This document shows, one piece after another, positions 1 through 64,000 of a stretch of 64,000 nt of DNA (the stretch's first letter is position 1; the number at the start of each line of letters is the position of its first letter). The position numbers were made by a program, and so were the translations under genes. The stretch comes from Bryobacterales bacterium. Its GTDB lineage: Bacteria > Acidobacteriota > Terriglobia > Bryobacterales > Bryobacteraceae. The notes beneath the pieces were generated by a model, which had not been told where the DNA came from, ran no database searches, and saw only the letters and a list, made by a program, of their open reading frames with translations. The DNA lies in contig JADLCT010000024.1 of assembly GCA_020847045.1 (NCBI GenBank), positions 1 through 64,000 on the forward strand. Reading direction: 5' to 3'.

Positions 1-503
1 GTGAACCAGAACGCGCCGCGCCAGCCGAAGGCGAGGGCCACCGGCGTGACGATGATTGGCGTCACCACGGCGCCCAAAGAACCGCCGCTGTAGCTGACGG
101 CGATGCCGCGCGAACGCTTTTCCACGGGCAGCGTTTGTACGGCCGTTCGCAGCCCGCCGGGGAAGGTGGCGCCTTCGCCAAAGCCCAATGCGCCACGCGC
201 CAGGGAGAAGCTCCAGAAGCCGGAGGCAAAGGCGTGCGCAACCGAGGCGAGCGTCCAGAAGCCAACGCTGGCGAACATGCCTTCGCGCAGGCCGACGCGG
301 TCGAGCAGGCGTCCCCACAGTGGGTTGCTCGCCATGTAGGCGATGGAAAAAACGAAGATGATCCAGCCGTATTGCTCAGCCGAGAGGCCCGTTTCAGCCA
401 GAATCGTGGGGGCGAGCAGAGCGAGCGTGTTGCGGTCAATGTAGCTGATCAGCGACACGAGCAACATCGTGAGGCAGGGGACCCATTGGCGAAAGGTGGT
501 CAC
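1..503 (-). CDS. MFS transporter, N-terminal part (runs off the window)
   Basis: The minus-strand frame opens at a GTG (501-503) and stays open to base 1, giving about 167 residues. It reads as the first helices of a major facilitator superfamily permease: a hydrophobic N-terminus with YIDRN in helix 1, the loop 2-3 signature GRLLDRVGLREG, and LGFGEGATFPGGLR in helix 4. This pattern is typical of anion:cation symporters (sugar-acid or hexuronate type), but the substrate cannot be read. It follows the ketosynthase gene by 55 bp on the same strand and is probably its last co-transcribed gene. The ORF track shows only overlapping frames here because of the GTG start and the missing stop. Confidence 0.75.
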   Translation of the reverse strand, partial: MTTFRQWVPCLTMLLVSLISYIDRNTLALLAPTILAETGLSAEQYGWIIFVFSIAYMASNPLWGRLLDRVGLREGMFASVGFWTLASVAHAFASGFWSFSLARGALGFGEGATFPGGLRTAVQTLPVEKRSRGIAVSYSGGSLGAVVTPIIVTPVALAFGWRGAFWF

Positions 504-558
504 GGAGAAAGGGCCAGTGTATCCGGTCCGCCCCCTGGTGCGGGCGGCGGTCAGGGGC

Positions 559-1773
559 TTACAAGGACGCCGGAGACTTGAAGCAGAGCACGGCGTTCAA
601 CCCGCCGAAGGCGAAAGAGTTCGACAAAGCCGCGCCCACCTGCTGTGCGCGGGCGGCATTGGGAACCACATCCAGCTCGCACTCGGGATCGGGCGTCATG
701 TAGTTCATCGTGGGGGGCAGGACGCCTTCGGAGAGGGCCATCACGGTGGCCACGGCTTCCAGAGCGCCCGCCGCGCCCAATGCGTGTCCGTGCATGGATT
801 TGGTGGAGCTGACGGCGAGCTTCGCCGCGTGCGCTCCGAAAATCGCATGAATCGCCCGGCACTCGGTGGCGTCGTTGGCCAGAGTCCCCGTGCCGTGGGC
901 GTTGATGTAGCCGATCTCCTCCGGACGCAAGTTGGCGTCGGCGAGCGCGTTGCTCATGGCCAGCGCCGGACCGCCCACGCTGGGCTGTGTGATGTGGTGG
1001 GCATCGGCGCTCATGCCGGCGCCGGCGAATTCGGCATAGATGCGCGCGCCGCGGGCGCGGGCCGCCTCGAGCGGTTCAATCACCATCATGGCCGCGCCCT
1101 CGCCCAGGATGAGACCCTTGCGCTCCTTGGAAAAAGGCCGGCAGGTGTCCGGCGACACCACGCGCATGGCCTCCCACGCCTTCAGAAACCCAAGGCTGAA
1201 GGACGCCTCGGCGCCGCCCACGATGGCCCGGTCCACAATACCCGAGCGCACCATCCACAAGCCCTGGCCCATGGCGTGGCCCGACGAGGCGCACGCCGTC
1301 GAGATCGAGTACACGGGTCCGCTGACGCCCCATTCCATCGAGAGAAAGCTCGCCCCTGCGTTCGACATGATGCGGGGAATTGTCATCGGGTGGACGCGTC
1401 CGGTCTGTTTGCCGTACAGCTCCTGGAACTGGATGTCCTCGCTCACCTGTCCACCGGCGCAGCAGCCTGTGAGAATCGCGGTACGGGTTCCCTTTACGTC
1501 CTCGGCCGTCAATCCGGCGTCGCGCAGAGCCTCGCGGCCCGCCACGGCGGCGTACTGAGCAAATGGGTCCAGCAAGTCGGCCGTCCGGGCGTCGAAGTGC
1601 GCCAGTGGATCCCAATCACGCAACTGTGCGCCATGGGGAAAGCGGAGCTGCGCCGCCAGGCAAGGCTGAATGGGCCCAATGCCGCCGCGGCCCTCGATCA
1701 GGGCCCTCCAAAACTCTGCCGCCGTGGCGCCCATCGGGGTGAGCGCACCCACGCCCGTAACGGCTACTCTCAT
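559..1773 (-). CDS. Beta-ketoacyl-ACP synthase (FabF/NodE-like)
   Basis: A 404-residue thiolase-fold ketosynthase that condenses an acyl group with malonyl-ACP. The Cys-His-His triad is visible: C161 in STACASS, H293 in NAHGTGT and H330 in KSMHGHALGAAG. The start was placed at the ATG whose first bases overlap the stop of the upstream ACP gene (ATGA), not at the longer ORF-track start. Motifs such as MSADAHHITQPS and VVSPDTCRPFSK are closer to NodE-type and stand-alone synthases than to housekeeping FabF (recalled, not aligned). No other fatty-acid synthesis gene is nearby, so a dedicated acyl chain for a special product is more likely than bulk lipid synthesis. Confidence 0.9.
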   Translation of the reverse strand: MRVAVTGVGALTPMGATAAEFWRALIEGRGGIGPIQPCLAAQLRFPHGAQLRDWDPLAHFDARTADLLDPFAQYAAVAGREALRDAGLTAEDVKGTRTAILTGCCAGGQVSEDIQFQELYGKQTGRVHPMTIPRIMSNAGASFLSMEWGVSGPVYSISTACASSGHAMGQGLWMVRSGIVDRAIVGGAEASFSLGFLKAWEAMRVVSPDTCRPFSKERKGLILGEGAAMMVIEPLEAARARGARIYAEFAGAGMSADAHHITQPSVGGPALAMSNALADANLRPEEIGYINAHGTGTLANDATECRAIHAIFGAHAAKLAVSSTKSMHGHALGAAGALEAVATVMALSEGVLPPTMNYMTPDPECELDVVPNAARAQQVGAALSNSFAFGGLNAVLCFKSPASL

Positions 1774-2024
1774 GCAGGAGCGCCCTTTGCTTCCACCAGT
1801 TTCCACACGCCCTGGGCCATCTCGCCCAGATTTTTCACATTGCGAGCCGCATCGTCGGGAATCTGAATGCCAAACTCGTTTTCCAGGGCGAACAGGATGT
1901 TGATGCCATCCAGGGAGTCGATGCCCAATTCCTCAAAGCTGGCGTCCAGCCGGTAGGTTTCCACCGGCTTGTGCAGCGTCGCGGCGATGCACTGTAGCAG
2001 CTTTTGGGTAAACTCTTCGGTCAT
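1770..2024 (-). CDS. Acyl carrier protein
   Basis: An 84-residue acidic protein with the phosphopantetheine attachment motif GIDSLDG; the modified serine is S37. It would carry the growing acyl chain as a thioester for the neighbouring ketosynthase. Start and stop overlap both neighbours by four bases (ATGA), so deacetylase, carrier protein and ketosynthase are probably translated in a coupled way. The housekeeping acpP normally sits with fabF and fabG, which are absent here, so this is likely a specialised carrier. Confidence 0.92.
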   Translation of the reverse strand: MTEEFTQKLLQCIAATLHKPVETYRLDASFEELGIDSLDGINILFALENEFGIQIPDDAARNVKNLGEMAQGVWKLVEAKGAPA

Positions 2025-2722
2025 GCAAGAACCTCACTCACAGTTACTAACTCAAAATGCCGGTCGCGCAGAGCGGGAAGTATCAGCCGGACCGCATCCA
2101 CGGTCGAGCGGCAGTCGGCGCCGGGCCGGCCAGCTCGTCCGTCATGAAGGCAGATAATCGCTCCATTCTCAGCAGCGGCAGTCACACGGCGGGCAACCGC
2201 GGAAGCCGGCTGCTTCCAATCCAGCCCGAGGCAACTCCACATCACCCCGGTTAGGCCCAATTCGCGCTGCGCACGCCCTAACCCGAACCAGCGGCAACCG
2301 TATGGAGCCCGGAACCACCGCGGGACACACCCGTGGATTTCCTCGAGCACCCTCTGGCAGCCCGCCACTTCACCATACACGCCCGAGGGAGTCTTTGCAT
2401 AGAGGGCGGGATGGGAAAGCGTGTGATTCCCGATCTCATGACCCTCGTCCGAGACACGGCGCGCCAGTTCGGGAAGCCGCCGGGCCGCCTCTCCAATCTG
2501 AAAAAATGACGCTTTGGCTCCCCACTCGCCCAACAGGTCCAGGAGGGGCGCCGTCCAGTGCGAAGGTCCGTCATCGAAGGTGAGAGCCAGCCGGGCCCTG
2601 CCTCCCGGGCCGCGCCAAACCGAGCGGCCAAACACCTGCGACGACCTGCCGCGCACAGCCCAGGAGGCCCAGCCCATGGCCGCACCCGCCGTTCCCCCCG
2701 CCAGCAACCATTCGGACCGCAT
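2021..2722 (-). CDS. Polysaccharide deacetylase (NodB homology domain, CE4)
   Basis: A 233-residue protein with an N-terminal hydrophobic stretch (residues 5-22) that may anchor or export it, followed by a complete CE4 metal-dependent deacetylase domain. Visible motifs: TFDDGP (catalytic base D50 and metal ligand D51), NHTLSHP (metal ligands H100, H104), RAPYG, DWKQP and ICLHDG (catalytic H193). Enzymes of this family remove N- or O-acetyl groups from chitin-like, peptidoglycan or exopolysaccharide sugars. It ends in an ATGA overlap with the ACP gene and starts 3 bp after the enolase-superfamily gene, so all belong to one transcript. Confidence 0.92.
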   Translation of the reverse strand: MRSEWLLAGGTAGAAMGWASWAVRGRSSQVFGRSVWRGPGGRARLALTFDDGPSHWTAPLLDLLGEWGAKASFFQIGEAARRLPELARRVSDEGHEIGNHTLSHPALYAKTPSGVYGEVAGCQRVLEEIHGCVPRWFRAPYGCRWFGLGRAQRELGLTGVMWSCLGLDWKQPASAVARRVTAAAENGAIICLHDGRAGRPGADCRSTVDAVRLILPALRDRHFELVTVSEVLA

Positions 2723-2725
2723 CGT

Positions 2726-3973
2726 TCAGGAGGTTCCTTCGGCGCTCCACTTCACGCTGTGATCCGATGTGACGGCGTAGGTTCCGGGCGGCGAGGTGAG
2801 CGTGAAGAACGACCAGGGCCCGGGGATCCAGGGAAATTCGGTGATTACGCTCTCGTCCACCTCCACGCCCAGGCCAGGCAGGGCGGGCACGGCAAGTTCG
2901 CCGTTGGACACGGGGAGAGGCGCACGCAAGATCCGGCGGGCCAGCGGGAACTCGTACATGGAGCGCACCCGCTCGTCGGAGTAGACGGCCTGCTCGAGCC
3001 AGGACGACACCGTCTCCGGCCAGCAGACGCCCAGGTGGGCCGCCGCCATCACCTCAAGATCGGTACCCCAGCAGTGAAAGGCGAAAGCGATGTTTTGGCG
3101 CTGGGCCATGGAAAGAATCCGCTGGCCCGTGGCGTAGCCGCCTTGGCACACCACGTCCATCTGCACGAAATCCACGGCCTGGCTGGCGATCAGATCGATG
3201 AAGCCATCCTCGCTGGGCTCGTGTTCGCCGCTGGCGAGGGGCACATAGCCGGTGTCCCGCAAAACGCGGTAGGCGTTGTGATCGTCCGGCGGCAGCGGCT
3301 CCTCGAGCCAGGCGATGTCGAACGAGCCCATCTCCTTGGCCAACTGCCCGACGGTTTCGGGCGTGTAGCTGCGGTCGCCCATGCGCCACCAGGAATGGGC
3401 GTCCACCATTAATTCCATGGCGGAGCCGACGGCTTCGCGCATCAGCTCGACGGCGCGGACATCCTCCTCCGGCCCCAGAGCCGGGCGCATCTTATATCCA
3501 CGGTAGCCCAGGGCGGCGATGCTCTCGGCCTCACGCGCAAATCCCTCCGCCGGCTGGTACATGCCAGCGCTGCCATACAGTGTGATGGTGTCGCGGACGC
3601 GGCCGCCGACCAGTTCGCTGACCGGGACACCCAACTCCTTGCCGAGCAGGTCGTAGAGCGCGACCTCCACCATGCAGTAGATCTTGAACGCCTCGGGATC
3701 CGTGCCGGGCCCCATGCGGAACATGGCGCGCAGAGCGTCGGGGTCGGCCAGCGTGCGGCCTTCCAGAAACGGCGTCACCACGTCGCGGATGATCGCGTAC
3801 GCCTTCTCGCTTCCTTGCCCGGGACCATGGCCAACCAGACCGCCCTCACCCTCCACGCGCACCAGCATGGCGTCGCGCTTGACAATCGTCCGCTCACCGC
3901 CGAAATAGGTGAGCTTCACCGGCTCCGGGAACCGGTAGGAGAGCAGAAACGACTGTACGCGCGTGATCTTCAT
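2726..3973 (-). CDS. Mandelate racemase/muconate-lactonizing (enolase superfamily) protein
   Basis: About 415 residues with the two-domain enolase-superfamily layout: an N-terminal capping domain and a TIM barrel. The barrel shows YKMRP where the KxK catalytic pair sits, metal ligands in MVDAHS, WLEEP and SGEHE, and a late FHCWGT that may supply the general-base histidine. Family members abstract a proton alpha to a carboxylate (sugar-acid dehydratases, racemases, epimerases); the substrate cannot be read here. A C-terminal tail of some 40 residues rich in aromatic residues looks like an addition. The ORF track starts at a GTG one codon upstream of the ATG chosen here. It is first in the operon with the deacetylase. 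Confidence 0.85.
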   Translation of the reverse strand: MKITRVQSFLLSYRFPEPVKLTYFGGERTIVKRDAMLVRVEGEGGLVGHGPGQGSEKAYAIIRDVVTPFLEGRTLADPDALRAMFRMGPGTDPEAFKIYCMVEVALYDLLGKELGVPVSELVGGRVRDTITLYGSAGMYQPAEGFAREAESIAALGYRGYKMRPALGPEEDVRAVELMREAVGSAMELMVDAHSWWRMGDRSYTPETVGQLAKEMGSFDIAWLEEPLPPDDHNAYRVLRDTGYVPLASGEHEPSEDGFIDLIASQAVDFVQMDVVCQGGYATGQRILSMAQRQNIAFAFHCWGTDLEVMAAAHLGVCWPETVSSWLEQAVYSDERVRSMYEFPLARRILRAPLPVSNGELAVPALPGLGVEVDESVITEFPWIPGPWSFFTLTSPPGTYAVTSDHSVKWSAEGTS

Positions 3974-4075
3974 CACCGCATTTCAGCATATCTGAAGTTC
4001 CCGCGGCCAGATGGAGACTCTACATTGATTGTAAGGAAATGATGGGCGAGCGTACGGAACGGCCCGCCAACGTGG

Positions 4076-4738
4076 CTACGCCTCCAGAAAGGAGGGGGCC
4101 ATTTCGAGGACGCCCTTTTCTTTTAGGCCAGTGAGAGCCAGGCCGTAACGGCCCCGAACGCCCGTCTTTTCGAAGATATGCTTCAAGTGGATCTTGACCG
4201 TGCCGGGACGGATGCCCAGCTCGCGGGCGATCTCCTTATTTTTGAGTCCCTGCTCAACAAGTTCCAGCACCTGTTGTTCGCGAGAGGTCAGCTCCGATCG
4301 TGGGTAGCGTTCCAGGCGGGGCGCATCGCGGAACAGAGTATCTTCCATCCAATTCGAGCCCGAAGCGACCGAGCGGAGGCAGGTGAGCACCAGTTCCGGA
4401 TGGGCGGTTTTGCGCATGACGCCGCGGACGCCGCTTTGCAGAAGCCGCAAAGCCTCGGGTTCGGTGATCGAGGCGCCCCACACGACAATGGCTGTGGATT
4501 GCAGATAGGGCCGGACCTCTTGCAGGAACTGCAGGAGTGATTGAGAGCCGAAGCTCTTGTCCGCCAGAAGCAGATCGGGCCGGCGGCTGCGGACCAGGTC
4601 AACCGCCCCCATCAAACTGTCCGCCTGCCAGAGGACGCGAAGATCCTCCGTGCGATGTAGGACTGACTGGAGTCCTTCCGCCGTCATGGGCTGGGTTTCG
4701 CATATTCCGACCTGTTTTAGCGCCGATGAGTGTTCCAT
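4076..4738 (-). CDS. NarL/LuxR-family response regulator
   Basis: A 220-residue two-domain regulator. The receiver domain (about 8-125) has the candidate phosphoacceptor D60 in LLLADKSF and the conserved lysine K110 in VMRK; the usual acidic pair near the N-terminus is reduced to one Glu. The C-terminal LuxR helix-turn-helix (about 148-208) contains LTSREQQVLELVEQGLKNKEIA and GTVKIHLKHIF. No histidine kinase gene is adjacent, so it is an orphan regulator. A perfect 9-bp dyad lies 43-69 bp upstream of its start and is a candidate autoregulatory site. Confidence 0.9.
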   Translation of the reverse strand: MEHSSALKQVGICETQPMTAEGLQSVLHRTEDLRVLWQADSLMGAVDLVRSRRPDLLLADKSFGSQSLLQFLQEVRPYLQSTAIVVWGASITEPEALRLLQSGVRGVMRKTAHPELVLTCLRSVASGSNWMEDTLFRDAPRLERYPRSELTSREQQVLELVEQGLKNKEIARELGIRPGTVKIHLKHIFEKTGVRGRYGLALTGLKEKGVLEMAPSFLEA

Positions 4739-4780
4739 AGGATGTACGTAACGGAGAAATAGAAGCAGATGCCCGGTTCT

Positions 4781-4807
4781 CCGGAACGGGCCTGCGGACC
4801 GTTCCGG
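4781..4807. promoter_or_regulatory. 9-bp perfect inverted repeat between divergent genes
   Basis: The arms CCGGAACGG and CCGTTCCGG are exact reverse complements separated by nine bases, in the 214-bp divergent intergenic region between the LuxR-type regulator and the CpaE-like gene. No T-run follows on either strand, so an operator fits better than a terminator. The protein that binds it is unknown; the adjacent regulator is the simplest guess. Confidence 0.45.
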
Positions 4808-4952
4808 CCATCGATGCCGTGGAGAACCTCACGGAGGGAATGCATTTCCCTGCAAGCTAGTAGGTGAGGGCAGGATATGCTCTCAGGTTTTCCCGGATTC
4901 CCGCCGATAGGGAGTATTCAGGCCGAAGTAGCCCTTCGGAGCCAGAGGAGTC

Positions 4953-6173
4953 ATGTCCGGACGGAACACAACGAAACCGGTGGTCAGTCAACCTGTTCTT
5001 GTCGTTACCAACGAGAAGAAACTGAAAAGCGAACTGCTCCCCGTACTCAGCCGGGAGCTGCCCATGGCGCCCCTGGTGGAACTTTCGCAGATGCCGGACC
5101 GCCGGCTGATTGCGGAAATGGCGAGCGGCGAACGCCCCGCCCTCATCTTTCTCGATGTCACCACGAACCCGGAAGCGGGTTTGGAGGTGCTCACTCTACT
5201 GGCGCAAGGATTAATCGGAGTGCCGGTGGTGGTCATCCTGGGAGGGAACGATCCGGACCTGATTTTGCGCTGTCTGCGCATGGGGGCCAGTGAGTTTCTG
5301 CTCCAGCCGGTAACGGCCGAACAGGTGCAGCCTGTGCTGGCGCGGTTGACCATGCGGCGTGGCGATGGGGCACTGACGGGCGGCGCGCGGGTGCAGGTGG
5401 TGATGCCGGCCAAAGGAGCCTGTGGCGCCTCGACGCTGGCCAGCAATCTGGCCTTCCATTGGAAGCGGCACGGTTTCAAGAAGGCGATGCTGGCCGATCT
5501 CGATCCGGCCACGGGAACCATCCCTTTCCTACTGAAAATAAAGCCGGTGTACAGCTTCGTGGACGCGCTCATGCGCGAAGGCGGTCTCGACTCCGACATC
5601 TGGCGCGGCCTGATCACCAAGCAATCCGAGGTCGACGTGCTGCTGTCGCCGGATAATCCTATAGATGTAGAAAATTCCTCCGCCGACCCCTCCCCCCTGT
5701 TCGACTTTGCCCGCCAGGCGTACGAGATCATAACGGTGGATGCGCCAGGCCCACATGGGAAATGGGCCAGTTCGTTGGCGCATCTGGCCGACGAACTGCT
5801 TCTGGTGACTACAAATGAGTTACCGGCCCTGCGCGCCACCCAACGAGTGCTGCAAAGCTTCGACCGGCAGGGCATTGACCGGGCGAAAGTAAAGCTGATC
5901 GTCAACCGCTACAGCGCCGAGGTAGGCCTGAACCAGGAAGCCATCGAAACCGCTCTACATTTTGATGTATTCCATGTGATTCCTTCAGATTACGATTCGG
6001 TGCAGGCGGCTCTTGTGGAGGGGAAACCAATTCCAAACTCCACACCCATCGGCAAGAGCCTGGCCCAACTGGCGGACCGGCTTGCGGGCAAGCGTGCTGC
6101 CAGTGCCGAAACGAACAAAAAGAAGAAATCGAGCATCGGATCGCTCTTCTCGGGCCTGCTCGGACGAGGGTAG
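4953..6173 (+). CDS. CpaE/MinD-like ATPase with receiver-like N-terminal domain
   Basis: 406 residues. Residues 14-135 resemble a degenerate receiver domain (D68 in IFLDVT lies at the phosphoacceptor strand), as in CpaE/TadZ proteins of pilus assembly. From residue 145 comes a deviant Walker A P-loop, PAKGACGASTLASN, then LADLDPATG and ITVDAPG, which fit the ParA/MinD fold. The usual KGGxGKT is altered to KGACGAST, with the final Lys missing, as in other CpaE proteins. The tail is Lys/Ser-rich. The GAGG-type ribosome site lies just before the ATG. No tad/cpa pilus genes are in the window, so its polar-localisation role is inferred from family only. Confidence 0.8.
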   Translation: MSGRNTTKPVVSQPVLVVTNEKKLKSELLPVLSRELPMAPLVELSQMPDRRLIAEMASGERPALIFLDVTTNPEAGLEVLTLLAQGLIGVPVVVILGGNDPDLILRCLRMGASEFLLQPVTAEQVQPVLARLTMRRGDGALTGGARVQVVMPAKGACGASTLASNLAFHWKRHGFKKAMLADLDPATGTIPFLLKIKPVYSFVDALMREGGLDSDIWRGLITKQSEVDVLLSPDNPIDVENSSADPSPLFDFARQAYEIITVDAPGPHGKWASSLAHLADELLLVTTNELPALRATQRVLQSFDRQGIDRAKVKLIVNRYSAEVGLNQEAIETALHFDVFHVIPSDYDSVQAALVEGKPIPNSTPIGKSLAQLADRLAGKRAASAETNKKKKSSIGSLFSGLLGRG

Positions 6174-6182
6174 ATCGAATTA

Positions 6183-6779
6183 CTACAATAATGGTATGTG
6201 AGGGCCAGCCCCCTCGGGGAGCAATCCCGTGCGCCGGGGATCGTCGCTAATTTCCAGGCCCCGCTGGTAGGGACGGAACCCGCAACTCTGATAGAAGTGC
6301 AGCGCCGATGGATGATCCACCGTACATGTGTGGAGCCAGACGCGCCTGGTTTCAGGCTGCCAGGCCATTCGTAGTGTCTCGCTCATAAATGCTTTGCCCA
6401 CACCAGCTCCCACCCGGGAGGGAACCAGCCCGAAGTAGGTGATCTCCACGTCGGCGGGATTTCTTCGATCCAGCTCCAACAACCCGGCCAGTTGTCCCGA
6501 ATCCTCCAAACGGTAGATTTCCCATTCGGGCATGGCGAGCATGCGCCCCAGCTCCTCCTCGCCGCCCAGCAACCTGCCATACCAGAGCCATGATTCGCCC
6601 ACCTGCCGGAACCAGTCGCGGTAGGCTCGCGGCGAGGGGTGGACGACGTGGCGCAGGGCGAGACCGGCGGGCAGGTCACGCCGCCATTGGGGCGGTTGCG
6701 TCATATCGAGCCAGGTGACGATGGCCGCCAGCTTCCCCGCCGGCAACACGTGATACCCATCGGACAAAGGGAAAGCCAT
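6183..6779 (-). CDS. GNAT-family N-acetyltransferase
   Basis: 198 residues with the GNAT fold in the second half: the beta-4 strand and acetyl-CoA pyrophosphate loop read FGLVPSRVGAGVG, followed by HPSALHFYQSCGF, the usual end of the domain. The substrate cannot be inferred. It converges with the CpaE-like gene (9-bp gap) and diverges from psd with only 23 bp between start codons, so its promoter must lie inside or very near the psd start region. Confidence 0.85.
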   Translation of the reverse strand: MAFPLSDGYHVLPAGKLAAIVTWLDMTQPPQWRRDLPAGLALRHVVHPSPRAYRDWFRQVGESWLWYGRLLGGEEELGRMLAMPEWEIYRLEDSGQLAGLLELDRRNPADVEITYFGLVPSRVGAGVGKAFMSETLRMAWQPETRRVWLHTCTVDHPSALHFYQSCGFRPYQRGLEISDDPRRTGLLPEGAGPHIPLL

Positions 6780-6802
6780 GCCACAATGGTAGTCGTTCGA
6801 TC

Positions 6803-7402
6803 ATGGTGATTACTGGCATTTATTACGCACTTGGCTTCCTGGCCAGCGGGGCGTTGATTGGATATTTGACGCGCCCTTGGGCCGCGGCGCCATTCGTGCT
6901 GCTGGCCGTGTTCTCGCTCTGGTTTTTTCGTGATCCGGAGCGGGAGACGCCACAGGGCCCTTATGCGATCTCTCCAGCCGACGGCAAGATTGTGGCCGTG
7001 AAAGACGAAGGCGTGGGCCGCCGGCGGATCAGCATTTTTCTCAGTCCGCTGGACGTCCATGTGAACCGGACTCCGATTACGGGGACGGTGACGAAGGTGC
7101 AGTACAAGCCCGGCAAGTTCCTGGTGGCGAGCCGCGAGGAGGCCACGGCGGAGAACGAGCAGAACCTGGTGACGGTGGAAGGCAACGGCACCACAGTGGA
7201 GTTCAGCCAGATTGCCGGCATGGTGGCGCGCCGCATTCTGTTCTGGAAGAAGCCGGGCGATAGGGTGACTATGGGTGAGCGCGTGGGCCTGATTCAGTTT
7301 GGTTCGCGCTGCGATGTGTTTCTGGGGCCGGAATGGAATATTGTGGTGCGGGAAGGGCAGCGCGTGTCGGCGGGGTCGAGTATCCTGGCCAAGCGCGAAT
7401 AG
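6803..7402 (+). CDS. psd: Phosphatidylserine decarboxylase proenzyme
   Basis: A 199-residue short-form (archaeal/acidobacterial-type) decarboxylase making phosphatidylethanolamine from phosphatidylserine. Two N-terminal membrane segments (about 5-42) are followed by SPADGKI, DVHVNR and the autocleavage site IQFGSRCDVF, where the G167-S168 bond is cut to create the pyruvoyl cofactor. The long form in E. coli uses LGST at this place. pssA follows after 22 bp, so two successive steps of the same pathway are encoded together. Confidence 0.93.
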   Translation: MVITGIYYALGFLASGALIGYLTRPWAAAPFVLLAVFSLWFFRDPERETPQGPYAISPADGKIVAVKDEGVGRRRISIFLSPLDVHVNRTPITGTVTKVQYKPGKFLVASREEATAENEQNLVTVEGNGTTVEFSQIAGMVARRILFWKKPGDRVTMGERVGLIQFGSRCDVFLGPEWNIVVREGQRVSAGSSILAKRE

Positions 7403-7424
7403 AGGTGTGAGGGAACCCCGCCAT

Positions 7425-8300
7425 ATGATGCCGCAATTGCGTCTGCGCGACCGATTGATCGACCCCAAGTCCGCCGACCGCCGTCCGCGCAAGGCGGCCT
7501 ACGCGCTGCCCGCGCTGTTCACGGCGGGGAACCTGTTTCTGGGTTTTGTGGCGATTGTCGATGCGTTTCGCGGGGCGATGCTGGCCACAGCGGGCCAGAT
7601 GGGTCACAACCAGTTCTTCGAGCGGGCGGCGCTGGCGATTGGCGTCAGCGTATTTCTGGATGGTCTGGACGGCCGTATCGCCCGCCTGACGAATACGACC
7701 TCCGAGTTTGGCCGTGAGTTGGACTCGCTGGCCGATGTCATTGCCTTCGGCGTGGCGCCAGCGGTGCTGGCCTGGGCCTGGGGCTTCCATTTTGTGGGCC
7801 AGGACATGCCGCCGCTGGTGCGGGACCATTTGAACCGGGCCGGATACTTTCTGGTATTTCTGTTCGTGCTGTGCGGGGCGATGAGGCTGGCGCGGTTCAA
7901 CATTACGGTTGATCCGAAACCGAGCAATCCGGGACGGCCGGGACGGAAATACTTTGTCGGGCTGCCCATTCCCGCCGGCGCCGCGATGGTGGCCGCCGTG
8001 GTGTACGCCGCGGGGTCGGTTCCGCTGGTATGGTGGCCGTATTCGATCAGCTTTCTGGCGCTGATCGCGCTGCTCGCCTTCCTGATGGTGAGCACGTGGC
8101 GGTACCGGAGCTTCAAGGATTTCAGCATGATCAGCCCGCGCTCTCCGCGCAGCGTGGTTCAGCTGGGCGCATTCATTTATTTGATCTGGAACTATTCGCA
8201 ACCGGTGCTGCTGGCGATGGCCGTCACCTACGTGGGCAGCGGGATCTTCGTCCGTGCGGGCGGCATCCTGAAGCGGCGGTTCCATTCCAAAGCGGCATAG
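7425..8300 (+). CDS. pssA: CDP-diacylglycerol-serine O-phosphatidyltransferase
   Basis: A 291-residue integral membrane CDP-alcohol phosphatidyltransferase. The family signature is complete: D-GL-DG-RI-AR, then eight residues, G, three residues, D, three residues, D (DGLDGRIAR ... GRELDSLAD). Several hydrophobic helices follow. It makes phosphatidylserine, the substrate of the psd product next to it. The ORF-track start at 7299 lies inside psd; the ATG at 7425 (another ATG follows at once) is preceded by a GAGGG purine run and was chosen. Confidence 0.92.
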   Translation: MMPQLRLRDRLIDPKSADRRPRKAAYALPALFTAGNLFLGFVAIVDAFRGAMLATAGQMGHNQFFERAALAIGVSVFLDGLDGRIARLTNTTSEFGRELDSLADVIAFGVAPAVLAWAWGFHFVGQDMPPLVRDHLNRAGYFLVFLFVLCGAMRLARFNITVDPKPSNPGRPGRKYFVGLPIPAGAAMVAAVVYAAGSVPLVWWPYSISFLALIALLAFLMVSTWRYRSFKDFSMISPRSPRSVVQLGAFIYLIWNYSQPVLLAMAVTYVGSGIFVRAGGILKRRFHSKAA

Positions 8301-8313
8301 CCGCCTTCTTCGC

Positions 8314-9339
8314 ATGTCCCAACCATCGATTCCTCAGATTTCCCTTGTTGGCAGCGAGTCGCTACAGGGGACCGACCTGCGCGATCTGCTCCGCACGAGC
8401 ATTCTCGGCGCGCGTTTGAAGTTGCTGGGAGGCGCCGAGGAGGGCACGGCGATTTTGAGCGCCGGGGAGGATGAACCGGTTGTAATCGGGGCCATCGACG
8501 AAGCCGAGTTGAACGCCTCGCGGCTGGTGTTTCTGGCCGGGCCGGCCGAATTGAATCAGAAGGCGCTGTCACTGGTCAGGCAGGGGCCCGGCGCTCCGGT
8601 GCTGATCGATCTGACGCGGACACTGGAGGATCATCCAGCGGCCCGCCTGCGCGCACCCATGGCCGAAGCGGAGGGCACGCGTATCGCGGCGCCCATTCAT
8701 GTCATCGCGCATCCGGCGGCGATTCTGGTTGCCACGCTGCTGCACCGGTTGTCGTCGGCGGGCCAGATTCGCCGTTCCGTTATAACGGCGTTTGAGCCGG
8801 CGAGCGAGCGCGGCATGCAGGGCGTGCAGGAGCTTCAGGAACAGACGATCTCTCTGCTGGCCTTCAAACCCCTGCCCAAAGCCGTTTTCGACGAGCAACT
8901 GACCTTCAACATCCTGTCGCACTATGGCGAGGAGGCTCCGCACAGCCTCCAGGGCATTCAGGAGGGCATCGAGCGCCATCTGGCGACACTGCTGTCGGCC
9001 GCACCCTCGGTGCCGATGCCCAACCTCCGCCTGCTGCAACCGGCGGTGATGCACGGCCACACCGTCTCGATGTGGGTATTGTTTACTGGACGCCCTGATC
9101 TGAAGGCGCTGGAAGAGGCGCTCGCTTTGCCACCGTTCGATTACCGTGCCGCTGGCGTCACACAGCCCAACCCCGCGGGCATGGCCGCGCAAACCGGCAT
9201 CGCCGTGGGCGCGGTTGAGGTGGACCGCAACGAGGCGCGCGCCATCTGGCTGCACGCCGCCGCCGACAATTTCCGGCTTGTTTCGCAAAATGCGATGTCG
9301 GCCGCCACGGGAGTTTTTCTGGAGGGCTCGCCGTCGTGA
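8314..9339 (+). CDS. Aspartate-semialdehyde-dehydrogenase-like protein, catalytic Cys missing
   Basis: 341 residues that align by eye along the ASADH fold: an N-terminal nucleotide-binding region (LVGSESLQGTDLR in place of GATGxVG), the segment IAHPAAILVATLL where true enzymes have IANPNCTT, then FEPASERGMQGVQEL, FNILSHYGE and MHGHTVSMWV. The catalytic cysteine is replaced by A136 and the partner Asn by His, while a histidine is kept in GHT. It is therefore probably not an active dehydrogenase; it resembles the inactive USG-1 type paralogs. It sits 13 bp after pssA, and its stop overlaps the lptE start (TGATG). Confidence 0.8.
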   Translation: MSQPSIPQISLVGSESLQGTDLRDLLRTSILGARLKLLGGAEEGTAILSAGEDEPVVIGAIDEAELNASRLVFLAGPAELNQKALSLVRQGPGAPVLIDLTRTLEDHPAARLRAPMAEAEGTRIAAPIHVIAHPAAILVATLLHRLSSAGQIRRSVITAFEPASERGMQGVQELQEQTISLLAFKPLPKAVFDEQLTFNILSHYGEEAPHSLQGIQEGIERHLATLLSAAPSVPMPNLRLLQPAVMHGHTVSMWVLFTGRPDLKALEEALALPPFDYRAAGVTQPNPAGMAAQTGIAVGAVEVDRNEARAIWLHAAADNFRLVSQNAMSAATGVFLEGSPS

Positions 9340-9863
9340 TGCGCCGTCATTGGGCGGGCGCGGCCATGGCTGCCAGCCTTGCCGGCCTGACGGGATGCGG
9401 CTATCACATTGCCGGGAAAAGCGACCTCCTGCCGAAGGAGATTCACACCATCGCCATTCCGGCCTTTGGGAACCTCACCACGCGCGTTCAGTTCAGCGAC
9501 TCCCTGCCCTCGGCGCTCACCCGTGAATTCCTGCGCCGCACGCGTTACCGCGTCGTGGCCGACCCCAACGAGGCCGACGCCATTTTGAGCGGGGCCATCA
9601 CGCAGTACAACAGCTACCCCATTCTGATCGACCAGGCCACGGGACGCCCTTCGGCCGTGCAGGTGATCGCCGTGATGCAGGTGCGCCTCACCGAACGGAC
9701 CAGCGGGAAGGTTCTGTTCGAGCGTCCGGCGTTTGAGGCGCGCCAGAGGTATGAGATCAGCCTCGATCAGCTTGCCTATTTCGAGGAGTCCGGACAGGCC
9801 ATCGAGCGGCTCTCGCTGGAAACGGCGCGCACGCTGGTGGCGGCGGTGCTGGAGAACTTCTAG
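9339..9863 (+). CDS. lptE: LPS-assembly lipoprotein LptE
   Basis: About 174 residues with a lipoprotein signal peptide ending in the lipobox LTGCGYHI. The CGYH start of the mature protein, followed by a beta-rich domain with IPAFGNLTTR and EFLRRTRYRVV, is characteristic of LptE, the plug of the LptD outer-membrane translocon that delivers lipopolysaccharide. The start was set at the ATG overlapping the previous stop (TGATG); the ORF track uses a GTG three bases earlier. holA follows two bases after the stop, the same lptE-holA pairing known from many Gram-negatives. Confidence 0.88.
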   Translation: MRRHWAGAAMAASLAGLTGCGYHIAGKSDLLPKEIHTIAIPAFGNLTTRVQFSDSLPSALTREFLRRTRYRVVADPNEADAILSGAITQYNSYPILIDQATGRPSAVQVIAVMQVRLTERTSGKVLFERPAFEARQRYEISLDQLAYFEESGQAIERLSLETARTLVAAVLENF

Positions 9864-9865
9864 TC

Positions 9866-10960
9866 GTGGCATTCACGAGCGACAGCTTCATTGCCCATCT
9901 TGGCCGGCAGCCCGCCGCGGCCGCCTATTTCTTTCTGGGACCTGAAATGTACGGCCGGGATGCCTGCCGCCGCGCGCTGGTGGACAAGTTTCTCGGCGCG
10001 GAGGCCAGCGAGGACGCCTTTACGCGGCACAGTCTGGATGAGCTCACCATGGCCGAGGTGCTGGACGATGCCCGCGCCATGTCGCTGTTCGCGCCGCAGC
10101 GTGTGATCTGGGTGACGCGCGCGGAGGGGGCATTGCCACGAGGGCGCGCCGCCGCGGCAGCCGAAGAAGAGACGGACGAGGAGTCCTCGAAGGCTTCCGG
10201 CGACGGCCCGGCGCAACTGGCCGCTTACATGAAAGACCCGTCTCCGGGCGTGGTGCTTGTGTTCGATTCGAGCCGCTATGAGTTCGACGGCGAGGACAAG
10301 GCGCGCGTGGAAAGGCTCAGGAAATATTTCGCCGCCGTGCCGCAGGTGGTGGAGTTTCCCCGCATGGACGAGACGCGCGTGCGGAAGCTGACGGCTGAGC
10401 TGGCCAAGAAGGCTGGCATCGAACTGGGCGCCGGCGAAGTGGACCTGCTGGTGGAAGCCACGGCCGGTTCGGCGCAGAGGATTGAGACCGAGATCGAGAA
10501 GCTGCGCAACTATGCCGCCACGCTCCCGTCGCCACGGCTGGCCGTGGCAGATCTGGAGCGGCTGGTGCCGCAGGCGCGCTCCACCACCATCTTCGCGCTG
10601 GTGAACGCCCTGGGGCGCAAGGACCGTTCGCGGGCGCTCGACTTGCTCGATACGCTGCTGGGAGAGGGCGAGTATCTGCCGCTGGCGCTGGGGTTTTTGG
10701 CGACGCAATTCCGGCAGGCGCTGGTGGCGCGTGAAGCCGGGTTGCGGGGCGCCTCACAGGTGCAGAGCCATTTTCAACGGATGGGCACGCCGATGTGGCC
10801 GTCACGCGCCGAGCAGGTGTGGCAATCGGCGTCGGCGTTCAGTCCGGGGCAGTTGCGGGAAGGCTTGCAACGCATTGCGGCCACGGATCGCGCCTTGAGA
10901 GACACGAGGCCTGACGACCGTGTTGTGCTGGAAGAGTTCGTCCTGGGGTTGACGAAGTAG
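9866..10960 (+). CDS. holA: DNA polymerase III subunit delta
   Basis: 364 residues starting at GTG. It shows the layout of the clamp-loader delta subunit: a degenerate AAA+ N-terminal module (YFFLGPEMYGRDACRRAL, ELTMAEVLDDARAMSLFAPQRVI), a middle region EIEKLRNYA, and the C-terminal collar domain (IFALVNALGRKDRSRALDLL; FLATQFRQAL). There is no intact Walker A motif, as expected for delta, which opens the sliding clamp without hydrolysing ATP. An acidic low-complexity loop (AAAAAEEETDEESSK) at about residues 94-108 is unusual. Confidence 0.9.
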   Translation: MAFTSDSFIAHLGRQPAAAAYFFLGPEMYGRDACRRALVDKFLGAEASEDAFTRHSLDELTMAEVLDDARAMSLFAPQRVIWVTRAEGALPRGRAAAAAEEETDEESSKASGDGPAQLAAYMKDPSPGVVLVFDSSRYEFDGEDKARVERLRKYFAAVPQVVEFPRMDETRVRKLTAELAKKAGIELGAGEVDLLVEATAGSAQRIETEIEKLRNYAATLPSPRLAVADLERLVPQARSTTIFALVNALGRKDRSRALDLLDTLLGEGEYLPLALGFLATQFRQALVAREAGLRGASQVQSHFQRMGTPMWPSRAEQVWQSASAFSPGQLREGLQRIAATDRALRDTRPDDRVVLEEFVLGLTK

Positions 10961-10971
10961 GAAAACAACCG

Positions 10972-10991
10972 GGGCGGCCGGGATGCCGCCC
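10972..10991 (-). terminator. Probable terminator of rpsT
   Basis: On the minus strand the 7-bp GC stem GGGCGGC/GCCGCCC with a 6-base loop is followed by CGGTTGTTTTCC, a moderately T-rich tail. It lies 20 bp beyond the rpsT stop and also sits just after the holA stop, so it may act in both directions; only the minus-strand side has the T-rich tail. Confidence 0.5.
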
Positions 10992-11010
10992 GCGCGGGAA
11001 TCCGGCGCCC

Positions 11011-11283
11011 TTAGGCGGCCACTTGCAGCTTCTTCAAGCGGGTGTGCATGCGGCTCTTATACCGCGACGCGGTGTTTACTTTGATGACGCCCCACTTGGC
11101 GGCGCGATCCACCAGAGAAAACGTCTTCGGCAGAAGAGCCTCGGCGGCCTTCACGTCCTTGCCGTCCATTGCGCGGCGCATGGCCCGGATCTGATTCCGG
11201 AGGCGCGTGCGGCGCTGCTGGTTTACCGCGGTGCGGCGTTCGATCTTACGAGTGTTCTCAATTGCGGAAAAGTGATTAGCCAT
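11011..11283 (-). CDS. rpsT: 30S ribosomal protein S20
   Basis: A 90-residue, very basic protein with the full S20 pattern: [17 protein letters not shown] at the N-terminus, [16 protein letters not shown] in the middle and [19 protein letters not shown] near the end. S20 binds the 5' domain of 16S rRNA early in 30S assembly. It is monocistronic, between convergent holA and the divergent BlaI-type gene. Its leader lacks an obvious Shine-Dalgarno sequence and carries a hairpin close to the ATG. Confidence 0.97.
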
Positions 11284-11290
11284 ACGACGA

Positions 11291-11311
11291 CTGTCCGGAC
11301 TCTGCGGACAG
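11291..11311 (-). promoter_or_regulatory. Hairpin in the rpsT leader
   Basis: CTGTCCG and CGGACAG form a perfect 7-bp stem with a 7-base loop, 8-28 bases upstream of the rpsT ATG. It covers the place where a ribosome binding site would be expected. S20 is autoregulated at translation in E. coli, so a leader structure with that role is plausible but not shown. Confidence 0.35.
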
Positions 11312-11417
11312 AGCCTCTAGCCATCCTAGCATGGAACCGGGAGCGGCGCACGCGGGTGGCGGCGGAGAAATTTTCGCCCCGGCGGCCAACCGTTTCTGAA
11401 CTACCCCGTCTCATCGT

Positions 11418-11431
11418 ACGAAGATATTCGT
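11418..11431. promoter_or_regulatory. BlaI-type operator, copy 1
   Basis: ACGAA-GATA-TTCGT is a palindrome with 5-bp arms and a 4-bp spacer, directly upstream of and touching the -35 box of the BlaI/M56 operon. Its centre lies 21 bp from that of copy 2, so both fall on the same face of the helix. Confidence 0.6.
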
Positions 11432-11457
11432 TGACAATACGAAATCCTTCGTATTAA
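11431..11457 (+). promoter_or_regulatory. Promoter of the BlaI/BlaR1-like operon with operator copy 2
   Basis: A consensus -35 TTGACA (11431-11436) and a -10 TATTAA (11452-11457) are separated by 15 bp. The spacer holds the palindrome AATACGAA-ATCC-TTCGTATT (11436-11455; 8-bp arms, 4-bp spacer), overlapping both boxes. A repressor bound there would block RNA polymerase, the expected mode for a BlaI/MecI protein acting on its own operon. The start codon follows 13 bp downstream of the -10. Confidence 0.65.
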
Positions 11458-11470
11458 TCTGGAGCCCGAC

Positions 11471-11866
11471 ATGCCCGCACACCCTATAACACCCCGCCCC
11501 ACCGACGCGGAACTGGAGATTCTGAGCGTACTTTGGCGCTTGGGATCCTCGACGGTCCGCGAGGTTCACGACGTCCTTTCCAAGGAGCGCGCGATTCAAT
11601 ACACGACGACGCTGAAACTGATGCAGATCATGGCGGAAAAGGGTCTGCTCGAACGGGACGAGAGCGCGCGTTCGCACGTCTATTCGGCGCGGCAGCCGCG
11701 GGAGCGGACCCAATCGCAACTGGCCGGCCATCTGCTGGAGCGCGCCTTTGGCGGCTCGGCCCGCAATTTGCTGATGGGGGCGCTTTCGGCGAAGAAGGCC
11801 TCGCGTGAGGAGTTGGCCGAGCTTCGGAAGCTGCTTGACGAGTACGAAACGGGGAGGAAGTCATGA
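11471..11866 (+). CDS. BlaI/MecI/CopY-family transcriptional repressor
   Basis: 131 residues: an N-terminal winged helix (PTDAELEILSVLW, STVREVHDVL, YTTTLKLMQIMAEKGLL) typical of BlaI/MecI/CopY, and a C-terminal dimerisation region (ASREELAELRKLLDEYE). Family members bind dyad operators and are removed by proteolysis when the partner membrane protease senses its signal. The stop overlaps the start of the M56 gene by ATGA, so both are co-translated. Two dyads in the promoter suggest autoregulation. No beta-lactamase gene is adjacent. Confidence 0.92.
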   Translation: MPAHPITPRPTDAELEILSVLWRLGSSTVREVHDVLSKERAIQYTTTLKLMQIMAEKGLLERDESARSHVYSARQPRERTQSQLAGHLLERAFGGSARNLLMGALSAKKASREELAELRKLLDEYETGRKS

Positions 11867-13773
11867 TCACCGCCTTCACAACGTTCCTGCTGGAGATGAG
11901 CCGCCAGGTGGACACGCTCGGCAACACTCTGCTGCATTTCTTATGGGAGGGCGCGTTGGTGGGGGCCCTGGCCGCGGGGCTGCTGCACAGGCTGCGCCGC
12001 TCGCCGGCGCGCATCCGGTACACGGTCGCCTGCCTGTGCCTGATGGCCATGGCGGCCGCACCCGTGGTGACCTACTTCTGGCTGCGGATGACGCCCGTGG
12101 CGGCTCCGCTGGCACTGATCGCGGAGGTAGACACCACGCCGCAGTCTGCCACGGGCGCTTTCGTGGCGCCGTCCGGTTGGATGCCGATGCTGGTAACCGC
12201 CTGGAGCCTGGGTGCGGCGCTTCTGCTGGTACGGCTGCTGGCAGGCTGGACGCTCACCTTCCGCCTTCGCCGGCCCACATCGGTCCACACGCCGCCGCAA
12301 TGGCTTGGGCATGTGGAACGGCTGCGCGTGCTGCTCCGCGTGGGCCGCCGTGTGGGCCTCGTGTTCACGGAACGTGTGGACGCCCCCGCGGTGACGGGCT
12401 GGCTGCGTCCTGTGATTGTCATGCCGCTTCACATGCTGGGACTCACGCCGGAGCAGGCCGAAGTACTGTTGGCGCATGAGCTGGCGCATGTACGCCGCCA
12501 CGACGCGCTGGTGAACCTGTTGCAACGCGTGGTGGAGGCCGTCCTCTTCTACCATCCCGCCGTTTGGTGGCTCTCCTCGCGCATACGCTCGGAGCGCGAG
12601 CACTGCTGCGACGACATCGCCATCGCGCAGTGCGGCGACCCGCTGCTGTACGCGCGGACTCTGGTTGCCTTGGAGGAGTCCCGCGCCGCGCTTCCCTCAC
12701 TGGCGCTGGCGGCGAATGGAGGTAATCTGCCGGGCCGCATCCGGCGCATCCTGGGTCTGCGAGAAGAGGCCAGCGATCCGTGGACGCCCGTGGCGGTGAC
12801 GGTTCTCACCCTGGGATTGCTGACTCTGCAAAGCCCGTATTCGCAAGCCGTCCTTGCCAGCCGTATGGAGCCGGCTTGGGACATGGCGGCGCCCGTGGGA
12901 AGCTGGACCGCGCACCGGTTGGACACGCTGATGAGCCTGAACGAGGAGTCCATCCGCGCTCCGCGGCGGGTTCGCGCCAGCGCCGCGCCGATGCAAGTGG
13001 AGCCGGTCGCCATGAAGGTCTCAGCCCTGCTCGACGTTGACGCTGAGGACAGCCTGGCGGCCACGCCGCCCGTGCCGCCCATTCCGCCCGTGCCTCCTAC
13101 CGCGCCGGTGGCGGCACCGCAGGCCGTACCCGTCCCGCCCGCCCCTCCTGCCCCCTCCGCGCCCCCTGCGCCGCCCGCCCCTCCAGCCCCTCCGGCCGGG
13201 CGTGATCGCTCCTGGAACTGGAGCTGGTCGCGGGCGGGAGAAGGCCGCATTGAGATGTCGCACGATGCCATCCGCTTTATCGACGAGGGGAAGCACTACG
13301 TCATCCGCGATCCGGAGCTGATCCAGAGGGCCCGCTCGATGTTCGAAGGGGTGCGGCAGTTGAGCCAGGAACAGCGGGAGATCGGACGCAAGCTGCGTGA
13401 AACCGCGCGCGCTGAGGCTCAGATCAGCCGCAACCGGCACCGTGTGGCGGGCGACGAGATGCGCCGGGCCATGCAGAGCCTGCAAGGCCAGATTCATGCG
13501 GCGGCCCAGCGCCAGGACGCGGCCCGGATTGAACAACTGGCCAAGGAGATGGCGGAAAAGGCGCGCGAGATCGAGAGCCGGCTGAAACCACTCACCGGAG
13601 ACCTGGAGCAGAAAATGCGTGAGATGGAGACGAAGATGAAGGCCCTGGGCGACGAGATGAGACAACGGGGCGAACGCGTGGAGAACATGGATAAAGATGC
13701 GCGAAAGCAGTTAAAGGAGCTGTTGCAGGACGCGATCAAGAGCGGCAAGGCGCAACCCGAGTCGTCACTCTGA
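11863..13773 (+). CDS. BlaR1-like M56-family membrane metallopeptidase with C-terminal coiled region
   Basis: 636 residues. Membrane helices near 20-45, 50-75 and 105-130 surround the M56 protease domain, whose zinc motif HELAHVRRHD lies near residue 205, with the later EREHCCDDIA supplying further conserved residues. After another membrane segment (about 308-325) comes a Pro/Ala-rich tract (about 400-446, PPAPPAP repeats), then about 160 charged, helical residues (ISRNRHRVAGDEM, IEQLAKEMAEKAREIE). In BlaR1 the C-terminal part is a penicillin sensor; here that domain is absent and the coiled region replaces it. It probably inactivates the co-transcribed repressor; the signal is unknown. Confidence 0.88.
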   Translation: MITAFTTFLLEMSRQVDTLGNTLLHFLWEGALVGALAAGLLHRLRRSPARIRYTVACLCLMAMAAAPVVTYFWLRMTPVAAPLALIAEVDTTPQSATGAFVAPSGWMPMLVTAWSLGAALLLVRLLAGWTLTFRLRRPTSVHTPPQWLGHVERLRVLLRVGRRVGLVFTERVDAPAVTGWLRPVIVMPLHMLGLTPEQAEVLLAHELAHVRRHDALVNLLQRVVEAVLFYHPAVWWLSSRIRSEREHCCDDIAIAQCGDPLLYARTLVALEESRAALPSLALAANGGNLPGRIRRILGLREEASDPWTPVAVTVLTLGLLTLQSPYSQAVLASRMEPAWDMAAPVGSWTAHRLDTLMSLNEESIRAPRRVRASAAPMQVEPVAMKVSALLDVDAEDSLAATPPVPPIPPVPPTAPVAAPQAVPVPPAPPAPSAPPAPPAPPAPPAGRDRSWNWSWSRAGEGRIEMSHDAIRFIDEGKHYVIRDPELIQRARSMFEGVRQLSQEQREIGRKLRETARAEAQISRNRHRVAGDEMRRAMQSLQGQIHAAAQRQDAARIEQLAKEMAEKAREIESRLKPLTGDLEQKMREMETKMKALGDEMRQRGERVENMDKDARKQLKELLQDAIKSGKAQPESSL

Positions 13774-13809
13774 ACCCGTCCGGATCGCTTCCTGGACCGG
13801 CCCTTTCGC

Positions 13810-13836
13810 CCCGGCGGTTGCCACCCGGCCGCCGGG
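13810..13836 (+). terminator. GC-rich hairpin after the M56 gene
   Basis: CCCGGCGG and CCGCCGGG form an 8-bp stem with an 11-base loop, about 37 bp after the stop, followed by only a short GTTTC. It is a plausible terminator separating the BlaI operon from metK, although the T-run is weak. Confidence 0.45.
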
Positions 13837-13900
13837 TTTCGCACTTGAGGGCCACCATTCGACCGCTCCCTTCGCGACGCCACCGCCCGCTGTAACTCGT

Positions 13901-13929
13901 TTGACGGCACACGGAGCCTCAATTACACT
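13901..13929 (+). promoter_or_regulatory. Promoter of metK
   Basis: TTGACG and TACACT are separated by exactly 17 bp. The predicted transcript has a leader of about 118 bases before the TTG start of metK; it contains a small stem (GTTCA/TGAAC). No SAM riboswitch class was recognised in it. Confidence 0.55.
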
Positions 13930-14053
13930 TGGTAAGGTAGGAATCCCTCCCGGTTCACCCCCATTGAACGCCAGAACGGAGTTTTGTGAGAGGGCGGCAC
14001 AACGCCTGGAGTTTCCTGGCTAGAATCCTGAGCAACGAGGAGGACGCAAGACA

Positions 14054-15223
14054 TTGTCAGACGGCATGCGTCACATTTTCACCTCTGAATCGGTCACCGA
14101 AGGGCACCCCGACAAGATCGCCGACCAAATTTCCGATGCGGTCCTGGATGCTGCGCTGAAAGGTGACCCCACCAGCCGCGTCGCTTGCGAAGTGCTGGTT
14201 ACCACCGGCATGGCGCTGGTGGCCGGAGAAATCACCACCAAGACCTACGTCGACGTGCCAAAACTGGTGCGCGAAGTGATCGATCACATTGGCTACAACG
14301 ATGCCACCTACGGCTTCGACAGCAAGACCTGCGCCGTGATCAACACGATTCAGACGCAGTCGCCCGATATCGCCATGGGCGTGGACACGGGCGGGGCCGG
14401 CGATCAGGGCCTGATGTTCGGCTACGCCTGTAATGAAACCGCCGAGCTGATGCCGCTGCCGATCATGCTTGCCCACAAGCTGGTGCGGCAGTTGAGCGAC
14501 GTCCGCCGGGCCAACAAGCTGAACTTCCTCCGTCCCGACGGCAAGTCGCAGGTTTCCGTGGAGTATGTGGATGGCAAGCCGGCGCGTCTGGACGCCGTCG
14601 TCATCTCCACGCAGCATCACGACACCGTCTCCACCGAAGAGCTGCGCGCTCAGGTGAAGAAGCACATCATCGACCCGATCGTACCCTCGAAGATGGTCGA
14701 TTCGAACACCAAGTTCCACATCAACCCGACCGGGCGGTTCGTTATTGGCGGTCCGCACGGCGATACGGGGCTGACCGGGCGTAAGATCATCGTCGACACC
14801 TACGGCGGCATGGGCCGTCACGGCGGCGGTGCGTTTTCCGGCAAAGATCCGACGAAGGTGGACCGCTCGGCCTGCTACATGGCGCGCTACGTGGCGAAGA
14901 ATATCGTGGCCGCTGGATTGGCTGACCGGTGCGAGGTGCAGTTGGCCTACGCCATCGGCGTGGCCGAGCCGGTGAGCGTCCGCGTGGACACCTTCGGCAC
15001 GGGCAAGCTTCCCGAGGAGCGTCTGGTGGCTGTGGTGCGCGAGGTCTTCCCGCTGACGCCCAAGGGAATGATCGAGCATCTGAATCTGCGCCGTCCGATC
15101 TACCGCGACACGGCCGCGTTCGGCCATTTCGGCCGGACCGAGAGCACGTTCACATGGGAAAACACTGCCAAAGCTGAGGAGCTGCGCACCGCCGCCAGCG
15201 CCACGGCTTCGGCCCGCGGCTAG
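14054..15223 (+). CDS. metK: S-adenosylmethionine synthetase
   Basis: 389 residues beginning at TTG after a GAGGAGG ribosome site. It makes SAM from methionine and ATP. Family signatures are present throughout: [20 protein letters not shown] near the start, [12 protein letters not shown], and [16 protein letters not shown] with the P-loop-like glycines, followed by [17 protein letters not shown]. Length matches the family. It appears to be transcribed alone from its own promoter, and two hairpins lie between it and tig. Confidence 0.97.
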
Positions 15224-15297
15224 GCTTCGCGAGCGGGCCTCGCGGATAAAATAGAAGGCGGCTCAGCGCCGCCGGAGCAAGAACCACACACTGGAAC

Positions 15298-15324
15298 GGC
15301 CGGGGCCCCGAGCGGGCTCCGGCC
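15298..15324 (+). terminator. Strong hairpin between metK and tig
   Basis: GGCCGGGGC pairs with GCTCCGGCC (nine pairs, one G-U) around a nine-base loop, followed by CTTTCCC. A smaller GGCGGC/GCCGCC stem lies at 15257-15273. It may end the metK transcript or act as a leader structure before tig. Confidence 0.4.
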
Positions 15325-15351
15325 CTTTCCCACGTTTAGGAAGGCACTCAC

Positions 15352-16647
15352 TTGAGCGACACAGAAGGCGTCAAGCGCACAACGGAAATTACAATTCCTC
15401 TCGAAGAGGTGCAGGCGGCCACCGAAAAGGTGGTGAATTCGCTGCAGCAGAGAGTTCGTCTCCAGGGTTTCCGCCCGGGTAAGGCGCCGCTGTCCATCAT
15501 CCGCTCCCGGTTCCGCGAAGACATCCGCCAGGAGGTTGTGGAGCAACTGGTTCCCAAGGCTTTTCGCGCGCGGGCCGATCAAGAGGACTGGAAGGTGGTG
15601 GGCAACCCGAACATTACGGACATCCACTTTCACGACAACGAACCCATCCGCTTCCAGGCCGAATTCGAGGTGATGCCGGAATTCGAACTCGGCGAGTACC
15701 GTGGCCTGCAGGTGCCCTACGATGAGCCGGAGGTAACCGTTGAGGATATTGACAAGCGGCTGGAGTCCATTCGCGAGCAGAAGGCCGACTATGTGAACAT
15801 CGATCCGCGGCCAGTGGCGGACGGTGACTATGCCGTGGTGAGCCTGAAGAGCGTTTCGGGCGTGGAGGGGGAACCCATCGAGCAGCCCGAAATCATGCTG
15901 CATGTCGGCGGCGAGGAGACCATTCCCGCCTACACGGAAGCCCTGCGCGGCATGGCGCCCGACGGCGAGGCCGATGTCGAAGTGACCTACCCCGAAGACT
16001 ATGGCGCGGAGCGCTTGTCGGGCAAGACCGTGAAGTTCCACATGGCTTTGAAGGGTCTGCGGAAGAAGGAGCTGCCGGAGTTGAACGACGACTTCGCGCA
16101 GGACATCGGCGACTTCAAGACGGTGGACGAGCTAAAGGAGGAGATTCGCAAGACGATCCTCCGCGAGCGTGAGACGCAGGCGCAAAATCAAGCCAAGAAC
16201 AACCTGGTGGATCAGCTTGTGGATGCGCACGAATTCCTCGTGCCGGACGCGTTTGTCGACCAGCAGATTCAGGCCAACGTCGAGTCGCGGTTGTACGAGC
16301 TGGCCGGCGCCGGCGTGGACGTGAAGAAGCTGAACCTGAAGTGGGAAGAGATTCGCGCTTCGCAGAAGGACCGCGCCACGCGCGAAGTGAAGGCGTCGCT
16401 GCTGCTCGAAAAAATTGCCGAACGGGAAGCCATCGAGGTCTTGAACGACGAGATCGACCGCGAGGTGCACACGGTGGCCCGCCGCGAACGGCAGCCCGCC
16501 GCCGCGATTCGCAAGCAGTTGGAGGAGAACGGCGCCCTGCGGCGCATCGCCCTGCAGATCCGCACCGGGAAGGTGTTGAACTTCCTGTTTGAACAGTCGA
16601 AGAAGGTGGCGGGCCAGGCGGCTTCAGCCGAGCCGTCCGCCGGCTGA
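15352..16647 (+). CDS. tig: Trigger factor
   Basis: 431 residues, TTG start. The N-terminal domain has the ribosome-docking signature GFRPGKAP (about 38-45), which contacts ribosomal protein L23. The middle domain is the FKBP-type prolyl isomerase (DGDYAVVSLKSV to KTVKFHMALKGL), and the remainder is the helical chaperone domain. It binds nascent chains at the exit tunnel. It precedes clpX with a 115-bp gap containing a promoter; the clpP gene often found between them is not there. Confidence 0.96.
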   Translation: MSDTEGVKRTTEITIPLEEVQAATEKVVNSLQQRVRLQGFRPGKAPLSIIRSRFREDIRQEVVEQLVPKAFRARADQEDWKVVGNPNITDIHFHDNEPIRFQAEFEVMPEFELGEYRGLQVPYDEPEVTVEDIDKRLESIREQKADYVNIDPRPVADGDYAVVSLKSVSGVEGEPIEQPEIMLHVGGEETIPAYTEALRGMAPDGEADVEVTYPEDYGAERLSGKTVKFHMALKGLRKKELPELNDDFAQDIGDFKTVDELKEEIRKTILRERETQAQNQAKNNLVDQLVDAHEFLVPDAFVDQQIQANVESRLYELAGAGVDVKKLNLKWEEIRASQKDRATREVKASLLLEKIAEREAIEVLNDEIDREVHTVARRERQPAAAIRKQLEENGALRRIALQIRTGKVLNFLFEQSKKVAGQAASAEPSAG

Positions 16648-16674
16648 CCCGGGCCGCCGCCGGTTTCTCCCGAA

Positions 16675-16703
16675 TTGCCCAACCGCCCGGTTCAGGTGAT
16701 AAT
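16675..16703 (+). promoter_or_regulatory. Promoter of clpX
   Basis: TTGCCC and GATAAT with a 17-bp spacer lie in the gap between tig and clpX, about 60 bp upstream of the clpX start. This suggests clpX can be transcribed independently of tig. Confidence 0.5.
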
Positions 16704-16762
16704 GGAGGCAGCCGGCGGGATTGGCCGCACTGCATCGCCGTCCACGCCAGGGAGGTCACTGA

Positions 16763-18022
16763 TTGAAAAGGTCCGGCTCAGACGAAACGCTGCGTTGTTC
16801 GTTTTGCCATAAAAGCCAGGACGCGGTGGGCAAGCTGATCAGCTCGCCCAGCGACTATCCCCGCGCCTATATCTGTGACGAGTGCATCGCCGTGTGCAAC
16901 TCGATCCTGGAAGATGATCGCAACGAACCCGCCGCCGGTCTTCCGAACAAGCTCCCCAAGCCGCTGGAAATCAAGGAATACCTGGACCAGTATGTGATTG
17001 GCCAGGAGGTGACCAAGCGCAAGCTCGCTGTAGCCGTCTACAACCACTACAAGCGCATTCAGATGAACAAGCGCACGACGGCGGAGGTGGAGCTGGGCAA
17101 GAGCAATATCCTGCTGATCGGTCCCACGGGGACGGGCAAGACGCTGCTGGCGCAGACGCTGGCCAAGGTGCTCGACGTTCCGTTCGCCATTGCCGACGCC
17201 ACAACGCTCACCGAGGCGGGCTATGTCGGTGAGGATGTCGAAAACATCGTTCTTCGTCTGCTTCAGAACGCTGATTGGGACGTGCAGCGCTGCCAGCAGG
17301 GCATTATTTACATTGATGAAATCGACAAGATCGCCCGGAAGGACGAGAATCCGTCCATCACGCGCGATGTGTCGGGCGAAGGCGTCCAGCAGGCTCTGTT
17401 GAAGATTCTGGAAGGCACCATCGCCAACGTGCCTCCGCAGGGAGGCCGCAAGCACCCGCACCAGGAGTTCACGCCGGTCGATACGACGAACATTCTGTTC
17501 ATTTGCGGGGGGGCCTTCGTCGGACTGGATAAGGTGATTGGGAGGCGGGTTGGCAAGTCGCCGATCGGCTTCACGCATGACACGGAGGGCAAAGAGGTGA
17601 AGCGCGCCCGCCGGGAAAGCGAGATGTTCGCCGAGATCCAGCCGGTGGATCTGATCAAGTTCGGTTTCATACCGGAGTTCATCGGGCGTCTGCCGGTGGT
17701 GGGCACCCTGGATGAGCTGGACCGCGACGCCCTGGTGCAAATTCTCACCAAGCCGAAGAACGCCATCAGCCGCCAGTACCAGCGCCTGTTTGAGTTTGAG
17801 AATGTTAGACTGAGATTTACCGACGATGCGTTGGAAGCCATTGCGGCGCTTGCGATGGACCGCAAACTGGGGGCGCGCGGCCTGCGCATGATTCTGGAAG
17901 ATCTCATGCTGGATCTGATGTACTATCTGCCGTCATATAAGAAGGTGCGTGAATTTGTAGTCACCAAAGAGATGGTTATGACGCAGAAGATCAACCTCAC
18001 GCTTCTCGAAAAGGCCGGCTAA
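16763..18022 (+). CDS. clpX: ATP-dependent Clp protease ATP-binding subunit ClpX
   Basis: 419 residues, TTG start after a GGGAGG site. The N-terminal zinc-binding domain has four cysteines (C12, C15, C38, C41) in the CxxC...CxxC arrangement. The AAA+ module has Walker A GPTGTGKT (about 118), the GYVGED pore loop, Walker B with IYIDEIDKI, the RKHPHQEF loop and the arginine finger region. ClpX unfolds substrates for ClpP. clpP is absent from the window, so ClpP must be encoded elsewhere. Confidence 0.97.
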
Positions 18023-18097
18023 GTCCTGGCCGCGTGCAACTGGGCGCCCGAGTGAGGCATCCAACCGAGTACCGGATGGAAAAAGGGCCTACGCCGC

Positions 18098-18126
18098 TTC
18101 TCATCCCACCCCGAATTTCTTATTCT
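18098..18126 (+). promoter_or_regulatory. Possible promoter very close to lon
   Basis: TTCTCA and TATTCT are 17 bp apart, a moderate match to the sigma-70 consensus. The ATG follows only 11 bp after the -10 and no Shine-Dalgarno sequence is seen, so the message would be almost leaderless. This is a weak call. Confidence 0.25.
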
Positions 18127-18137
18127 CTAAGCACACC

Positions 18138-20549
<2,412 letters not shown>

Positions 20550-20560
20550 GTTCGGCATAC

Positions 20561-20590
20561 CCGGGACCGCACTGCCTGGCGTGGTCCCGG
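20561..20590 (+). terminator. Hairpin after lon
   Basis: CCGGGACC and GGTCCCGG form a perfect 8-bp stem around a 14-base loop. No T-run follows, so it is either a Rho-dependent or mRNA-stabilising structure, or a weak terminator between lon and engB. Confidence 0.4.
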
Positions 20591-20674
20591 CTCATCTCAC
20601 CAGTAAGGAGGCACGGTCGATCGCTCCCCTGCCGGAGACGAACCGGAAACGGGCGGTGTACCGGCAAGCGGAAG

Positions 20675-21250
20675 TTGTCAGCACGGTTTATACTGAGTGT
20701 AGTCAGACCGGGTGATCTCCCGCCGGAGGAGCTTCCCGAGGTTGCCTTCCTGGGCAGAAGTAATGTGGGCAAATCCACGTTGCTCAACACGCTCACGGGA
20801 GTGAAAGGTCTGGCGCACACCAGTTCCACTCCAGGTCGCACGCAAGCCATCAATTTTTTCCGGGTACAAGACAGTTGGTGCTTCGTCGATCTGCCGGGGT
20901 ATGGGTATGCCCGGGTTCCCCTTGCCGTGAAGGATTCCTGGAAGGGCCTGATTGAAGGCTATCTGGCCAGGCGGGCGGCGCTCGTACTGTGCTGCATCCT
21001 TCTGGATGCGCGACGCGGCTGGATGGAGCAGGATATTGATCTCCGCCACTGGCTGCAACACCAAGGAATACGATGCATGGTCATCGCAACAAAGATGGAC
21101 AAACTGAGGAACCAGAAGGAACAGCGGCAGGCGCTGTTGCAACTCCGCGCGCATCTGGACGGCGCGGAGCTGGTGCTCTTCTCGGCCAAGACAGGCCAGG
21201 GAGTGAGGGAAATTTGGCAAGCGATTTCGAAAACCCACAGCAGGAAATAG
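20675..21250 (+). CDS. engB: Ribosome biogenesis GTP-binding protein EngB (YsxC/YihA)
   Basis: 191 residues, TTG start preceded by GCGGAAG. GTPase motifs in order: G1 GRSNVGKST (about 27), G2 region [10 protein letters not shown]3 DLPGYG, G4 TKMD and G5 SAKTG. EngB acts in maturation of the large ribosomal subunit. Its 3' end lies next to rho; possible upstream starts of rho would overlap it. Confidence 0.94.
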
Positions 21251-21303
21251 CGGAGCCGGCCACCGGTTCCGTCCCGCCCACACAATCCACCCCGGAGGTC
21301 AGC

Positions 21304-22962
21304 GTGTCGTCCGACAGCAAGACGCCCACCGAAACCAAGTCAGAAGAACCCAGGAAAACACGGGAGGCGGCGCCCAGGCCCAAGGCCGAAGGCGGCGCCA
21401 AGGCGGATCAGCCGAGAGCCGCCAGGCCCGCCGCCGCTGCCAAGGAGCCAGCCGCGGGGGAAAAGCCGGCCGCGGCCGGCGACAAGGCTGCCGATAAGCC
21501 TGGCGATAAATCTGGCGATCGGCCTACTGACAAGCCAGCCGACAGGTCTGCTGACAGACCTAATGACAGGGGTAATGACAGAGCCGCCGAGCGGCCCAAT
21601 GACCGGGGAGCCGAGCGAGCCGGCGACAAGCCGGAGGCAAGGGCCGACATCACGCATCTGCCCGGCGAATCCCGCCGCCATCACCGTCCTCATAACAAGG
21701 ATCAGCAGCCCGCGCTGGACCTGGTGGAGCTGAAGGAGATGAGTATCATCAACCTGCAGCAGATCGCCAAGGATCTGGGCGTCACCGGCATGGCCGGGAT
21801 GCGGAAGCAGGACCTGATCTTCAAAATCCTGCAGGTGCAGGCTGAAAAATCCGGCCTCATTTTCGCCGAGGGCGTGCTGGAATGCCTGCCCGACGGTTTC
21901 GGCTTCCTGCGCGCGCCCGAGTACAACTACCTGCCGGGTCCCGACGACGTGTATGCGTCGCCCTCGCAGATCCGCCGGTTTGACCTGCGCACCGGCGATA
22001 CGATCAGTGGCCAGATCCGGCCGCCGAAGGAAGGCGAGCGCTATTTCGCCCTCATCAAGGTGGACGCCATCAACTTCGAGGCGCCCGAAGAGTCCCGCAA
22101 CAAGATCTTCTTTGACAACCTGACGCCGCTGTATCCGGAGAAGCGGCTGAAGCTGGAGACCACGCGCGACAACTATTCCGGCCGTGTGATGGACATGCTG
22201 ACGCCCATCGGCAAGGGCCAGCGCGGTCTTATCGTCGCGCCGCCCCGCACCGGCAAAACCATGCTGTTGCAGAGCATCGCCAACTCCATCACCACCAATC
22301 ACGAAGAGGTGAACCTGATCGTACTGCTCATTGACGAGCGGCCCGAAGAGGTCACCGACATGCAGCGCTCCGTGCGCGGCGAAGTGATCAGCTCCACCTT
22401 CGACGAACCGGCCTCGCGCCACGTCCAGGTGGCCGAAATGGTGATCGAAAAGGCCAAGCGCCTGGTGGAGCACAAGAAGGACGTCGTGATTCTGCTCGAC
22501 TCCATCACCCGTCTGGCCCGAGCCTACAACGCCGTCGTGCCACCCTCGGGCAAGGTGCTATCAGGCGGTGTGGATTCCAATGCCCTTCAGCGGCCCAAGC
22601 GCTTTTTCGGCGCCGCTCGGAATATCGAGGAGGGTGGCTCGCTCACCATCGTCGCCACGGCCCTCATCGACACCGGCTCCCGCATGGATGACGTGATTTT
22701 CGAAGAGTTCAAGGGCACGGGCAACATGGAAATCCACCTCGATCGCAAGCTGGTGGACAAGCGGATTTTCCCCGCGCTGGACATTCACAAATCCGGCACC
22801 CGCAAGGACGAGCTGTTGATTCCGCGGGAGGACCTGAACCGCATCTGGGTGCTCCGTAAAGTGCTCAGTCCTTTGTCGCCCGTCGAGTCGGTTGAACTAC
22901 TGTTGGACAAGCTGGGCAAGACGCGCAGCAATGCCGAATTTCTGGCCAGCATGAATGGATAA
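21304..22962 (+). CDS. rho: Transcription termination factor Rho with long disordered N-terminal extension
   Basis: 552 residues from the GTG at 21304, which follows GGAGG by five bases. A TTG at 21214 behind GAGGG is an alternative start overlapping engB. The first 130 or so residues are low complexity (Pro/Ala/Lys, then DKP/DRP-type repeats such as [18 protein letters not shown]). Then come the Rho N-domain ([23 protein letters not shown]), the RNA-binding cold-shock fold ([14 protein letters not shown]), and the RecA-like motor with Walker [10 protein letters not shown] and the Q/R-loop region. Rho terminates untranslated transcripts; the extension is the unusual part. Confidence 0.95.
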
Positions 22963-23008
22963 CGGCGAATTTCCCTTTTATTTCGCCTCTTATTAAAGTT
23001 GAAGCTCA

Positions 23009-23046
23009 TTTGGGGGCCTGTCCGGCAGTACGGATTGGCCCCCAAA
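23009..23046 (+). terminator. Long perfect hairpin after rho
   Basis: TTTGGGGGCC and GGCCCCCAAA form a perfect 10-bp outer stem, and TCCG/CGGA a 4-bp inner stem separated by a 2-base mismatch on each side. It lies 47 bp after the rho stop. No T-run follows. A second, weaker hairpin (GTGCG/CGCAC) lies at about 23057-23083. The rest of the 237-bp gap shows nothing else clear. Confidence 0.5.
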
Positions 23047-23199
23047 CTGTTCTCCGGTTGTGCGATTCCTCCGCACCGGAATAACCTCGTGGCTTACAAT
23101 AACGTCTGTTATAGCGGAAGACTCTCTGCGCGCCAGCCGGCGCCAAGGGAATGATGGTGTCTTTGCGCTACTAACCTCGCGAAAAGAACAAGGTTTTCG

Positions 23200-24900
23200 A
23201 TGCAGCCCTCAGTAAACGCAGCTTCGCATTCACACGCCCCATCCCGGGCGCGAACCTGGCTTGTCGGCGCTTCGCTGCTGGCTGTGGCTGGCGCGGGGAT
23301 CTACATCCGCCAAGCGTCGGCGCAGGAGAAGGGAGCCAAGCAGGCGCCCGAAATCCGATCAGCCAAAGCCATGAGCGGCACGCTGAACAGCACCTTGCGC
23401 CTGACCGGTTCCACGGGAGCGGAGCACTTTTCCCAGCTTCTCGCGCCACAGTTGCACGGCTCACGGTCGGGATTCGGCCGTGACAGCCGGTCGTTCAGCG
23501 CCTCCCGCAGCTCGAATACGACGGTGGCCTCGCGGGCGGCGGGGACCTCCAGCGGCAGCTCCTCGGGCGGCGGTTCAACGACTGTGGCGGCCGACGGCTC
23601 GCTGACGGTTTCCAGCTCCAGCGGAGCACAGTCCAGCTCGCGCAGCTCCTCGGCGATGCGTTCGGCCACCAGCCGCGTCAGCTCCAGCTCCTCCAGTTCA
23701 TCGGCGTCGGCGTCCTCCCGGGGATCGTCTTCCTCGTCCAGCGCCTCTTCCACAATGGGCGCGGAGGGCCTTGGCTCCACGTCGAACTCGCTCAGTGGCG
23801 GCTCCGGCGGTCCGGGCGCCATCGGCACAACTTCGCGCGGATCGGCCGGCGGCGAATTCAGCCTGGTCCTGCAAGATGCCGCAAAGCCGGGCAGCTTCGT
23901 AAAGAAGGGAGACGCCGTCGCCGAGTTCGACCGCCAGTACATGCTCACGCGGCTGGACGACTACCGCTCCAGCGTCGTGCAAACCGAAGCCAGCTTCAAG
24001 AAACTAACCTCCGAGCTGGAGGTGGCCCGCAAGGCGCACCGGCAAACCATCGACTCAGCCAAGGGTGATCTGGACAAAGCCAAGCTCACCATGCGTACGG
24101 CTCCCGTGATGGGCGCCATCGAGACGGAACGCTCGAAACTGGCGCTCGAAGAGGCGCAAGCCCGGTATGACCAGCTCCTCAAGGAAGTGAAGTTCATGGA
24201 GGACAGTCTGCGCTCGGAGATCAAGAACGCCGAGATCGAGTTGAAACAATCGCGCATTGAGCTGCGCCGCGCCGAGATCAATGCCGACCGCATGGTGCTG
24301 AAGGCGCCCATCGACGGCATGGTGGTGATGCAGAACATGTTTCGCGGCTCGGAGTTTGACCAGGTGAAAGTGGGCGACCAGCTCTTTCCCGGCTTCCCCT
24401 TCATGCAGATTGTCGATACCTCCTCGATGGTCGTCAACGCGAATGTGAATCAGGTGGACGTGGAGCGCATGCGCATCGGGCTGAAGGCCACCGTCCGCTT
24501 CGACGCCTTCCCTGATCTCTCTCTGCCCGCGACGGTTCACGCCGTGGGGACGGTCGCCAAATCCAGCCGCTACCGGCCGGATTGGATCAAGGAAATGGCC
24601 GTGGTGCTGAAGCTCGACGGCATGGATCCGCGCGTGATTCCGGATCTCTCGGTGAGTATCGACGTCGTGCTGGGCAACGAGGAAAACACAACCGTTGTGC
24701 CGCGTGAAGCCCTTCAGTACGAAACGGCCGGCGCTGCGCAGACCGTCGAACCCTATGTATGGGTTCGCAGCGGTCCAGCCTGGGAGCGCCGCAAGGTGAC
24801 GCTGGGAATGGTCACGGCCACGTCGGCGAGCATACGCTCCGGCGTGAAGCCCGGAGAGGTGGTGGCCTTAGAGCCGCCTCCGAAGGCCAATATCACCTGA
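23200..24900 (+). CDS. HlyD-type membrane fusion protein with Ser-rich insertion (adaptor 1)
   Basis: 566 residues. One N-terminal membrane segment (about 20-40) precedes a periplasmic adaptor of the RND/HlyD kind: half-lipoyl strand LLAPQLHG, then about 130 residues dominated by Ser, Gly and Ala, then the rest of the lipoyl motif (KPGSFVKKGDAVAEFD), a helical hairpin (about 245-365), the second lipoyl half (MVLKAPIDGMVV) and beta-barrel and membrane-proximal domains. The Ser-rich block splits the lipoyl hairpin at a loop, so the fold could be kept. It is the first of three adaptors in a row ahead of a MacB-like permease and a TolC-like protein. Confidence 0.82.
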   Translation: MQPSVNAASHSHAPSRARTWLVGASLLAVAGAGIYIRQASAQEKGAKQAPEIRSAKAMSGTLNSTLRLTGSTGAEHFSQLLAPQLHGSRSGFGRDSRSFSASRSSNTTVASRAAGTSSGSSSGGGSTTVAADGSLTVSSSSGAQSSSRSSSAMRSATSRVSSSSSSSSASASSRGSSSSSSASSTMGAEGLGSTSNSLSGGSGGPGAIGTTSRGSAGGEFSLVLQDAAKPGSFVKKGDAVAEFDRQYMLTRLDDYRSSVVQTEASFKKLTSELEVARKAHRQTIDSAKGDLDKAKLTMRTAPVMGAIETERSKLALEEAQARYDQLLKEVKFMEDSLRSEIKNAEIELKQSRIELRRAEINADRMVLKAPIDGMVVMQNMFRGSEFDQVKVGDQLFPGFPFMQIVDTSSMVVNANVNQVDVERMRIGLKATVRFDAFPDLSLPATVHAVGTVAKSSRYRPDWIKEMAVVLKLDGMDPRVIPDLSVSIDVVLGNEENTTVVPREALQYETAGAAQTVEPYVWVRSGPAWERRKVTLGMVTATSASIRSGVKPGEVVALEPPPKANIT

Positions 24901-24936
24901 CGAAAAAGCCGCCCCAGAATCAGTAGAGGAAGAACC

Positions 24937-26244
24937 ATGAGCTCGAAAGACGTAAAACCGAAACAGCGGCTAGGCCAGGCCGGCGAAGGCAAATCCAGGA
25001 AACTGATCATCGGCGTGCTGGTCGCGCTGATTGGCGGCGGGGCCGCCTACGCCGCCTACCGGTACACGGGCAAGACGACCGTGGAAGTGCCTGTCGCCCG
25101 CGTGCGCAAGGGCGAATTTGTCATCAGCGTGAAAACGCGCGGCGAGGTGCGTAGCGTCAACTCCGTGCTGATCTCCGCGCCCCAGGTGCCCGAGCAGAAG
25201 ATCGTCACGCTGGCCGAGTCCGGCAAGCCCGTGAAGAAGGGCGACGTGATTGTTGAGTTCGACGCGGCCTCGCAGGAGCAGTACTATCTCGATCGCAGCA
25301 CCAACGTCCGCACCGTGGATAGCGAGATTGTCCAGTTGATGGCCTCGCACCGCATGGTGAACGAGATGGACGGCATGAACCTGATGACCTCCGAGTACAA
25401 CGTGCAGCGCACTGAGCTGGAGGCCAGCAAAGCCGAGGTGGTGAGCGAGATCGAAGGCGCCAAGAACCGTATCGACGTCGGCATCAGCAAGGGCGAACTC
25501 AGCCAGGTGAACACGACGATTGGTTCCCACAAGATCGGACAAGGGGCCGACCTGGAGCGCCTGGGACAAAAGAAGGACAAAACCCTTCGCGATCTGGACC
25601 GGGCCAAGGGCTACCTGTCGAAGATGGTCATCCGCGCCCCGGTCGACGGCATTGTGAACATCCTTCCGAACTTCCGCGCCTCGGGCTCTTTCGGCTCGAC
25701 GCCCCCGCCGTTCCGTGAAGGAGACCGCGCCTGGACCGGTGCGGCCATCGCCGAGATTCCCGATCTGGACCACATGCGCATCGAGCTGAAGCTGGATGAG
25801 GTGGACCGTGGCAAGCTGAAGCTCGGCCAGAAGGTCCGCCTCCGCGTGGATGCGCTTCCGGAGAAGGAGTTCAGCGCCGTGCTGGACTGGATCAGCCCCA
25901 TCGCGGCCATCACCTGGCGCGGCATGGGTCTGACGGAGAAGACGTTTCCGGCGCGCGCCACGCTGAGCTCGGTTGACCCCCGCATGCGTCCCGGCATGAG
26001 CGGCAGCGCGGAAATCATCATCGAAAGCCAGCCCAACGTTCTCCTGATTCCCGCCCGTTCGAGCTTCGCCCACAACGGCAAGCCCGCCGTGTACGTCCAG
26101 CGAGGCTCCAATTTCTCGATCCGGCAGATTGAGGTGGGTAGACGGAACGATACGGACATCGTTGTCGTAGGAGGTCTCGCCGAGGGCGAACAGGTGACGC
26201 TGGAAAGTCCAGCGGAAGCGCTAAAACGGGCCAAGAAGCTGTAG
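24937..26244 (+). CDS. HlyD-type membrane fusion protein (adaptor 2)
   Basis: 435 residues. N-terminal membrane anchor (about 24-44), lipoyl half with GKPVKKGDVIVEFD, a helical hairpin through KAEVVSEIEGAKNRID, second lipoyl half MVIRAPVDGIVNI, then beta-barrel (VRLRVDALPEKEF) and a membrane-proximal domain ending in VPA-like IPARSSF. It has no large insertion and looks like the canonical member of the trio. It links an inner-membrane transporter to an outer-membrane channel. It starts 36 bp after adaptor 1 behind AGAGGAAG. Confidence 0.87.
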   Translation: MSSKDVKPKQRLGQAGEGKSRKLIIGVLVALIGGGAAYAAYRYTGKTTVEVPVARVRKGEFVISVKTRGEVRSVNSVLISAPQVPEQKIVTLAESGKPVKKGDVIVEFDAASQEQYYLDRSTNVRTVDSEIVQLMASHRMVNEMDGMNLMTSEYNVQRTELEASKAEVVSEIEGAKNRIDVGISKGELSQVNTTIGSHKIGQGADLERLGQKKDKTLRDLDRAKGYLSKMVIRAPVDGIVNILPNFRASGSFGSTPPPFREGDRAWTGAAIAEIPDLDHMRIELKLDEVDRGKLKLGQKVRLRVDALPEKEFSAVLDWISPIAAITWRGMGLTEKTFPARATLSSVDPRMRPGMSGSAEIIIESQPNVLLIPARSSFAHNGKPAVYVQRGSNFSIRQIEVGRRNDTDIVVVGGLAEGEQVTLESPAEALKRAKKL

Positions 26245-26278
26245 CGGCGGGGACCGTGCGCCACCAAGGAACATTGTC

Positions 26279-28201
26279 ATGAAGAAACTTGTCGTCAGAC
26301 TCCTCGTCGTAGGCCTGCTGGCCGTGGCCGCGTGGGGTGGTTACACCGTTTTCAAACAGATCCCGCAGCAAAAGGTGGCCGCGTTGCCCACCGCCAAGGT
26401 GCGCCAGGGCGACGTGGTGGTTCGCACCTATGCGCGCGGCGAATTGCGCGCCGTTCGTTCGGCCACGCTCACCGCGCCCAACCTGTTCGGCACCATTCAG
26501 GTGACGCGGCTGGCCGCTCTCGGCGCGCTGGCCAAGGACAAGGATCTCATCGCTGAATTCGACGATTCCGAGTTGCAATCGCGTCTCGAAGAAAAGCAGT
26601 TGGAAATCGACCAGGTGGACGAGCAGTTGAAGAAGGCGCAAGCCGACCTGGCCATCCGCAATAACCAGGACGACGTGGAGCTGCTGCGCACCCGGTATTC
26701 GGTGCGCCGCGCCGAACTGGAAGTGAAGCGCAATGAGCTGCTCTCGCAGATCGACGCGAAGAAAAACCTGTTGAACCTGGAAGAGGCCAAGCGGCGGTTG
26801 ACGCAGTTGGAAAGCGACATTAAGAGCCGTCGCGAACAGGCCGAAGCCGAACTGGCGGTTTTGCGCGAGCGCAAGAACAAGGCGCTGCTCGAGCTGAACC
26901 GCGAAAAAATGCGTTTGAACCAGGTGAAGCTGCTGGCGCCCATGAGCGGTTTGGTGGCCATACGCCAGACGCGGCCCACCTTCTTCATGCCCGGCATGCA
27001 GCTTCCCGACATTCGTGAAGGCGACCAGTTGCAGGCCGGCATGCCTGTGGCCGACATCCTGGACCTTTCCGAGCTGGAAGTGATCGCGCGCGTGGGTGAA
27101 CTGGACCGCGCCAATCTCCACGAAGGGCAGGACGTCGTAATGACGCTCGATGCTCTGGCGGAAAAGAAGCTTTCGGGCAGGATCAAATCGATGTCGGGCA
27201 CTGCGAGCGCCAACGTGTTTTCGAGCGATCCGGCGAAGAAGTTCGACGTGCTGTTCACGGTGGACATGCCGCAACTGCTGACGGCGCTCGGCGCGGGCAA
27301 GGAACAGATCGCGCGCATCATGGCCCAGGCGGAGGCGAACCGGAAACGGGCGCCCCTGGCCGCACCCGCGAGTCTTCTGGCCGTCAACATGGTCGGCGGC
27401 GCCCCGGGCGGCGCACCTCAGATGACCAGCGGCCCCGGAGGCAATGGCGGCTTCGGTGGCGGTGGCCAGAGTGGACCTCCGGGAGCGATGGTGCAGTTCC
27501 GCGGTCCCGGCGGGCAGGGCGACAGGCAGGGCGCCGGTGGTGCTTCCAGCCTCACTCCGGAGCAACGCACCAAGATGCGCGAAATCATGCAGAAGGTGCT
27601 TGGCGGAAAGAGCCTTCAGGAGTTGAGCGGAGACGAACGCACGCAGGCCATGGCCAAAGTGCAGGCTGAGTTGAAGAAGGCGGGCATCAATGCGCCGGCC
27701 GGCTTCGGACGCGGTGGCGGACGAGGACCCGGTGGCGAGGGCGCTGGCGGCGGACGGCGCGGCGAAGGCGGCGCCGACGGCATGCCGATGCTCGGCTTCA
27801 GCACAGGGCAGCGTTACAGCCAGGCCGAATTGAACAATGCCAAACTGCCTCCGCCTCCCGAGCAGGACAACCAGCTCGACGTGCTTCTTCGCCCCGGTCT
27901 TCTGGCCGACGTCGAGATCATTGTCGAGAAGATTCCCAACGCCATCCACGTTCCCGCGCAGGCGGTCTTCCAGAGAGACAACAAGATGGTGGTTTATGTG
28001 AAAGAGGGCGGCAAGTTTGTCCCGCGCGAAATTCACATCAAGAAGCGCAGCGAGAACGTGTTTGTCATCGAGTCCGGTGTCGCGGCTGGAGACGAGGTTG
28101 CCATGGCCGACCCCGAAGCCAAGCCGGGGGATAAGAAGAAGGACGGTAAGGGCGGCGGTGGCGGCGCAATTGGCACCATGCCCGGCGGTAAGAAAGGATA
28201 A
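26279..28201 (+). CDS. HlyD-type membrane fusion protein with Gly-rich insertion (adaptor 3)
   Basis: 640 residues. N-terminal anchor (about 5-22), lipoyl half ending LAKDKDLIAEFDDSEL, coiled helical hairpin (about 100-215), second lipoyl half VKLLAPMSGLVAI, then the beta-barrel. Within the barrel (about 345-520) lies a Gly/Pro/Arg-rich insertion (GGNGGFGGGGQSG) that itself contains a short helical segment, SLTPEQRTKMREIMQKVLGG. The end returns to family form (IHVPAQAVFQRDNKMVVYV) with a Lys/Gly-rich tail. It is followed after 6 bp by the permease gene, so adaptor and permease are translated together. Confidence 0.85.
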   Translation: MKKLVVRLLVVGLLAVAAWGGYTVFKQIPQQKVAALPTAKVRQGDVVVRTYARGELRAVRSATLTAPNLFGTIQVTRLAALGALAKDKDLIAEFDDSELQSRLEEKQLEIDQVDEQLKKAQADLAIRNNQDDVELLRTRYSVRRAELEVKRNELLSQIDAKKNLLNLEEAKRRLTQLESDIKSRREQAEAELAVLRERKNKALLELNREKMRLNQVKLLAPMSGLVAIRQTRPTFFMPGMQLPDIREGDQLQAGMPVADILDLSELEVIARVGELDRANLHEGQDVVMTLDALAEKKLSGRIKSMSGTASANVFSSDPAKKFDVLFTVDMPQLLTALGAGKEQIARIMAQAEANRKRAPLAAPASLLAVNMVGGAPGGAPQMTSGPGGNGGFGGGGQSGPPGAMVQFRGPGGQGDRQGAGGASSLTPEQRTKMREIMQKVLGGKSLQELSGDERTQAMAKVQAELKKAGINAPAGFGRGGGRGPGGEGAGGGRRGEGGADGMPMLGFSTGQRYSQAELNNAKLPPPPEQDNQLDVLLRPGLLADVEIIVEKIPNAIHVPAQAVFQRDNKMVVYVKEGGKFVPREIHIKKRSENVFVIESGVAAGDEVAMADPEAKPGDKKKDGKGGGGGAIGTMPGGKKG

Positions 28202-28207
28202 TCGGGC

Positions 28208-29464
28208 ATGTCGGCGTTTTCCGGAATTCTCCCCGAACTCTACATGGGGCTGTCGAGCCTCCTGGTTCACAAGCTGCGCAGCCTGCTCACCATGCTGGGC
28301 ATGATCTTCGGCGTCGGCGCGGTGGTGGCGATGCTATCCATCACGGCCGGCGCGCAGAAGGACATCCTGTCCTCCATCGACATGCTCGGCGTGAATAACA
28401 TTCTCATCGAAGCCAAGGAGGCCGTGGACCGCAATGAATTGCAGGCCCGCCGGCTGATCTCCCCCGGCCTCACCTTCCGCGACTTTCGCGCCATCGCCGA
28501 AAACGTCGGCGGCATCCAGGCGATCACGCCGCGCAAGCGTTTCAAGCCGCAAAAGGTGCTGCCAAAGACCGCCAACGAGTCTCCCATGCTGATCGGCGTC
28601 GAACCGAGCTACCTCGAGATTCAGAGCCTGAAGATCGTGGAAGGCCGCTTCTTCAACGAGGAAGAGAACCGCGACTCCATCCCCGTGTGCGTGCTCGGGG
28701 AATCGGCAAAGGTGAACCTGCTTGGCTACGACCGCGCGGTTGGGAAGTTCGTCAAGATCAACGACACCTGGCTGCAGGTGATCGGCGTGCTGGCGCCGCA
28801 GGCGTCGGCCGATACCGAAGTCGAGGGGTTGGAAGTGGTGAACCGGAACAATCTTGTGATCGCTCCGCTCAACACCGTCATGCGCCGGTTTGAAGACAAC
28901 AACAGCTATTTGAAGGACGAGATCGACGGCATTTACATCAAGGTGAAGGACGGCACGGATTCCATTGAAACCGCCGGCGTCGTCACCGCCATTCTCACCG
29001 CCACCCATAAGGACGCGGGCGATTTCACCGTCGTCGTCCCGGCCGGACTGCTGGAACAACGCGCGCGCACGCTGGGCATTTTCAACATCGTCATGATCTG
29101 CATCGCCGGCATTTCGCTGCTGGTGGGCGGCATTGGCATCATGAACATCATGCTCGCCACGGTGCTCGAACGGACGCGTGAAATCGGCATTCGCCGCGCC
29201 ATTGGCGCGCGGCAGGCCGACATTATTCGACAGTTTCTGACCGAAGCCGTGCTCATCTCCATCGTCGGCGGGCTCATCGGCATCGCCTTTGGCTTCAGCC
29301 TTTCCTGGATCATCGCCGCCGCGGCAGGCTGGTCCACCGTGGTCACCACCACTTCCATTGCCGTCGCCTTCACCGTGTCGGTGGGCATCGGTCTGCTGTT
29401 CGGCATCTACCCGGCCATGCAGGCGGCCAAACTCGACCCCATCGAGGCGATCCGCTACGAATAG
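28208..29464 (+). CDS. MacB-like ABC transporter permease (FtsX family)
   Basis: 418 residues: a first membrane helix (about 18-42, LTMLGMIFGVGAVVAML), a large periplasmic domain (about 45-280), and three C-terminal helices with GIGIMNIMLATVLERTREIGIRRA, the FtsX signature. It corresponds to the permease half of MacB, a mechanotransmission pump that drives substrates through TolC. The ATP-binding half (LolD/MacB type) is neither fused nor encoded nearby, so it must come from elsewhere. Confidence 0.9.
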   Translation: MSAFSGILPELYMGLSSLLVHKLRSLLTMLGMIFGVGAVVAMLSITAGAQKDILSSIDMLGVNNILIEAKEAVDRNELQARRLISPGLTFRDFRAIAENVGGIQAITPRKRFKPQKVLPKTANESPMLIGVEPSYLEIQSLKIVEGRFFNEEENRDSIPVCVLGESAKVNLLGYDRAVGKFVKINDTWLQVIGVLAPQASADTEVEGLEVVNRNNLVIAPLNTVMRRFEDNNSYLKDEIDGIYIKVKDGTDSIETAGVVTAILTATHKDAGDFTVVVPAGLLEQRARTLGIFNIVMICIAGISLLVGGIGIMNIMLATVLERTREIGIRRAIGARQADIIRQFLTEAVLISIVGGLIGIAFGFSLSWIIAAAAGWSTVVTTTSIAVAFTVSVGIGLLFGIYPAMQAAKLDPIEAIRYE

Positions 29465-29496
29465 AAATTTCGGACACTCTTACGGTACATAACAGG

Positions 29497-31182
29497 ATGC
29501 GCTCCCTCCTTTCCCTTATGCTCATTGCGGCCGCTGTTGCACCCGGCCAGCAAATGCAATTCACTCCCGGGTCATCGGCTTATCTCGATGCGCCGCGCTT
29601 TCCGTCGGGCACCTGGCTGCGCCAGCACTTCGACAAGCCGGTCCCGCATGTGGAGCTTCAGCCGCCCATCCGTCTGCCGGACTTTGTCACCGGTAACAAG
29701 CTGGAGCTGTCGCTCCGCAGCTATCTCGAACTGGTTCTCGCCAACAACACCGACATCCAGATCCAGAAGCTCACCGTTGAAACGCAGCGCAACGCCATCA
29801 CACGCGCTTTCTCCGCGTTCGACCCGGTGGCCACCACTTCGTTCCGCTCCACGCGGGCGAAGAACCCCACCAACGACGCCCTGGCGGGCGCGGCCACACT
29901 GAACCAGCTCACGCAGCCCTTCGCGTTGAACTACACGCAGACGCTCGATACGGGCACCAGCTATAACGTTGGCTTCAGCGCGAATAAGAACTCGACCAAC
30001 TCGGCCTTCGCCAACTTCAACCCGTCCATCGCGACGGGCCTGAATATGAACTTCACACAGCCGTTGCTTCGCAACCGCGGCCGTGAGGTGAACCGTCTGC
30101 CCATCGTCATCGCCAAAACCCGCCTGCGCTCGGCGCAGTTCAACTTGAGCGATCAGGTGATGCGCCTGCTGCAATCGGCGGAGCTCGCCTACTGGGCCGT
30201 GATTGAGGCGCGCGAATCGCTGAAGGTGCAGGAACAGGCTCTGCAACTGTACGATACTCTGCTCAAGCGTTCCCAGCGTGAACTCGACCTGGGCGCCATC
30301 TCGCCGCTTGAAATCTACCAGCCCCAGCAGCAGTACGCCAGCCAGGAGGTGTTCGTCACGCAGGCCCGGTACCGCCTGGCCCAGGCCGAAGACGGCCTTC
30401 GCCGCCAGATGGGCGCCGATCTCGATTCGCAGTTCCGCGCCATGCCCATCAATCTCACTGAAACGGTGCTGCCGCCCGCCGACGAGCGCCCGATCGACAA
30501 AGAGCAGTCCGTTCAACTGGCCATTCAGAAGCGCCCCGATCTGCGGGCGACGATGACCAGTATCGAAGTGGATGACCTGGCCTTGAAGCAGGCGAAGAAC
30601 TCCCTTCTCCCCGATCTCTCTCTCACGGGAACCTACACAAGCTCGGGCCGCGGCGGTCCGTTTTACCAGCGGGAAAACGTGTTCCAGGGCGACGGTACGT
30701 CGAGCACCATCGTCAGCGTCATCCCCGGCGGTTTTGGCGACGCCTTGAACCAGACCTTCAACTTCAACTATCCGACATACGGCTTCGGACTGACTCTGCG
30801 CCTTCCCATTCGTGACCGCCGCGCCCAGGCCGACTTCGCCGACGCAGTGGTGAGTAAGCGCCTCGATACGTTGCGCGCCCGCATGACCGAGCAGAACATC
30901 CGGCTTGACGTGCTGAACGCCGTGAACCAGGTGGAGAACAGCCGCGCTAGCGTGAAACTGGCTCAGGTCCGTCTGGACTTCTCCCAGAAGCGCGTTGAAG
31001 CCGAGCAGAAACGCTACGACCTTGGCGTCACCACCATCTTCTTCGTCATCCAGGCGCAAAACGATCTGGTGAGCGCGCAAGCCGACCTGGTGCAGCAAAG
31101 TGTACAGTACCGCCGCAACCTTCTGAACCTCGAGCGCGTCACGGGACAGTTGCTGGAGACACGCGGCGTCGTCATCGACTAG
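29497..31182 (+). CDS. TolC-family outer membrane efflux protein
   Basis: 561 residues with an N-terminal export signal and the duplicated coiled-coil/beta-strand architecture of TolC channels. Typical segments: SYLELVLANNTDIQIQKL at the start of the first repeat, RLLQSAELAYWAVIEARESL, LGAISPLEIYQPQQQY, and DLGVTTIFFVIQAQNDLVSAQ in the second repeat. It would form the outer-membrane exit duct for the adaptor/permease complex just upstream (32-bp gap). A strong intrinsic terminator follows. Confidence 0.9.
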   Translation: MRSLLSLMLIAAAVAPGQQMQFTPGSSAYLDAPRFPSGTWLRQHFDKPVPHVELQPPIRLPDFVTGNKLELSLRSYLELVLANNTDIQIQKLTVETQRNAITRAFSAFDPVATTSFRSTRAKNPTNDALAGAATLNQLTQPFALNYTQTLDTGTSYNVGFSANKNSTNSAFANFNPSIATGLNMNFTQPLLRNRGREVNRLPIVIAKTRLRSAQFNLSDQVMRLLQSAELAYWAVIEARESLKVQEQALQLYDTLLKRSQRELDLGAISPLEIYQPQQQYASQEVFVTQARYRLAQAEDGLRRQMGADLDSQFRAMPINLTETVLPPADERPIDKEQSVQLAIQKRPDLRATMTSIEVDDLALKQAKNSLLPDLSLTGTYTSSGRGGPFYQRENVFQGDGTSSTIVSVIPGGFGDALNQTFNFNYPTYGFGLTLRLPIRDRRAQADFADAVVSKRLDTLRARMTEQNIRLDVLNAVNQVENSRASVKLAQVRLDFSQKRVEAEQKRYDLGVTTIFFVIQAQNDLVSAQADLVQQSVQYRRNLLNLERVTGQLLETRGVVID

Positions 31183-31211
31183 CCCCGCACCGCAGGCTAC
31201 ACTGAACTCAG

Positions 31212-31244
31212 GCACGCGGCCCTCGCGGTCGCGTGCTTTTTTTT
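31212..31244 (+). terminator. Intrinsic terminator of the adaptor-permease-TolC operon
   Basis: GCACGCG and CGCGTGC form a perfect 7-bp stem with an 11-base loop, followed at once by eight T residues. This is the clearest rho-independent terminator in the window. Its T-run ends two bases before the mutL ATG. Confidence 0.88.
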
Positions 31245-31246
31245 GC

Positions 31247-33208
31247 ATGGGCCGCATCCGCGTACTCTCCGACATCGTTGCCAACAAGATCGCCGCGGGC
31301 GAGGTGGTGGAACGCCCGGCTTCTGTCGTGAAGGAGCTGCTGGAGAACGCGCTGGACGCCGGATCGCGTCATGTCCGCATCGAGACCGAAGCGGGCGGCC
31401 GCCGCCTGATTCGCATAACCGATGACGGCTGCGGCATGTGGCGCGACGACGCCCTGCTCGCCTTCGAGCGGCACGCGACGTCAAAGCTGAGCGACGTCAA
31501 GGATCTGCTCTCCATCGCCACCTTGGGCTTCCGGGGAGAGGCGCTGCCCTCTATCGCCTCGGTGTCACGGCTGACGCTGGAAACCCGCGCCAAGGAGGAA
31601 ACCACCGGGACGCGCATCGAAATCACCGGTGGCAAGCTGCAAAACTGCACCGAAGCGGCGCTCACCAAAGGCAGCGTGATCACCGTGCGCGACCTCTTCT
31701 TCAACGTTCCTGCGCGCAAGAAGTTTCTCCGCTCCGATCAAACCGAGCTGGCCCACATCGCCTCCCTCGTCACGCATTACGCGCTCGCCTATCCGGGCAT
31801 AGGCTTCGAACTCTTCCATGAGAACCGGGAGCTGATTGCCGCCGCGCCCGTGGACGGCCTGCGGGATCGTGTCTTTCAGATCTTCGGCGCGCAGATTCTG
31901 GATGATCTCATCGATCTCGGTGAACGGTCGCGGGAAGTGCCTGTGGATGGCGGTGAAGAACAGCTCCACCACTTCACCTTGCGCGGATTCATCTCACCGC
32001 CGCAGATCCAGAAGTCGAATCGGAACTCGATCTACCTGTTCGTGAATGGACGCCTGATCAAGGAACGTCTCCTCCTGCACGCCCTGCACGCCGCGTATCA
32101 GAATCTGATGCCGCCCAGCGCATTCCCCTTCGCGCTGCTCTTCCTGGAGTGCAGCTATGAAGAGGTGGATGTGAACGTGCACCCGTCAAAGACAGAAGTG
32201 CGCTTCCGGCGCGGCAGCTTTGTCCACGATTTCGTCAGGGACGCTATTCGCGACGCCCTGCTCGATGGCAGGCCCGTTCCCAGCGCTCCCACCGGCTCGT
32301 TCGCATCGCCTGGACAATCCGGTGCGCGGTTGCCGTATTCAGAGTTTTCCCAGCAACTGGAAAACGCGCCGTTGCCGGCTCTGAGCGATCCGCCGCGCAT
32401 GGCGCCCGTGGCGCCAGAAGTGAGTGAAGACACCGGCCAATTGCCGCACTTCCACCTGCGCCAGCCGCAGCCCGCCTTCTCCCAGCGGCTGGAGTTCGGC
32501 GATGCTCCTCCCCTGGCCATTGATGCGCACGTTCCGGCCGCCGCCTCGGGCAAGTTGCGGCGCGTCCCCGACACGCACGGCCCGCTGCCGCCGGGTTTGG
32601 CGGCGGACCCGCAAGCTTCGCTCGACATCCTGCGGGACCTTCAGCCGCTGGGCCAGCTTCACGACAGTTTCATCATCGCCACCGGTCCCGACGGCCTCTG
32701 GGTGATCGATCAGCACGTGGCGCACGAGCGCATCCTGTTCGAACAGGTGCTGCGGCAGATGGCATCCGGCGAGGTGGAGCGGCAGCAGCTTCTCATTCCT
32801 CTGGTGCTCGAACTGACTCCGTCCCAATCCGTGGAACTGGACCGGATCCGTCGTGAGCTGGATCAACCGGGCTTCGAAGTGGAGCAATATGGACCGCGCG
32901 CGATCGCCATCAAATCGGCGCCTGCCGCCTTGGGGGCGGCGGAGGTGGAGCAGGTGGTGTTTGAAATTCTCGAGATCTCGGAAAAGGAGCTGCGGCAGTC
33001 CAGCTACGAGGATTTGCGGAAGGAGATGGCCGCTTCCATCGCCTGCCGCGCGGCGATCAAGATCAATACGCCACTGGACAAGCAGCGGATGGAATGGATG
33101 CTGCGCACGCTGGCGGCCTGCGAGTTTCCCATGAGCTGTCCGCATGGACGGCCCATCGCGTTACGCTACCCGACCCGCGAGATTCTGAAAAATTTCCACC
33201 GGATCTAA
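31247..33208 (+). CDS. mutL: DNA mismatch repair protein MutL
   Basis: 653 residues. The N-terminal GHKL ATPase has VANKIAAGEVVERPASVVKEL, ENALDAGS, DDGCGM and TLGFRGEALPSI. A Pro-rich linker (about 340-440) joins the C-terminal dimerisation domain, which carries an endonuclease-type motif, DQHVAHERILFE (one Ala to Val change from the canonical form) and CPHGRP near the end, so it is probably a nicking MutL rather than an E. coli-type one. The ATG is fixed by the conserved N-terminus, yet a terminator T-run ends two bases before it and no Shine-Dalgarno is present. Confidence 0.96.
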   Translation: MGRIRVLSDIVANKIAAGEVVERPASVVKELLENALDAGSRHVRIETEAGGRRLIRITDDGCGMWRDDALLAFERHATSKLSDVKDLLSIATLGFRGEALPSIASVSRLTLETRAKEETTGTRIEITGGKLQNCTEAALTKGSVITVRDLFFNVPARKKFLRSDQTELAHIASLVTHYALAYPGIGFELFHENRELIAAAPVDGLRDRVFQIFGAQILDDLIDLGERSREVPVDGGEEQLHHFTLRGFISPPQIQKSNRNSIYLFVNGRLIKERLLLHALHAAYQNLMPPSAFPFALLFLECSYEEVDVNVHPSKTEVRFRRGSFVHDFVRDAIRDALLDGRPVPSAPTGSFASPGQSGARLPYSEFSQQLENAPLPALSDPPRMAPVAPEVSEDTGQLPHFHLRQPQPAFSQRLEFGDAPPLAIDAHVPAAASGKLRRVPDTHGPLPPGLAADPQASLDILRDLQPLGQLHDSFIIATGPDGLWVIDQHVAHERILFEQVLRQMASGEVERQQLLIPLVLELTPSQSVELDRIRRELDQPGFEVEQYGPRAIAIKSAPAALGAAEVEQVVFEILEISEKELRQSSYEDLRKEMAASIACRAAIKINTPLDKQRMEWMLRTLAACEFPMSCPHGRPIALRYPTREILKNFHRI

Positions 33209-33215
33209 GACGTCG

Positions 33216-34985
33216 CTATTCCCACTCGATGGTGCCGGGCGGCTTGTGCGTCAGGTCGTAGAAGACGGCGCAGATGCCGGGAACAGCAAGCAACTCCGCA
33301 GTCATTTCGCGCAGCAAAGGCTCGTCCATGACCACCACTTGCGCCGTCATGCCGTCCATGGAATCGATGGGGCGCAGCACCACGCTATCCGGACGGCCAG
33401 GCACGCCCAACGGGGCCACCACCACGGGGAACTGCCACACCTTCTTCTCAAAGCCGCTTTCCAGGCAGATGCGGCGCACGATGGCGTCGGCGCGGCGCAG
33501 GCGTTCGAGCCGTTGCGAGTCGATCCAACAGGGAGTGGTGGCGAGCGAGGCCAGAGGCGCATGTGAGCCCGCGAGACCGACCACGCGGTTCACGTCGGCC
33601 ACGCGGTTCACCGTCTCGGCTGCTTCGCCAACGGCGGCCCGGCTAACGGACTCCAAGGCGAGCGCCGAACGGTAGGTGCGCGAATCGCCCTGCACGCCCA
33701 CGGAGCGTACGGGCAGCAGGACGCCCTCCTCCCGCTTCACCACGGCCTTTGCCTCATCCGAACACAGAAGACGGATGGCCAGACCAGGGCCGGGGAACGG
33801 GTGGCGGTCGAGCATTTCGGCCGGCAATCCCAGCTCCCGGCCGATCGCGCGCACCTCGTCTTTATAGAACGACGTCAGTGGTTCAATGATGCGGTTCTCG
33901 TCGATCAACTTCTGAATGCCGGCCACGCGGTTGTGGTGCGTCTTGATCAGATCGGCCTTGGACGTTCCGCCGCTTTCGATTGTGTCGGGGTAGATGGTGC
34001 CCTGCCCCAGAATCCAGTCGCCGTCCGTGTAGGCGCCGGTGGCGAGCACGCGGTCCTGCACGGCGACGAACATCTCGCCGATGATGTGGCGCTTGCGTTC
34101 GGGATCCACCACGCCTTGCAGGGCCCCCACGAAATCGGATGAAGCATCCACCACGCGGAACGTGTCCCCGGACATCGGCGTGAACACGCCGCGCACGAAA
34201 TCCGTCTCGCCTTCGCGCATCAATCCGGTGTCGACATAGGCGCCGTGCACGCGGTCGGGGCCGAGCGCTCGCAGGCAAAGCGTGTAGGCCACCGAGGAGT
34301 CGACTCCGCCGCTGACAAAGAAAAAGATGTTGCGCCCGCCGGCGACCTCGCGGATCTTGGCTTCCAGCAAACCAAGACGTCCGCGCGGATCCCAATCGCG
34401 GACGCAGCCGGCCACGCCGAAAATGAAGTTCTCCAGAATCCGTTGGCCCTTGGGCGTATGGACCACTTCGGGGTGGAATTGAACGCCGTACAGGCGGCGG
34501 CTGGCATCACCCATGGCCGCAATGGGACAGGTGTCCGTCCGTCCAATTACCGAGAACCCTTCCGGCACGCTCTCCACGCGGTCGCGATGGCTCATCCAGA
34601 CCTGCTCGCGCTCCTCAAGACCCTCGAACAGAGCGTGGCCCGCGGTCAGATTCACGCGCGAGTGGCCGTACTCGCCCTTCTCGCCCTTCTGGACATGGCC
34701 GCCCATCAGCCGGGTCATCAACTGCAATCCATAGCAGATGCCCAGCACGGCCGCGCCGGAGCCGAACACGGCGGCGTCCATGGACGGACTGCCAGCCTCA
34801 TAGACGCTGCTCGGCCCACCGGAAATGATGATGGCTTTGCGCCCGGCCAGTTCCGCCGCGGGAGTATCGGAAGGTTTGACTTCAGCGTAAACGCCGAGTT
34901 CCCGGACGCGCCGTGCGATCAGGTGGCAATACTGGCCGCCGGCGTCGAGAACGGTGACTTGGGGTAGAGGTCTGTCTTCGGTCAT
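33216..34985 (-). CDS. guaA: GMP synthase (glutamine-hydrolysing), eukaryote-like C-terminal part
   Basis: 589 residues. The class I glutamine amidotransferase domain has C84 in GICYGLQ and H171/E173 in VQFHPEV. The ATP pyrophosphatase domain has the PP-loop SGGVDSSV (about 225) and LGQGTIYPD. Typical bacterial enzymes have about 515-525 residues; here the dimerisation part is longer: after LPVRSVGVQGD comes ETVNRVADVNRVVGL, TPCWIDSQRLERLRRAD and a second strand set ending KPPGTIEWE. This layout matches the two-subdomain C-terminus I recall for human GMPS. It makes GMP from XMP. It directly abuts the upstream protease gene. Confidence 0.95.
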   Translation of the reverse strand: MTEDRPLPQVTVLDAGGQYCHLIARRVRELGVYAEVKPSDTPAAELAGRKAIIISGGPSSVYEAGSPSMDAAVFGSGAAVLGICYGLQLMTRLMGGHVQKGEKGEYGHSRVNLTAGHALFEGLEEREQVWMSHRDRVESVPEGFSVIGRTDTCPIAAMGDASRRLYGVQFHPEVVHTPKGQRILENFIFGVAGCVRDWDPRGRLGLLEAKIREVAGGRNIFFFVSGGVDSSVAYTLCLRALGPDRVHGAYVDTGLMREGETDFVRGVFTPMSGDTFRVVDASSDFVGALQGVVDPERKRHIIGEMFVAVQDRVLATGAYTDGDWILGQGTIYPDTIESGGTSKADLIKTHHNRVAGIQKLIDENRIIEPLTSFYKDEVRAIGRELGLPAEMLDRHPFPGPGLAIRLLCSDEAKAVVKREEGVLLPVRSVGVQGDSRTYRSALALESVSRAAVGEAAETVNRVADVNRVVGLAGSHAPLASLATTPCWIDSQRLERLRRADAIVRRICLESGFEKKVWQFPVVVAPLGVPGRPDSVVLRPIDSMDGMTAQVVVMDEPLLREMTAELLAVPGICAVFYDLTHKPPGTIEWE

Positions 34986-36593
34986 CTATTGGCCGCGCCG
35001 CGGAGCGGTCCGCTGCACGATCATCTTCTTGGCGGTCTCCAGCAGGGCCTTGGCCTTTGGCAGGGAGTCCATGGCTTTCAACACCATCGGGTCCGTGCTG
35101 ATGTTCATCCGGCGCGAGTCTTCAATGTTGAAGATGTTGATGAACACCTCGCGGCGGATCTGCTGCTTGATCCAGTCGAGGTTTTCGTTGAACTCAGCCT
35201 CGGTGAAGGGGATGTTCTGCTTCAAGGCGAACTGGCGGAAGTCCTGCACCACGGCGTCGCTGGGCGCCCAGTCCTTGGTGATCAACTTGCGGTCGTGCGT
35301 GGAGAAGTAGTTGGCCGTGAAGTTCAGGAAGACGTAGTTGCGGACGAACAGCGCCTGCAGCTTGTTGCCCTTGGGGATTTCAAAAGTTTCGTCGGGCGTG
35401 ATGCCGCCGCCGCCGTACACCGTGCGGCCGCTGTCCGTGCTCTTCACGTCCTGCTTGTTGTTGTTGCCCGTGCCCTTGCGGTAGTAGTAATCGAAGAACG
35501 AGGTGTTCTGGTAGTCGCGCTGGATCAGGCGCTCGCTAGGCGTGTAGTATTTGGCCGTGGTGAGCGCCAGTCCGGTGTTCTCGCTCAGGGGGTAAACCGT
35601 CTGCACAAGGCCCTTGCCGAACGTGGTTTGTCCAAACACCCAGGCGCGGTCGTGGTCCTGCAGCGCGCCGGAGACGATCTCGCTCGCCGAGGCCGAGTAC
35701 TGATTTACCAGCACGACAATCGGATATTCGGCGCCGGTTCGGCCATGGCGCGCCGTGTAGCGCTTCTCGGCAGAAGCCCGCCCGCGGTGGCTCACGATCA
35801 CTTGTCCCTTTTGCAGGAACCTGTCGGCCACGGCGACGCCTTCGTTCAAGAGTCCGCCGGGGTTGTCGCGCAGGTCGAGAATAAGCCCTTTCACATTGGC
35901 CTCGCCCACGCGCTTGAAGTTCTCTTCCACCTCGCGCGAGGTGTTTTCGTTGAAATGTTCGATGTCCAGATACAGGATGCCCGGCTTCAGCCAGAAGGCG
36001 TCCTGCACGCTCTTGCGCTCAATCTCACCGCGCGTGATGTTGAACGTCAGCGGCTCCTTCACGCCTTCGCGCGACACCTGCACCTGCACCTGCGTGCCCT
36101 TGGGACCCTTCAACAGGTCGGCCACCTCATCGGTGCGCAGGTTCTCGGTGCTCTTGTCGTTGACGAACAGAATCACGTCGCCGGGACGGATACCGGCCTT
36201 GGACGCGGGCGAATCGGGGAAGGGGGCGATGACGACGGTGCGGTTCTTTTGTGGCGCCACCATCATGCCGACGCCGTAATAATGGCCCTTCTGATCCTCG
36301 CGCAGAAGTTGGAAGTCACGCGGGTCGAAGAAGCTCGAGTGGGGATCGAGCGTGCGCAGCATGCCCGGAATTGCGCCTTTATAGATGGCCTTGTCGGCGG
36401 TGACCTTCTCGGCGAAGCTGGTTTCCAGCAGGTCGTACACCTTGCTGAAAGTCTTCATGGACGCTTTAATGTCGTCTTCAGAACCCGCCGCGCTGACGCC
36501 GGTCAGGTTCGGCCCGACCAGCCCGCCCGCCAGCGAGCAGGCGATCACAATCGCGGGTGCAAAGACAAAAGAACGCCAACGGCGTGCGACCAT
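34986..36593 (-). CDS. Carboxyl-terminal processing protease (S41 family)
   Basis: 535 residues from the ATG at 36593, which follows GGGAGG; the ORF-track start 14 codons earlier lacks such a site. An N-terminal membrane segment or signal (about 8-27) is followed by a helical domain, a PDZ domain (about 105-185, YYGVGMM, AGIRPGDVI) and the S41 protease fold. The catalytic pair is S302 in ASASEI and K327 in FGKGLVQ. Such proteases trim or degrade periplasmic proteins from their C-termini. It lies between tmk and guaA on the same strand, directly touching guaA. Confidence 0.92.
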   Translation of the reverse strand: MVARRWRSFVFAPAIVIACSLAGGLVGPNLTGVSAAGSEDDIKASMKTFSKVYDLLETSFAEKVTADKAIYKGAIPGMLRTLDPHSSFFDPRDFQLLREDQKGHYYGVGMMVAPQKNRTVVIAPFPDSPASKAGIRPGDVILFVNDKSTENLRTDEVADLLKGPKGTQVQVQVSREGVKEPLTFNITRGEIERKSVQDAFWLKPGILYLDIEHFNENTSREVEENFKRVGEANVKGLILDLRDNPGGLLNEGVAVADRFLQKGQVIVSHRGRASAEKRYTARHGRTGAEYPIVVLVNQYSASASEIVSGALQDHDRAWVFGQTTFGKGLVQTVYPLSENTGLALTTAKYYTPSERLIQRDYQNTSFFDYYYRKGTGNNNKQDVKSTDSGRTVYGGGGITPDETFEIPKGNKLQALFVRNYVFLNFTANYFSTHDRKLITKDWAPSDAVVQDFRQFALKQNIPFTEAEFNENLDWIKQQIRREVFINIFNIEDSRRMNISTDPMVLKAMDSLPKAKALLETAKKMIVQRTAPRRGQ

Positions 36594-36635
36594 GGGTAAA
36601 CCTCCCAGCCTGCCTTCAGTATATATCGGATGCAA

Positions 36636-36659
36636 GGGCTCATGCCCTGAGGCATGCCC
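36636..36659 (-). terminator. Hairpin between tmk and the protease gene
   Basis: On the minus strand GGGC-ATGCC-TCAG-GGCAT-GA-GCCC folds into a 9-bp stem with a two-base bulge, directly after the tmk stop. No T-run follows; it may end or attenuate the tmk transcript before the protease gene. Confidence 0.4.
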
Positions 36660-36665
36660 GCCTTA

Positions 36666-37316
36666 TCAAGGATTCAGACGCGCAACCCATTGTGGGCGTT
36701 TTGCCTGAATCACGGACTGGGCCTCGTTCCAGACCGCGGCTGCCACCGTACTTTCGTTGGGCAGGGCGTCAATTCGACGAAAACGATCACCGGCAAGAGA
36801 CCGGAAAACCTTACGGGCGCTCTCCAGGCCCTCCTCCCGCTCAAACTCATTGGGAATCTCGCCGCGATGAGCGGTAATCCGGCGAAGCGCCTCGGACGGT
36901 TCCAGGTCGAGCCAGAGGACGAGGTCGGGCGGCGGGAACAAGGTCTCCATCGTTTTCCGGACAACTGCCGGATCACCGCCGGGGCGTGTGCCCTGATAGG
37001 CAATGGTGGAGTAGAAGTAACGGTCCAGAATGACAATCCGTCCGGCGGCCAGCGCGGGCAGAACCAGCTCCCGGAGGTGCCCGGTGCGGTCGTGAATAAA
37101 GGCTTGCAGCTCCTCGGGGGGCGTCATGCGGCCGGTTGTGGCGCTCTCGCGGATGCGGCGTCCCCAGGGGCCTTCCGTGGGTTCGCGGGAAAGCAGCGGC
37201 GCCTCCCCGGCGGCGCACAAGCGCTGCTCCAGGAGACGGATCTGGGTTGATTTGCCGGTTCCGTCAATGCCCTCGAAGACGAGGAAGACACCGGGCCACT
37301 CGGTGGGGAACTCCAC
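36666..37316 (-). CDS. tmk: Thymidylate kinase
   Basis: About 216 residues from a GTG just after the stop of the upstream gene; the longer ORF-track start would overlap that gene and adds unrelated residues. Motifs: Walker A FEGIDGTGKSTQ, REPTEGPWG (the P-loop partner and dTMP region), the DRYFYSTIAYQG nucleotide site and a lid region LRRITAHRGEIPNEFE. It phosphorylates dTMP to dTDP. Length fits the family. Confidence 0.93.
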   Translation of the reverse strand: MEFPTEWPGVFLVFEGIDGTGKSTQIRLLEQRLCAAGEAPLLSREPTEGPWGRRIRESATTGRMTPPEELQAFIHDRTGHLRELVLPALAAGRIVILDRYFYSTIAYQGTRPGGDPAVVRKTMETLFPPPDLVLWLDLEPSEALRRITAHRGEIPNEFEREEGLESARKVFRSLAGDRFRRIDALPNESTVAAAVWNEAQSVIQAKRPQWVARLNP

Positions 37317-37323
37317 CAGCGCC

Positions 37324-37776
37324 CTACTGGAGACGGGTGGTCTGATGGGCCACCAACTGCATGGACCCGTCGGGTTGCACGGCCCAGACATGCAGCATTT
37401 TCAGTTTGTTGTCGAACGGGACGCCTTTGGTTGCGCCCGTCATGCGCACGGTAGCCGACACCACCTGGGCGCGGCCGAGGTTGAAGGTTTTCACGTCGCT
37501 GTACTCGATGTTGGCGTACTTCTGGTCTCCGCTTTTCAGCTTCGCCAGGTACTGCGCCTTGGTCTCGACGATACCGGTGGAGTGGGTGTAGACGAGCTGC
37601 TCGGACAGCAGCTTGTCGAGCGCCGCGAAATCGTTGGCGCGCACCGCGGCCACCCAGATATCCTCTTGAGCCTTCGCGGCGGCGTTGGCCAAACGGCCCG
37701 CCTTCTTCTGTCCCTGCGCCCACACGGGGCTCGCCAGCAGGCCCGCGGCCATGGCGAGAATGACAAGTTTTTTCAT
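37324..37776 (-). CDS. Secreted DUF4440/NTF2-like protein
   Basis: 150 residues with a clear signal peptide (MKKLVILAMAAGLLASPVWA). The mature part has the SnoaL/NTF2-like cone fold pattern of DUF4440: an initial helix (DIWVAAVRANDFAALDKLLSEQLVYTHS), TGIVETKAQYLAKLKSG, and later strands ending LVAHQTTRL. The function of such proteins is mostly unknown; ligand binding is likely. It ends 7 bp before the tmk start and may be co-transcribed with it. Confidence 0.8.
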   Translation of the reverse strand: MKKLVILAMAAGLLASPVWAQGQKKAGRLANAAAKAQEDIWVAAVRANDFAALDKLLSEQLVYTHSTGIVETKAQYLAKLKSGDQKYANIEYSDVKTFNLGRAQVVSATVRMTGATKGVPFDNKLKMLHVWAVQPDGSMQLVAHQTTRLQ

Positions 37777-37818
37777 GATGCCGCCAGTGTAACTCTGAAT
37801 CCTGAACTGCGCGCGCCG

Positions 37819-38319
37819 TTACACGGCTGCGCGGGACTTGCGCGCCGGCAGGGCCGTTTCCGTGCGCGCCGGCTTGCGGTGAGTGGCCTGCAAGCGCTTC
37901 ACCTGGTCGCTGACGCAGACAAGAAACATGGGCTGCTTGGCGTTTTTCAGCAGATCGATGACGCGGCGTTCGCTGTCTTCCAGGTAGATCGACTTGCCGT
38001 CAGTGAGCAGGTGCATGTCGGCGCCCGAGAACACGTCCGCCAGACGCTTGCCCATCTCCTTTTGCAGGAAACGGAGCACGCGGCGGATCTTCTGCAGCGA
38101 GAAGCCTTTCCGGCGCAGCTCGGCGATTACCGTAATCTCCACCACCTCGGCGGGCGAATAGATGCGCCGGTGGCCCTCATGCCGGGGGCTGACCACCTTC
38201 TGTTCGTCCCACCACTGGAGCTGGCGCAAGGAGACGTTTGCCAGACGCGCCACGTCGGCGCTGGTCGAGGTCCGGTCCATGGGGGGCGTTTCAGGACGGC
38301 TCTTTTTTGTTTTGAACAT
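37819..38319 (-). CDS. MerR-family transcriptional regulator
   Basis: 166 residues from the ATG at 38319, which follows CAGGTGG; the longer ORF-track form reaches through its own promoter. The winged helix region (about 15-90) reads TSADVARLANVSLRQLQWWDEQ, then RIYSPAEVVEITVIAELRRKG and SLQKIRRVLRFL. The C-terminal part (ADVFSGADMHLLTDGKSIYLE) is a short unknown domain with no metal-binding cysteine cluster. The target genes are unknown; the DUF4440 gene downstream is the nearest candidate. Confidence 0.87.
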   Translation of the reverse strand: MFKTKKSRPETPPMDRTSTSADVARLANVSLRQLQWWDEQKVVSPRHEGHRRIYSPAEVVEITVIAELRRKGFSLQKIRRVLRFLQKEMGKRLADVFSGADMHLLTDGKSIYLEDSERRVIDLLKNAKQPMFLVCVSDQVKRLQATHRKPARTETALPARKSRAAV

Positions 38320-38357
38320 AATCCACCTGTTCCGTGCAGTTTCGGATGCCGAATTCG

Positions 38358-38385
38358 ATTCTACTGGAATGGGGAAGTGTGTCAA
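38358..38385 (-). promoter_or_regulatory. Promoter of the MerR-family gene
   Basis: On the minus strand a consensus TTGACA (38380-38385) and TAGAAT (38358-38363) are separated by 16 bp, about 39 bp upstream of the start codon. The spacer has the standard length, not the extended 19 bp of classical MerR-activated promoters. Confidence 0.65.
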
Positions 38386-38471
38386 GGACAACCCGAATGA
38401 ATACAATATCTTGCGATTGATCCGTCCAGGGTGCACAACCGTTGGGGTTCCGGTGGAAGACAGGCCCGCCG

Positions 38472-38696
38472 CTATCCTCCGCCGACGAAGTGGACCACTT
38501 CGACCTGGGCCCCCCCGTTTACGGGGGTCTGCTCCCAACGCGCGCGGCCGACGATTTCGAGCGCCAGCTCCACGGCGACCCGGTCCCGCGGGATGCCCAG
38601 ATGATCCAGCAACGAGGCCACCGTGAGGCCGGCGGGCACCTGGCGAGGCTGTCCGTTCAAAACAATTTCGATGGAATTCGCGGGAATGGAAGTCAT
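38472..38696 (-). CDS. thiS: Sulfur carrier protein ThiS
   Basis: About 74 residues of ubiquitin-like fold: IEIVLNGQPRQVPAGLTVASLL, RVAVELALEIVGR and the C-terminal VHFVGGG, whose terminal glycines carry the thiocarboxylate sulfur used for the thiazole ring of thiamin. The ORF-track start 12 codons upstream would run towards the divergent nuo promoter; the internal ATG was preferred. thiG, thiF and thiH are not adjacent, so it is an orphan copy here. Confidence 0.83.
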   Translation of the reverse strand: MTSIPANSIEIVLNGQPRQVPAGLTVASLLDHLGIPRDRVAVELALEIVGRARWEQTPVNGGAQVEVVHFVGGG

Positions 38697-38725
38697 AGGT
38701 GAAGCAGCGGGCTCGGCTGTCCCGT

Positions 38726-38755
38726 TTGACACCCGCTTACGCCGATCATTATAGT
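38726..38755 (+). promoter_or_regulatory. Promoter of the nuo operon
   Basis: TTGACA (38726-38731) and TATAGT (38750-38755) are separated by 18 bp, about 37 bp upstream of the nuoA start. It lies between the divergent thiS and nuoA genes and would drive the complex I operon. Confidence 0.6.
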
Positions 38756-38791
38756 CAAAGGTTAGCCGCGTTATCTCCGATCGCGTTCATC

Positions 38792-39178
38792 ATGCCAACT
38801 TCGCCTCTTGAGGTTTACTTTCCGGTTCTGATCCAGATCCTGCTGGCCACGGCGTTGGCGGGCGGTCTGGTGGGGGCCAGTTTCCTGCTGGGCAAGAAAC
38901 TGAAGAATAAGGTGAAGGACATGCCGTATGAGAGCGGCATGGTTCCTATCGGCACAGCCACAGAGCGGTTCAGCGTGAAGTTTTACCTGGTGGCGATGCT
39001 GTTCATCCTGTTTGACATTGAAGCCGTGTTTCTCTATCCCTGGGTGGTGGTTTATGGCGATCTGAAACTGTTCGCTTTCGCCGAGATGTTCGTGTTCGTC
39101 ATCTTCATCCTCAGCGGCTTCTTCTACATTTGGAAGAAGGGGGTCCTCGACTGGTCGAAGACCGGGGACGAGGACTAA
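38792..39178 (+). CDS. nuoA: NADH-quinone oxidoreductase subunit A
   Basis: 128 residues with three membrane helices. The conserved loop YESGMVPIGTATERFSVKFY between helices 1 and 2 is the NuoA signature near the quinone site, followed by FDIEAVFLYPW in helix 2. The ORF-track start lies within the promoter region; the ATG at 38792 gives the normal length. It opens the complex I operon. The next gene is nuoC, not nuoB. Confidence 0.95.
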   Translation: MPTSPLEVYFPVLIQILLATALAGGLVGASFLLGKKLKNKVKDMPYESGMVPIGTATERFSVKFYLVAMLFILFDIEAVFLYPWVVVYGDLKLFAFAEMFVFVIFILSGFFYIWKKGVLDWSKTGDED

Positions 39179-39188
39179 CACAAGCAAA

Positions 39189-39674
39189 ATGCTGACCGAA
39201 GAATTGCAACGGATTCCGCATGTGCAGGCCCTCTCGGCCATGCCGGGCGCTGTACAGGAGGCCACGGTACACCTGGGCGAAGTGACGCTGATGATCGATC
39301 CGGAACAGATCACGGCGGTGTGCCGGAAGCTGAGGGACGAATTCGCCGCGGAACGCTTAAGCGGCATCACCGGGCTGGACTGGTACCCAATGGAGCCGCG
39401 CTTCGAGGTGGTGTATCTGATTCATTCGATCCGGAACCGCTACCGGTTGAAGCTGAAGTGCCGGCTGCCGGGCGAATCTCCGGAGATTGAGTCCATATAC
39501 GAAGTTTGGCGCGCCGCTGATTGGTATGAGCGGGAAGTGTTCGACCTGTTTGGGGTGACCTTCCGCAACCATCCAAACCTGAAGCGCATTCTCATGCCGG
39601 AGGACTGGCAGGGGCACCCGTTGCGCAAGGACTTCCCGGTCCACGGGCACAAGTACAGTTACCGGGCCGAATGA
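39189..39674 (+). CDS. nuoC: NADH-quinone oxidoreductase subunit C
   Basis: 161 residues of the 30-kDa subunit: the later signature ADWYEREVFDLFGVTFRNHPNLKRILMPEDWQGHPLRKDFPV is complete (quoted here in parts: YEREVFDLFG, HPLRKDF). NuoC sits in the connecting arm between electron-input and membrane modules. It follows nuoA by 10 bp, leaving no room for nuoB, and is separated from nuoD by 131 bp with no recognisable gene. Confidence 0.95.
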   Translation: MLTEELQRIPHVQALSAMPGAVQEATVHLGEVTLMIDPEQITAVCRKLRDEFAAERLSGITGLDWYPMEPRFEVVYLIHSIRNRYRLKLKCRLPGESPEIESIYEVWRAADWYEREVFDLFGVTFRNHPNLKRILMPEDWQGHPLRKDFPVHGHKYSYRAE

Positions 39675-39805
39675 AACCCAGGCGTCACGCGGAAATCCGG
39701 CGTGGCCGGCAGGGCGGGAACCGCATGGTGGGAGAATCAGGCGCGGGAGCGCGTTGTGTGAGTGTAAGAAGGACTGGGCGCTACAGGCGTCCGTAGGGAG
39801 TTGAG

Positions 39806-41035
39806 ATGAGCGAGCAGACCAGCGTGGACGAACAGGCTGCCCTCCCCCTGGAGGAGCAGTCCAACGGTAAACGCCGCACGATGACCCTGAACATGGGTCC
39901 GCAGCACCCGTCCACGCACGGCGTGTTGCGCGTCGTGGTCGACCTGGACGGCGAGGTGATTCGCCATGCCGCCGCCGACATCGGCTATCTGCACACCGGG
40001 ATCGAGAAGCAGTGCGAGGTGCGCACCTGGCAGCAGGTGGTGCCGCTGACCGACCGAGTGGACTACCTGGCGAACCTCTCCAACAATCTGGCCTACTGTC
40101 TGGCCGTGGAGAAGTTGCTGGGGATGGAGATTCCCCGCCGCGCGCAGTGGATGCGCGTGATGCTGACCGAGTTGACGCGGATCAACTCGCACCTGGTGTG
40201 GCTGGGCACGCACGCGCTGGACATCGGCGCGATGACGATGTTCTTTTACTGCTTCCGTGAGCGCGAGAATATCCTGCGCCTGTTCGAGATGTTTTCGGGC
40301 CAGCGGATGATGACGAGCTACTTCCGGATTGGCGGACTGGCTTTGGAGGCTCCGCGGGGCTGGCAGCACGCGGTGGGCAAGTTCATCCGCGCGTTTCCGG
40401 ATTCGATCGAGCAGTATGAAAACCTGCTGAACGCCAACCCGATCTGGATGGAGCGCACCAAGGGCATCGCCCACATGACGCTGGACGATATGCTGAATCT
40501 GGGCGTGACCGGGCCGATGATCCGGGCCGCGGGACTGGCCTGGGATATCCGGAAGGACGAACCCTACAGCGCCTACTCCGAGTTCGATTTTCAGGTGCCG
40601 ACACGGACCGAAAGCGACGTCTATGCCCGGTTCCAGGTGCGCATGGACGAACTGCGCGAGAGCACGAAGATCGTGATTCAGGCGCTGGAAGGCATGCCCG
40701 AGGGCGAGTTCCAGGCCGAGGCGCCCGGCATTGTGCTTCCCGAGCGCGAGGCGATGAAGACGCAGATGGAAGCCATGATCTACCACTTCAAGATCATCTC
40801 CGAGGGCTTCCGCGTGCCACCGGGCGAAGCTTACGTGGCCGTGGAGTCGCCGCGCGGCGAACTCGGCTATTACGTTGTCAGCGACGGCGCCACCAATCCC
40901 TACCGCGTGTTCATGCGCACGCCGAGCTTCGGCAATCTGATCGCGCTGGGGCCGATGCTTCAGGACAAGCTGATCGCCGATTCCATCGCGGCCCTTGGAA
41001 GCATGGACTTCGTACTGGGAGACACAGACAGGTAA
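39806..41035 (+). CDS. nuoD: NADH-quinone oxidoreductase subunit D
   Basis: 409 residues of the 49-kDa subunit, evolutionarily related to NiFe-hydrogenase large subunits. Signatures: NMGPQHPSTHGVLR at about 30-43 (with the quinone-site histidine), the segment GYLHTGIEKQCE, and ESPRGELGYYVVSDG near the end. It forms the quinone pocket together with NuoB. The 131-bp gap upstream is longer than elsewhere in the operon and holds no open frame. Confidence 0.97.
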   Translation: MSEQTSVDEQAALPLEEQSNGKRRTMTLNMGPQHPSTHGVLRVVVDLDGEVIRHAAADIGYLHTGIEKQCEVRTWQQVVPLTDRVDYLANLSNNLAYCLAVEKLLGMEIPRRAQWMRVMLTELTRINSHLVWLGTHALDIGAMTMFFYCFRERENILRLFEMFSGQRMMTSYFRIGGLALEAPRGWQHAVGKFIRAFPDSIEQYENLLNANPIWMERTKGIAHMTLDDMLNLGVTGPMIRAAGLAWDIRKDEPYSAYSEFDFQVPTRTESDVYARFQVRMDELRESTKIVIQALEGMPEGEFQAEAPGIVLPEREAMKTQMEAMIYHFKIISEGFRVPPGEAYVAVESPRGELGYYVVSDGATNPYRVFMRTPSFGNLIALGPMLQDKLIADSIAALGSMDFVLGDTDR

Positions 41036-41042
41036 ACAGCCC

Positions 41043-41522
41043 ATGACCTTCTCACCGGAACTCGAAAAGCGCTTCGCCGAGATGGCGGCCAAGTACCCAG
41101 AAGGGCGGCAGAAAGCCTGTCTCATCCCGATGCTCATGTACGCCCAGGACGAGGTGGGCCACATGACCGAGGAGTTGAAGGAAGAGGTCGCCAAACGGCT
41201 CAACATCAGCGTTCTCGAAGTGAACGAGGTGGTGGGCTATTACACGATGATGCGCAAGAAGCGCATGGGCGAGACACACCTGCAGATCTGCACGAACATC
41301 AGTTGCCTGTTGTGGGACGGTGATCAACTGTGGGAGCGCGCCTGCCAGAAGCTGGGCATCGGGCACAACGAGGTGACCGCCGACGGCAAGATCTCGCTGG
41401 AGGAAGTGGAGTGCATCGGCGCCTGCTCCTGGGCTCCGGCCATTCAGGTGAACTACGATTTTCAACATCACGTGACGCCCGAACAGTTGGACAAGCTGAT
41501 CGACGATTTGAGGAAAGCGTAA
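41043..41522 (+). CDS. nuoE: NADH-quinone oxidoreductase subunit E
   Basis: 159 residues of the 24-kDa subunit. The [2Fe-2S] ligands appear as CTNISC and CIGACSWAP, in a thioredoxin-like domain after an N-terminal helical part. The start at 41043 is preferred over the ORF-track start, which lies inside nuoD. It is part of the NADH-oxidising module with NuoF and NuoG, and abuts nuoF. Confidence 0.95.
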   Translation: MTFSPELEKRFAEMAAKYPEGRQKACLIPMLMYAQDEVGHMTEELKEEVAKRLNISVLEVNEVVGYYTMMRKKRMGETHLQICTNISCLLWDGDQLWERACQKLGIGHNEVTADGKISLEEVECIGACSWAPAIQVNYDFQHHVTPEQLDKLIDDLRKA

Positions 41523-42854
41523 ATGTATCCCAGCCTGCTCCACGAATCTCCCCACCCGGACGAAACGATTGTGCTTGGCAAGCGGTTCCGGCTGCCGGAT
41601 TCGCGCCGCATCGGCACCTATCTGGCCCACGAAGGCTACCAGGGGTTCCTCAAGGCGTCCCAGATGACGCCAGAGCAGATCATCGACGAGGTGAAGGCTT
41701 CGAATCTGCGGGGCCGTGGCGGCGCGGGTTTTCCGACGGGTTTGAAATGGAGCTTCGTGCCGCGCCAGTCGCCGAAGCCCAAGTACATCGTGGTGAACGG
41801 CGATGAATCCGAGCCGGGGACATGCAAGGACCGTGTTCTGATTCAATATGACCCGCACCAGTTGATCGAGGGGATTCTGATCGCGGGCCGGGCGGTGGAC
41901 GCTCATCGCGGATGGATCTACATTCGCGGCGAGTACCGCTACCTGATCGACATCATGGACGAGGCCATCGCCGAGGCATACGCGCGGGGCTGGCTGGGCA
42001 AGAACATCCAGGGCACGGGCTTCGACTTCGACCTTTCCACGCACACGGGAGCGGGCGCGTATGAATGCGGCGAGGAGTCGGCGCTGCTGGAGTCGCTCGA
42101 GGGCAAGCGGGGCGTGCCGCGCATCCGCCCGCCCTTCCCCGCCGTGTCGGGTGCATTCCAGTGCCCCACCGTTCTGAACAACGTCGAGACGTTCGCCGCC
42201 GTGCCCAGCATCATGCGCATGGGCGGCCAGGCGTGGGCGGCCCTGGGCATTCCCAAGGCGGGCGGCACGAAGTTCACCTGTCTCACCGGCCATGTGAACC
42301 GCACGGGCGTGTACGAGCTGGCGCTGGGCTTTCCGGTGCGCAAGATGATCGAGGACGTCGGCGGCGGCATCCGGGGCGGCAAGAAATTGAAGGCGATGAT
42401 TCCGGGCGGCTCTTCGTGTCCGATTCTCACCGGCGAAGAGGCCTGGGAATTGAACATGGACTACGATTCCATGGCGAAGGCGAAGACGATGCTCGGCTCC
42501 GGCGGCGTGGTGCTGATGGACGAAGACACGGACATGGTGAAAGCGGCGCTGCGCATCATACGTTTTTATCAGCACGAAAGCTGTGGCTGGTGCATTCCCT
42601 GCCGGGAGGGCACGCTGTGGCTGAAGAAGCTGCTGACGCGGCTGGACGAGGGCGTGGGCACGGTGAAGGACATCGACCTGGTGGGCGATCTCGCCGATAA
42701 CATGCTGGGACGAACCTTCTGTCCGCTGGGCGATGCGGCGGCTATGCCCACCATGAGCATCGTACGCAAGTTCCGGCACGAGTTTGAAGCCAAGCTGGGG
42801 CGGAAGACGGTTTCGATGGCCGGTCTGTCGCAACTGGTTTCGATCACCGGCTAA
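41523..42854 (+). CDS. nuoF: NADH-quinone oxidoreductase subunit F
   Basis: 443 residues of the 51-kDa subunit. The NADH-binding glycine-rich motif GRGGAGFPTGLKW and the FMN site (NGDESEPGTCKDR, ECGEESALLESLEG) are complete, and the [4Fe-4S] ligands lie in CGWCIPCREGT plus a later Cys in RTFCPLGD. This subunit accepts hydride from NADH. It begins immediately after the nuoE stop. Confidence 0.97.
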   Translation: MYPSLLHESPHPDETIVLGKRFRLPDSRRIGTYLAHEGYQGFLKASQMTPEQIIDEVKASNLRGRGGAGFPTGLKWSFVPRQSPKPKYIVVNGDESEPGTCKDRVLIQYDPHQLIEGILIAGRAVDAHRGWIYIRGEYRYLIDIMDEAIAEAYARGWLGKNIQGTGFDFDLSTHTGAGAYECGEESALLESLEGKRGVPRIRPPFPAVSGAFQCPTVLNNVETFAAVPSIMRMGGQAWAALGIPKAGGTKFTCLTGHVNRTGVYELALGFPVRKMIEDVGGGIRGGKKLKAMIPGGSSCPILTGEEAWELNMDYDSMAKAKTMLGSGGVVLMDEDTDMVKAALRIIRFYQHESCGWCIPCREGTLWLKKLLTRLDEGVGTVKDIDLVGDLADNMLGRTFCPLGDAAAMPTMSIVRKFRHEFEAKLGRKTVSMAGLSQLVSITG

Positions 42855-42863
42855 AGGAAATCC

Positions 42864-44945
42864 ATGGCGGATCCAGTAACCTTTACAGTCAACGGTAAGA
42901 GTCTGCAGGCTCCGGCGGGCACGCTGGTGATCGATGCCTGCAAGCGCGCGGGCATCGAAATTCCCGCCTTTTGTTATTACGAGGGCCTGGCCTTGCAAGC
43001 CGCCTGCCGGATGTGTCTGGTCGAGGTGGAAAAGGCGCCGAAGCTGCTGGCCAGTTGCACGCTTCCGGTGGCCGAGGGCATGGTGGTGCAAACCGAGTCT
43101 CCGGTGGTGGTGCAGGCGCGCAAGTCGATGCTCGAATTCCTGCTGACAAACCATCCGCTGGATTGTCCGGTGTGCGACAAGGGCGGCGAGTGCGAACTGC
43201 AGGACATGTCGTTCCGCTACGGCGCCGGGGAAAGCCGCTTCACGGAAATGAAGCACCACGTGGACGAGAAGCAGTGGTCTCCGGTGGTGTATTTCGACGC
43301 GCCGCGCTGCATTCTCTGCTACCGCTGCGTGCGGATTTGTGACGAGGGTCTGGGCGTGAAGGCGCTGGGGGTCACCAACCGTGGCGCCTATTCCGAGATC
43401 ACTCCCAACAAGGGCGACCATCTCGATTGCGATGAATGCGGCGCTTGCATCGACATCTGTCCCGTGGGCGCGCTCACCAGCGGCATTTACCGTTACCAGA
43501 CGCGTCCGTGGGAGATGGAGCATACTGGCACGATCTGCTCGCACTGCGGCGACGGCTGCAAGACGACGCTGGGCGTGAAGAACGATGAGATTCTGCGGGG
43601 CAACAACCGGGACCGTTCCGGCATCAACGGCGAATTCCTGTGCATAAAAGGCCGCTATGCGTTCGACTACGTGAGCCACTCCGAACGGCTGCAATCGCCG
43701 CTGCTGCGCTCCGGCGGCAAGCTGGAAGAGGTGAGCTGGTCCAAGGCGCTGGCCCATGTGGCGCAGAGGTTCGGTGAGATCAAAGCGTCCGGAGGCAGGT
43801 TCGGCGTCATCGGCGGCGAACATTCGACGAACGAGGAAAACTACTACCTGCAGAAGTTCGCGCGCGCCGGACTGGGCACGCCGAACATTGACCACCGCCG
43901 TTCGGGCGACGTTCCCGCGCTGCTGGACGCGCTCCATGGACGCCAGGGCGCGCTGGCCACGGTGGACGATCTGTACAACGCCAAGGGCGTGCTGATCATC
44001 GGCGTTGACCTGGCCCAGCAGCATCCGTTGCTGGCCTTCCAGACGCGCGCCGATTCCCGGCATCATCAGGCGAAGGTGTTCACCGTGACGGAAGGTCCGG
44101 TGCGGGAAGACAAGGTGGCGGTAAGGAAGGTGCGGGCCGCGGCGGCGGACCAACTGGACGCCGTGAAGTCGCTGGGCGAGGATCTGAAGGCCGCGGGCGA
44201 GCTGGTGGTGCTGTTCGGCGATTCGATTCAGGGCGCGGCCGTGGGCGAACTGGTGGCCTTCCTTGATTCTCTGGGCGTGCCGGCGAAGTACATCTGCCTG
44301 GTGGACTACTCGAATTCGCGCGGCGCCTGTGATATGGGTCTGCTGCCGCACCTAGGACCCGGCTATCAAGCCGCGGCGCAAACGGGCATGAGCATGGCGG
44401 AGATGCTGGCAGACCCGTCACTGGACGCCTTGTGGGTGGTGGGCGCGAATCCCCTGGCCGGCGCGGCGCTTGCTTCTCAAAAAGCGTTCGTCGTCGTGCA
44501 AGATATGTTCCTCACGGAGACCGCGCAGCGCGCCGATGTCGTGCTGCCTTCCGCTTCGGCCTACGAAAAAGCGGGCACGGTAACCAACACGTGCGGCCAG
44601 GTGCAGCGTTTGCGCAAGGCCATCAGCGTCATGGGGGCCAAGGCTGACCTCGACATCTTCGGCCTGCTGGCCAGGGGCATGAACCTCGATCTCGGCCGGG
44701 CGGTTCCGGACCAGGTGTTCGAGGAGATCCGCGCCAGCGTGCACGGATATAATGTTCCCTTGCCAGTCATCGCGACGGGAGGAGCGGCGATGGCCGATCC
44801 GGTCCATGGACGCATACAGGCCGCCGCCCAGGCGCACGTGATCCAGTCGGCTCGCGACACTCTGTTCACCTCGGGTTCGTGGAGCCGGTACTCGAAGACC
44901 CTGAACGTCGTTCTCGAAGCTCCCGGCGAACTTTACAAGCCATGA
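42864..44945 (+). CDS. nuoG: NADH-quinone oxidoreductase subunit G
   Basis: 693 residues. N-terminal [2Fe-2S] domain (CYYEGLALQAACRMCLVE), the HxxxC-type cluster near LTNHPLDCPVCDKGGECELQ, ferredoxin-like [4Fe-4S] pair (CILCYRCVRICDE; CDECGACIDICPVGAL) and a molybdopterin-oxidoreductase-like C-terminal domain with an extra CSHCGDGCK site. It relays electrons within the peripheral arm. The C-terminal molybdopterin domain is shorter than in E. coli (about 908 residues). Its stop overlaps the nuoH start by ATGA. Confidence 0.96.
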   Translation: MADPVTFTVNGKSLQAPAGTLVIDACKRAGIEIPAFCYYEGLALQAACRMCLVEVEKAPKLLASCTLPVAEGMVVQTESPVVVQARKSMLEFLLTNHPLDCPVCDKGGECELQDMSFRYGAGESRFTEMKHHVDEKQWSPVVYFDAPRCILCYRCVRICDEGLGVKALGVTNRGAYSEITPNKGDHLDCDECGACIDICPVGALTSGIYRYQTRPWEMEHTGTICSHCGDGCKTTLGVKNDEILRGNNRDRSGINGEFLCIKGRYAFDYVSHSERLQSPLLRSGGKLEEVSWSKALAHVAQRFGEIKASGGRFGVIGGEHSTNEENYYLQKFARAGLGTPNIDHRRSGDVPALLDALHGRQGALATVDDLYNAKGVLIIGVDLAQQHPLLAFQTRADSRHHQAKVFTVTEGPVREDKVAVRKVRAAAADQLDAVKSLGEDLKAAGELVVLFGDSIQGAAVGELVAFLDSLGVPAKYICLVDYSNSRGACDMGLLPHLGPGYQAAAQTGMSMAEMLADPSLDALWVVGANPLAGAALASQKAFVVVQDMFLTETAQRADVVLPSASAYEKAGTVTNTCGQVQRLRKAISVMGAKADLDIFGLLARGMNLDLGRAVPDQVFEEIRASVHGYNVPLPVIATGGAAMADPVHGRIQAAAQAHVIQSARDTLFTSGSWSRYSKTLNVVLEAPGELYKP

Positions 44946-46156
44946 ATCCCGATCTTACGTCGATCCTCGGCAACTTTTACGTCCTGACGCTGATCAAGCT
45001 GGCCCTGGTGGCCTTCGTATTGTTGACGGCCCTGGCCTATCTGCAATGGATTGAGCGCAAGGTGATCGCGCACATCCAGTTGCGCGTGGGCCCGACGCGC
45101 GTAGGCCCGCACGGCCTGCTGCAGCCTCTGGCCGACACCATCAAGCTGCTCACCAAGGAAGATCTGGTTCCGGCGCATGTGAACAAATTCTTCTATGTGC
45201 TGGCGCCCATGATGGCCGTGTTTTTCGCTCTCAGCGCGATCGCCGTCATACCGTTCGGACCGAAGATCAACATCTTCGGCATCGAAACCTACATGCAGCT
45301 CTCGGATCTGAACATCGGGCTGCTCTATCTGCTGGCGCTCTCCGGCATGGGCGTGTACGGCATAGCGCTGGCGGGCTGGTCGTCCAACAACAAATACTCG
45401 CTCATCGGCGGTCTCCGCTCCTCGGCGCAGATGATCAGCTACGAGTTACCGCTGGCGCTGGCCATCGCCTCGCCGCTGCTGCTGGCCGGATCGCTTTCGT
45501 TGCGCGAAATTGCCGAATCGCAAGCCGGGTTCATGCTGGGCTTCATTCCGCGCTGGTCGATTTTTCAGATGCCCGCGCCGCAGATTCTCGCGTTCGTCCT
45601 GTTTATGATCGCCGGATTCGCCGAAACCAACCGGGTGCCGTTCGATCTTCCGGAAGCCGAGAACGAACTGGTGGCCGGGTTTCACACCGAATACTCCTCG
45701 ATGAAGTTCGCCAGTTTCTTCATGGCCGAGTACGCGAACATGGTGACGCTGTGCTCGGTCGCCACGCTACTTTTCCTGGGCGGCTGGTATCCACTTGTTC
45801 CAGCGCCCGTGGACGGATTCATCCCGCCGCTGCTGCTGTGGGCCGGCGGCGCGATGCTGATCTTCCACGGACTGCAACCGGCGCGCAAATGGGACAAGTA
45901 CACCATGCCCGCGTTCGGGGCCGTTTTCCTGCTGGCCGGCTTCGCGTTCTTGATTCCTTTCCTGCAGCCGGTGCTGGTGCCGCTGTTCTGGTTCGTTTCC
46001 AAGGTGGGCATCCTGCTGTTCCTCTTCATCTGGGTGCGCGCCACACTGCCCCGCTTCCGGTATGACCAGCTCATGCGCTTCGCCTGGGCCTTCATGTTTC
46101 CGGTATCGGTTGTTCATCTGTTTGCCACCGCGCTTCTGGTGGCCTTGTTGAAGTAG
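44942..46156 (+). CDS. nuoH: NADH-quinone oxidoreductase subunit H
   Basis: 404 residues with eight or more membrane helices. Signatures: ERKVIAHIQLRVGPTRVGPHGLLQPLADTIKL in helix 1-2 region (quoted in parts: QLRVGPTRVGPHG), FAETNRVPFDLPEAENELV, and WVRATLPRFRYDQLM. It anchors the peripheral arm to the membrane and contacts the quinone channel. It is longer than the usual 325-350 residues, mostly because of loops and helices in the last third. nuoJ follows after only 2 bp, so no nuoI. Confidence 0.96.
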   Translation: MNPDLTSILGNFYVLTLIKLALVAFVLLTALAYLQWIERKVIAHIQLRVGPTRVGPHGLLQPLADTIKLLTKEDLVPAHVNKFFYVLAPMMAVFFALSAIAVIPFGPKINIFGIETYMQLSDLNIGLLYLLALSGMGVYGIALAGWSSNNKYSLIGGLRSSAQMISYELPLALAIASPLLLAGSLSLREIAESQAGFMLGFIPRWSIFQMPAPQILAFVLFMIAGFAETNRVPFDLPEAENELVAGFHTEYSSMKFASFFMAEYANMVTLCSVATLLFLGGWYPLVPAPVDGFIPPLLLWAGGAMLIFHGLQPARKWDKYTMPAFGAVFLLAGFAFLIPFLQPVLVPLFWFVSKVGILLFLFIWVRATLPRFRYDQLMRFAWAFMFPVSVVHLFATALLVALLK

Positions 46157-46158
46157 CC

Positions 46159-46659
46159 ATGGACGCCATACTTTTTTTCCTGTTTGCCGCCATCGCCGTT
46201 GTTTCGGCGATCAACGTCGTGGTGCAACGCCACCCGATTTCGAGCGCCCTTTCGCTGGTCGGCGTCATGGGTTCGCTCGCCGTGCTCTATTTGCTGCTTG
46301 GCGCCGAATTCATCGCCGCGGCGCAGATGATTGTCTATGCGGGCGCGATCATGGTGCTCTTCGTGTTCGTCATCATGCTGCTGAACACCGGCGCTGAGCA
46401 GTCCTCCCGAAAGGGCAAAGTTCTGACTATCGTGGCCATGCCGCTCCTGGTGATTTTTCTGGGTGTGGTGAGCTACATCATCCAGCGCGGGTTTCCGGAC
46501 TCGCCCCTGGTCAAATTCGGCGAATTCACCGGCGGCGGACCGAAGGATGTGGGTATGGCGCTGTTCACGCGCTACCTGCTTCCGTTCGAGGTCACCAGCG
46601 TGTTGATTCTGATTGCCATCATCGGCGCCGTGGTTCTGGCGCGGAAGGAGATGGAATAA
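46159..46659 (+). CDS. nuoJ: NADH-quinone oxidoreductase subunit J
   Basis: 166 residues with five predicted membrane helices. The third helix carries AAQMIVYAGAIMVLFVFVIML, the hallmark of NuoJ/ND6, including the pi-bulge region (quoted in part: MIVYAGAIMVLFVF). It is part of the proton-transfer path between the quinone site and the antiporter-like subunits. Confidence 0.95.
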   Translation: MDAILFFLFAAIAVVSAINVVVQRHPISSALSLVGVMGSLAVLYLLLGAEFIAAAQMIVYAGAIMVLFVFVIMLLNTGAEQSSRKGKVLTIVAMPLLVIFLGVVSYIIQRGFPDSPLVKFGEFTGGGPKDVGMALFTRYLLPFEVTSVLILIAIIGAVVLARKEME

Positions 46660-46663
46660 CCCG

Positions 46664-46990
46664 ATGCCTCCCCTGCCCGTTCCGGCGGCGGTGCCGCTTT
46701 CCTACTATCTGATCCTGAGCGCCGTGCTGTTTGCTCTGGGCGTCGCCGGCTTTCTGTTCCGCCGCAGCCTGATCACGGTGTTCATGAGCATCGAGTTGAT
46801 GTTGAACGCCGTGAATCTCACGTTCGTCGCGTTCTCCTATCAGCACAAGCAGGTGGATGGCCACCTGTTCACATTTTTCGTGATGGTGGTGGCCGCCGCG
46901 GAAGCCGCTGTCGGCCTGGCCATTATCCTCACCGTCTACAAGAATCGCGGCACCCTCGCCGTCGATGAGATCGATTCGCTGAAACTCTAA
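46664..46990 (+). CDS. nuoK: NADH-quinone oxidoreductase subunit K
   Basis: 108 residues, three helices. The glutamate-bearing signature FMSIELMLNAVNL and the later FFVMVVAAAEAAVGLAI match NuoK/ND4L. The ATG at 46664 gives the normal length; the ORF-track start lies within nuoJ. It couples NuoJ to the antiporter-like subunit NuoN. Confidence 0.95.
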   Translation: MPPLPVPAAVPLSYYLILSAVLFALGVAGFLFRRSLITVFMSIELMLNAVNLTFVAFSYQHKQVDGHLFTFFVMVVAAAEAAVGLAIILTVYKNRGTLAVDEIDSLKL

Positions 46991-46996
46991 ACTCCG

Positions 46997-48858
46997 ATGC
47001 ACCATCTTTGGCTCATCCCGTTCTTCCCGCTCGCCGGTTTCCTCGTGAACGGCCTCTTCGGCAAGCGCCTGTCCAAAGGCGCCGTCGGCATGGTGGCCAT
47101 CGGCAGCGTCGTGTTGTCTTTTCTCTGGGCGCTGAAGGCTCTCTTCGGACTTGCGCCGCTCGAAACCGCCCACGTGGAGCGCTACTTCACCTGGATCCAG
47201 TCCGGTTCGCTGGTCATTCCCTATGAACTGGCCGTGGACCGTCTGACGGCGATCATGCTGATGGTGGTGACCGGAATCGGTTCGCTCATCCACATTTACG
47301 CCACCGGGTACATGCACGAGGAGGAGGGGTTCTACCGCTTCTTCGCGTATCTCAACCTGTTCATGTTTTTCATGCTCACGCTGGTGCTGGCCAACAACTA
47401 TCTGTTGTTGTTTGTCGGCTGGGAGGGCGTGGGCCTGTGCAGCTACCTTCTGATCGGTTTCTACTTCCTGAAACACTCGGCCTCGACGGCCGGGAACAAA
47501 GCCTTCATCGTGAACCGCATTGGCGATGCCGGTTACTCCGTGGCGATCTTCCTCATCTTCCTGACCTTCGGCACGCTTGATTTCCCCAAAGTGATGGAAG
47601 CGGCCAAGGCGCTGCCGGTGGAAGCATCCGCCGGGATCCTTACGGCCATCTGCCTGCTGCTGCTGGTGGGCGCGACGGGCAAGTCGGCCCAGGTACCGCT
47701 CTACGTCTGGCTGCCGGACGCCATGGAAGGCCCGACGCCGGTTTCGGCGCTCATCCACGCGGCGACCATGGTGACCGCCGGCGTCTACATGGTGACGCGC
47801 TCGGCGGCGCTGTTCCTCCATGCGCCCATCGCCATGGAGACGGTGGCCTGGATCGGTCTGGCCACGGCGGTGATGGCGGCGACCATCGGCATCACGCAAT
47901 ACGACATCAAGAAGGTGTACGCCTACTCGACCGTTTCGCAGTTGGGCTACATGTTCCTCGCCCTGGGCGTGGGCGCCTTCTCCGCCGGCATCTGGCACGT
48001 CGTGACGCACGCCTTCTTCAAGGCGCTGCTCTTCCTGGGAGCGGGCAGCGTGATTCACGCCTTGCACCACGAGCAGGACATGCGCCACATGGGCGGTTTG
48101 CGGAAAAAGATTCCGATTACATTCGCCGTGCTCACCTGCGCATGGCTGGCCATCTCCGGCGTGCCGTTCACTTCAGGCTGGTATTCCAAGGAAGCCATTC
48201 TCGGCGCTGTGCACCATCATTCTCCGCTGATGTATTGGATCGGCGTGGGCACGGCCGCCGTCACGGCGTTCTATGTGTCGCGCTCGATGTTCATGACCTT
48301 TTGGGGTGAATATAAGGGCCACGCCCATCCGCACGAATCACCGCCGGTGATGTGGCTGCCGCTGGCCGCGCTGGCGGTTCTGTCGCTGGCCGGAGGAGCG
48401 CTCTTCAATGTGCCGCACATTCTGGAGCCGATGTTCCCGCAGGGCCACGGCGAGCACGACTTCATGCTGGAGGTGATCGGGTCCGGCGCCGGTCTGCTTG
48501 GCATCGCCCTTGCCTACGTGATGTATGTGGCGAACCCCGGACTGCCGGCTTCCATTGCATCGTCGCTCGGAGGAGTTTACAGGTTGGTTTATAACAAGTA
48601 CTACGTGGACGAGGCCTACGATGCCGCCGTGGTAAGGCCGATCGTGAACGGCTCGCGCACGGGTTTGTGGCAGTTCGCCGATGTCTGGTTGATTGACGGC
48701 ATGGTGAACGGGGCCGGCAGTTTCGCCCGCTGGCTGGGCGGCGGCCTGCGGAGGTTGCAATCCGGCAGCATCCGCGCCTACGCGGCCTGGGTGGTTGCCG
48801 GGGCGGTCATCTTCATCATTGCGGCTGGCGCGATTGCCGGCGTGCAGGGAGGCCTCCG

Positions 48859-48862
<4 letters not shown>
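46997..48862 (+). CDS. nuoL: NADH-quinone oxidoreductase subunit L
   Basis: 621 residues, the distal antiporter-like proton pump with the long lateral helix at the C-terminus. Signatures: NLFMFFMLTLVLANNYLLLFVGWEGVGLCSYLLIGFY (in part: FVGWEGVGLCSYLL), APLYVWLPDAMEGPTPVSALIHAATMV-like AQVPLYVWLPDAMEGP, and TVSQLGYMFLALG. The stop overlaps the nuoM GTG start by four bases. Confidence 0.97.
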
Positions 48863-50389
<1,527 letters not shown>

Positions 50390-50400
<11 letters not shown>

Positions 50401-51859
50401 CTTCGTTCCCCCCTCCACCAGCGAATATATCCGCGTGCTACCGGAGATCGTGCTTACCATTGGCGGCACGATTCTGATGGTGGCCGAGGGGTTTGCCGGG
50501 GAGCGTCACAAGCGAGGCATGGCGCCGGCCGCGCTCGCGTTCCTTCTGTTCGCGATGGGCGGCGCCGTGCTGGCGGGCATGGATCCGGGACCGGCTTTCC
50601 ACAATCTGTTGATCGTGGACGGCTACGCTACCTTCTTCCGCCTGCTGGTGCTGGCGGTGGGCGTGTTGAGCGTGCTGATCTCGGCCAGCTATCTAACGCG
50701 GGAAAACGCGGATTCAGCCGACTACTATTCGCTGATCCTGTTCTCGCTGTGCGGCCAGAGCCTGCTCGCTTCCGCCAACGAGCTGATCATGGTCTTCATC
50801 GGGTTGGAGATCAGTTCGATCGCCACCTACGTTCTGGCCGGCTTCCTTCGCAAGGATAAGCGCAACAACGAAGCGGCCATCAAGTACTTCCTGCTGGGCT
50901 CGTTTGCCACAGCCTTCCTTCTCTATGGCGTGGGTTGGATCTATGGCGTCACGGGCACCACGAATCTTCAGGAGATCCACCGCTTCCTGAGCAGCCCAGA
51001 AAGCAGCTATTCGCCGCTGCTGATCGGCGCGTGCGCCGCCATGCTGTTTGTCGGATTCGCCTTCAAGATTTCGGCCGCACCCTTTCAGGCATGGGCGCCG
51101 GATGTGTACCAGGGAGCGCCGGCTCCGGTGAGCGCCTTCATGAGCGCCGCCCCCAAAGCGGCCGCCTTCGCCGTCTTCCTGCGCGTGTACTCGGTGGCCT
51201 TCAGCGGGCTGACCGAACGCTGGCAGCCGATTCTATGGGCGTCGGCGCTTGCCACGATGGTGATTGGGAATTTCGCGGCATTGCGACAGAACAACATCAA
51301 GCGCCTGCTCGCCTACTCGTCCGTAGCGAACGCCGGCTATGTACTGGTCGCCGTCGTGGCGCATACGGAAAACGGTGTGGCGGCCGCCATGTTCTACCTG
51401 GCCGCCTACGCGCTGATGAACCTGGGCGCGTTCGCCATCGTGACGCATTATGTGAACAAGGGCGAGCGGAACGCCGGCATCGACGATATGGCGGGCTTCG
51501 CGCGCCAGCAGCCGTTCGCCGCCGCGCTGTTCACCTGGTTCCTGATGTCAATGATCGGCGTGCCGCTCACCGGAGGCTTCTTCGGCAAGTTCTACATATT
51601 CAAGTCGGCCATCGATTCGAACCTCATCTGGCTGGCCGTGCTCGGCCTGCTGAACAGCGCCGTGGCCGCCTACTATTACCTGCGCATCATCGTGGTGATG
51701 TACTTCCACGAACCGGGTGAAGCGGCGCGCGAAACACTTCCCATCCCCGGCGGCATCCGCGTGGCCCTGATTGGCTCGGCGATTGGCGTGCTCATTCTTG
51801 GCGTCTTCCCCTCGGCCGTGCTCGAGTTCGCCAACCGCAGCGCCATGCTGGTCCGATAG
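50390..51859 (+). CDS. nuoN: NADH-quinone oxidoreductase subunit N
   Basis: 489 residues, the proximal antiporter-like subunit. Signatures: MVFIGLEISSIATYVLAGF, FKISAAPFQAWAPDVYQGAP and YSSVANAGYVLVAV. It ends the complex I operon; the next gene, a hydrolase, starts 10 bp after the stop and may be read from the same transcript. Confidence 0.97.
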
Positions 51860-51869
51860 AGGCTGTGTG

Positions 51870-52550
51870 ATGCCGCAAGCTGCACCACCGATCGTGTTTC
51901 TACACGGCTGGTGCGGATCGCCGGTCTTCTGGCAGCCGGTGGTGGATTTTCTGGGGAGCCGCTACCGCGTGCTCGCGCCGCAACTGGCGCACGATGGCTC
52001 GCTTCCCGAGCTTCCCGGGCGCTGCATCCTCGCCGGCCACAGCATGGGAGCAACCCTGGCGCGCCGCCTGTTGCGTCACCGTCCCCAAGGCATCGCCGCG
52101 GCCATTCTTATCGATGGCCACCTGCCCAAGTTTCCGCCCGAGGCGTCCCGGCGCGAAAGCTTTCTGGCTCCTTTTCGCACTGGCTACGAGGTTGCCGCAA
52201 GCCGGTACATTGATACGCTGGCAGGTCCCGCGACGCCCGGCTGGGTGAAAGGAAAGATGTTGGAGACCGAGGCCGGCGCGGGACTCCGGGCGCTGGAATC
52301 CTTGAACGATGCCGATACCTGCGCCTGGCTGGGCACGGAAGAGGATTGTGTGAATGTGCCGGTATGGGCGTTGTGGGCAGAGCCGAGCCCTATGGCGCGT
52401 GCCGGCGGCGAGCATCGCGAATGGATGGGCCGGTGGTGCCCGAACCTGCGCTATGAATGCTGGCCCGGAGCGAGCCACTTCCTTCATCTGGATGAGCCGG
52501 GGCGCTTTACGGCGGGACTGTGCGAATTCCTGGAAGAAGCTGGAATCTAG
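51870..52550 (+). CDS. Alpha/beta hydrolase
   Basis: 226 residues from the ATG at 51870, just after nuoN; the ORF-track start overlaps nuoN. The fold is indicated by the oxyanion loop FLHGWCGS, the nucleophile elbow LAGHSMGATLA (Ser as nucleophile) and a C-terminal GASHFLHLDEPG with the catalytic histidine. The set resembles BioH-type or small esterase proteins, but the substrate is not readable. Its stop shares the four bases CTAG with the stop of the convergent gene. Confidence 0.82.
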   Translation: MPQAAPPIVFLHGWCGSPVFWQPVVDFLGSRYRVLAPQLAHDGSLPELPGRCILAGHSMGATLARRLLRHRPQGIAAAILIDGHLPKFPPEASRRESFLAPFRTGYEVAASRYIDTLAGPATPGWVKGKMLETEAGAGLRALESLNDADTCAWLGTEEDCVNVPVWALWAEPSPMARAGGEHREWMGRWCPNLRYECWPGASHFLHLDEPGRFTAGLCEFLEEAGI

Positions 52551-52786
52551 CCGGTGAGATCAATCAGGCGGCCGGTCAGTTCCTCATCGGTTTCGATCAT
52601 CCTGAGGTTAGCCTCGTAGCTGTGGCGCGCTTCCAACAGGGCGATCATGGAGTCACTCAAGCTTACCTGGTCCGCCGCGGCCCCATCGCTTGCTGACATG
52701 GGCAGCCGCGCCAGTTCCCTGGCGGTCTTTTCCAGTTTTTCTTCCGCGCGACGTAGGCCCTCCAGGCCGATTGGGGTCAGGCTCAT
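52547..52786 (-). CDS. Miniature flagellar rod-like protein (terminal helices only)
   Basis: 79 residues. The start resembles the N-terminal helix of flagellar rod and hook proteins (MSLTPIGLEGLRRAEEKLEKTA), and the end the C-terminal helix shared by FlgB/FlgC/FlgG/FlgE (VSLSDSMIALLEARHSYEAN, then LRMIETDEELTGRLIDL). The central beta domain of these proteins is missing, so only the D0-like coiled-coil halves remain, joined by about ten residues. No flagellar gene is nearby. Its role is unknown; a helical-pair structural or export-related protein is possible. The internal ATG was chosen over the 199-codon ORF, which runs through the divergent gene. Confidence 0.6.
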   Translation of the reverse strand: MSLTPIGLEGLRRAEEKLEKTARELARLPMSASDGAAADQVSLSDSMIALLEARHSYEANLRMIETDEELTGRLIDLTG

Positions 52787-52886
52787 CGACACTGATTCCT
52801 TTGTCTCCTCATCGGCGGGAAAGAGGGCCTCTTGACACGAATCAGGCGGCAACCATCCCTTGTGGCGCGCGATACACTGTAAGGTC

Positions 52887-53519
52887 ATGAAGGCCGTGTT
52901 CTTTCTCCGCGCCGGACTCCTGCCGGCGGCTCTTTCCGTTTTCCTCTCCGCCTGTGGCGCCCCCCCGCCCCCGGTCAAGAAGGAACCGGCGAAAGCCCCC
53001 GAACCGGTCACCGGCTTGAAGGCATTCTTCCAGATGTACAGCGCCGCGCGGCCGTGGGCCGCCGACTTGATTCCGCTCGGTTGCCACAGCCAGGAGATGA
53101 CAGGCATCCCCTCGGGCGACGGTAAGTACCCCTTGTGGAACTGCACGTTTGTTTCGGAAACCAGACGCCAGTCGAAAACCTATACCTATGCCGTGGCCAA
53201 CGGCGATGGCGGCATCAACAAGGGCATCTACGGCCGGAACGAAGAGAGCTATTCCGGACCGCGCGGGAACCAGTCGCCTTTCCCCATGCAGGCTCTGAAG
53301 AAGGACACCGACGAGGCGCTGAAGACGGCACTGGCCACCAAAGACGCCACCGAGTATGTCAAGAAGAACCCGGACAAGCCGGTGTTCTTCATGCTCGAAA
53401 AGACGAAGGAGCTGCAAAACCCGGCCTGGCGCGTCGTGTGGGGCAACAGTATCTCCACCAGCAACTTCTCCATCTATGTGGACGCCTCCACGGGCGACTA
53501 CATCAAGACCATGCGCTAG
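52887..53519 (+). CDS. Putative lipoprotein, unknown function
   Basis: 210 residues from the ATG at 52887. A signal peptide (MKAVFFLRAGLLPAALSV) ends in the lipobox LSAC, followed by a Pro-rich spacer (GAPPPPVKKEPAK), as in outer-membrane lipoproteins. The final part, WRVVWGNSISTSNFSIYVDASTGDYI, resembles the end of PepSY-like domains. No known function is recognised. It is divergent from the mini flagellar-like gene; the 100-bp gap between them holds no convincing promoter pair. Confidence 0.7.
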   Translation: MKAVFFLRAGLLPAALSVFLSACGAPPPPVKKEPAKAPEPVTGLKAFFQMYSAARPWAADLIPLGCHSQEMTGIPSGDGKYPLWNCTFVSETRRQSKTYTYAVANGDGGINKGIYGRNEESYSGPRGNQSPFPMQALKKDTDEALKTALATKDATEYVKKNPDKPVFFMLEKTKELQNPAWRVVWGNSISTSNFSIYVDASTGDYIKTMR

Positions 53520-53629
53520 CCGGTACGCCGGTGGTTGTCCGGCAATGTCCGGAGATCCTCTAGGACAAAATTTAGAGTCAGGTTCGAATTTCACCGGGAG
53601 ACTTTGCCCCCGCGTCCGATGAGGGGAGC

Positions 53630-54532
53630 ATGCGGATTGAAAGCTCTGTGGTGCAATTTGGCGTTCAGCGCTCCTACGCCGAGAGCCGCCAGGTGGCGGA
53701 CGAAGCCGTTATACGGCGCAGGATGCGGCCATCCCCGGAGCCGTCTCGGGAGCGTTCCGGCAATGCGGAAGCCTGTGAGGGGAGGCGTTGCCAGCAGGTG
53801 GCCGGAGAGCGCGGCGAAGCAGCCGGTTCGCGCGCCCACCTGGCCAAATTGGTGGCCCGGAGGATGTGGGGTGGACATCATGACGAACAGGGCCCTAGCC
53901 GCCGCGCCGCGGAGTCCGCGCCCCACCGCGAGACGGAAACTTCGGGACGCCCGCGCTGGGAGGTGTCGCTACGGCATCGCGAAGTGTACGAAGAACGCGA
54001 GAACCTGCTGATTACGGCACGAGGAGCGATTCGGACGGCGGATGGGCGGGAGTTCAGTTTTGACGCGGCCTTTTCGCTTGCGAGGAGCTTCCGGGTGGAG
54101 GCAGGCTCGGCCCTAAAGGCCACCGGCGAAGACCAGCAACTGTCCGGCGCCCTGTTTCTCGACCGGGGCGGCGTCTCCCGGCTTCTCGTGAACGACGCCG
54201 ATGGCGACGGGAAGCTGAGCGATCCGGGAGAGGTGTTCGGCTCAGGTGCCGGGGACGGTTTTGGAGAGCTGGCGGCGATGGACGCCGATGGCAACGGCTG
54301 GATCGACGAGGGCGATCCTGTTTTCGGCCGGCTCCGCCTGCGGATGGAAGACGGCGCGCTGGTTGGTTTAGGAGCACTGGGCATCGGTGCGCTCTCCACG
54401 GCTGGGGCAGCGGGTGAGTTCCAGTACAAGAATGAGGCGAACGAACTCGTCGCCGTGGTGCGCAGAAGCGGAGTCTATTTGAACGAAGACGGCTCAGCCG
54501 GGGCGCTGCGGCAAATTGATCTGGTGATGTAG
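53630..54532 (+). CDS. EF-hand calcium-binding hypothetical protein
   Basis: 300 residues starting ATG behind GAGGGGA. The N-terminus (MRIESSVVQFGVQRSY) and long Arg/Glu-rich region are followed by a domain with two EF-hand-like loops, NDADGDGKLSDPGEVFG and MDADGNGWIDEGDPVF, each with Asp/Asn at the calcium positions, and a C-terminal region ending LREIDL-like ALRQIDLVM. I recall similar proteins with a DGxGxID motif in many Gram-negatives, without a known function. No signal peptide is visible. Confidence 0.7.
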   Translation: MRIESSVVQFGVQRSYAESRQVADEAVIRRRMRPSPEPSRERSGNAEACEGRRCQQVAGERGEAAGSRAHLAKLVARRMWGGHHDEQGPSRRAAESAPHRETETSGRPRWEVSLRHREVYEERENLLITARGAIRTADGREFSFDAAFSLARSFRVEAGSALKATGEDQQLSGALFLDRGGVSRLLVNDADGDGKLSDPGEVFGSGAGDGFGELAAMDADGNGWIDEGDPVFGRLRLRMEDGALVGLGALGIGALSTAGAAGEFQYKNEANELVAVVRRSGVYLNEDGSAGALRQIDLVM

Positions 54533-54713
54533 CCGGGCGCGGGCGAAAGGCTCCGGAAGACGGCGGTAAAGGCTCTGGAGTAAAGAAGATGGACGATCCT
54601 GCCGAGTTCTTAGGATAGGTTCGCGCGTTCGGGCAGACGCGGGACGGAACTGTTTCCGCTCACCTGCCAGGCCGCGGATCGAATTCTCACGATGGCTCCG
54701 GCCGGGTGAGGGG

Positions 54714-54733
54714 GCCTGGCCAACCGGCCAGGC
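54714..54733 (+). terminator. Hairpin upstream of galU
   Basis: GCCTGGCC and GGCCAGGC form a perfect 8-bp stem with the tetraloop AACC; GAGG/CCTC can extend it further out. No T-run follows. It lies between the EF-hand gene and galU and may terminate the former. The rest of the 240-bp gap shows nothing clear apart from the galU -10 box. Confidence 0.4.
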
Positions 54734-54757
54734 GCCTCGCGAAACGCCCGCCGTCCA

Positions 54758-54763
54758 TACAAT
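54758..54763 (+). promoter_or_regulatory. Candidate -10 box of galU
   Basis: TACAAT lies nine bases before the galU ATG, so a transcript started at the usual distance would have almost no leader. No good -35 hexamer is seen at 16-18 bp. A weak call from one hexamer. Confidence 0.25.
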
Positions 54764-54772
54764 GGATAGGAC

Positions 54773-55657
54773 ATGCATCCCAAGGTACGCAAAGCCGTTT
54801 TTCCCGCCGCGGGTCTGGGGACCCGTTTTCTCCCGGCCACCAAAGCGCAGCCCAAGGAAATGCTGCCGCTGGTGGACAAGCCACTGATCCAGTACGGCGT
54901 GGAAGAGGCCATCCAGTCGAGCATTCAGAACATCATCATCGTCACCGGACGCGGTAAGAGCTCCATCGAGGATCATTTCGACGTGAATTTCGAGATGGAA
55001 CATCTGCTGGAGAGCAAGAAGAAGAAGGATCTGCTCAAGCTGGTGCGCGACATATCGGACATGATTGACGTCTGCTATGTGCGGCAGAAGGAAGCGCTCG
55101 GCCTGGGGCACGCCGTTCTGCGCGCCAGTGAGCTGGTGGGCCGCGAGCCGTTTGCCGTGGTGCTTTCCGACGACGTCATAGACGCCGAGATTCCCTGCCT
55201 GCGGCAGTTATTGGATATCCACGAGTTCTTTGGCGCCTCGGTGGTGGCGTTGATGGAGGTGCCTTCGGAACAGATATCGGCCTATGGCGTGGTGGACGCC
55301 GAACCGGTGGACCATAACGGGGCGCGGGACCGTCTGTTCCGCATTCGCAACATGGTGGAGAAGCCAAAGGCGGGCGAAGCGCCGTCGAACCTGGCGATTA
55401 TCGGCCGGTACATTCTGGTGCCGGAGATCTTCGACAGCATCAACGCGATTCCGCCGGGGGCGGGCGGCGAGATTCAATTGACCGACGCCTTGAAGCACCT
55501 GCTGCGGAACCGTCCGATCTACGGCTACAAGTTCGAAGGCAAGCGGTATGACGCAGGCGATAAACTGGGCTTTCTGAAAGCGACCGTTGAGTTTGCGCTG
55601 CGCCGGAACGACCTGGGAGGACCTTTCCGGGAGTACCTCAAGACGCTTAGCCTGTAG
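54773..55657 (+). CDS. galU: UTP-glucose-1-phosphate uridylyltransferase
   Basis: 294 residues. The nucleotide-binding start KAVFPAAGLGTRFLPATKAQPKEMLP is complete, followed by VDKPLIQYGVEEA, HFDVNFEMEHLL, and the later EKPKAGEAPSN and GGEIQLTDALKHL. It makes UDP-glucose for surface polysaccharides and sugar interconversion. It opens the region of sugar-related genes but is separated from the next gene by 15 bp and may be co-transcribed with it. Confidence 0.96.
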   Translation: MHPKVRKAVFPAAGLGTRFLPATKAQPKEMLPLVDKPLIQYGVEEAIQSSIQNIIIVTGRGKSSIEDHFDVNFEMEHLLESKKKKDLLKLVRDISDMIDVCYVRQKEALGLGHAVLRASELVGREPFAVVLSDDVIDAEIPCLRQLLDIHEFFGASVVALMEVPSEQISAYGVVDAEPVDHNGARDRLFRIRNMVEKPKAGEAPSNLAIIGRYILVPEIFDSINAIPPGAGGEIQLTDALKHLLRNRPIYGYKFEGKRYDAGDKLGFLKATVEFALRRNDLGGPFREYLKTLSL

Positions 55658-55672
55658 AGAGAGGTTTAGACC

Positions 55673-57574
55673 GTGTCCACCATTCCGTTCGAGCTCCCCA
55701 TGAAGGCGAGCGAGGCAGCCGCGTTGGCCGACCTGATTTTCCAGGCCACCGAGGGAAAAGGTTTTACTGACGAAACAAGGAAACGGATTCCGGCCCGCGC
55801 GGCATCGCTCGGTTTGACCACAATCAAACCGCACTGGGGGTCGCTCGCGCAGGATCCGATCCACGCCTCCACCTGGTACATGGCGGTCGACACGAACGAG
55901 GGGGCGGGCTCCTACCTGTTGAGAATGGCGCTGGCCTCCTCGCCCGCCAGCGGACTGTTTCCCAACTCGATTCTGATTGGGCGCATGCGGCCGGGGGGCG
56001 CCCGTGAGGTCGTAGTGAACGCGATTCCGTTCTCGTCCTACGACTCGGCGGCCATCCGCACCTACGCGACCGAGGTGGACCGGGCTTTCTTACCTCGCCC
56101 GCAAGCCGCTTTGCCGGCCATCGCCGTGGGCAACCGCCATCCCGAGGTGAGTCTGCCGGCGGCTTTCGACGCGTTTGGCAGAATTTTGAAGGCGACGGGC
56201 GTGAACATGGCCTCCACCGTGCAGCTTTCAGCGACGCGCGAGATGACCGTTCCCGAAGCAGTCGAGGCGCGTGACGGGGAAAATCCGACAGCGGCCGGGC
56301 ATACGCGGGTGTCGATTCCGCACCTGTTCGAGGCCGGATTGTGGGCGGCCATCCGGGCCGGCTGGCGCGAGGGATACAACGCGGAGGCTGATCACTTCAT
56401 CATTACCGGCGAAACGCCGGACGCCATTCGCGCCAGTGTGGAATTCACGAAACAGTGCATTCACCTTGCGGCCGGATTCACCAAGTTCACCACCGACACC
56501 TCCCGGCTGTTCGAGCTGCGCGCCGACACGAGGCACCCGGCGGCCTGGAGCGACGCCGAAGTAGAGTCGCGCTACGACGAACTGTTTCGCGGTGACCTGC
56601 ATGGGTGGATCCTGGACGAGTTCTCCAAACCGTTTGAGACGCCGGCGGCGAGCTACCACTACGGTGCGGCGGCGATCAAAAGGCTGGCCGTGAAGTTCGG
56701 AGAGAGTCTGCTGCTGAACGAGGAGCTGTACGACTTCATACGCCGCGAAAAGACGATGTCGGGAATGGGCCGCGCCTTCGACTTTGAGCCTTCCATCGAC
56801 GAGGCCGAAACTCTGACCACGCCGGAGGAGCTGCTGTTCTACATGCACTGGCTGAAGGCGCGTGGAAGGCCGGCGCAACTGGTGCCACCCAATCTGGGCT
56901 TCAAGAAACGCCAGGCGTATCCGTATCAGCTGGATACCTCCGCGGCGGATGGGGTTGGCTTGCGCGATTACGTGTGGCACAAGATGTGGCCGGAGCTGCT
57001 GCCCCGGGTGGAAGGTAAGTTTGGAGGCGAACCGTTGCCGGAGCTGGCGCACCGCGTGCGGGCGCTGGCCGATGTGGCGCGGCACTTCAACGCGACGCTG
57101 TCCATCCATTCGGGTTCCGGCAAACAGGCCGAAGTCCTGAATCTGATTGGCGGAGCCACAGGCGGACGGCTGAATTACAAGATCTCCGGCGAGCTGCAGT
57201 TGCAGATGTTCGATGTGCTGCGCGAGCAGCAGGAGAGCTCGCCGTGGCGGCAGTTGTACGAGCGGATGGTGGTCCGCTGCAATGAATTCGCCGCCGCCCA
57301 TGCGTTTGGCGACGAAAGCCAGTTGGCCCAAACCTATTTGGACATGGGACGCGGCTCTTATCTGGGCGATGAAGCGCGCGGGCGCGTGGATGGCAACCTG
57401 TTTCTCGTGTTCTGGATCGGCAACATCAACGGCAGCCGCGACGTGCACGCCCCGGATGGCGACACGCGGTTTTTCAAGGAAAAGCTGGACGAGTTGCCCT
57501 CCGAACTGGTTGCCGAAACACGGCGCCGCAACTCGGACTATATTGTTTGGCTAGCCAAGGAGTTGAGAAGATGA
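55673..57574 (+). CDS. Tagaturonate-epimerase-like (UxaE family) protein
   Basis: 633 residues, GTG start. The C-terminal half shows HSGSGKQAEVLNLIGGATGGRL and AAGFTKFTTDTSRLF-type segments that resemble what I recall of UxaE tagaturonate/fructuronate epimerases (HSGSDK and GxTHFTxD). The substrate and reaction are uncertain, and the protein is longer than typical UxaE by more than 100 residues, with an extra N-terminal region. Its stop overlaps the start of the next gene by ATGA. An alternative is another TIM-barrel sugar isomerase. Confidence 0.5.
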   Translation: MSTIPFELPMKASEAAALADLIFQATEGKGFTDETRKRIPARAASLGLTTIKPHWGSLAQDPIHASTWYMAVDTNEGAGSYLLRMALASSPASGLFPNSILIGRMRPGGAREVVVNAIPFSSYDSAAIRTYATEVDRAFLPRPQAALPAIAVGNRHPEVSLPAAFDAFGRILKATGVNMASTVQLSATREMTVPEAVEARDGENPTAAGHTRVSIPHLFEAGLWAAIRAGWREGYNAEADHFIITGETPDAIRASVEFTKQCIHLAAGFTKFTTDTSRLFELRADTRHPAAWSDAEVESRYDELFRGDLHGWILDEFSKPFETPAASYHYGAAAIKRLAVKFGESLLLNEELYDFIRREKTMSGMGRAFDFEPSIDEAETLTTPEELLFYMHWLKARGRPAQLVPPNLGFKKRQAYPYQLDTSAADGVGLRDYVWHKMWPELLPRVEGKFGGEPLPELAHRVRALADVARHFNATLSIHSGSGKQAEVLNLIGGATGGRLNYKISGELQLQMFDVLREQQESSPWRQLYERMVVRCNEFAAAHAFGDESQLAQTYLDMGRGSYLGDEARGRVDGNLFLVFWIGNINGSRDVHAPDGDTRFFKEKLDELPSELVAETRRRNSDYIVWLAKELRR

Positions 57575-58617
57575 CGCGTCGCGTCTTCGCCGGATCGACA
57601 CTTGCCATGACCACCGCGGCCGCGCAAAGCACTCCGAATCAGACGAAGCTCGGGATTGATCTGTTCAGTCTGCGAAGCCAGGGATGGACGGCGTTTGAAG
57701 CGTTGGACTACTGTGCGAAGCTCGGCGCCGGCGTGTGCTTCTTCAGCGAACTGCGCTTTCTCGGCGGTTTGAGCCCCGATCACCTACGCCAGGTGAAAGA
57801 GCACGCGGCGAAGCGGGGCATCGGCCTCGAATTGGGCATGACCTCCATCTGCCCGACGTCCACCATGTTCAAACCGGAGCTGGGTACGGCGGAGGAGCAG
57901 ATTGAGCAGGCCATCGCGGCCGCCAAGGCGTTGGGCGTCTCGTTCATCCGCTGCTATCAGGGGCGTGGCGAGGATCGCAAAACGCCCGGAGGCTTGGCTC
58001 GTCACGGCGAAGAGACACTGAAGGTCCTGCGCTCCGTCCGGACGCGCCTGCTGGATGCCGGGCTGAAAATGGCCATCGAAAATCACGCCGGCGACTATCA
58101 GGCGCGCGGCTTGCGCCAACTGCTGGATGCCGCGGGCAAGGACATTGCCGGGTGCACGCTGGATTCCGGAAACGCCACATGGTGCCTGGAGGATCCGCAC
58201 GTGACGCTGGAAACGCTGGCGCCCTATGCCCTGGCCAGCGGCGTGCGGGATTCGATTCTGTGGCGGACCCCGGAAGGCATCGCCGTGCGCTGGGTGCGCA
58301 TGGGGGCGGGCAACGTGGGCATGGAGCAGTGGGTAAAGGATTTTGTCCGCCTCTGCCCCGGTGTGACACTGTCGCTCGAAATCATTTCGCTGCCCACGCC
58401 GCGCGTGTACAAGGTGTTTGATCGCGACTTCTGGCAGGGCTATGAGGACGTACGTGCGAATGAGTTCGTCCGCTTCCTCGCGCTGGCCGAGAAAGGACAG
58501 CCGTCGATGGGTGTACCGCTGCCCAAAGACACGCCAAAGGAACTCGTTCTGGCCGCCGAGCGGGAGGAGTTGGAGGCGAGCTATCGCTGGACGCAGCAGG
58601 TGATGGAGAGGGCATGA
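57571..58617 (+). CDS. Sugar phosphate isomerase/epimerase-like (TIM barrel, AP-endonuclease 2 fold)
   Basis: 348 residues from the ATG overlapping the previous stop. The N-terminus, MTRRVFAGSTLAMTTAAA, resembles a Tat-type or secretory signal. The barrel shows KLGIDLFSLRSQGW, AIENHAGDYQARGLRQLLD (Glu/His/Asp metal ligands) and CTLDSGNATW, then SLEIISLPTP. Such proteins act on keto-sugars or inositols; the exact substrate is unknown. Its stop overlaps the start of the thioredoxin-like gene by ATGA. Confidence 0.75.
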   Translation: MTRRVFAGSTLAMTTAAAQSTPNQTKLGIDLFSLRSQGWTAFEALDYCAKLGAGVCFFSELRFLGGLSPDHLRQVKEHAAKRGIGLELGMTSICPTSTMFKPELGTAEEQIEQAIAAAKALGVSFIRCYQGRGEDRKTPGGLARHGEETLKVLRSVRTRLLDAGLKMAIENHAGDYQARGLRQLLDAAGKDIAGCTLDSGNATWCLEDPHVTLETLAPYALASGVRDSILWRTPEGIAVRWVRMGAGNVGMEQWVKDFVRLCPGVTLSLEIISLPTPRVYKVFDRDFWQGYEDVRANEFVRFLALAEKGQPSMGVPLPKDTPKELVLAAEREELEASYRWTQQVMERA

Positions 58618-59522
58618 GGATTCTCGCTTGGATGGTCCTGTGCGCTATGCCGGTTTGCGCGGGCCTGGTTCAGGACGTGCGTTCGGCGGCATCGGCGAAG
58701 AACTGGACGCTGGCCGGAAAGCTGGTGGCCGATTTTCAGCGGCAGCACGGGTGGACGCCGGAAGCGATTCTTGCGCAGAGTTGGATTGCCCGTGGCGCCC
58801 AGGCGGCGGGTGATTGGGACCGCGCACTGACGGCGGCATCGCGTACGCGGGAGCTGGCGGACGCCGCTTTGCAACAGCGCAAACTCGATGCCGAGCCGCA
58901 GTTGCCGCTGGCGCTGGGCGCGGCAATTGAGGTGGAGGCGCTCTCGCTGGCCAGGCGGGGCCAGCGCACGGAGGCCGTGGACCTTTTGCGGCGGGAGATC
59001 AAGACCTGGTATGCCACCTCCATTCGCACGCGCCTGCAGAAGAATTTGAACCTGCTCACGCTGGAGGGCAAGCCTGCACCCGCTCTGGAGACTAGGGAGT
59101 TCATTGGCGCCTCAGGCCAGACGTCTGCCGCGTGGAAGGGCAAGCCGGTTATCTTGTTCTTCTGGGCTCACTGGTGCGGCGACTGCAAACAGCAGGCGCC
59201 AGTGCTGGCGCGGTTGCAGGAGGAGAACAAGGGCACGGACCTCATGATCGTGGGGCCAACGCAACGCTATGGGTATGTCGCGGGAGGCGCGGAAGCATCA
59301 CCGTCCGAAGAGGTTCACTATATCGGACAGGTGCGGAGGCAATACTACGGTTCGCTTCACATGACCGTCCCTCTGAGCGAGGAGAACTTCAAGAACTGGG
59401 GCTGCTCCACCACTCCTACGCTGGCCATGATCGACCGCGCCGGAGTGGTGCGTCTCTATCATCCCGGCCGCATGAGCTACGAGGAACTGGCGCCGAAGGT
59501 GGCGGCTCTCGTTCAGCGGTAA
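58614..59522 (+). CDS. Secreted thioredoxin-like protein with N-terminal helical repeats
   Basis: 302 residues. A signal peptide (MRILAWMVLCAMPVCAG) is followed by a TPR-like helical part (about 30-140) and a TlpA/thioredoxin domain with VILFFWAHWCGDCKQQAP, the CxxC redox site (CGDC), and a cis-Pro region TTPTLAMID. It probably acts in periplasmic disulfide or redox chemistry. The start overlaps the previous stop by ATGA. A 93-bp gap separates it from the next gene. Confidence 0.85.
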   Translation: MRILAWMVLCAMPVCAGLVQDVRSAASAKNWTLAGKLVADFQRQHGWTPEAILAQSWIARGAQAAGDWDRALTAASRTRELADAALQQRKLDAEPQLPLALGAAIEVEALSLARRGQRTEAVDLLRREIKTWYATSIRTRLQKNLNLLTLEGKPAPALETREFIGASGQTSAAWKGKPVILFFWAHWCGDCKQQAPVLARLQEENKGTDLMIVGPTQRYGYVAGGAEASPSEEVHYIGQVRRQYYGSLHMTVPLSEENFKNWGCSTTPTLAMIDRAGVVRLYHPGRMSYEELAPKVAALVQR

Positions 59523-59615
59523 CGCCGGCGTTCCGTACCGGGTACCAGGGGTGCGTTGCCCCCCTTAGTGCGCTGCTGTAGCATGGAGTCATCTTTTTTT
59601 GAGAGGTGACTGGGC

Positions 59616-60995
59616 ATGTTCCGTCTGGATGCCGACCGCGCCGTGCAGTTTTGCGACGGCTCGCGCAGGCGCGATTTTCTGCATGCGGGCTCGCTTTCCA
59701 TGCTGGGGCTTGGCCTTTCCCAACTGTTTGGCCTGAAGGCGATGGGCGCGGTGGATTCCGCCAAGTCCGACATGAACTGCATTCTGCTCATGCTCGTAGG
59801 CGGGCCCTCGCAACTGGACACATGGGACATGAAGCCCAATGCGCCCGTTGAGATTCGCGGCCCGTATAAGCCCATCAAGACCAATGTTCCGGGCATCGAG
59901 ATCTCCGAGACCTTCCCGCGCATGGCCCGGCACGCCGACAAGTTCGCGCTGGTGCGGAGCATGTATCACACGGCCGCGGCCGTTCACGACACCGGGCACC
60001 AGATGATGCAAACCGGCCGCCTGTTTCAGGGTGGCGTCGAGTATCCGCACTATGGGTGCGTGTTGAGCAAGCTGAAGGGGCCCAAAGGTGACGTGCCGCC
60101 GCACGTTTTGCTGCCGCGGCCGATCGGAAATACGGGCGGCAATATGCCGCACGGGCAGACCGCCGGCTTCCTGGGCAAGTCCTATGACCCGTTCGTACTG
60201 AACGCGGACCCGAGCGACCCGGCCTTCCGGGTTCCGGACATGTTGCCGCCGGACTACCTTTCCGCGCTGCGCGTGGACCGGCGGCGCAACTGGCGCGCGC
60301 TGGTAGACCGGTCCGTGAGCGAGTTCGAGACTTCGCAGGACGCGCGGCTGCTGGATTCCACATTCCAGCAGGCTTACACGCTGATGAGCTCGCAGAAGGC
60401 GCGCGAGGCGTTCGAGTTGCACCAGGAACCGGAGAAGGTGCGCGAGAAGTACGGCAAGAACCGCTTCGGGCAAAGCTGCCTGCTCGCACGGCGCATGATC
60501 GAAGCGGGCGTCCGCTTTGTCACCATCAACATGTTTGAAACGGTGTTCGACGAGATCACCTGGGACATTCATGGTTCGAAGCCTTTCAGTCCTATCTCCT
60601 GTTATTCGGACCTGGTGGGCCCCATGTTCGACATGGCATACAGCTCGCTGCTGGAAGACCTGCACGAGCGCGGGCTGCTGAAGACGACGATGGTGTGGGG
60701 CCTGGGTGAATTCGGCCGCACGCCGAAGGTGAATCCCGCCGGCGGGCGCGACCACTGGCCGCAGTGTTGGACGGGGCTGGCGGCGGGCGGGCCCATCAAA
60801 GGCGGCAATGTCGTGGGCTCGTCGGACGACACCGGAGGCTACCCGAAGGACCGCCCGGTGACACCCGCCGAAGTGGCCGCCACCATCTATCACGGTCTCG
60901 GCATCGACCTGGAAACCGAACTGCCCGGCGCGCAGGGACGTCCGATTCCGCTTGTCGACCGCGGCTCGGGCCCCATCAGGGAACTGTTCGTATGA
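59616..60995 (+). CDS. DUF1501 secreted protein
   Basis: 459 residues. The N-terminus has a Tat-like motif, SRRRDFLHAGSLSMLGLGL, and the body matches DUF1501: LLMLVGGPSQLDTWDMKP, HDTGHQMMQTGR, RRMIEAGVRFVTINMFE and GEFGRTPKVN, a phosphatase-like fold. Such genes are common in acidobacteria and planctomycetes, usually beside DUF1549/DUF1553 genes. The biochemical role is unknown. The stop overlaps the msrA start by ATGA. Confidence 0.9.
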   Translation: MFRLDADRAVQFCDGSRRRDFLHAGSLSMLGLGLSQLFGLKAMGAVDSAKSDMNCILLMLVGGPSQLDTWDMKPNAPVEIRGPYKPIKTNVPGIEISETFPRMARHADKFALVRSMYHTAAAVHDTGHQMMQTGRLFQGGVEYPHYGCVLSKLKGPKGDVPPHVLLPRPIGNTGGNMPHGQTAGFLGKSYDPFVLNADPSDPAFRVPDMLPPDYLSALRVDRRRNWRALVDRSVSEFETSQDARLLDSTFQQAYTLMSSQKAREAFELHQEPEKVREKYGKNRFGQSCLLARRMIEAGVRFVTINMFETVFDEITWDIHGSKPFSPISCYSDLVGPMFDMAYSSLLEDLHERGLLKTTMVWGLGEFGRTPKVNPAGGRDHWPQCWTGLAAGGPIKGGNVVGSSDDTGGYPKDRPVTPAEVAATIYHGLGIDLETELPGAQGRPIPLVDRGSGPIRELFV

Positions 60996-61528
60996 GCGAA
61001 ACGGCGACGCTGGCCGGCGGCTGTTTCTGGTGTCTGGAAGCCGTCTACCAGGAACTTGGAGGCGTGCAAAGCGTGGTCTCCGGCTATATGGGCGGGCACA
61101 CTGCCCAGCCGGACTACAAAGATGTGTGCAGCGGCGCGACAGGCCACGCCGAGGTGGTTCAGATCACCTTCGACGAAACACGTCTCAGCTTTCAGGACCT
61201 CCTCGCCGTGTTCTTCGCCATGCACGATCCAACCACCGTGAACCGGCAGGGTCACGACGTGGGCACGCAGTACCGCTCCGCCATCTTTTTTCATTCGCTC
61301 CAACAGGAGCAAACGGCGCGGGCCACCCTCGGGGAACTGGACCGCGCGGGAGTCTACGGCGCGCCGGTTGTTACTGAGGTGATGCCCGCCGGACACTTCT
61401 GGCCGGCCGAGGGCTATCACCAGAATTACTTTCTCAACAACCCCTACCAGCCATATTGCATGGCGGTGGTGTCGCCGAAAGTGGCGAAGTTCCGCGAACA
61501 GTTCGCGGCGAAACGAAAGGCATCATGA
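60992..61528 (+). CDS. msrA: Peptide methionine sulfoxide reductase A
   Basis: 178 residues from the ATG that overlaps the DUF1501 stop; the ORF-track start is far upstream. The catalytic Cys sits in GGCFWCLEAVYQ (C11), and GYMGGHTAQPDYKDVCSG, TGHAEVVQITFD and GHDVGTQYRSAIF match MsrA. It has no signal peptide and repairs oxidised methionine in the cytoplasm. Its stop overlaps the start of the next gene by ATGA, an odd position between two secreted-protein genes. Confidence 0.94.
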   Translation: MSETATLAGGCFWCLEAVYQELGGVQSVVSGYMGGHTAQPDYKDVCSGATGHAEVVQITFDETRLSFQDLLAVFFAMHDPTTVNRQGHDVGTQYRSAIFFHSLQQEQTARATLGELDRAGVYGAPVVTEVMPAGHFWPAEGYHQNYFLNNPYQPYCMAVVSPKVAKFREQFAAKRKAS

Positions 61529-63969
61529 AGAGTCTTCTTTGGATTTGGGCGGCACAGGCGGCCCTGGCGCAAACGGTAACCATGATGCCGCGCGAGGTGA
61601 CGCTGGCCACTCCTGAATCGCGCCAGCAACTGATTGTCGAGGCGGATACCGCCGGGCACTGGGAGGACTGGACGAGGCAGGCGCAATGGTCCAGTTCGGA
61701 TACACGCGTGGCAACCGTCAGCCAGACAGGTCTGGTGAAGCCTGCGGGCGATGGGGAAGCCATGGTGACGGCCCGCGCGAATGGCCAGTCGGTATCGGTG
61801 AGAGTGTCGGTGAAGGGCATGGCCGCGCCCTTTGCCTGGAGCTTCAAGAACCATGTCATTCCCGTGTTCACGAAGATGGGCTGCAATCAGGGCGCCTGTC
61901 ATGGAGCACTCGCGGGCAAGAACGGCTTCAAGTTGACCCTGCGAGGGTATGACCCCGAGGTGGACTTTGACACCATCACGCGGCAATCCTTGGGGCGGCG
62001 TGTGTCGCTGGCCGACCCGGCCGGAAGCTTGCTGTTGAAGAAGGCCACCTTCGCGATGCCCCATGGTGGCGGCAAGCGGTTCGGAACGGACTCGCTGGAA
62101 TACCGCATTGTGTCGGAGTGGATCGCCAATGGCGCCGCGCCACCGAAGGCGAATGATCCCGACGTAGCGGCGCTGGAGGTCTACCCGGCTTCCGCCGTAC
62201 TGGCTCCGGAGGCGAGCCAGCAACTGGTGGTGCGCGCGCGCTACACCGATGGCCGCATCGAGGATGTCACGCGTTGGGTGAAGTTCACCTCCAGCAATGA
62301 AGGCGTGGCCACAACGGACGATCATGGACTGGTGAAGATGACGGGACGGGGCGAAGCGGCCATCACGCTCTGGTATTCCAGCCGCGTGCTCTATGCCCGC
62401 GTGATGGTTCCGTTCGACAACGCGGTGGCCTCCGATGCGTACTCGCGGTTCCGCCCCGCGAACTTCATTGACGAACTCGCGTTGAAGAAGTGGCGTTCAT
62501 TGCATCTGGCGCCTTCGAAGCAGGCTACCGACGCGGCGTTTCTGCGCCGTTTTTACCTGGATGCCGCGGGCATACTGCCTTCTGTAGAGGAAACGGAGGA
62601 GTTCCTCGCCGACAAGAGTCCTGGCAAGCGCGCGCGCATGGTGGAGCGCCTGATGCAACGCCCGGAGTTCACCGACTATTGGGCGTACAAGTGGAGCGAC
62701 CTGCTGCTGGTGAGTTCGCGCAAACTACGGACGAACAACATGTGGGCCTTCTATAACTGGATCCGCGACTCCGTGAAGGCGAACAAGCCATGGGACCAGT
62801 TCGCGCGTGACATCTTCACCGGGACTGGATCCAGCAGGGAAAACGGCGCGCTGAACTACTTCGTGCAGCATAAGGACGTGATCGACCTGAGCGAGAACGT
62901 TACGCAGGCCTTCCTTGGGCAACGTCTCACGTGCGCCCGTTGCCATAATCATCCGCTCGAAAAGTGGACGCAAAAGCAGTACTACCAGTTCGCCAATCTA
63001 TTCGCCCGGGTGGGCTTGAAGAACGGCGACACAGCCGGTGAGTTCATCATCTATCCGAAAGAGACGGGCGACGTGAATCATCCCCGCCTGCTGCGGCCGC
63101 TCGCGCCCACACCTCTGGATGGCGCTTCCGCGGCGCTGGACAACCCGGCCGACCGCCGGATCGCCTTCGCCGCCTGGCTGACAAGTCCAAAGAACGAGTA
63201 CTTCGCCCGCAACATCGTGAACCGGGTGTGGGGGAACTTCCTGGGGCGCGGTCTGGTTCATCCGGTGGACGACGTGCGCGCCACCAATCCCGCCTCGAAC
63301 GAGGAGTTGTTCGACGCCGTGGTGAAGGACTTCATTGCGCACGGCTACGACATCCGCCACCTGATTCGAACGATCGCCAATTCGAGCACCTATCAGCTTA
63401 GCTCCGAGGCGAATGCGACGAATGAGCAGGACAACATGTTTTATTCCAAGTACATCGTGAAACGGCTTCCGGGAGAAGTGATTCTCGACGCCATGTCGCA
63501 GGTGACCGGCGAGCCGTCGTCATTTGCAGGCTATCCCGCCGGAACGCGCGCCATGCAGTTGCCCGACGTGCGCGTGCAGTCACAGTTCTTGAGTGCTTTT
63601 GGCCGTCCCGAGAGGATCCTGTGTGACGCGGGCGAGCGGAGCGTGGACCCATCCATCGCGCAAGCGCTGCATGTGATCAATGGAGACACGCTGAACAAGA
63701 AGTTGAGCGCTCCCGATGGCGCACTGGCCATGATGCTGAAGTTGGGTCTGCCGGATGATCGCGTGATGGAGCACCTCACGCTGGCCGCCTTTGGGCGCTA
63801 CCCCACCGAGACGGAACGCACAACGTTGACCGGTGCGCTGAAAGACGCCGGGCGCGCCGCTGCAACACCCACGGCATCCACCGGATCCACACGAGAGGCG
63901 CGTAAACAAGCGCTGGAAGACATGGCGTGGGCGATGTTGACAAGCAAGGAATTTCTTTTCAATCACTGA
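61525..63969 (+). CDS. DUF1549/DUF1553 secreted protein with Ig-like domains
   Basis: 814 residues from the ATG that overlaps the msrA stop. After a signal peptide come a Big_2-type Ig-like domain (about 20-95), a cytochrome-like motif KMGCNQGACHGALAGKNGF, DUF1549, a second Ig-like domain (about 210-300), and DUF1553 with LTCARCHNHPLEKWTQKQYYQFANLF. CARCH is a heme-type CxxCH. The order matches planctomycete-type secreted proteins. Its role is unknown; extracellular polymer turnover or electron transfer has been suggested for relatives. Its stop overlaps the next start by TGATG. Confidence 0.9.
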   Translation: MKSLLWIWAAQAALAQTVTMMPREVTLATPESRQQLIVEADTAGHWEDWTRQAQWSSSDTRVATVSQTGLVKPAGDGEAMVTARANGQSVSVRVSVKGMAAPFAWSFKNHVIPVFTKMGCNQGACHGALAGKNGFKLTLRGYDPEVDFDTITRQSLGRRVSLADPAGSLLLKKATFAMPHGGGKRFGTDSLEYRIVSEWIANGAAPPKANDPDVAALEVYPASAVLAPEASQQLVVRARYTDGRIEDVTRWVKFTSSNEGVATTDDHGLVKMTGRGEAAITLWYSSRVLYARVMVPFDNAVASDAYSRFRPANFIDELALKKWRSLHLAPSKQATDAAFLRRFYLDAAGILPSVEETEEFLADKSPGKRARMVERLMQRPEFTDYWAYKWSDLLLVSSRKLRTNNMWAFYNWIRDSVKANKPWDQFARDIFTGTGSSRENGALNYFVQHKDVIDLSENVTQAFLGQRLTCARCHNHPLEKWTQKQYYQFANLFARVGLKNGDTAGEFIIYPKETGDVNHPRLLRPLAPTPLDGASAALDNPADRRIAFAAWLTSPKNEYFARNIVNRVWGNFLGRGLVHPVDDVRATNPASNEELFDAVVKDFIAHGYDIRHLIRTIANSSTYQLSSEANATNEQDNMFYSKYIVKRLPGEVILDAMSQVTGEPSSFAGYPAGTRAMQLPDVRVQSQFLSAFGRPERILCDAGERSVDPSIAQALHVINGDTLNKKLSAPDGALAMMLKLGLPDDRVMEHLTLAAFGRYPTETERTTLTGALKDAGRAAATPTASTGSTREARKQALEDMAWAMLTSKEFLFNH

Positions 63970-64000
63970 TGCGCACCGTACTGTTCGGATTACTCACGGC
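63969..64000 (+). CDS. Start of a further gene (truncated by window end)
   Basis: An ATG overlaps the previous stop (TGATG) and opens MRTVLFGLLT, a signal-peptide-like start. Only the first ten codons are in the window, so no function can be given. Confidence 0.5.
   Translation, partial: MRTVLFGLLT

Follow-up and report, generated by a model that had tools for sequence, protein, structure and literature searches.

A small protein with only the D0-type end helices of flagellar rod and hook proteins, preceded by a sigma-28-type promoter, in a flagellated soil acidobacterium

To our knowledge, every rod, hook or junction protein of the bacterial flagellum that has been characterised combines its D0 helices with at least one additional region. 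FlgE, FlgC and FlgG (PF06429, PF00460) comprise 130-450 amino acids, while FlgK (approximately 450-550 amino acids) acts at the hook-filament junction and belongs to the late class in some bacteria. Small proteins are known in this context as well: type III needle proteins are helical hairpins of about 80 amino acids which build a tube without side domains, and FlgM is small and typically linked to sigma-28. A further small motility protein is YjfB (PF14070), the gene of which is located with sigma-28 and flagellar genes (PMC11607428). The protein described here, P0001, resembles FlgE, FlgC and FlgG in its C-terminal helix, which passes PF06429, and in an N-terminal helix aligned by profile, but it has only 79 amino acids, lacks a Dc/D1/D2 domain and the NNIAN-T-GF motif, and is encoded outside flagellar clusters behind a late instead of an early promoter. 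Its C-terminal helix is likewise similar to that of FlgK (TIGR02492, E 0.0042 for P0001 and 2.4e-8 for the best member of its family), whereas FlgK is far longer and separately present in the same genome (contig C97). YjfB shares the small size, yet just one of 42 family members matches it, at chance level (E 0.086), and FlgM shows no sequence match to the family and is present as a distinct protein in the genome.

The gene of P0001 occupies positions 52547-52786 on the minus strand of the window, i.e., the whole stretch of 64 kb that was analysed, with the start codon ATG at 52786-52784, the stop codon at 52549-52547 and the translation MSLTPIGLEGLRRAEEKLEKTARELARLPMSASDGAAADQVSLSDSMIALLEARHSYEANLRMIETDEELTGRLIDLTG. 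The initial annotation had read it as a 79-residue protein made only of the end helices of rod proteins with a linker of about ten residues, and the reading frame on the minus strand, Pfam, profile alignment and AlphaFold2 agree with this description. The quoted C-terminal stretch VSLSDSMIALLEARHSYEAN is present and belongs to the half which matches Flg_bbr_C (residues 41-77, 27.9 bits, E 1.7e-6), above the curated Pfam cut-off of 23 bits. Matches in NCBIfam were weak and solely to the C-termini of FlgK, FlgC and FlgE; scoring no more than 17 bits where the cut-offs are 102 or higher, P0001 is not an equivalog of FlgC, FlgE, FlgG or FlgK. The proposed resemblance of the N-terminus to the first rod-protein helix was too weak to be recognised in the single sequence, and none of the 42 family members gave a Pfam match to PF00460 (Flg_bb_rod) at E 0.1; still, the profile of the 42 relatives aligns positions 4-30 to FlgE. 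This N-terminal alignment is weak, with the NNIAN motif replaced by A-x-RIAR. Judging from these sequence comparisons, P0001 is related to the rod/hook family and yet deviates from its membership features, namely the Flg_bb_rod match, the middle domain and the equivalog score.

Structure prediction by AlphaFold2, which had been suggested as a check, gave two helices with a linker of about 11 residues, the middle domain (Dc/D1) being absent. The predicted N-terminal helix (residues 4-27, positions 52706-52777, minus strand) resembles the first helix of FlgE/FlgG in the profile alignments, and the predicted C-terminal helix spans residues 39-78 (positions 52553-52672, minus strand). The model of P0001 reached a pLDDT of 68.3, and a relative from genome G085 was predicted as a two-helix hairpin with helices at residues 2-27 and 39-74 (pLDDT 87.8, pTM 0.65). 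A fold search with Foldseek revealed no significant match for the hairpin, because hairpins are generic and not distinguishable by this method; one match, which was not significant, was to the structure of a Shigella needle complex (TM 0.61, E 5.7). Of the rod/hook architecture, P0001 has the D0-type end helices alone.

A protein search of 61 genomes revealed 15 carriers of related proteins, and the profile built from these first 15 members yielded about 42 full-length stand-alone copies in 151 genomes, the next matches being ordinary long genes of the rod/hook/FlgK type. The alignment of the 42 members (A2; 66-92 amino acids, the shortest one cut by a contig end) features the N-terminal consensus M-x(5)-AL-x-GL-x(2)-A-x(3)-L-x(3)-A-x-RIA, followed by a variable linker and D-x-VDLS-x(3)-V-x-LL-x-A-x-N-x(3)-AN ... 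LDLLG. Many members keep AN-x(5)-T-x-DEM, a motif conserved in the C-terminal helix of rod/hook proteins, and 32 of the 42 match Flg_bbr_C in Pfam at E 0.1 or better. Against the PDB, the A2 profile matched FlgE (whole-sequence E 9.5e-9), FlgC (2.9e-6) and FlgG (2.4e-4), and in FlgE positions 4-30 pair with the first helix and positions 35-75 with the last 40 residues. Applied to the flagellar regions retrieved from the own genome and from G001, the profile matched only FlgG, FlgE, FlgC, FlgK and FlgF; the C-terminal matches were clear, while each N-terminal match was weak by itself but always at the correct end. The homologue search proposed initially was therefore productive, as it gave 42 relatives and profile matches that were nearly all flagellar rod/hook proteins.

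The reading frame is real and not a chance occurrence, since 42 homologues with full-length frames exist across species and since P0001 and its nearest homologue, in G002, differ by a dN of approximately 0.19 against a dS of approximately 1.04 (Nei-Gojobori count). The resulting dN/dS near 0.19 indicates that the family is under purifying selection. Full-length frames are kept in dozens of genera, and more distant members were found in other families of the Acidobacteriota, among them L156 with a perfect promoter. The family is absent from more than half of the flagellated relatives and its sequence diverges fast, so that it is dispensable for having a flagellum. A contig scan with P0001 alone found nothing, and with another member only the own record of that member, while a tblastn search of plasmids with the family consensus gave only weak matches, among those inspected mostly full-length FlgE, FlgG and FlgC. 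A solitary protein of 108 amino acids on a Methylobacterium fujisawaense plasmid (L173, NZ_CP155006.1:20070-20396), situated among non-flagellar genes, was rejected as a family member, as it is a FlgC-like paralogue keeping the NLANA motif and not D0-only. Databases contain short proteins annotated merely as "flagellar basal body rod C-terminal domain-containing", and the one that was checked was FlgC-like. Another short frame (89 amino acids) with a strong Flg_bbr_C match (59 bits) occurs in G005 (C307:12313-12444). Literature searches among open-licence papers, using the Pfam names and acidobacterial flagella, revealed no description of the family.

The host is a flagellated soil acidobacterium. 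Its other contigs harbour FliF (E 1.4e-81), true orthologues of FlgC, FlgE, FlgF, FlgG and FlgK and three flagellin-type matches; FlgM is encoded at G000:C97:62497. Hence the statement of the initial annotation that P0001 occurs without a flagellar locus applies to the window, but not to the genome, which has FliF, Flg genes, FlgM, flagellins and two FliA-type sigma factors. Two proteins of this genome (C54:27565-28224 and C75:50961-51626) lie above the FliA/WhiG cut-off, so that the promoter type may be common to these two related sigma factors or divided between them. Among 61 genomes (G000-G060), stand-alone relatives of P0001 were present in 18 of 40 FliF-positive and in 0 of 21 FliF-negative genomes (Fisher p 9.5e-5), a test which ignores phylogeny, with FliF-negative genomes coming mostly from one sister group. 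The co-occurrence with FliF is thus supportive of a flagellar link, short of independent proof, and the presence in non-flagellated relatives which had been considered was not observed among the 21 FliF-negative genomes. In one genome, G011, a family member occurs together with a flagellin and a FliF gene with one internal TAA, while a Flg_bbr_C match and FlgM were not found there; its flagellar system is perhaps decaying or incompletely assembled.

The gene of P0001 is preceded by a sigma-28 (FliA)-type promoter, TCAA-N15-GCCGATGA, at positions 52809-52835 on the minus strand. With a score of 16.9 in the flagellin-promoter matrix, this site (TCAAGAGGCCCTCTTTCCCGCCGATGA, 52835-52809), 22 nt upstream of the gene, is the best of its kind in the 64 kb and the only one scoring at least 14 on either strand of the window. 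A probable Shine-Dalgarno sequence, AAAGGA, was read from the sequence at 52797-52802 (minus strand), and an alternative GTG start exists at 52792-52790; AAGGAATCAGTGTCGATG is conserved in the G002 homologue. According to PMC2859248, the E. coli sigma-28 consensus is TAAAGTTT-n11-GCCGATAA, and transcription starts 6 bp downstream of the -10 octamer. The P0001 gene itself has a promoter of the TAAA-N15-GCCGATAA type which marks the sigma-28 (FliA) regulon; GCCGATAA recurs upstream of family members, and the same motif is present in most relatives. In many cases, TCAA-N15-(C/G)CCGATAA was likewise found at flagellin genes of these genomes, approximately 60-135 nt upstream of the domain match.

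For quantification, a scoring matrix was built from 20 flagellin sites and applied within 120 nt upstream of the genes, neighbouring open reading frames serving as controls. Scores of at least 10 were reached by 32 of 42 family members versus 6 of 295 control genes (p 5e-30). As the flagellin sites had been picked with a pattern influenced by the family, the count was repeated using nothing but the E. coli consensus: sites agreeing with it at no fewer than 10 of 12 positions occurred in 27 of 42 members and 1 of 295 controls (p 5e-28), and in 9 of 28 flagellins. In ten members (L107, L111, L114, L116, L118, L120, L123, L124, L130 and L131), the ATG follows exactly 7 nt after the -10 octamer, so that a leader of about 2 nt and thus a near-leaderless mRNA is predicted. 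The P0001 gene differs from those ten by a short leader with AAAGGA, and the flagellin promoters of the same group are located much further from the coding region than in the ten. The reading of GCCGATAAG near the start as coding for "ADK" in a longer protein was rejected, because the -35 element TCAA at a spacing of exactly 15 nt is conserved too and because several members have no upstream start codon, the frame being lost in L008.

The convergent neighbour of the P0001 gene encodes an alpha/beta hydrolase (51870-52550, plus strand), the stop codon of which overlaps that of the P0001 gene by a few bases; it is preceded by nuoN (50390-51859). G002 (same genus), G030 and G004 share this position beside nuoN, and in G006 the gene is nearby, with other members located elsewhere. 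Neighbour comparison revealed no flagellar cluster around the family gene at the members examined. The tie of the P0001 gene to the flagellum is regulation, not location, and the sigma-28 promoter, the flagellar co-occurrence and the D0 architecture together mark it as very probably a late flagellar gene, one that lies away from the flagellar clusters.

P0001 can with high confidence be regarded as a late flagellar gene product with D0-only architecture. Rather than forming a separate filament system, it probably serves the flagellum as a previously undescribed late accessory part or as a modulator of export. In the favoured account, FliA would turn on the P0001 gene along with flagellin once the hook has been finished and FlgM has left the cell. 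P0001 would then be exported via the flagellar type III channel, as suggested by its D0 helices and late promoter, and these hook-like helices would slot into the helical lattice of the axial structure, close to the tip of the hook or to the hook-filament junction, where the protein might act as a spacer, plug or adaptor without a surface domain. That P0001 is an exported axial part of the flagellum, as the D0 helices and the late promoter suggest, falls slightly short of an even chance. The account as a whole, i.e., a small late-class (sigma-28/FliA) flagellar accessory protein that is exported and axially inserted, stands at about even; the patchy presence and fast divergence of the family, the missing NNIAN-type motif, the location outside flagellar clusters and the fold search with no significant match count against it. 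A more tentative suggestion is an undescribed axial class comprising D0-only late subunits, which would be exported after hook completion and join the tube of the hook or filament as a minimal insert or plug, often from a near-leaderless sigma-28 mRNA.

The main rival to this axial reading is a cytoplasmic modulator of export or assembly, the D0 helices of which would mimic a rod/hook substrate. By binding to a chaperone or to the export gate, it would contribute to shutting down rod/hook export after the late genes have been switched on. The late promoter, the small size, the mimicry of substrate ends without a structural domain and the dispensable distribution all fit this possibility; nevertheless, the kept hook-like motif of the C-terminal helix suits lattice packing at least equally, and we consider such a role rather unlikely. 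The initial annotation had suggested a different helical structure, considered here as a D0-only polymer similar to a type III needle and unconnected with the flagellum. Size and hairpin do resemble needle-type subunits, as in the non-significant Shigella match, but the family shows no sequence similarity to needle subunits in the comparison of the A2 profile with the PDB, no secretion genes were found beside the P0001 gene, and the strict flagellar co-occurrence in the survey as well as the FliA-type promoter make a non-flagellar structure improbable. Even less probable is a second FlgM-like exported anti-sigma factor, which would share the size, the late promoter and the two helices: a true FlgM gene is located elsewhere in this genome and present in most flagellated relatives, and none of the 42 members matched PF04316 (FlgM) in Pfam. 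The least credible reading, a functionless decaying fragment or duplicated end of a rod/hook gene, could account for the loss of all middle domains, the patchy presence and the variable sequence, but is largely refuted by conservation, namely the low dN/dS, the full-length frames in dozens of genera, the promoter kept in most members and the conserved place beside nuoN.

A conserved late D0-only protein would reveal what D0 helices do alone. In a phylum with little-studied flagella, it could be a component of flagellar assembly, or a brake on it, that has so far gone unrecognised. With the sigma-28 promoter, the idea lends itself to direct testing, and the promoter offers a handle for other dispersed motility genes in Acidobacteriota. 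On the plus strand of the window, a neighbouring open reading frame of 300 amino acids (53630-54532, MRIESSVVQFG...) contains DxDxNG stretches that resemble calcium loops and may be another late motility gene: in three orthologues (G000, G002 and G035), CCGATGA or CCGATAA precedes the ATG by 7-9 nt, although the -35 element is weak.
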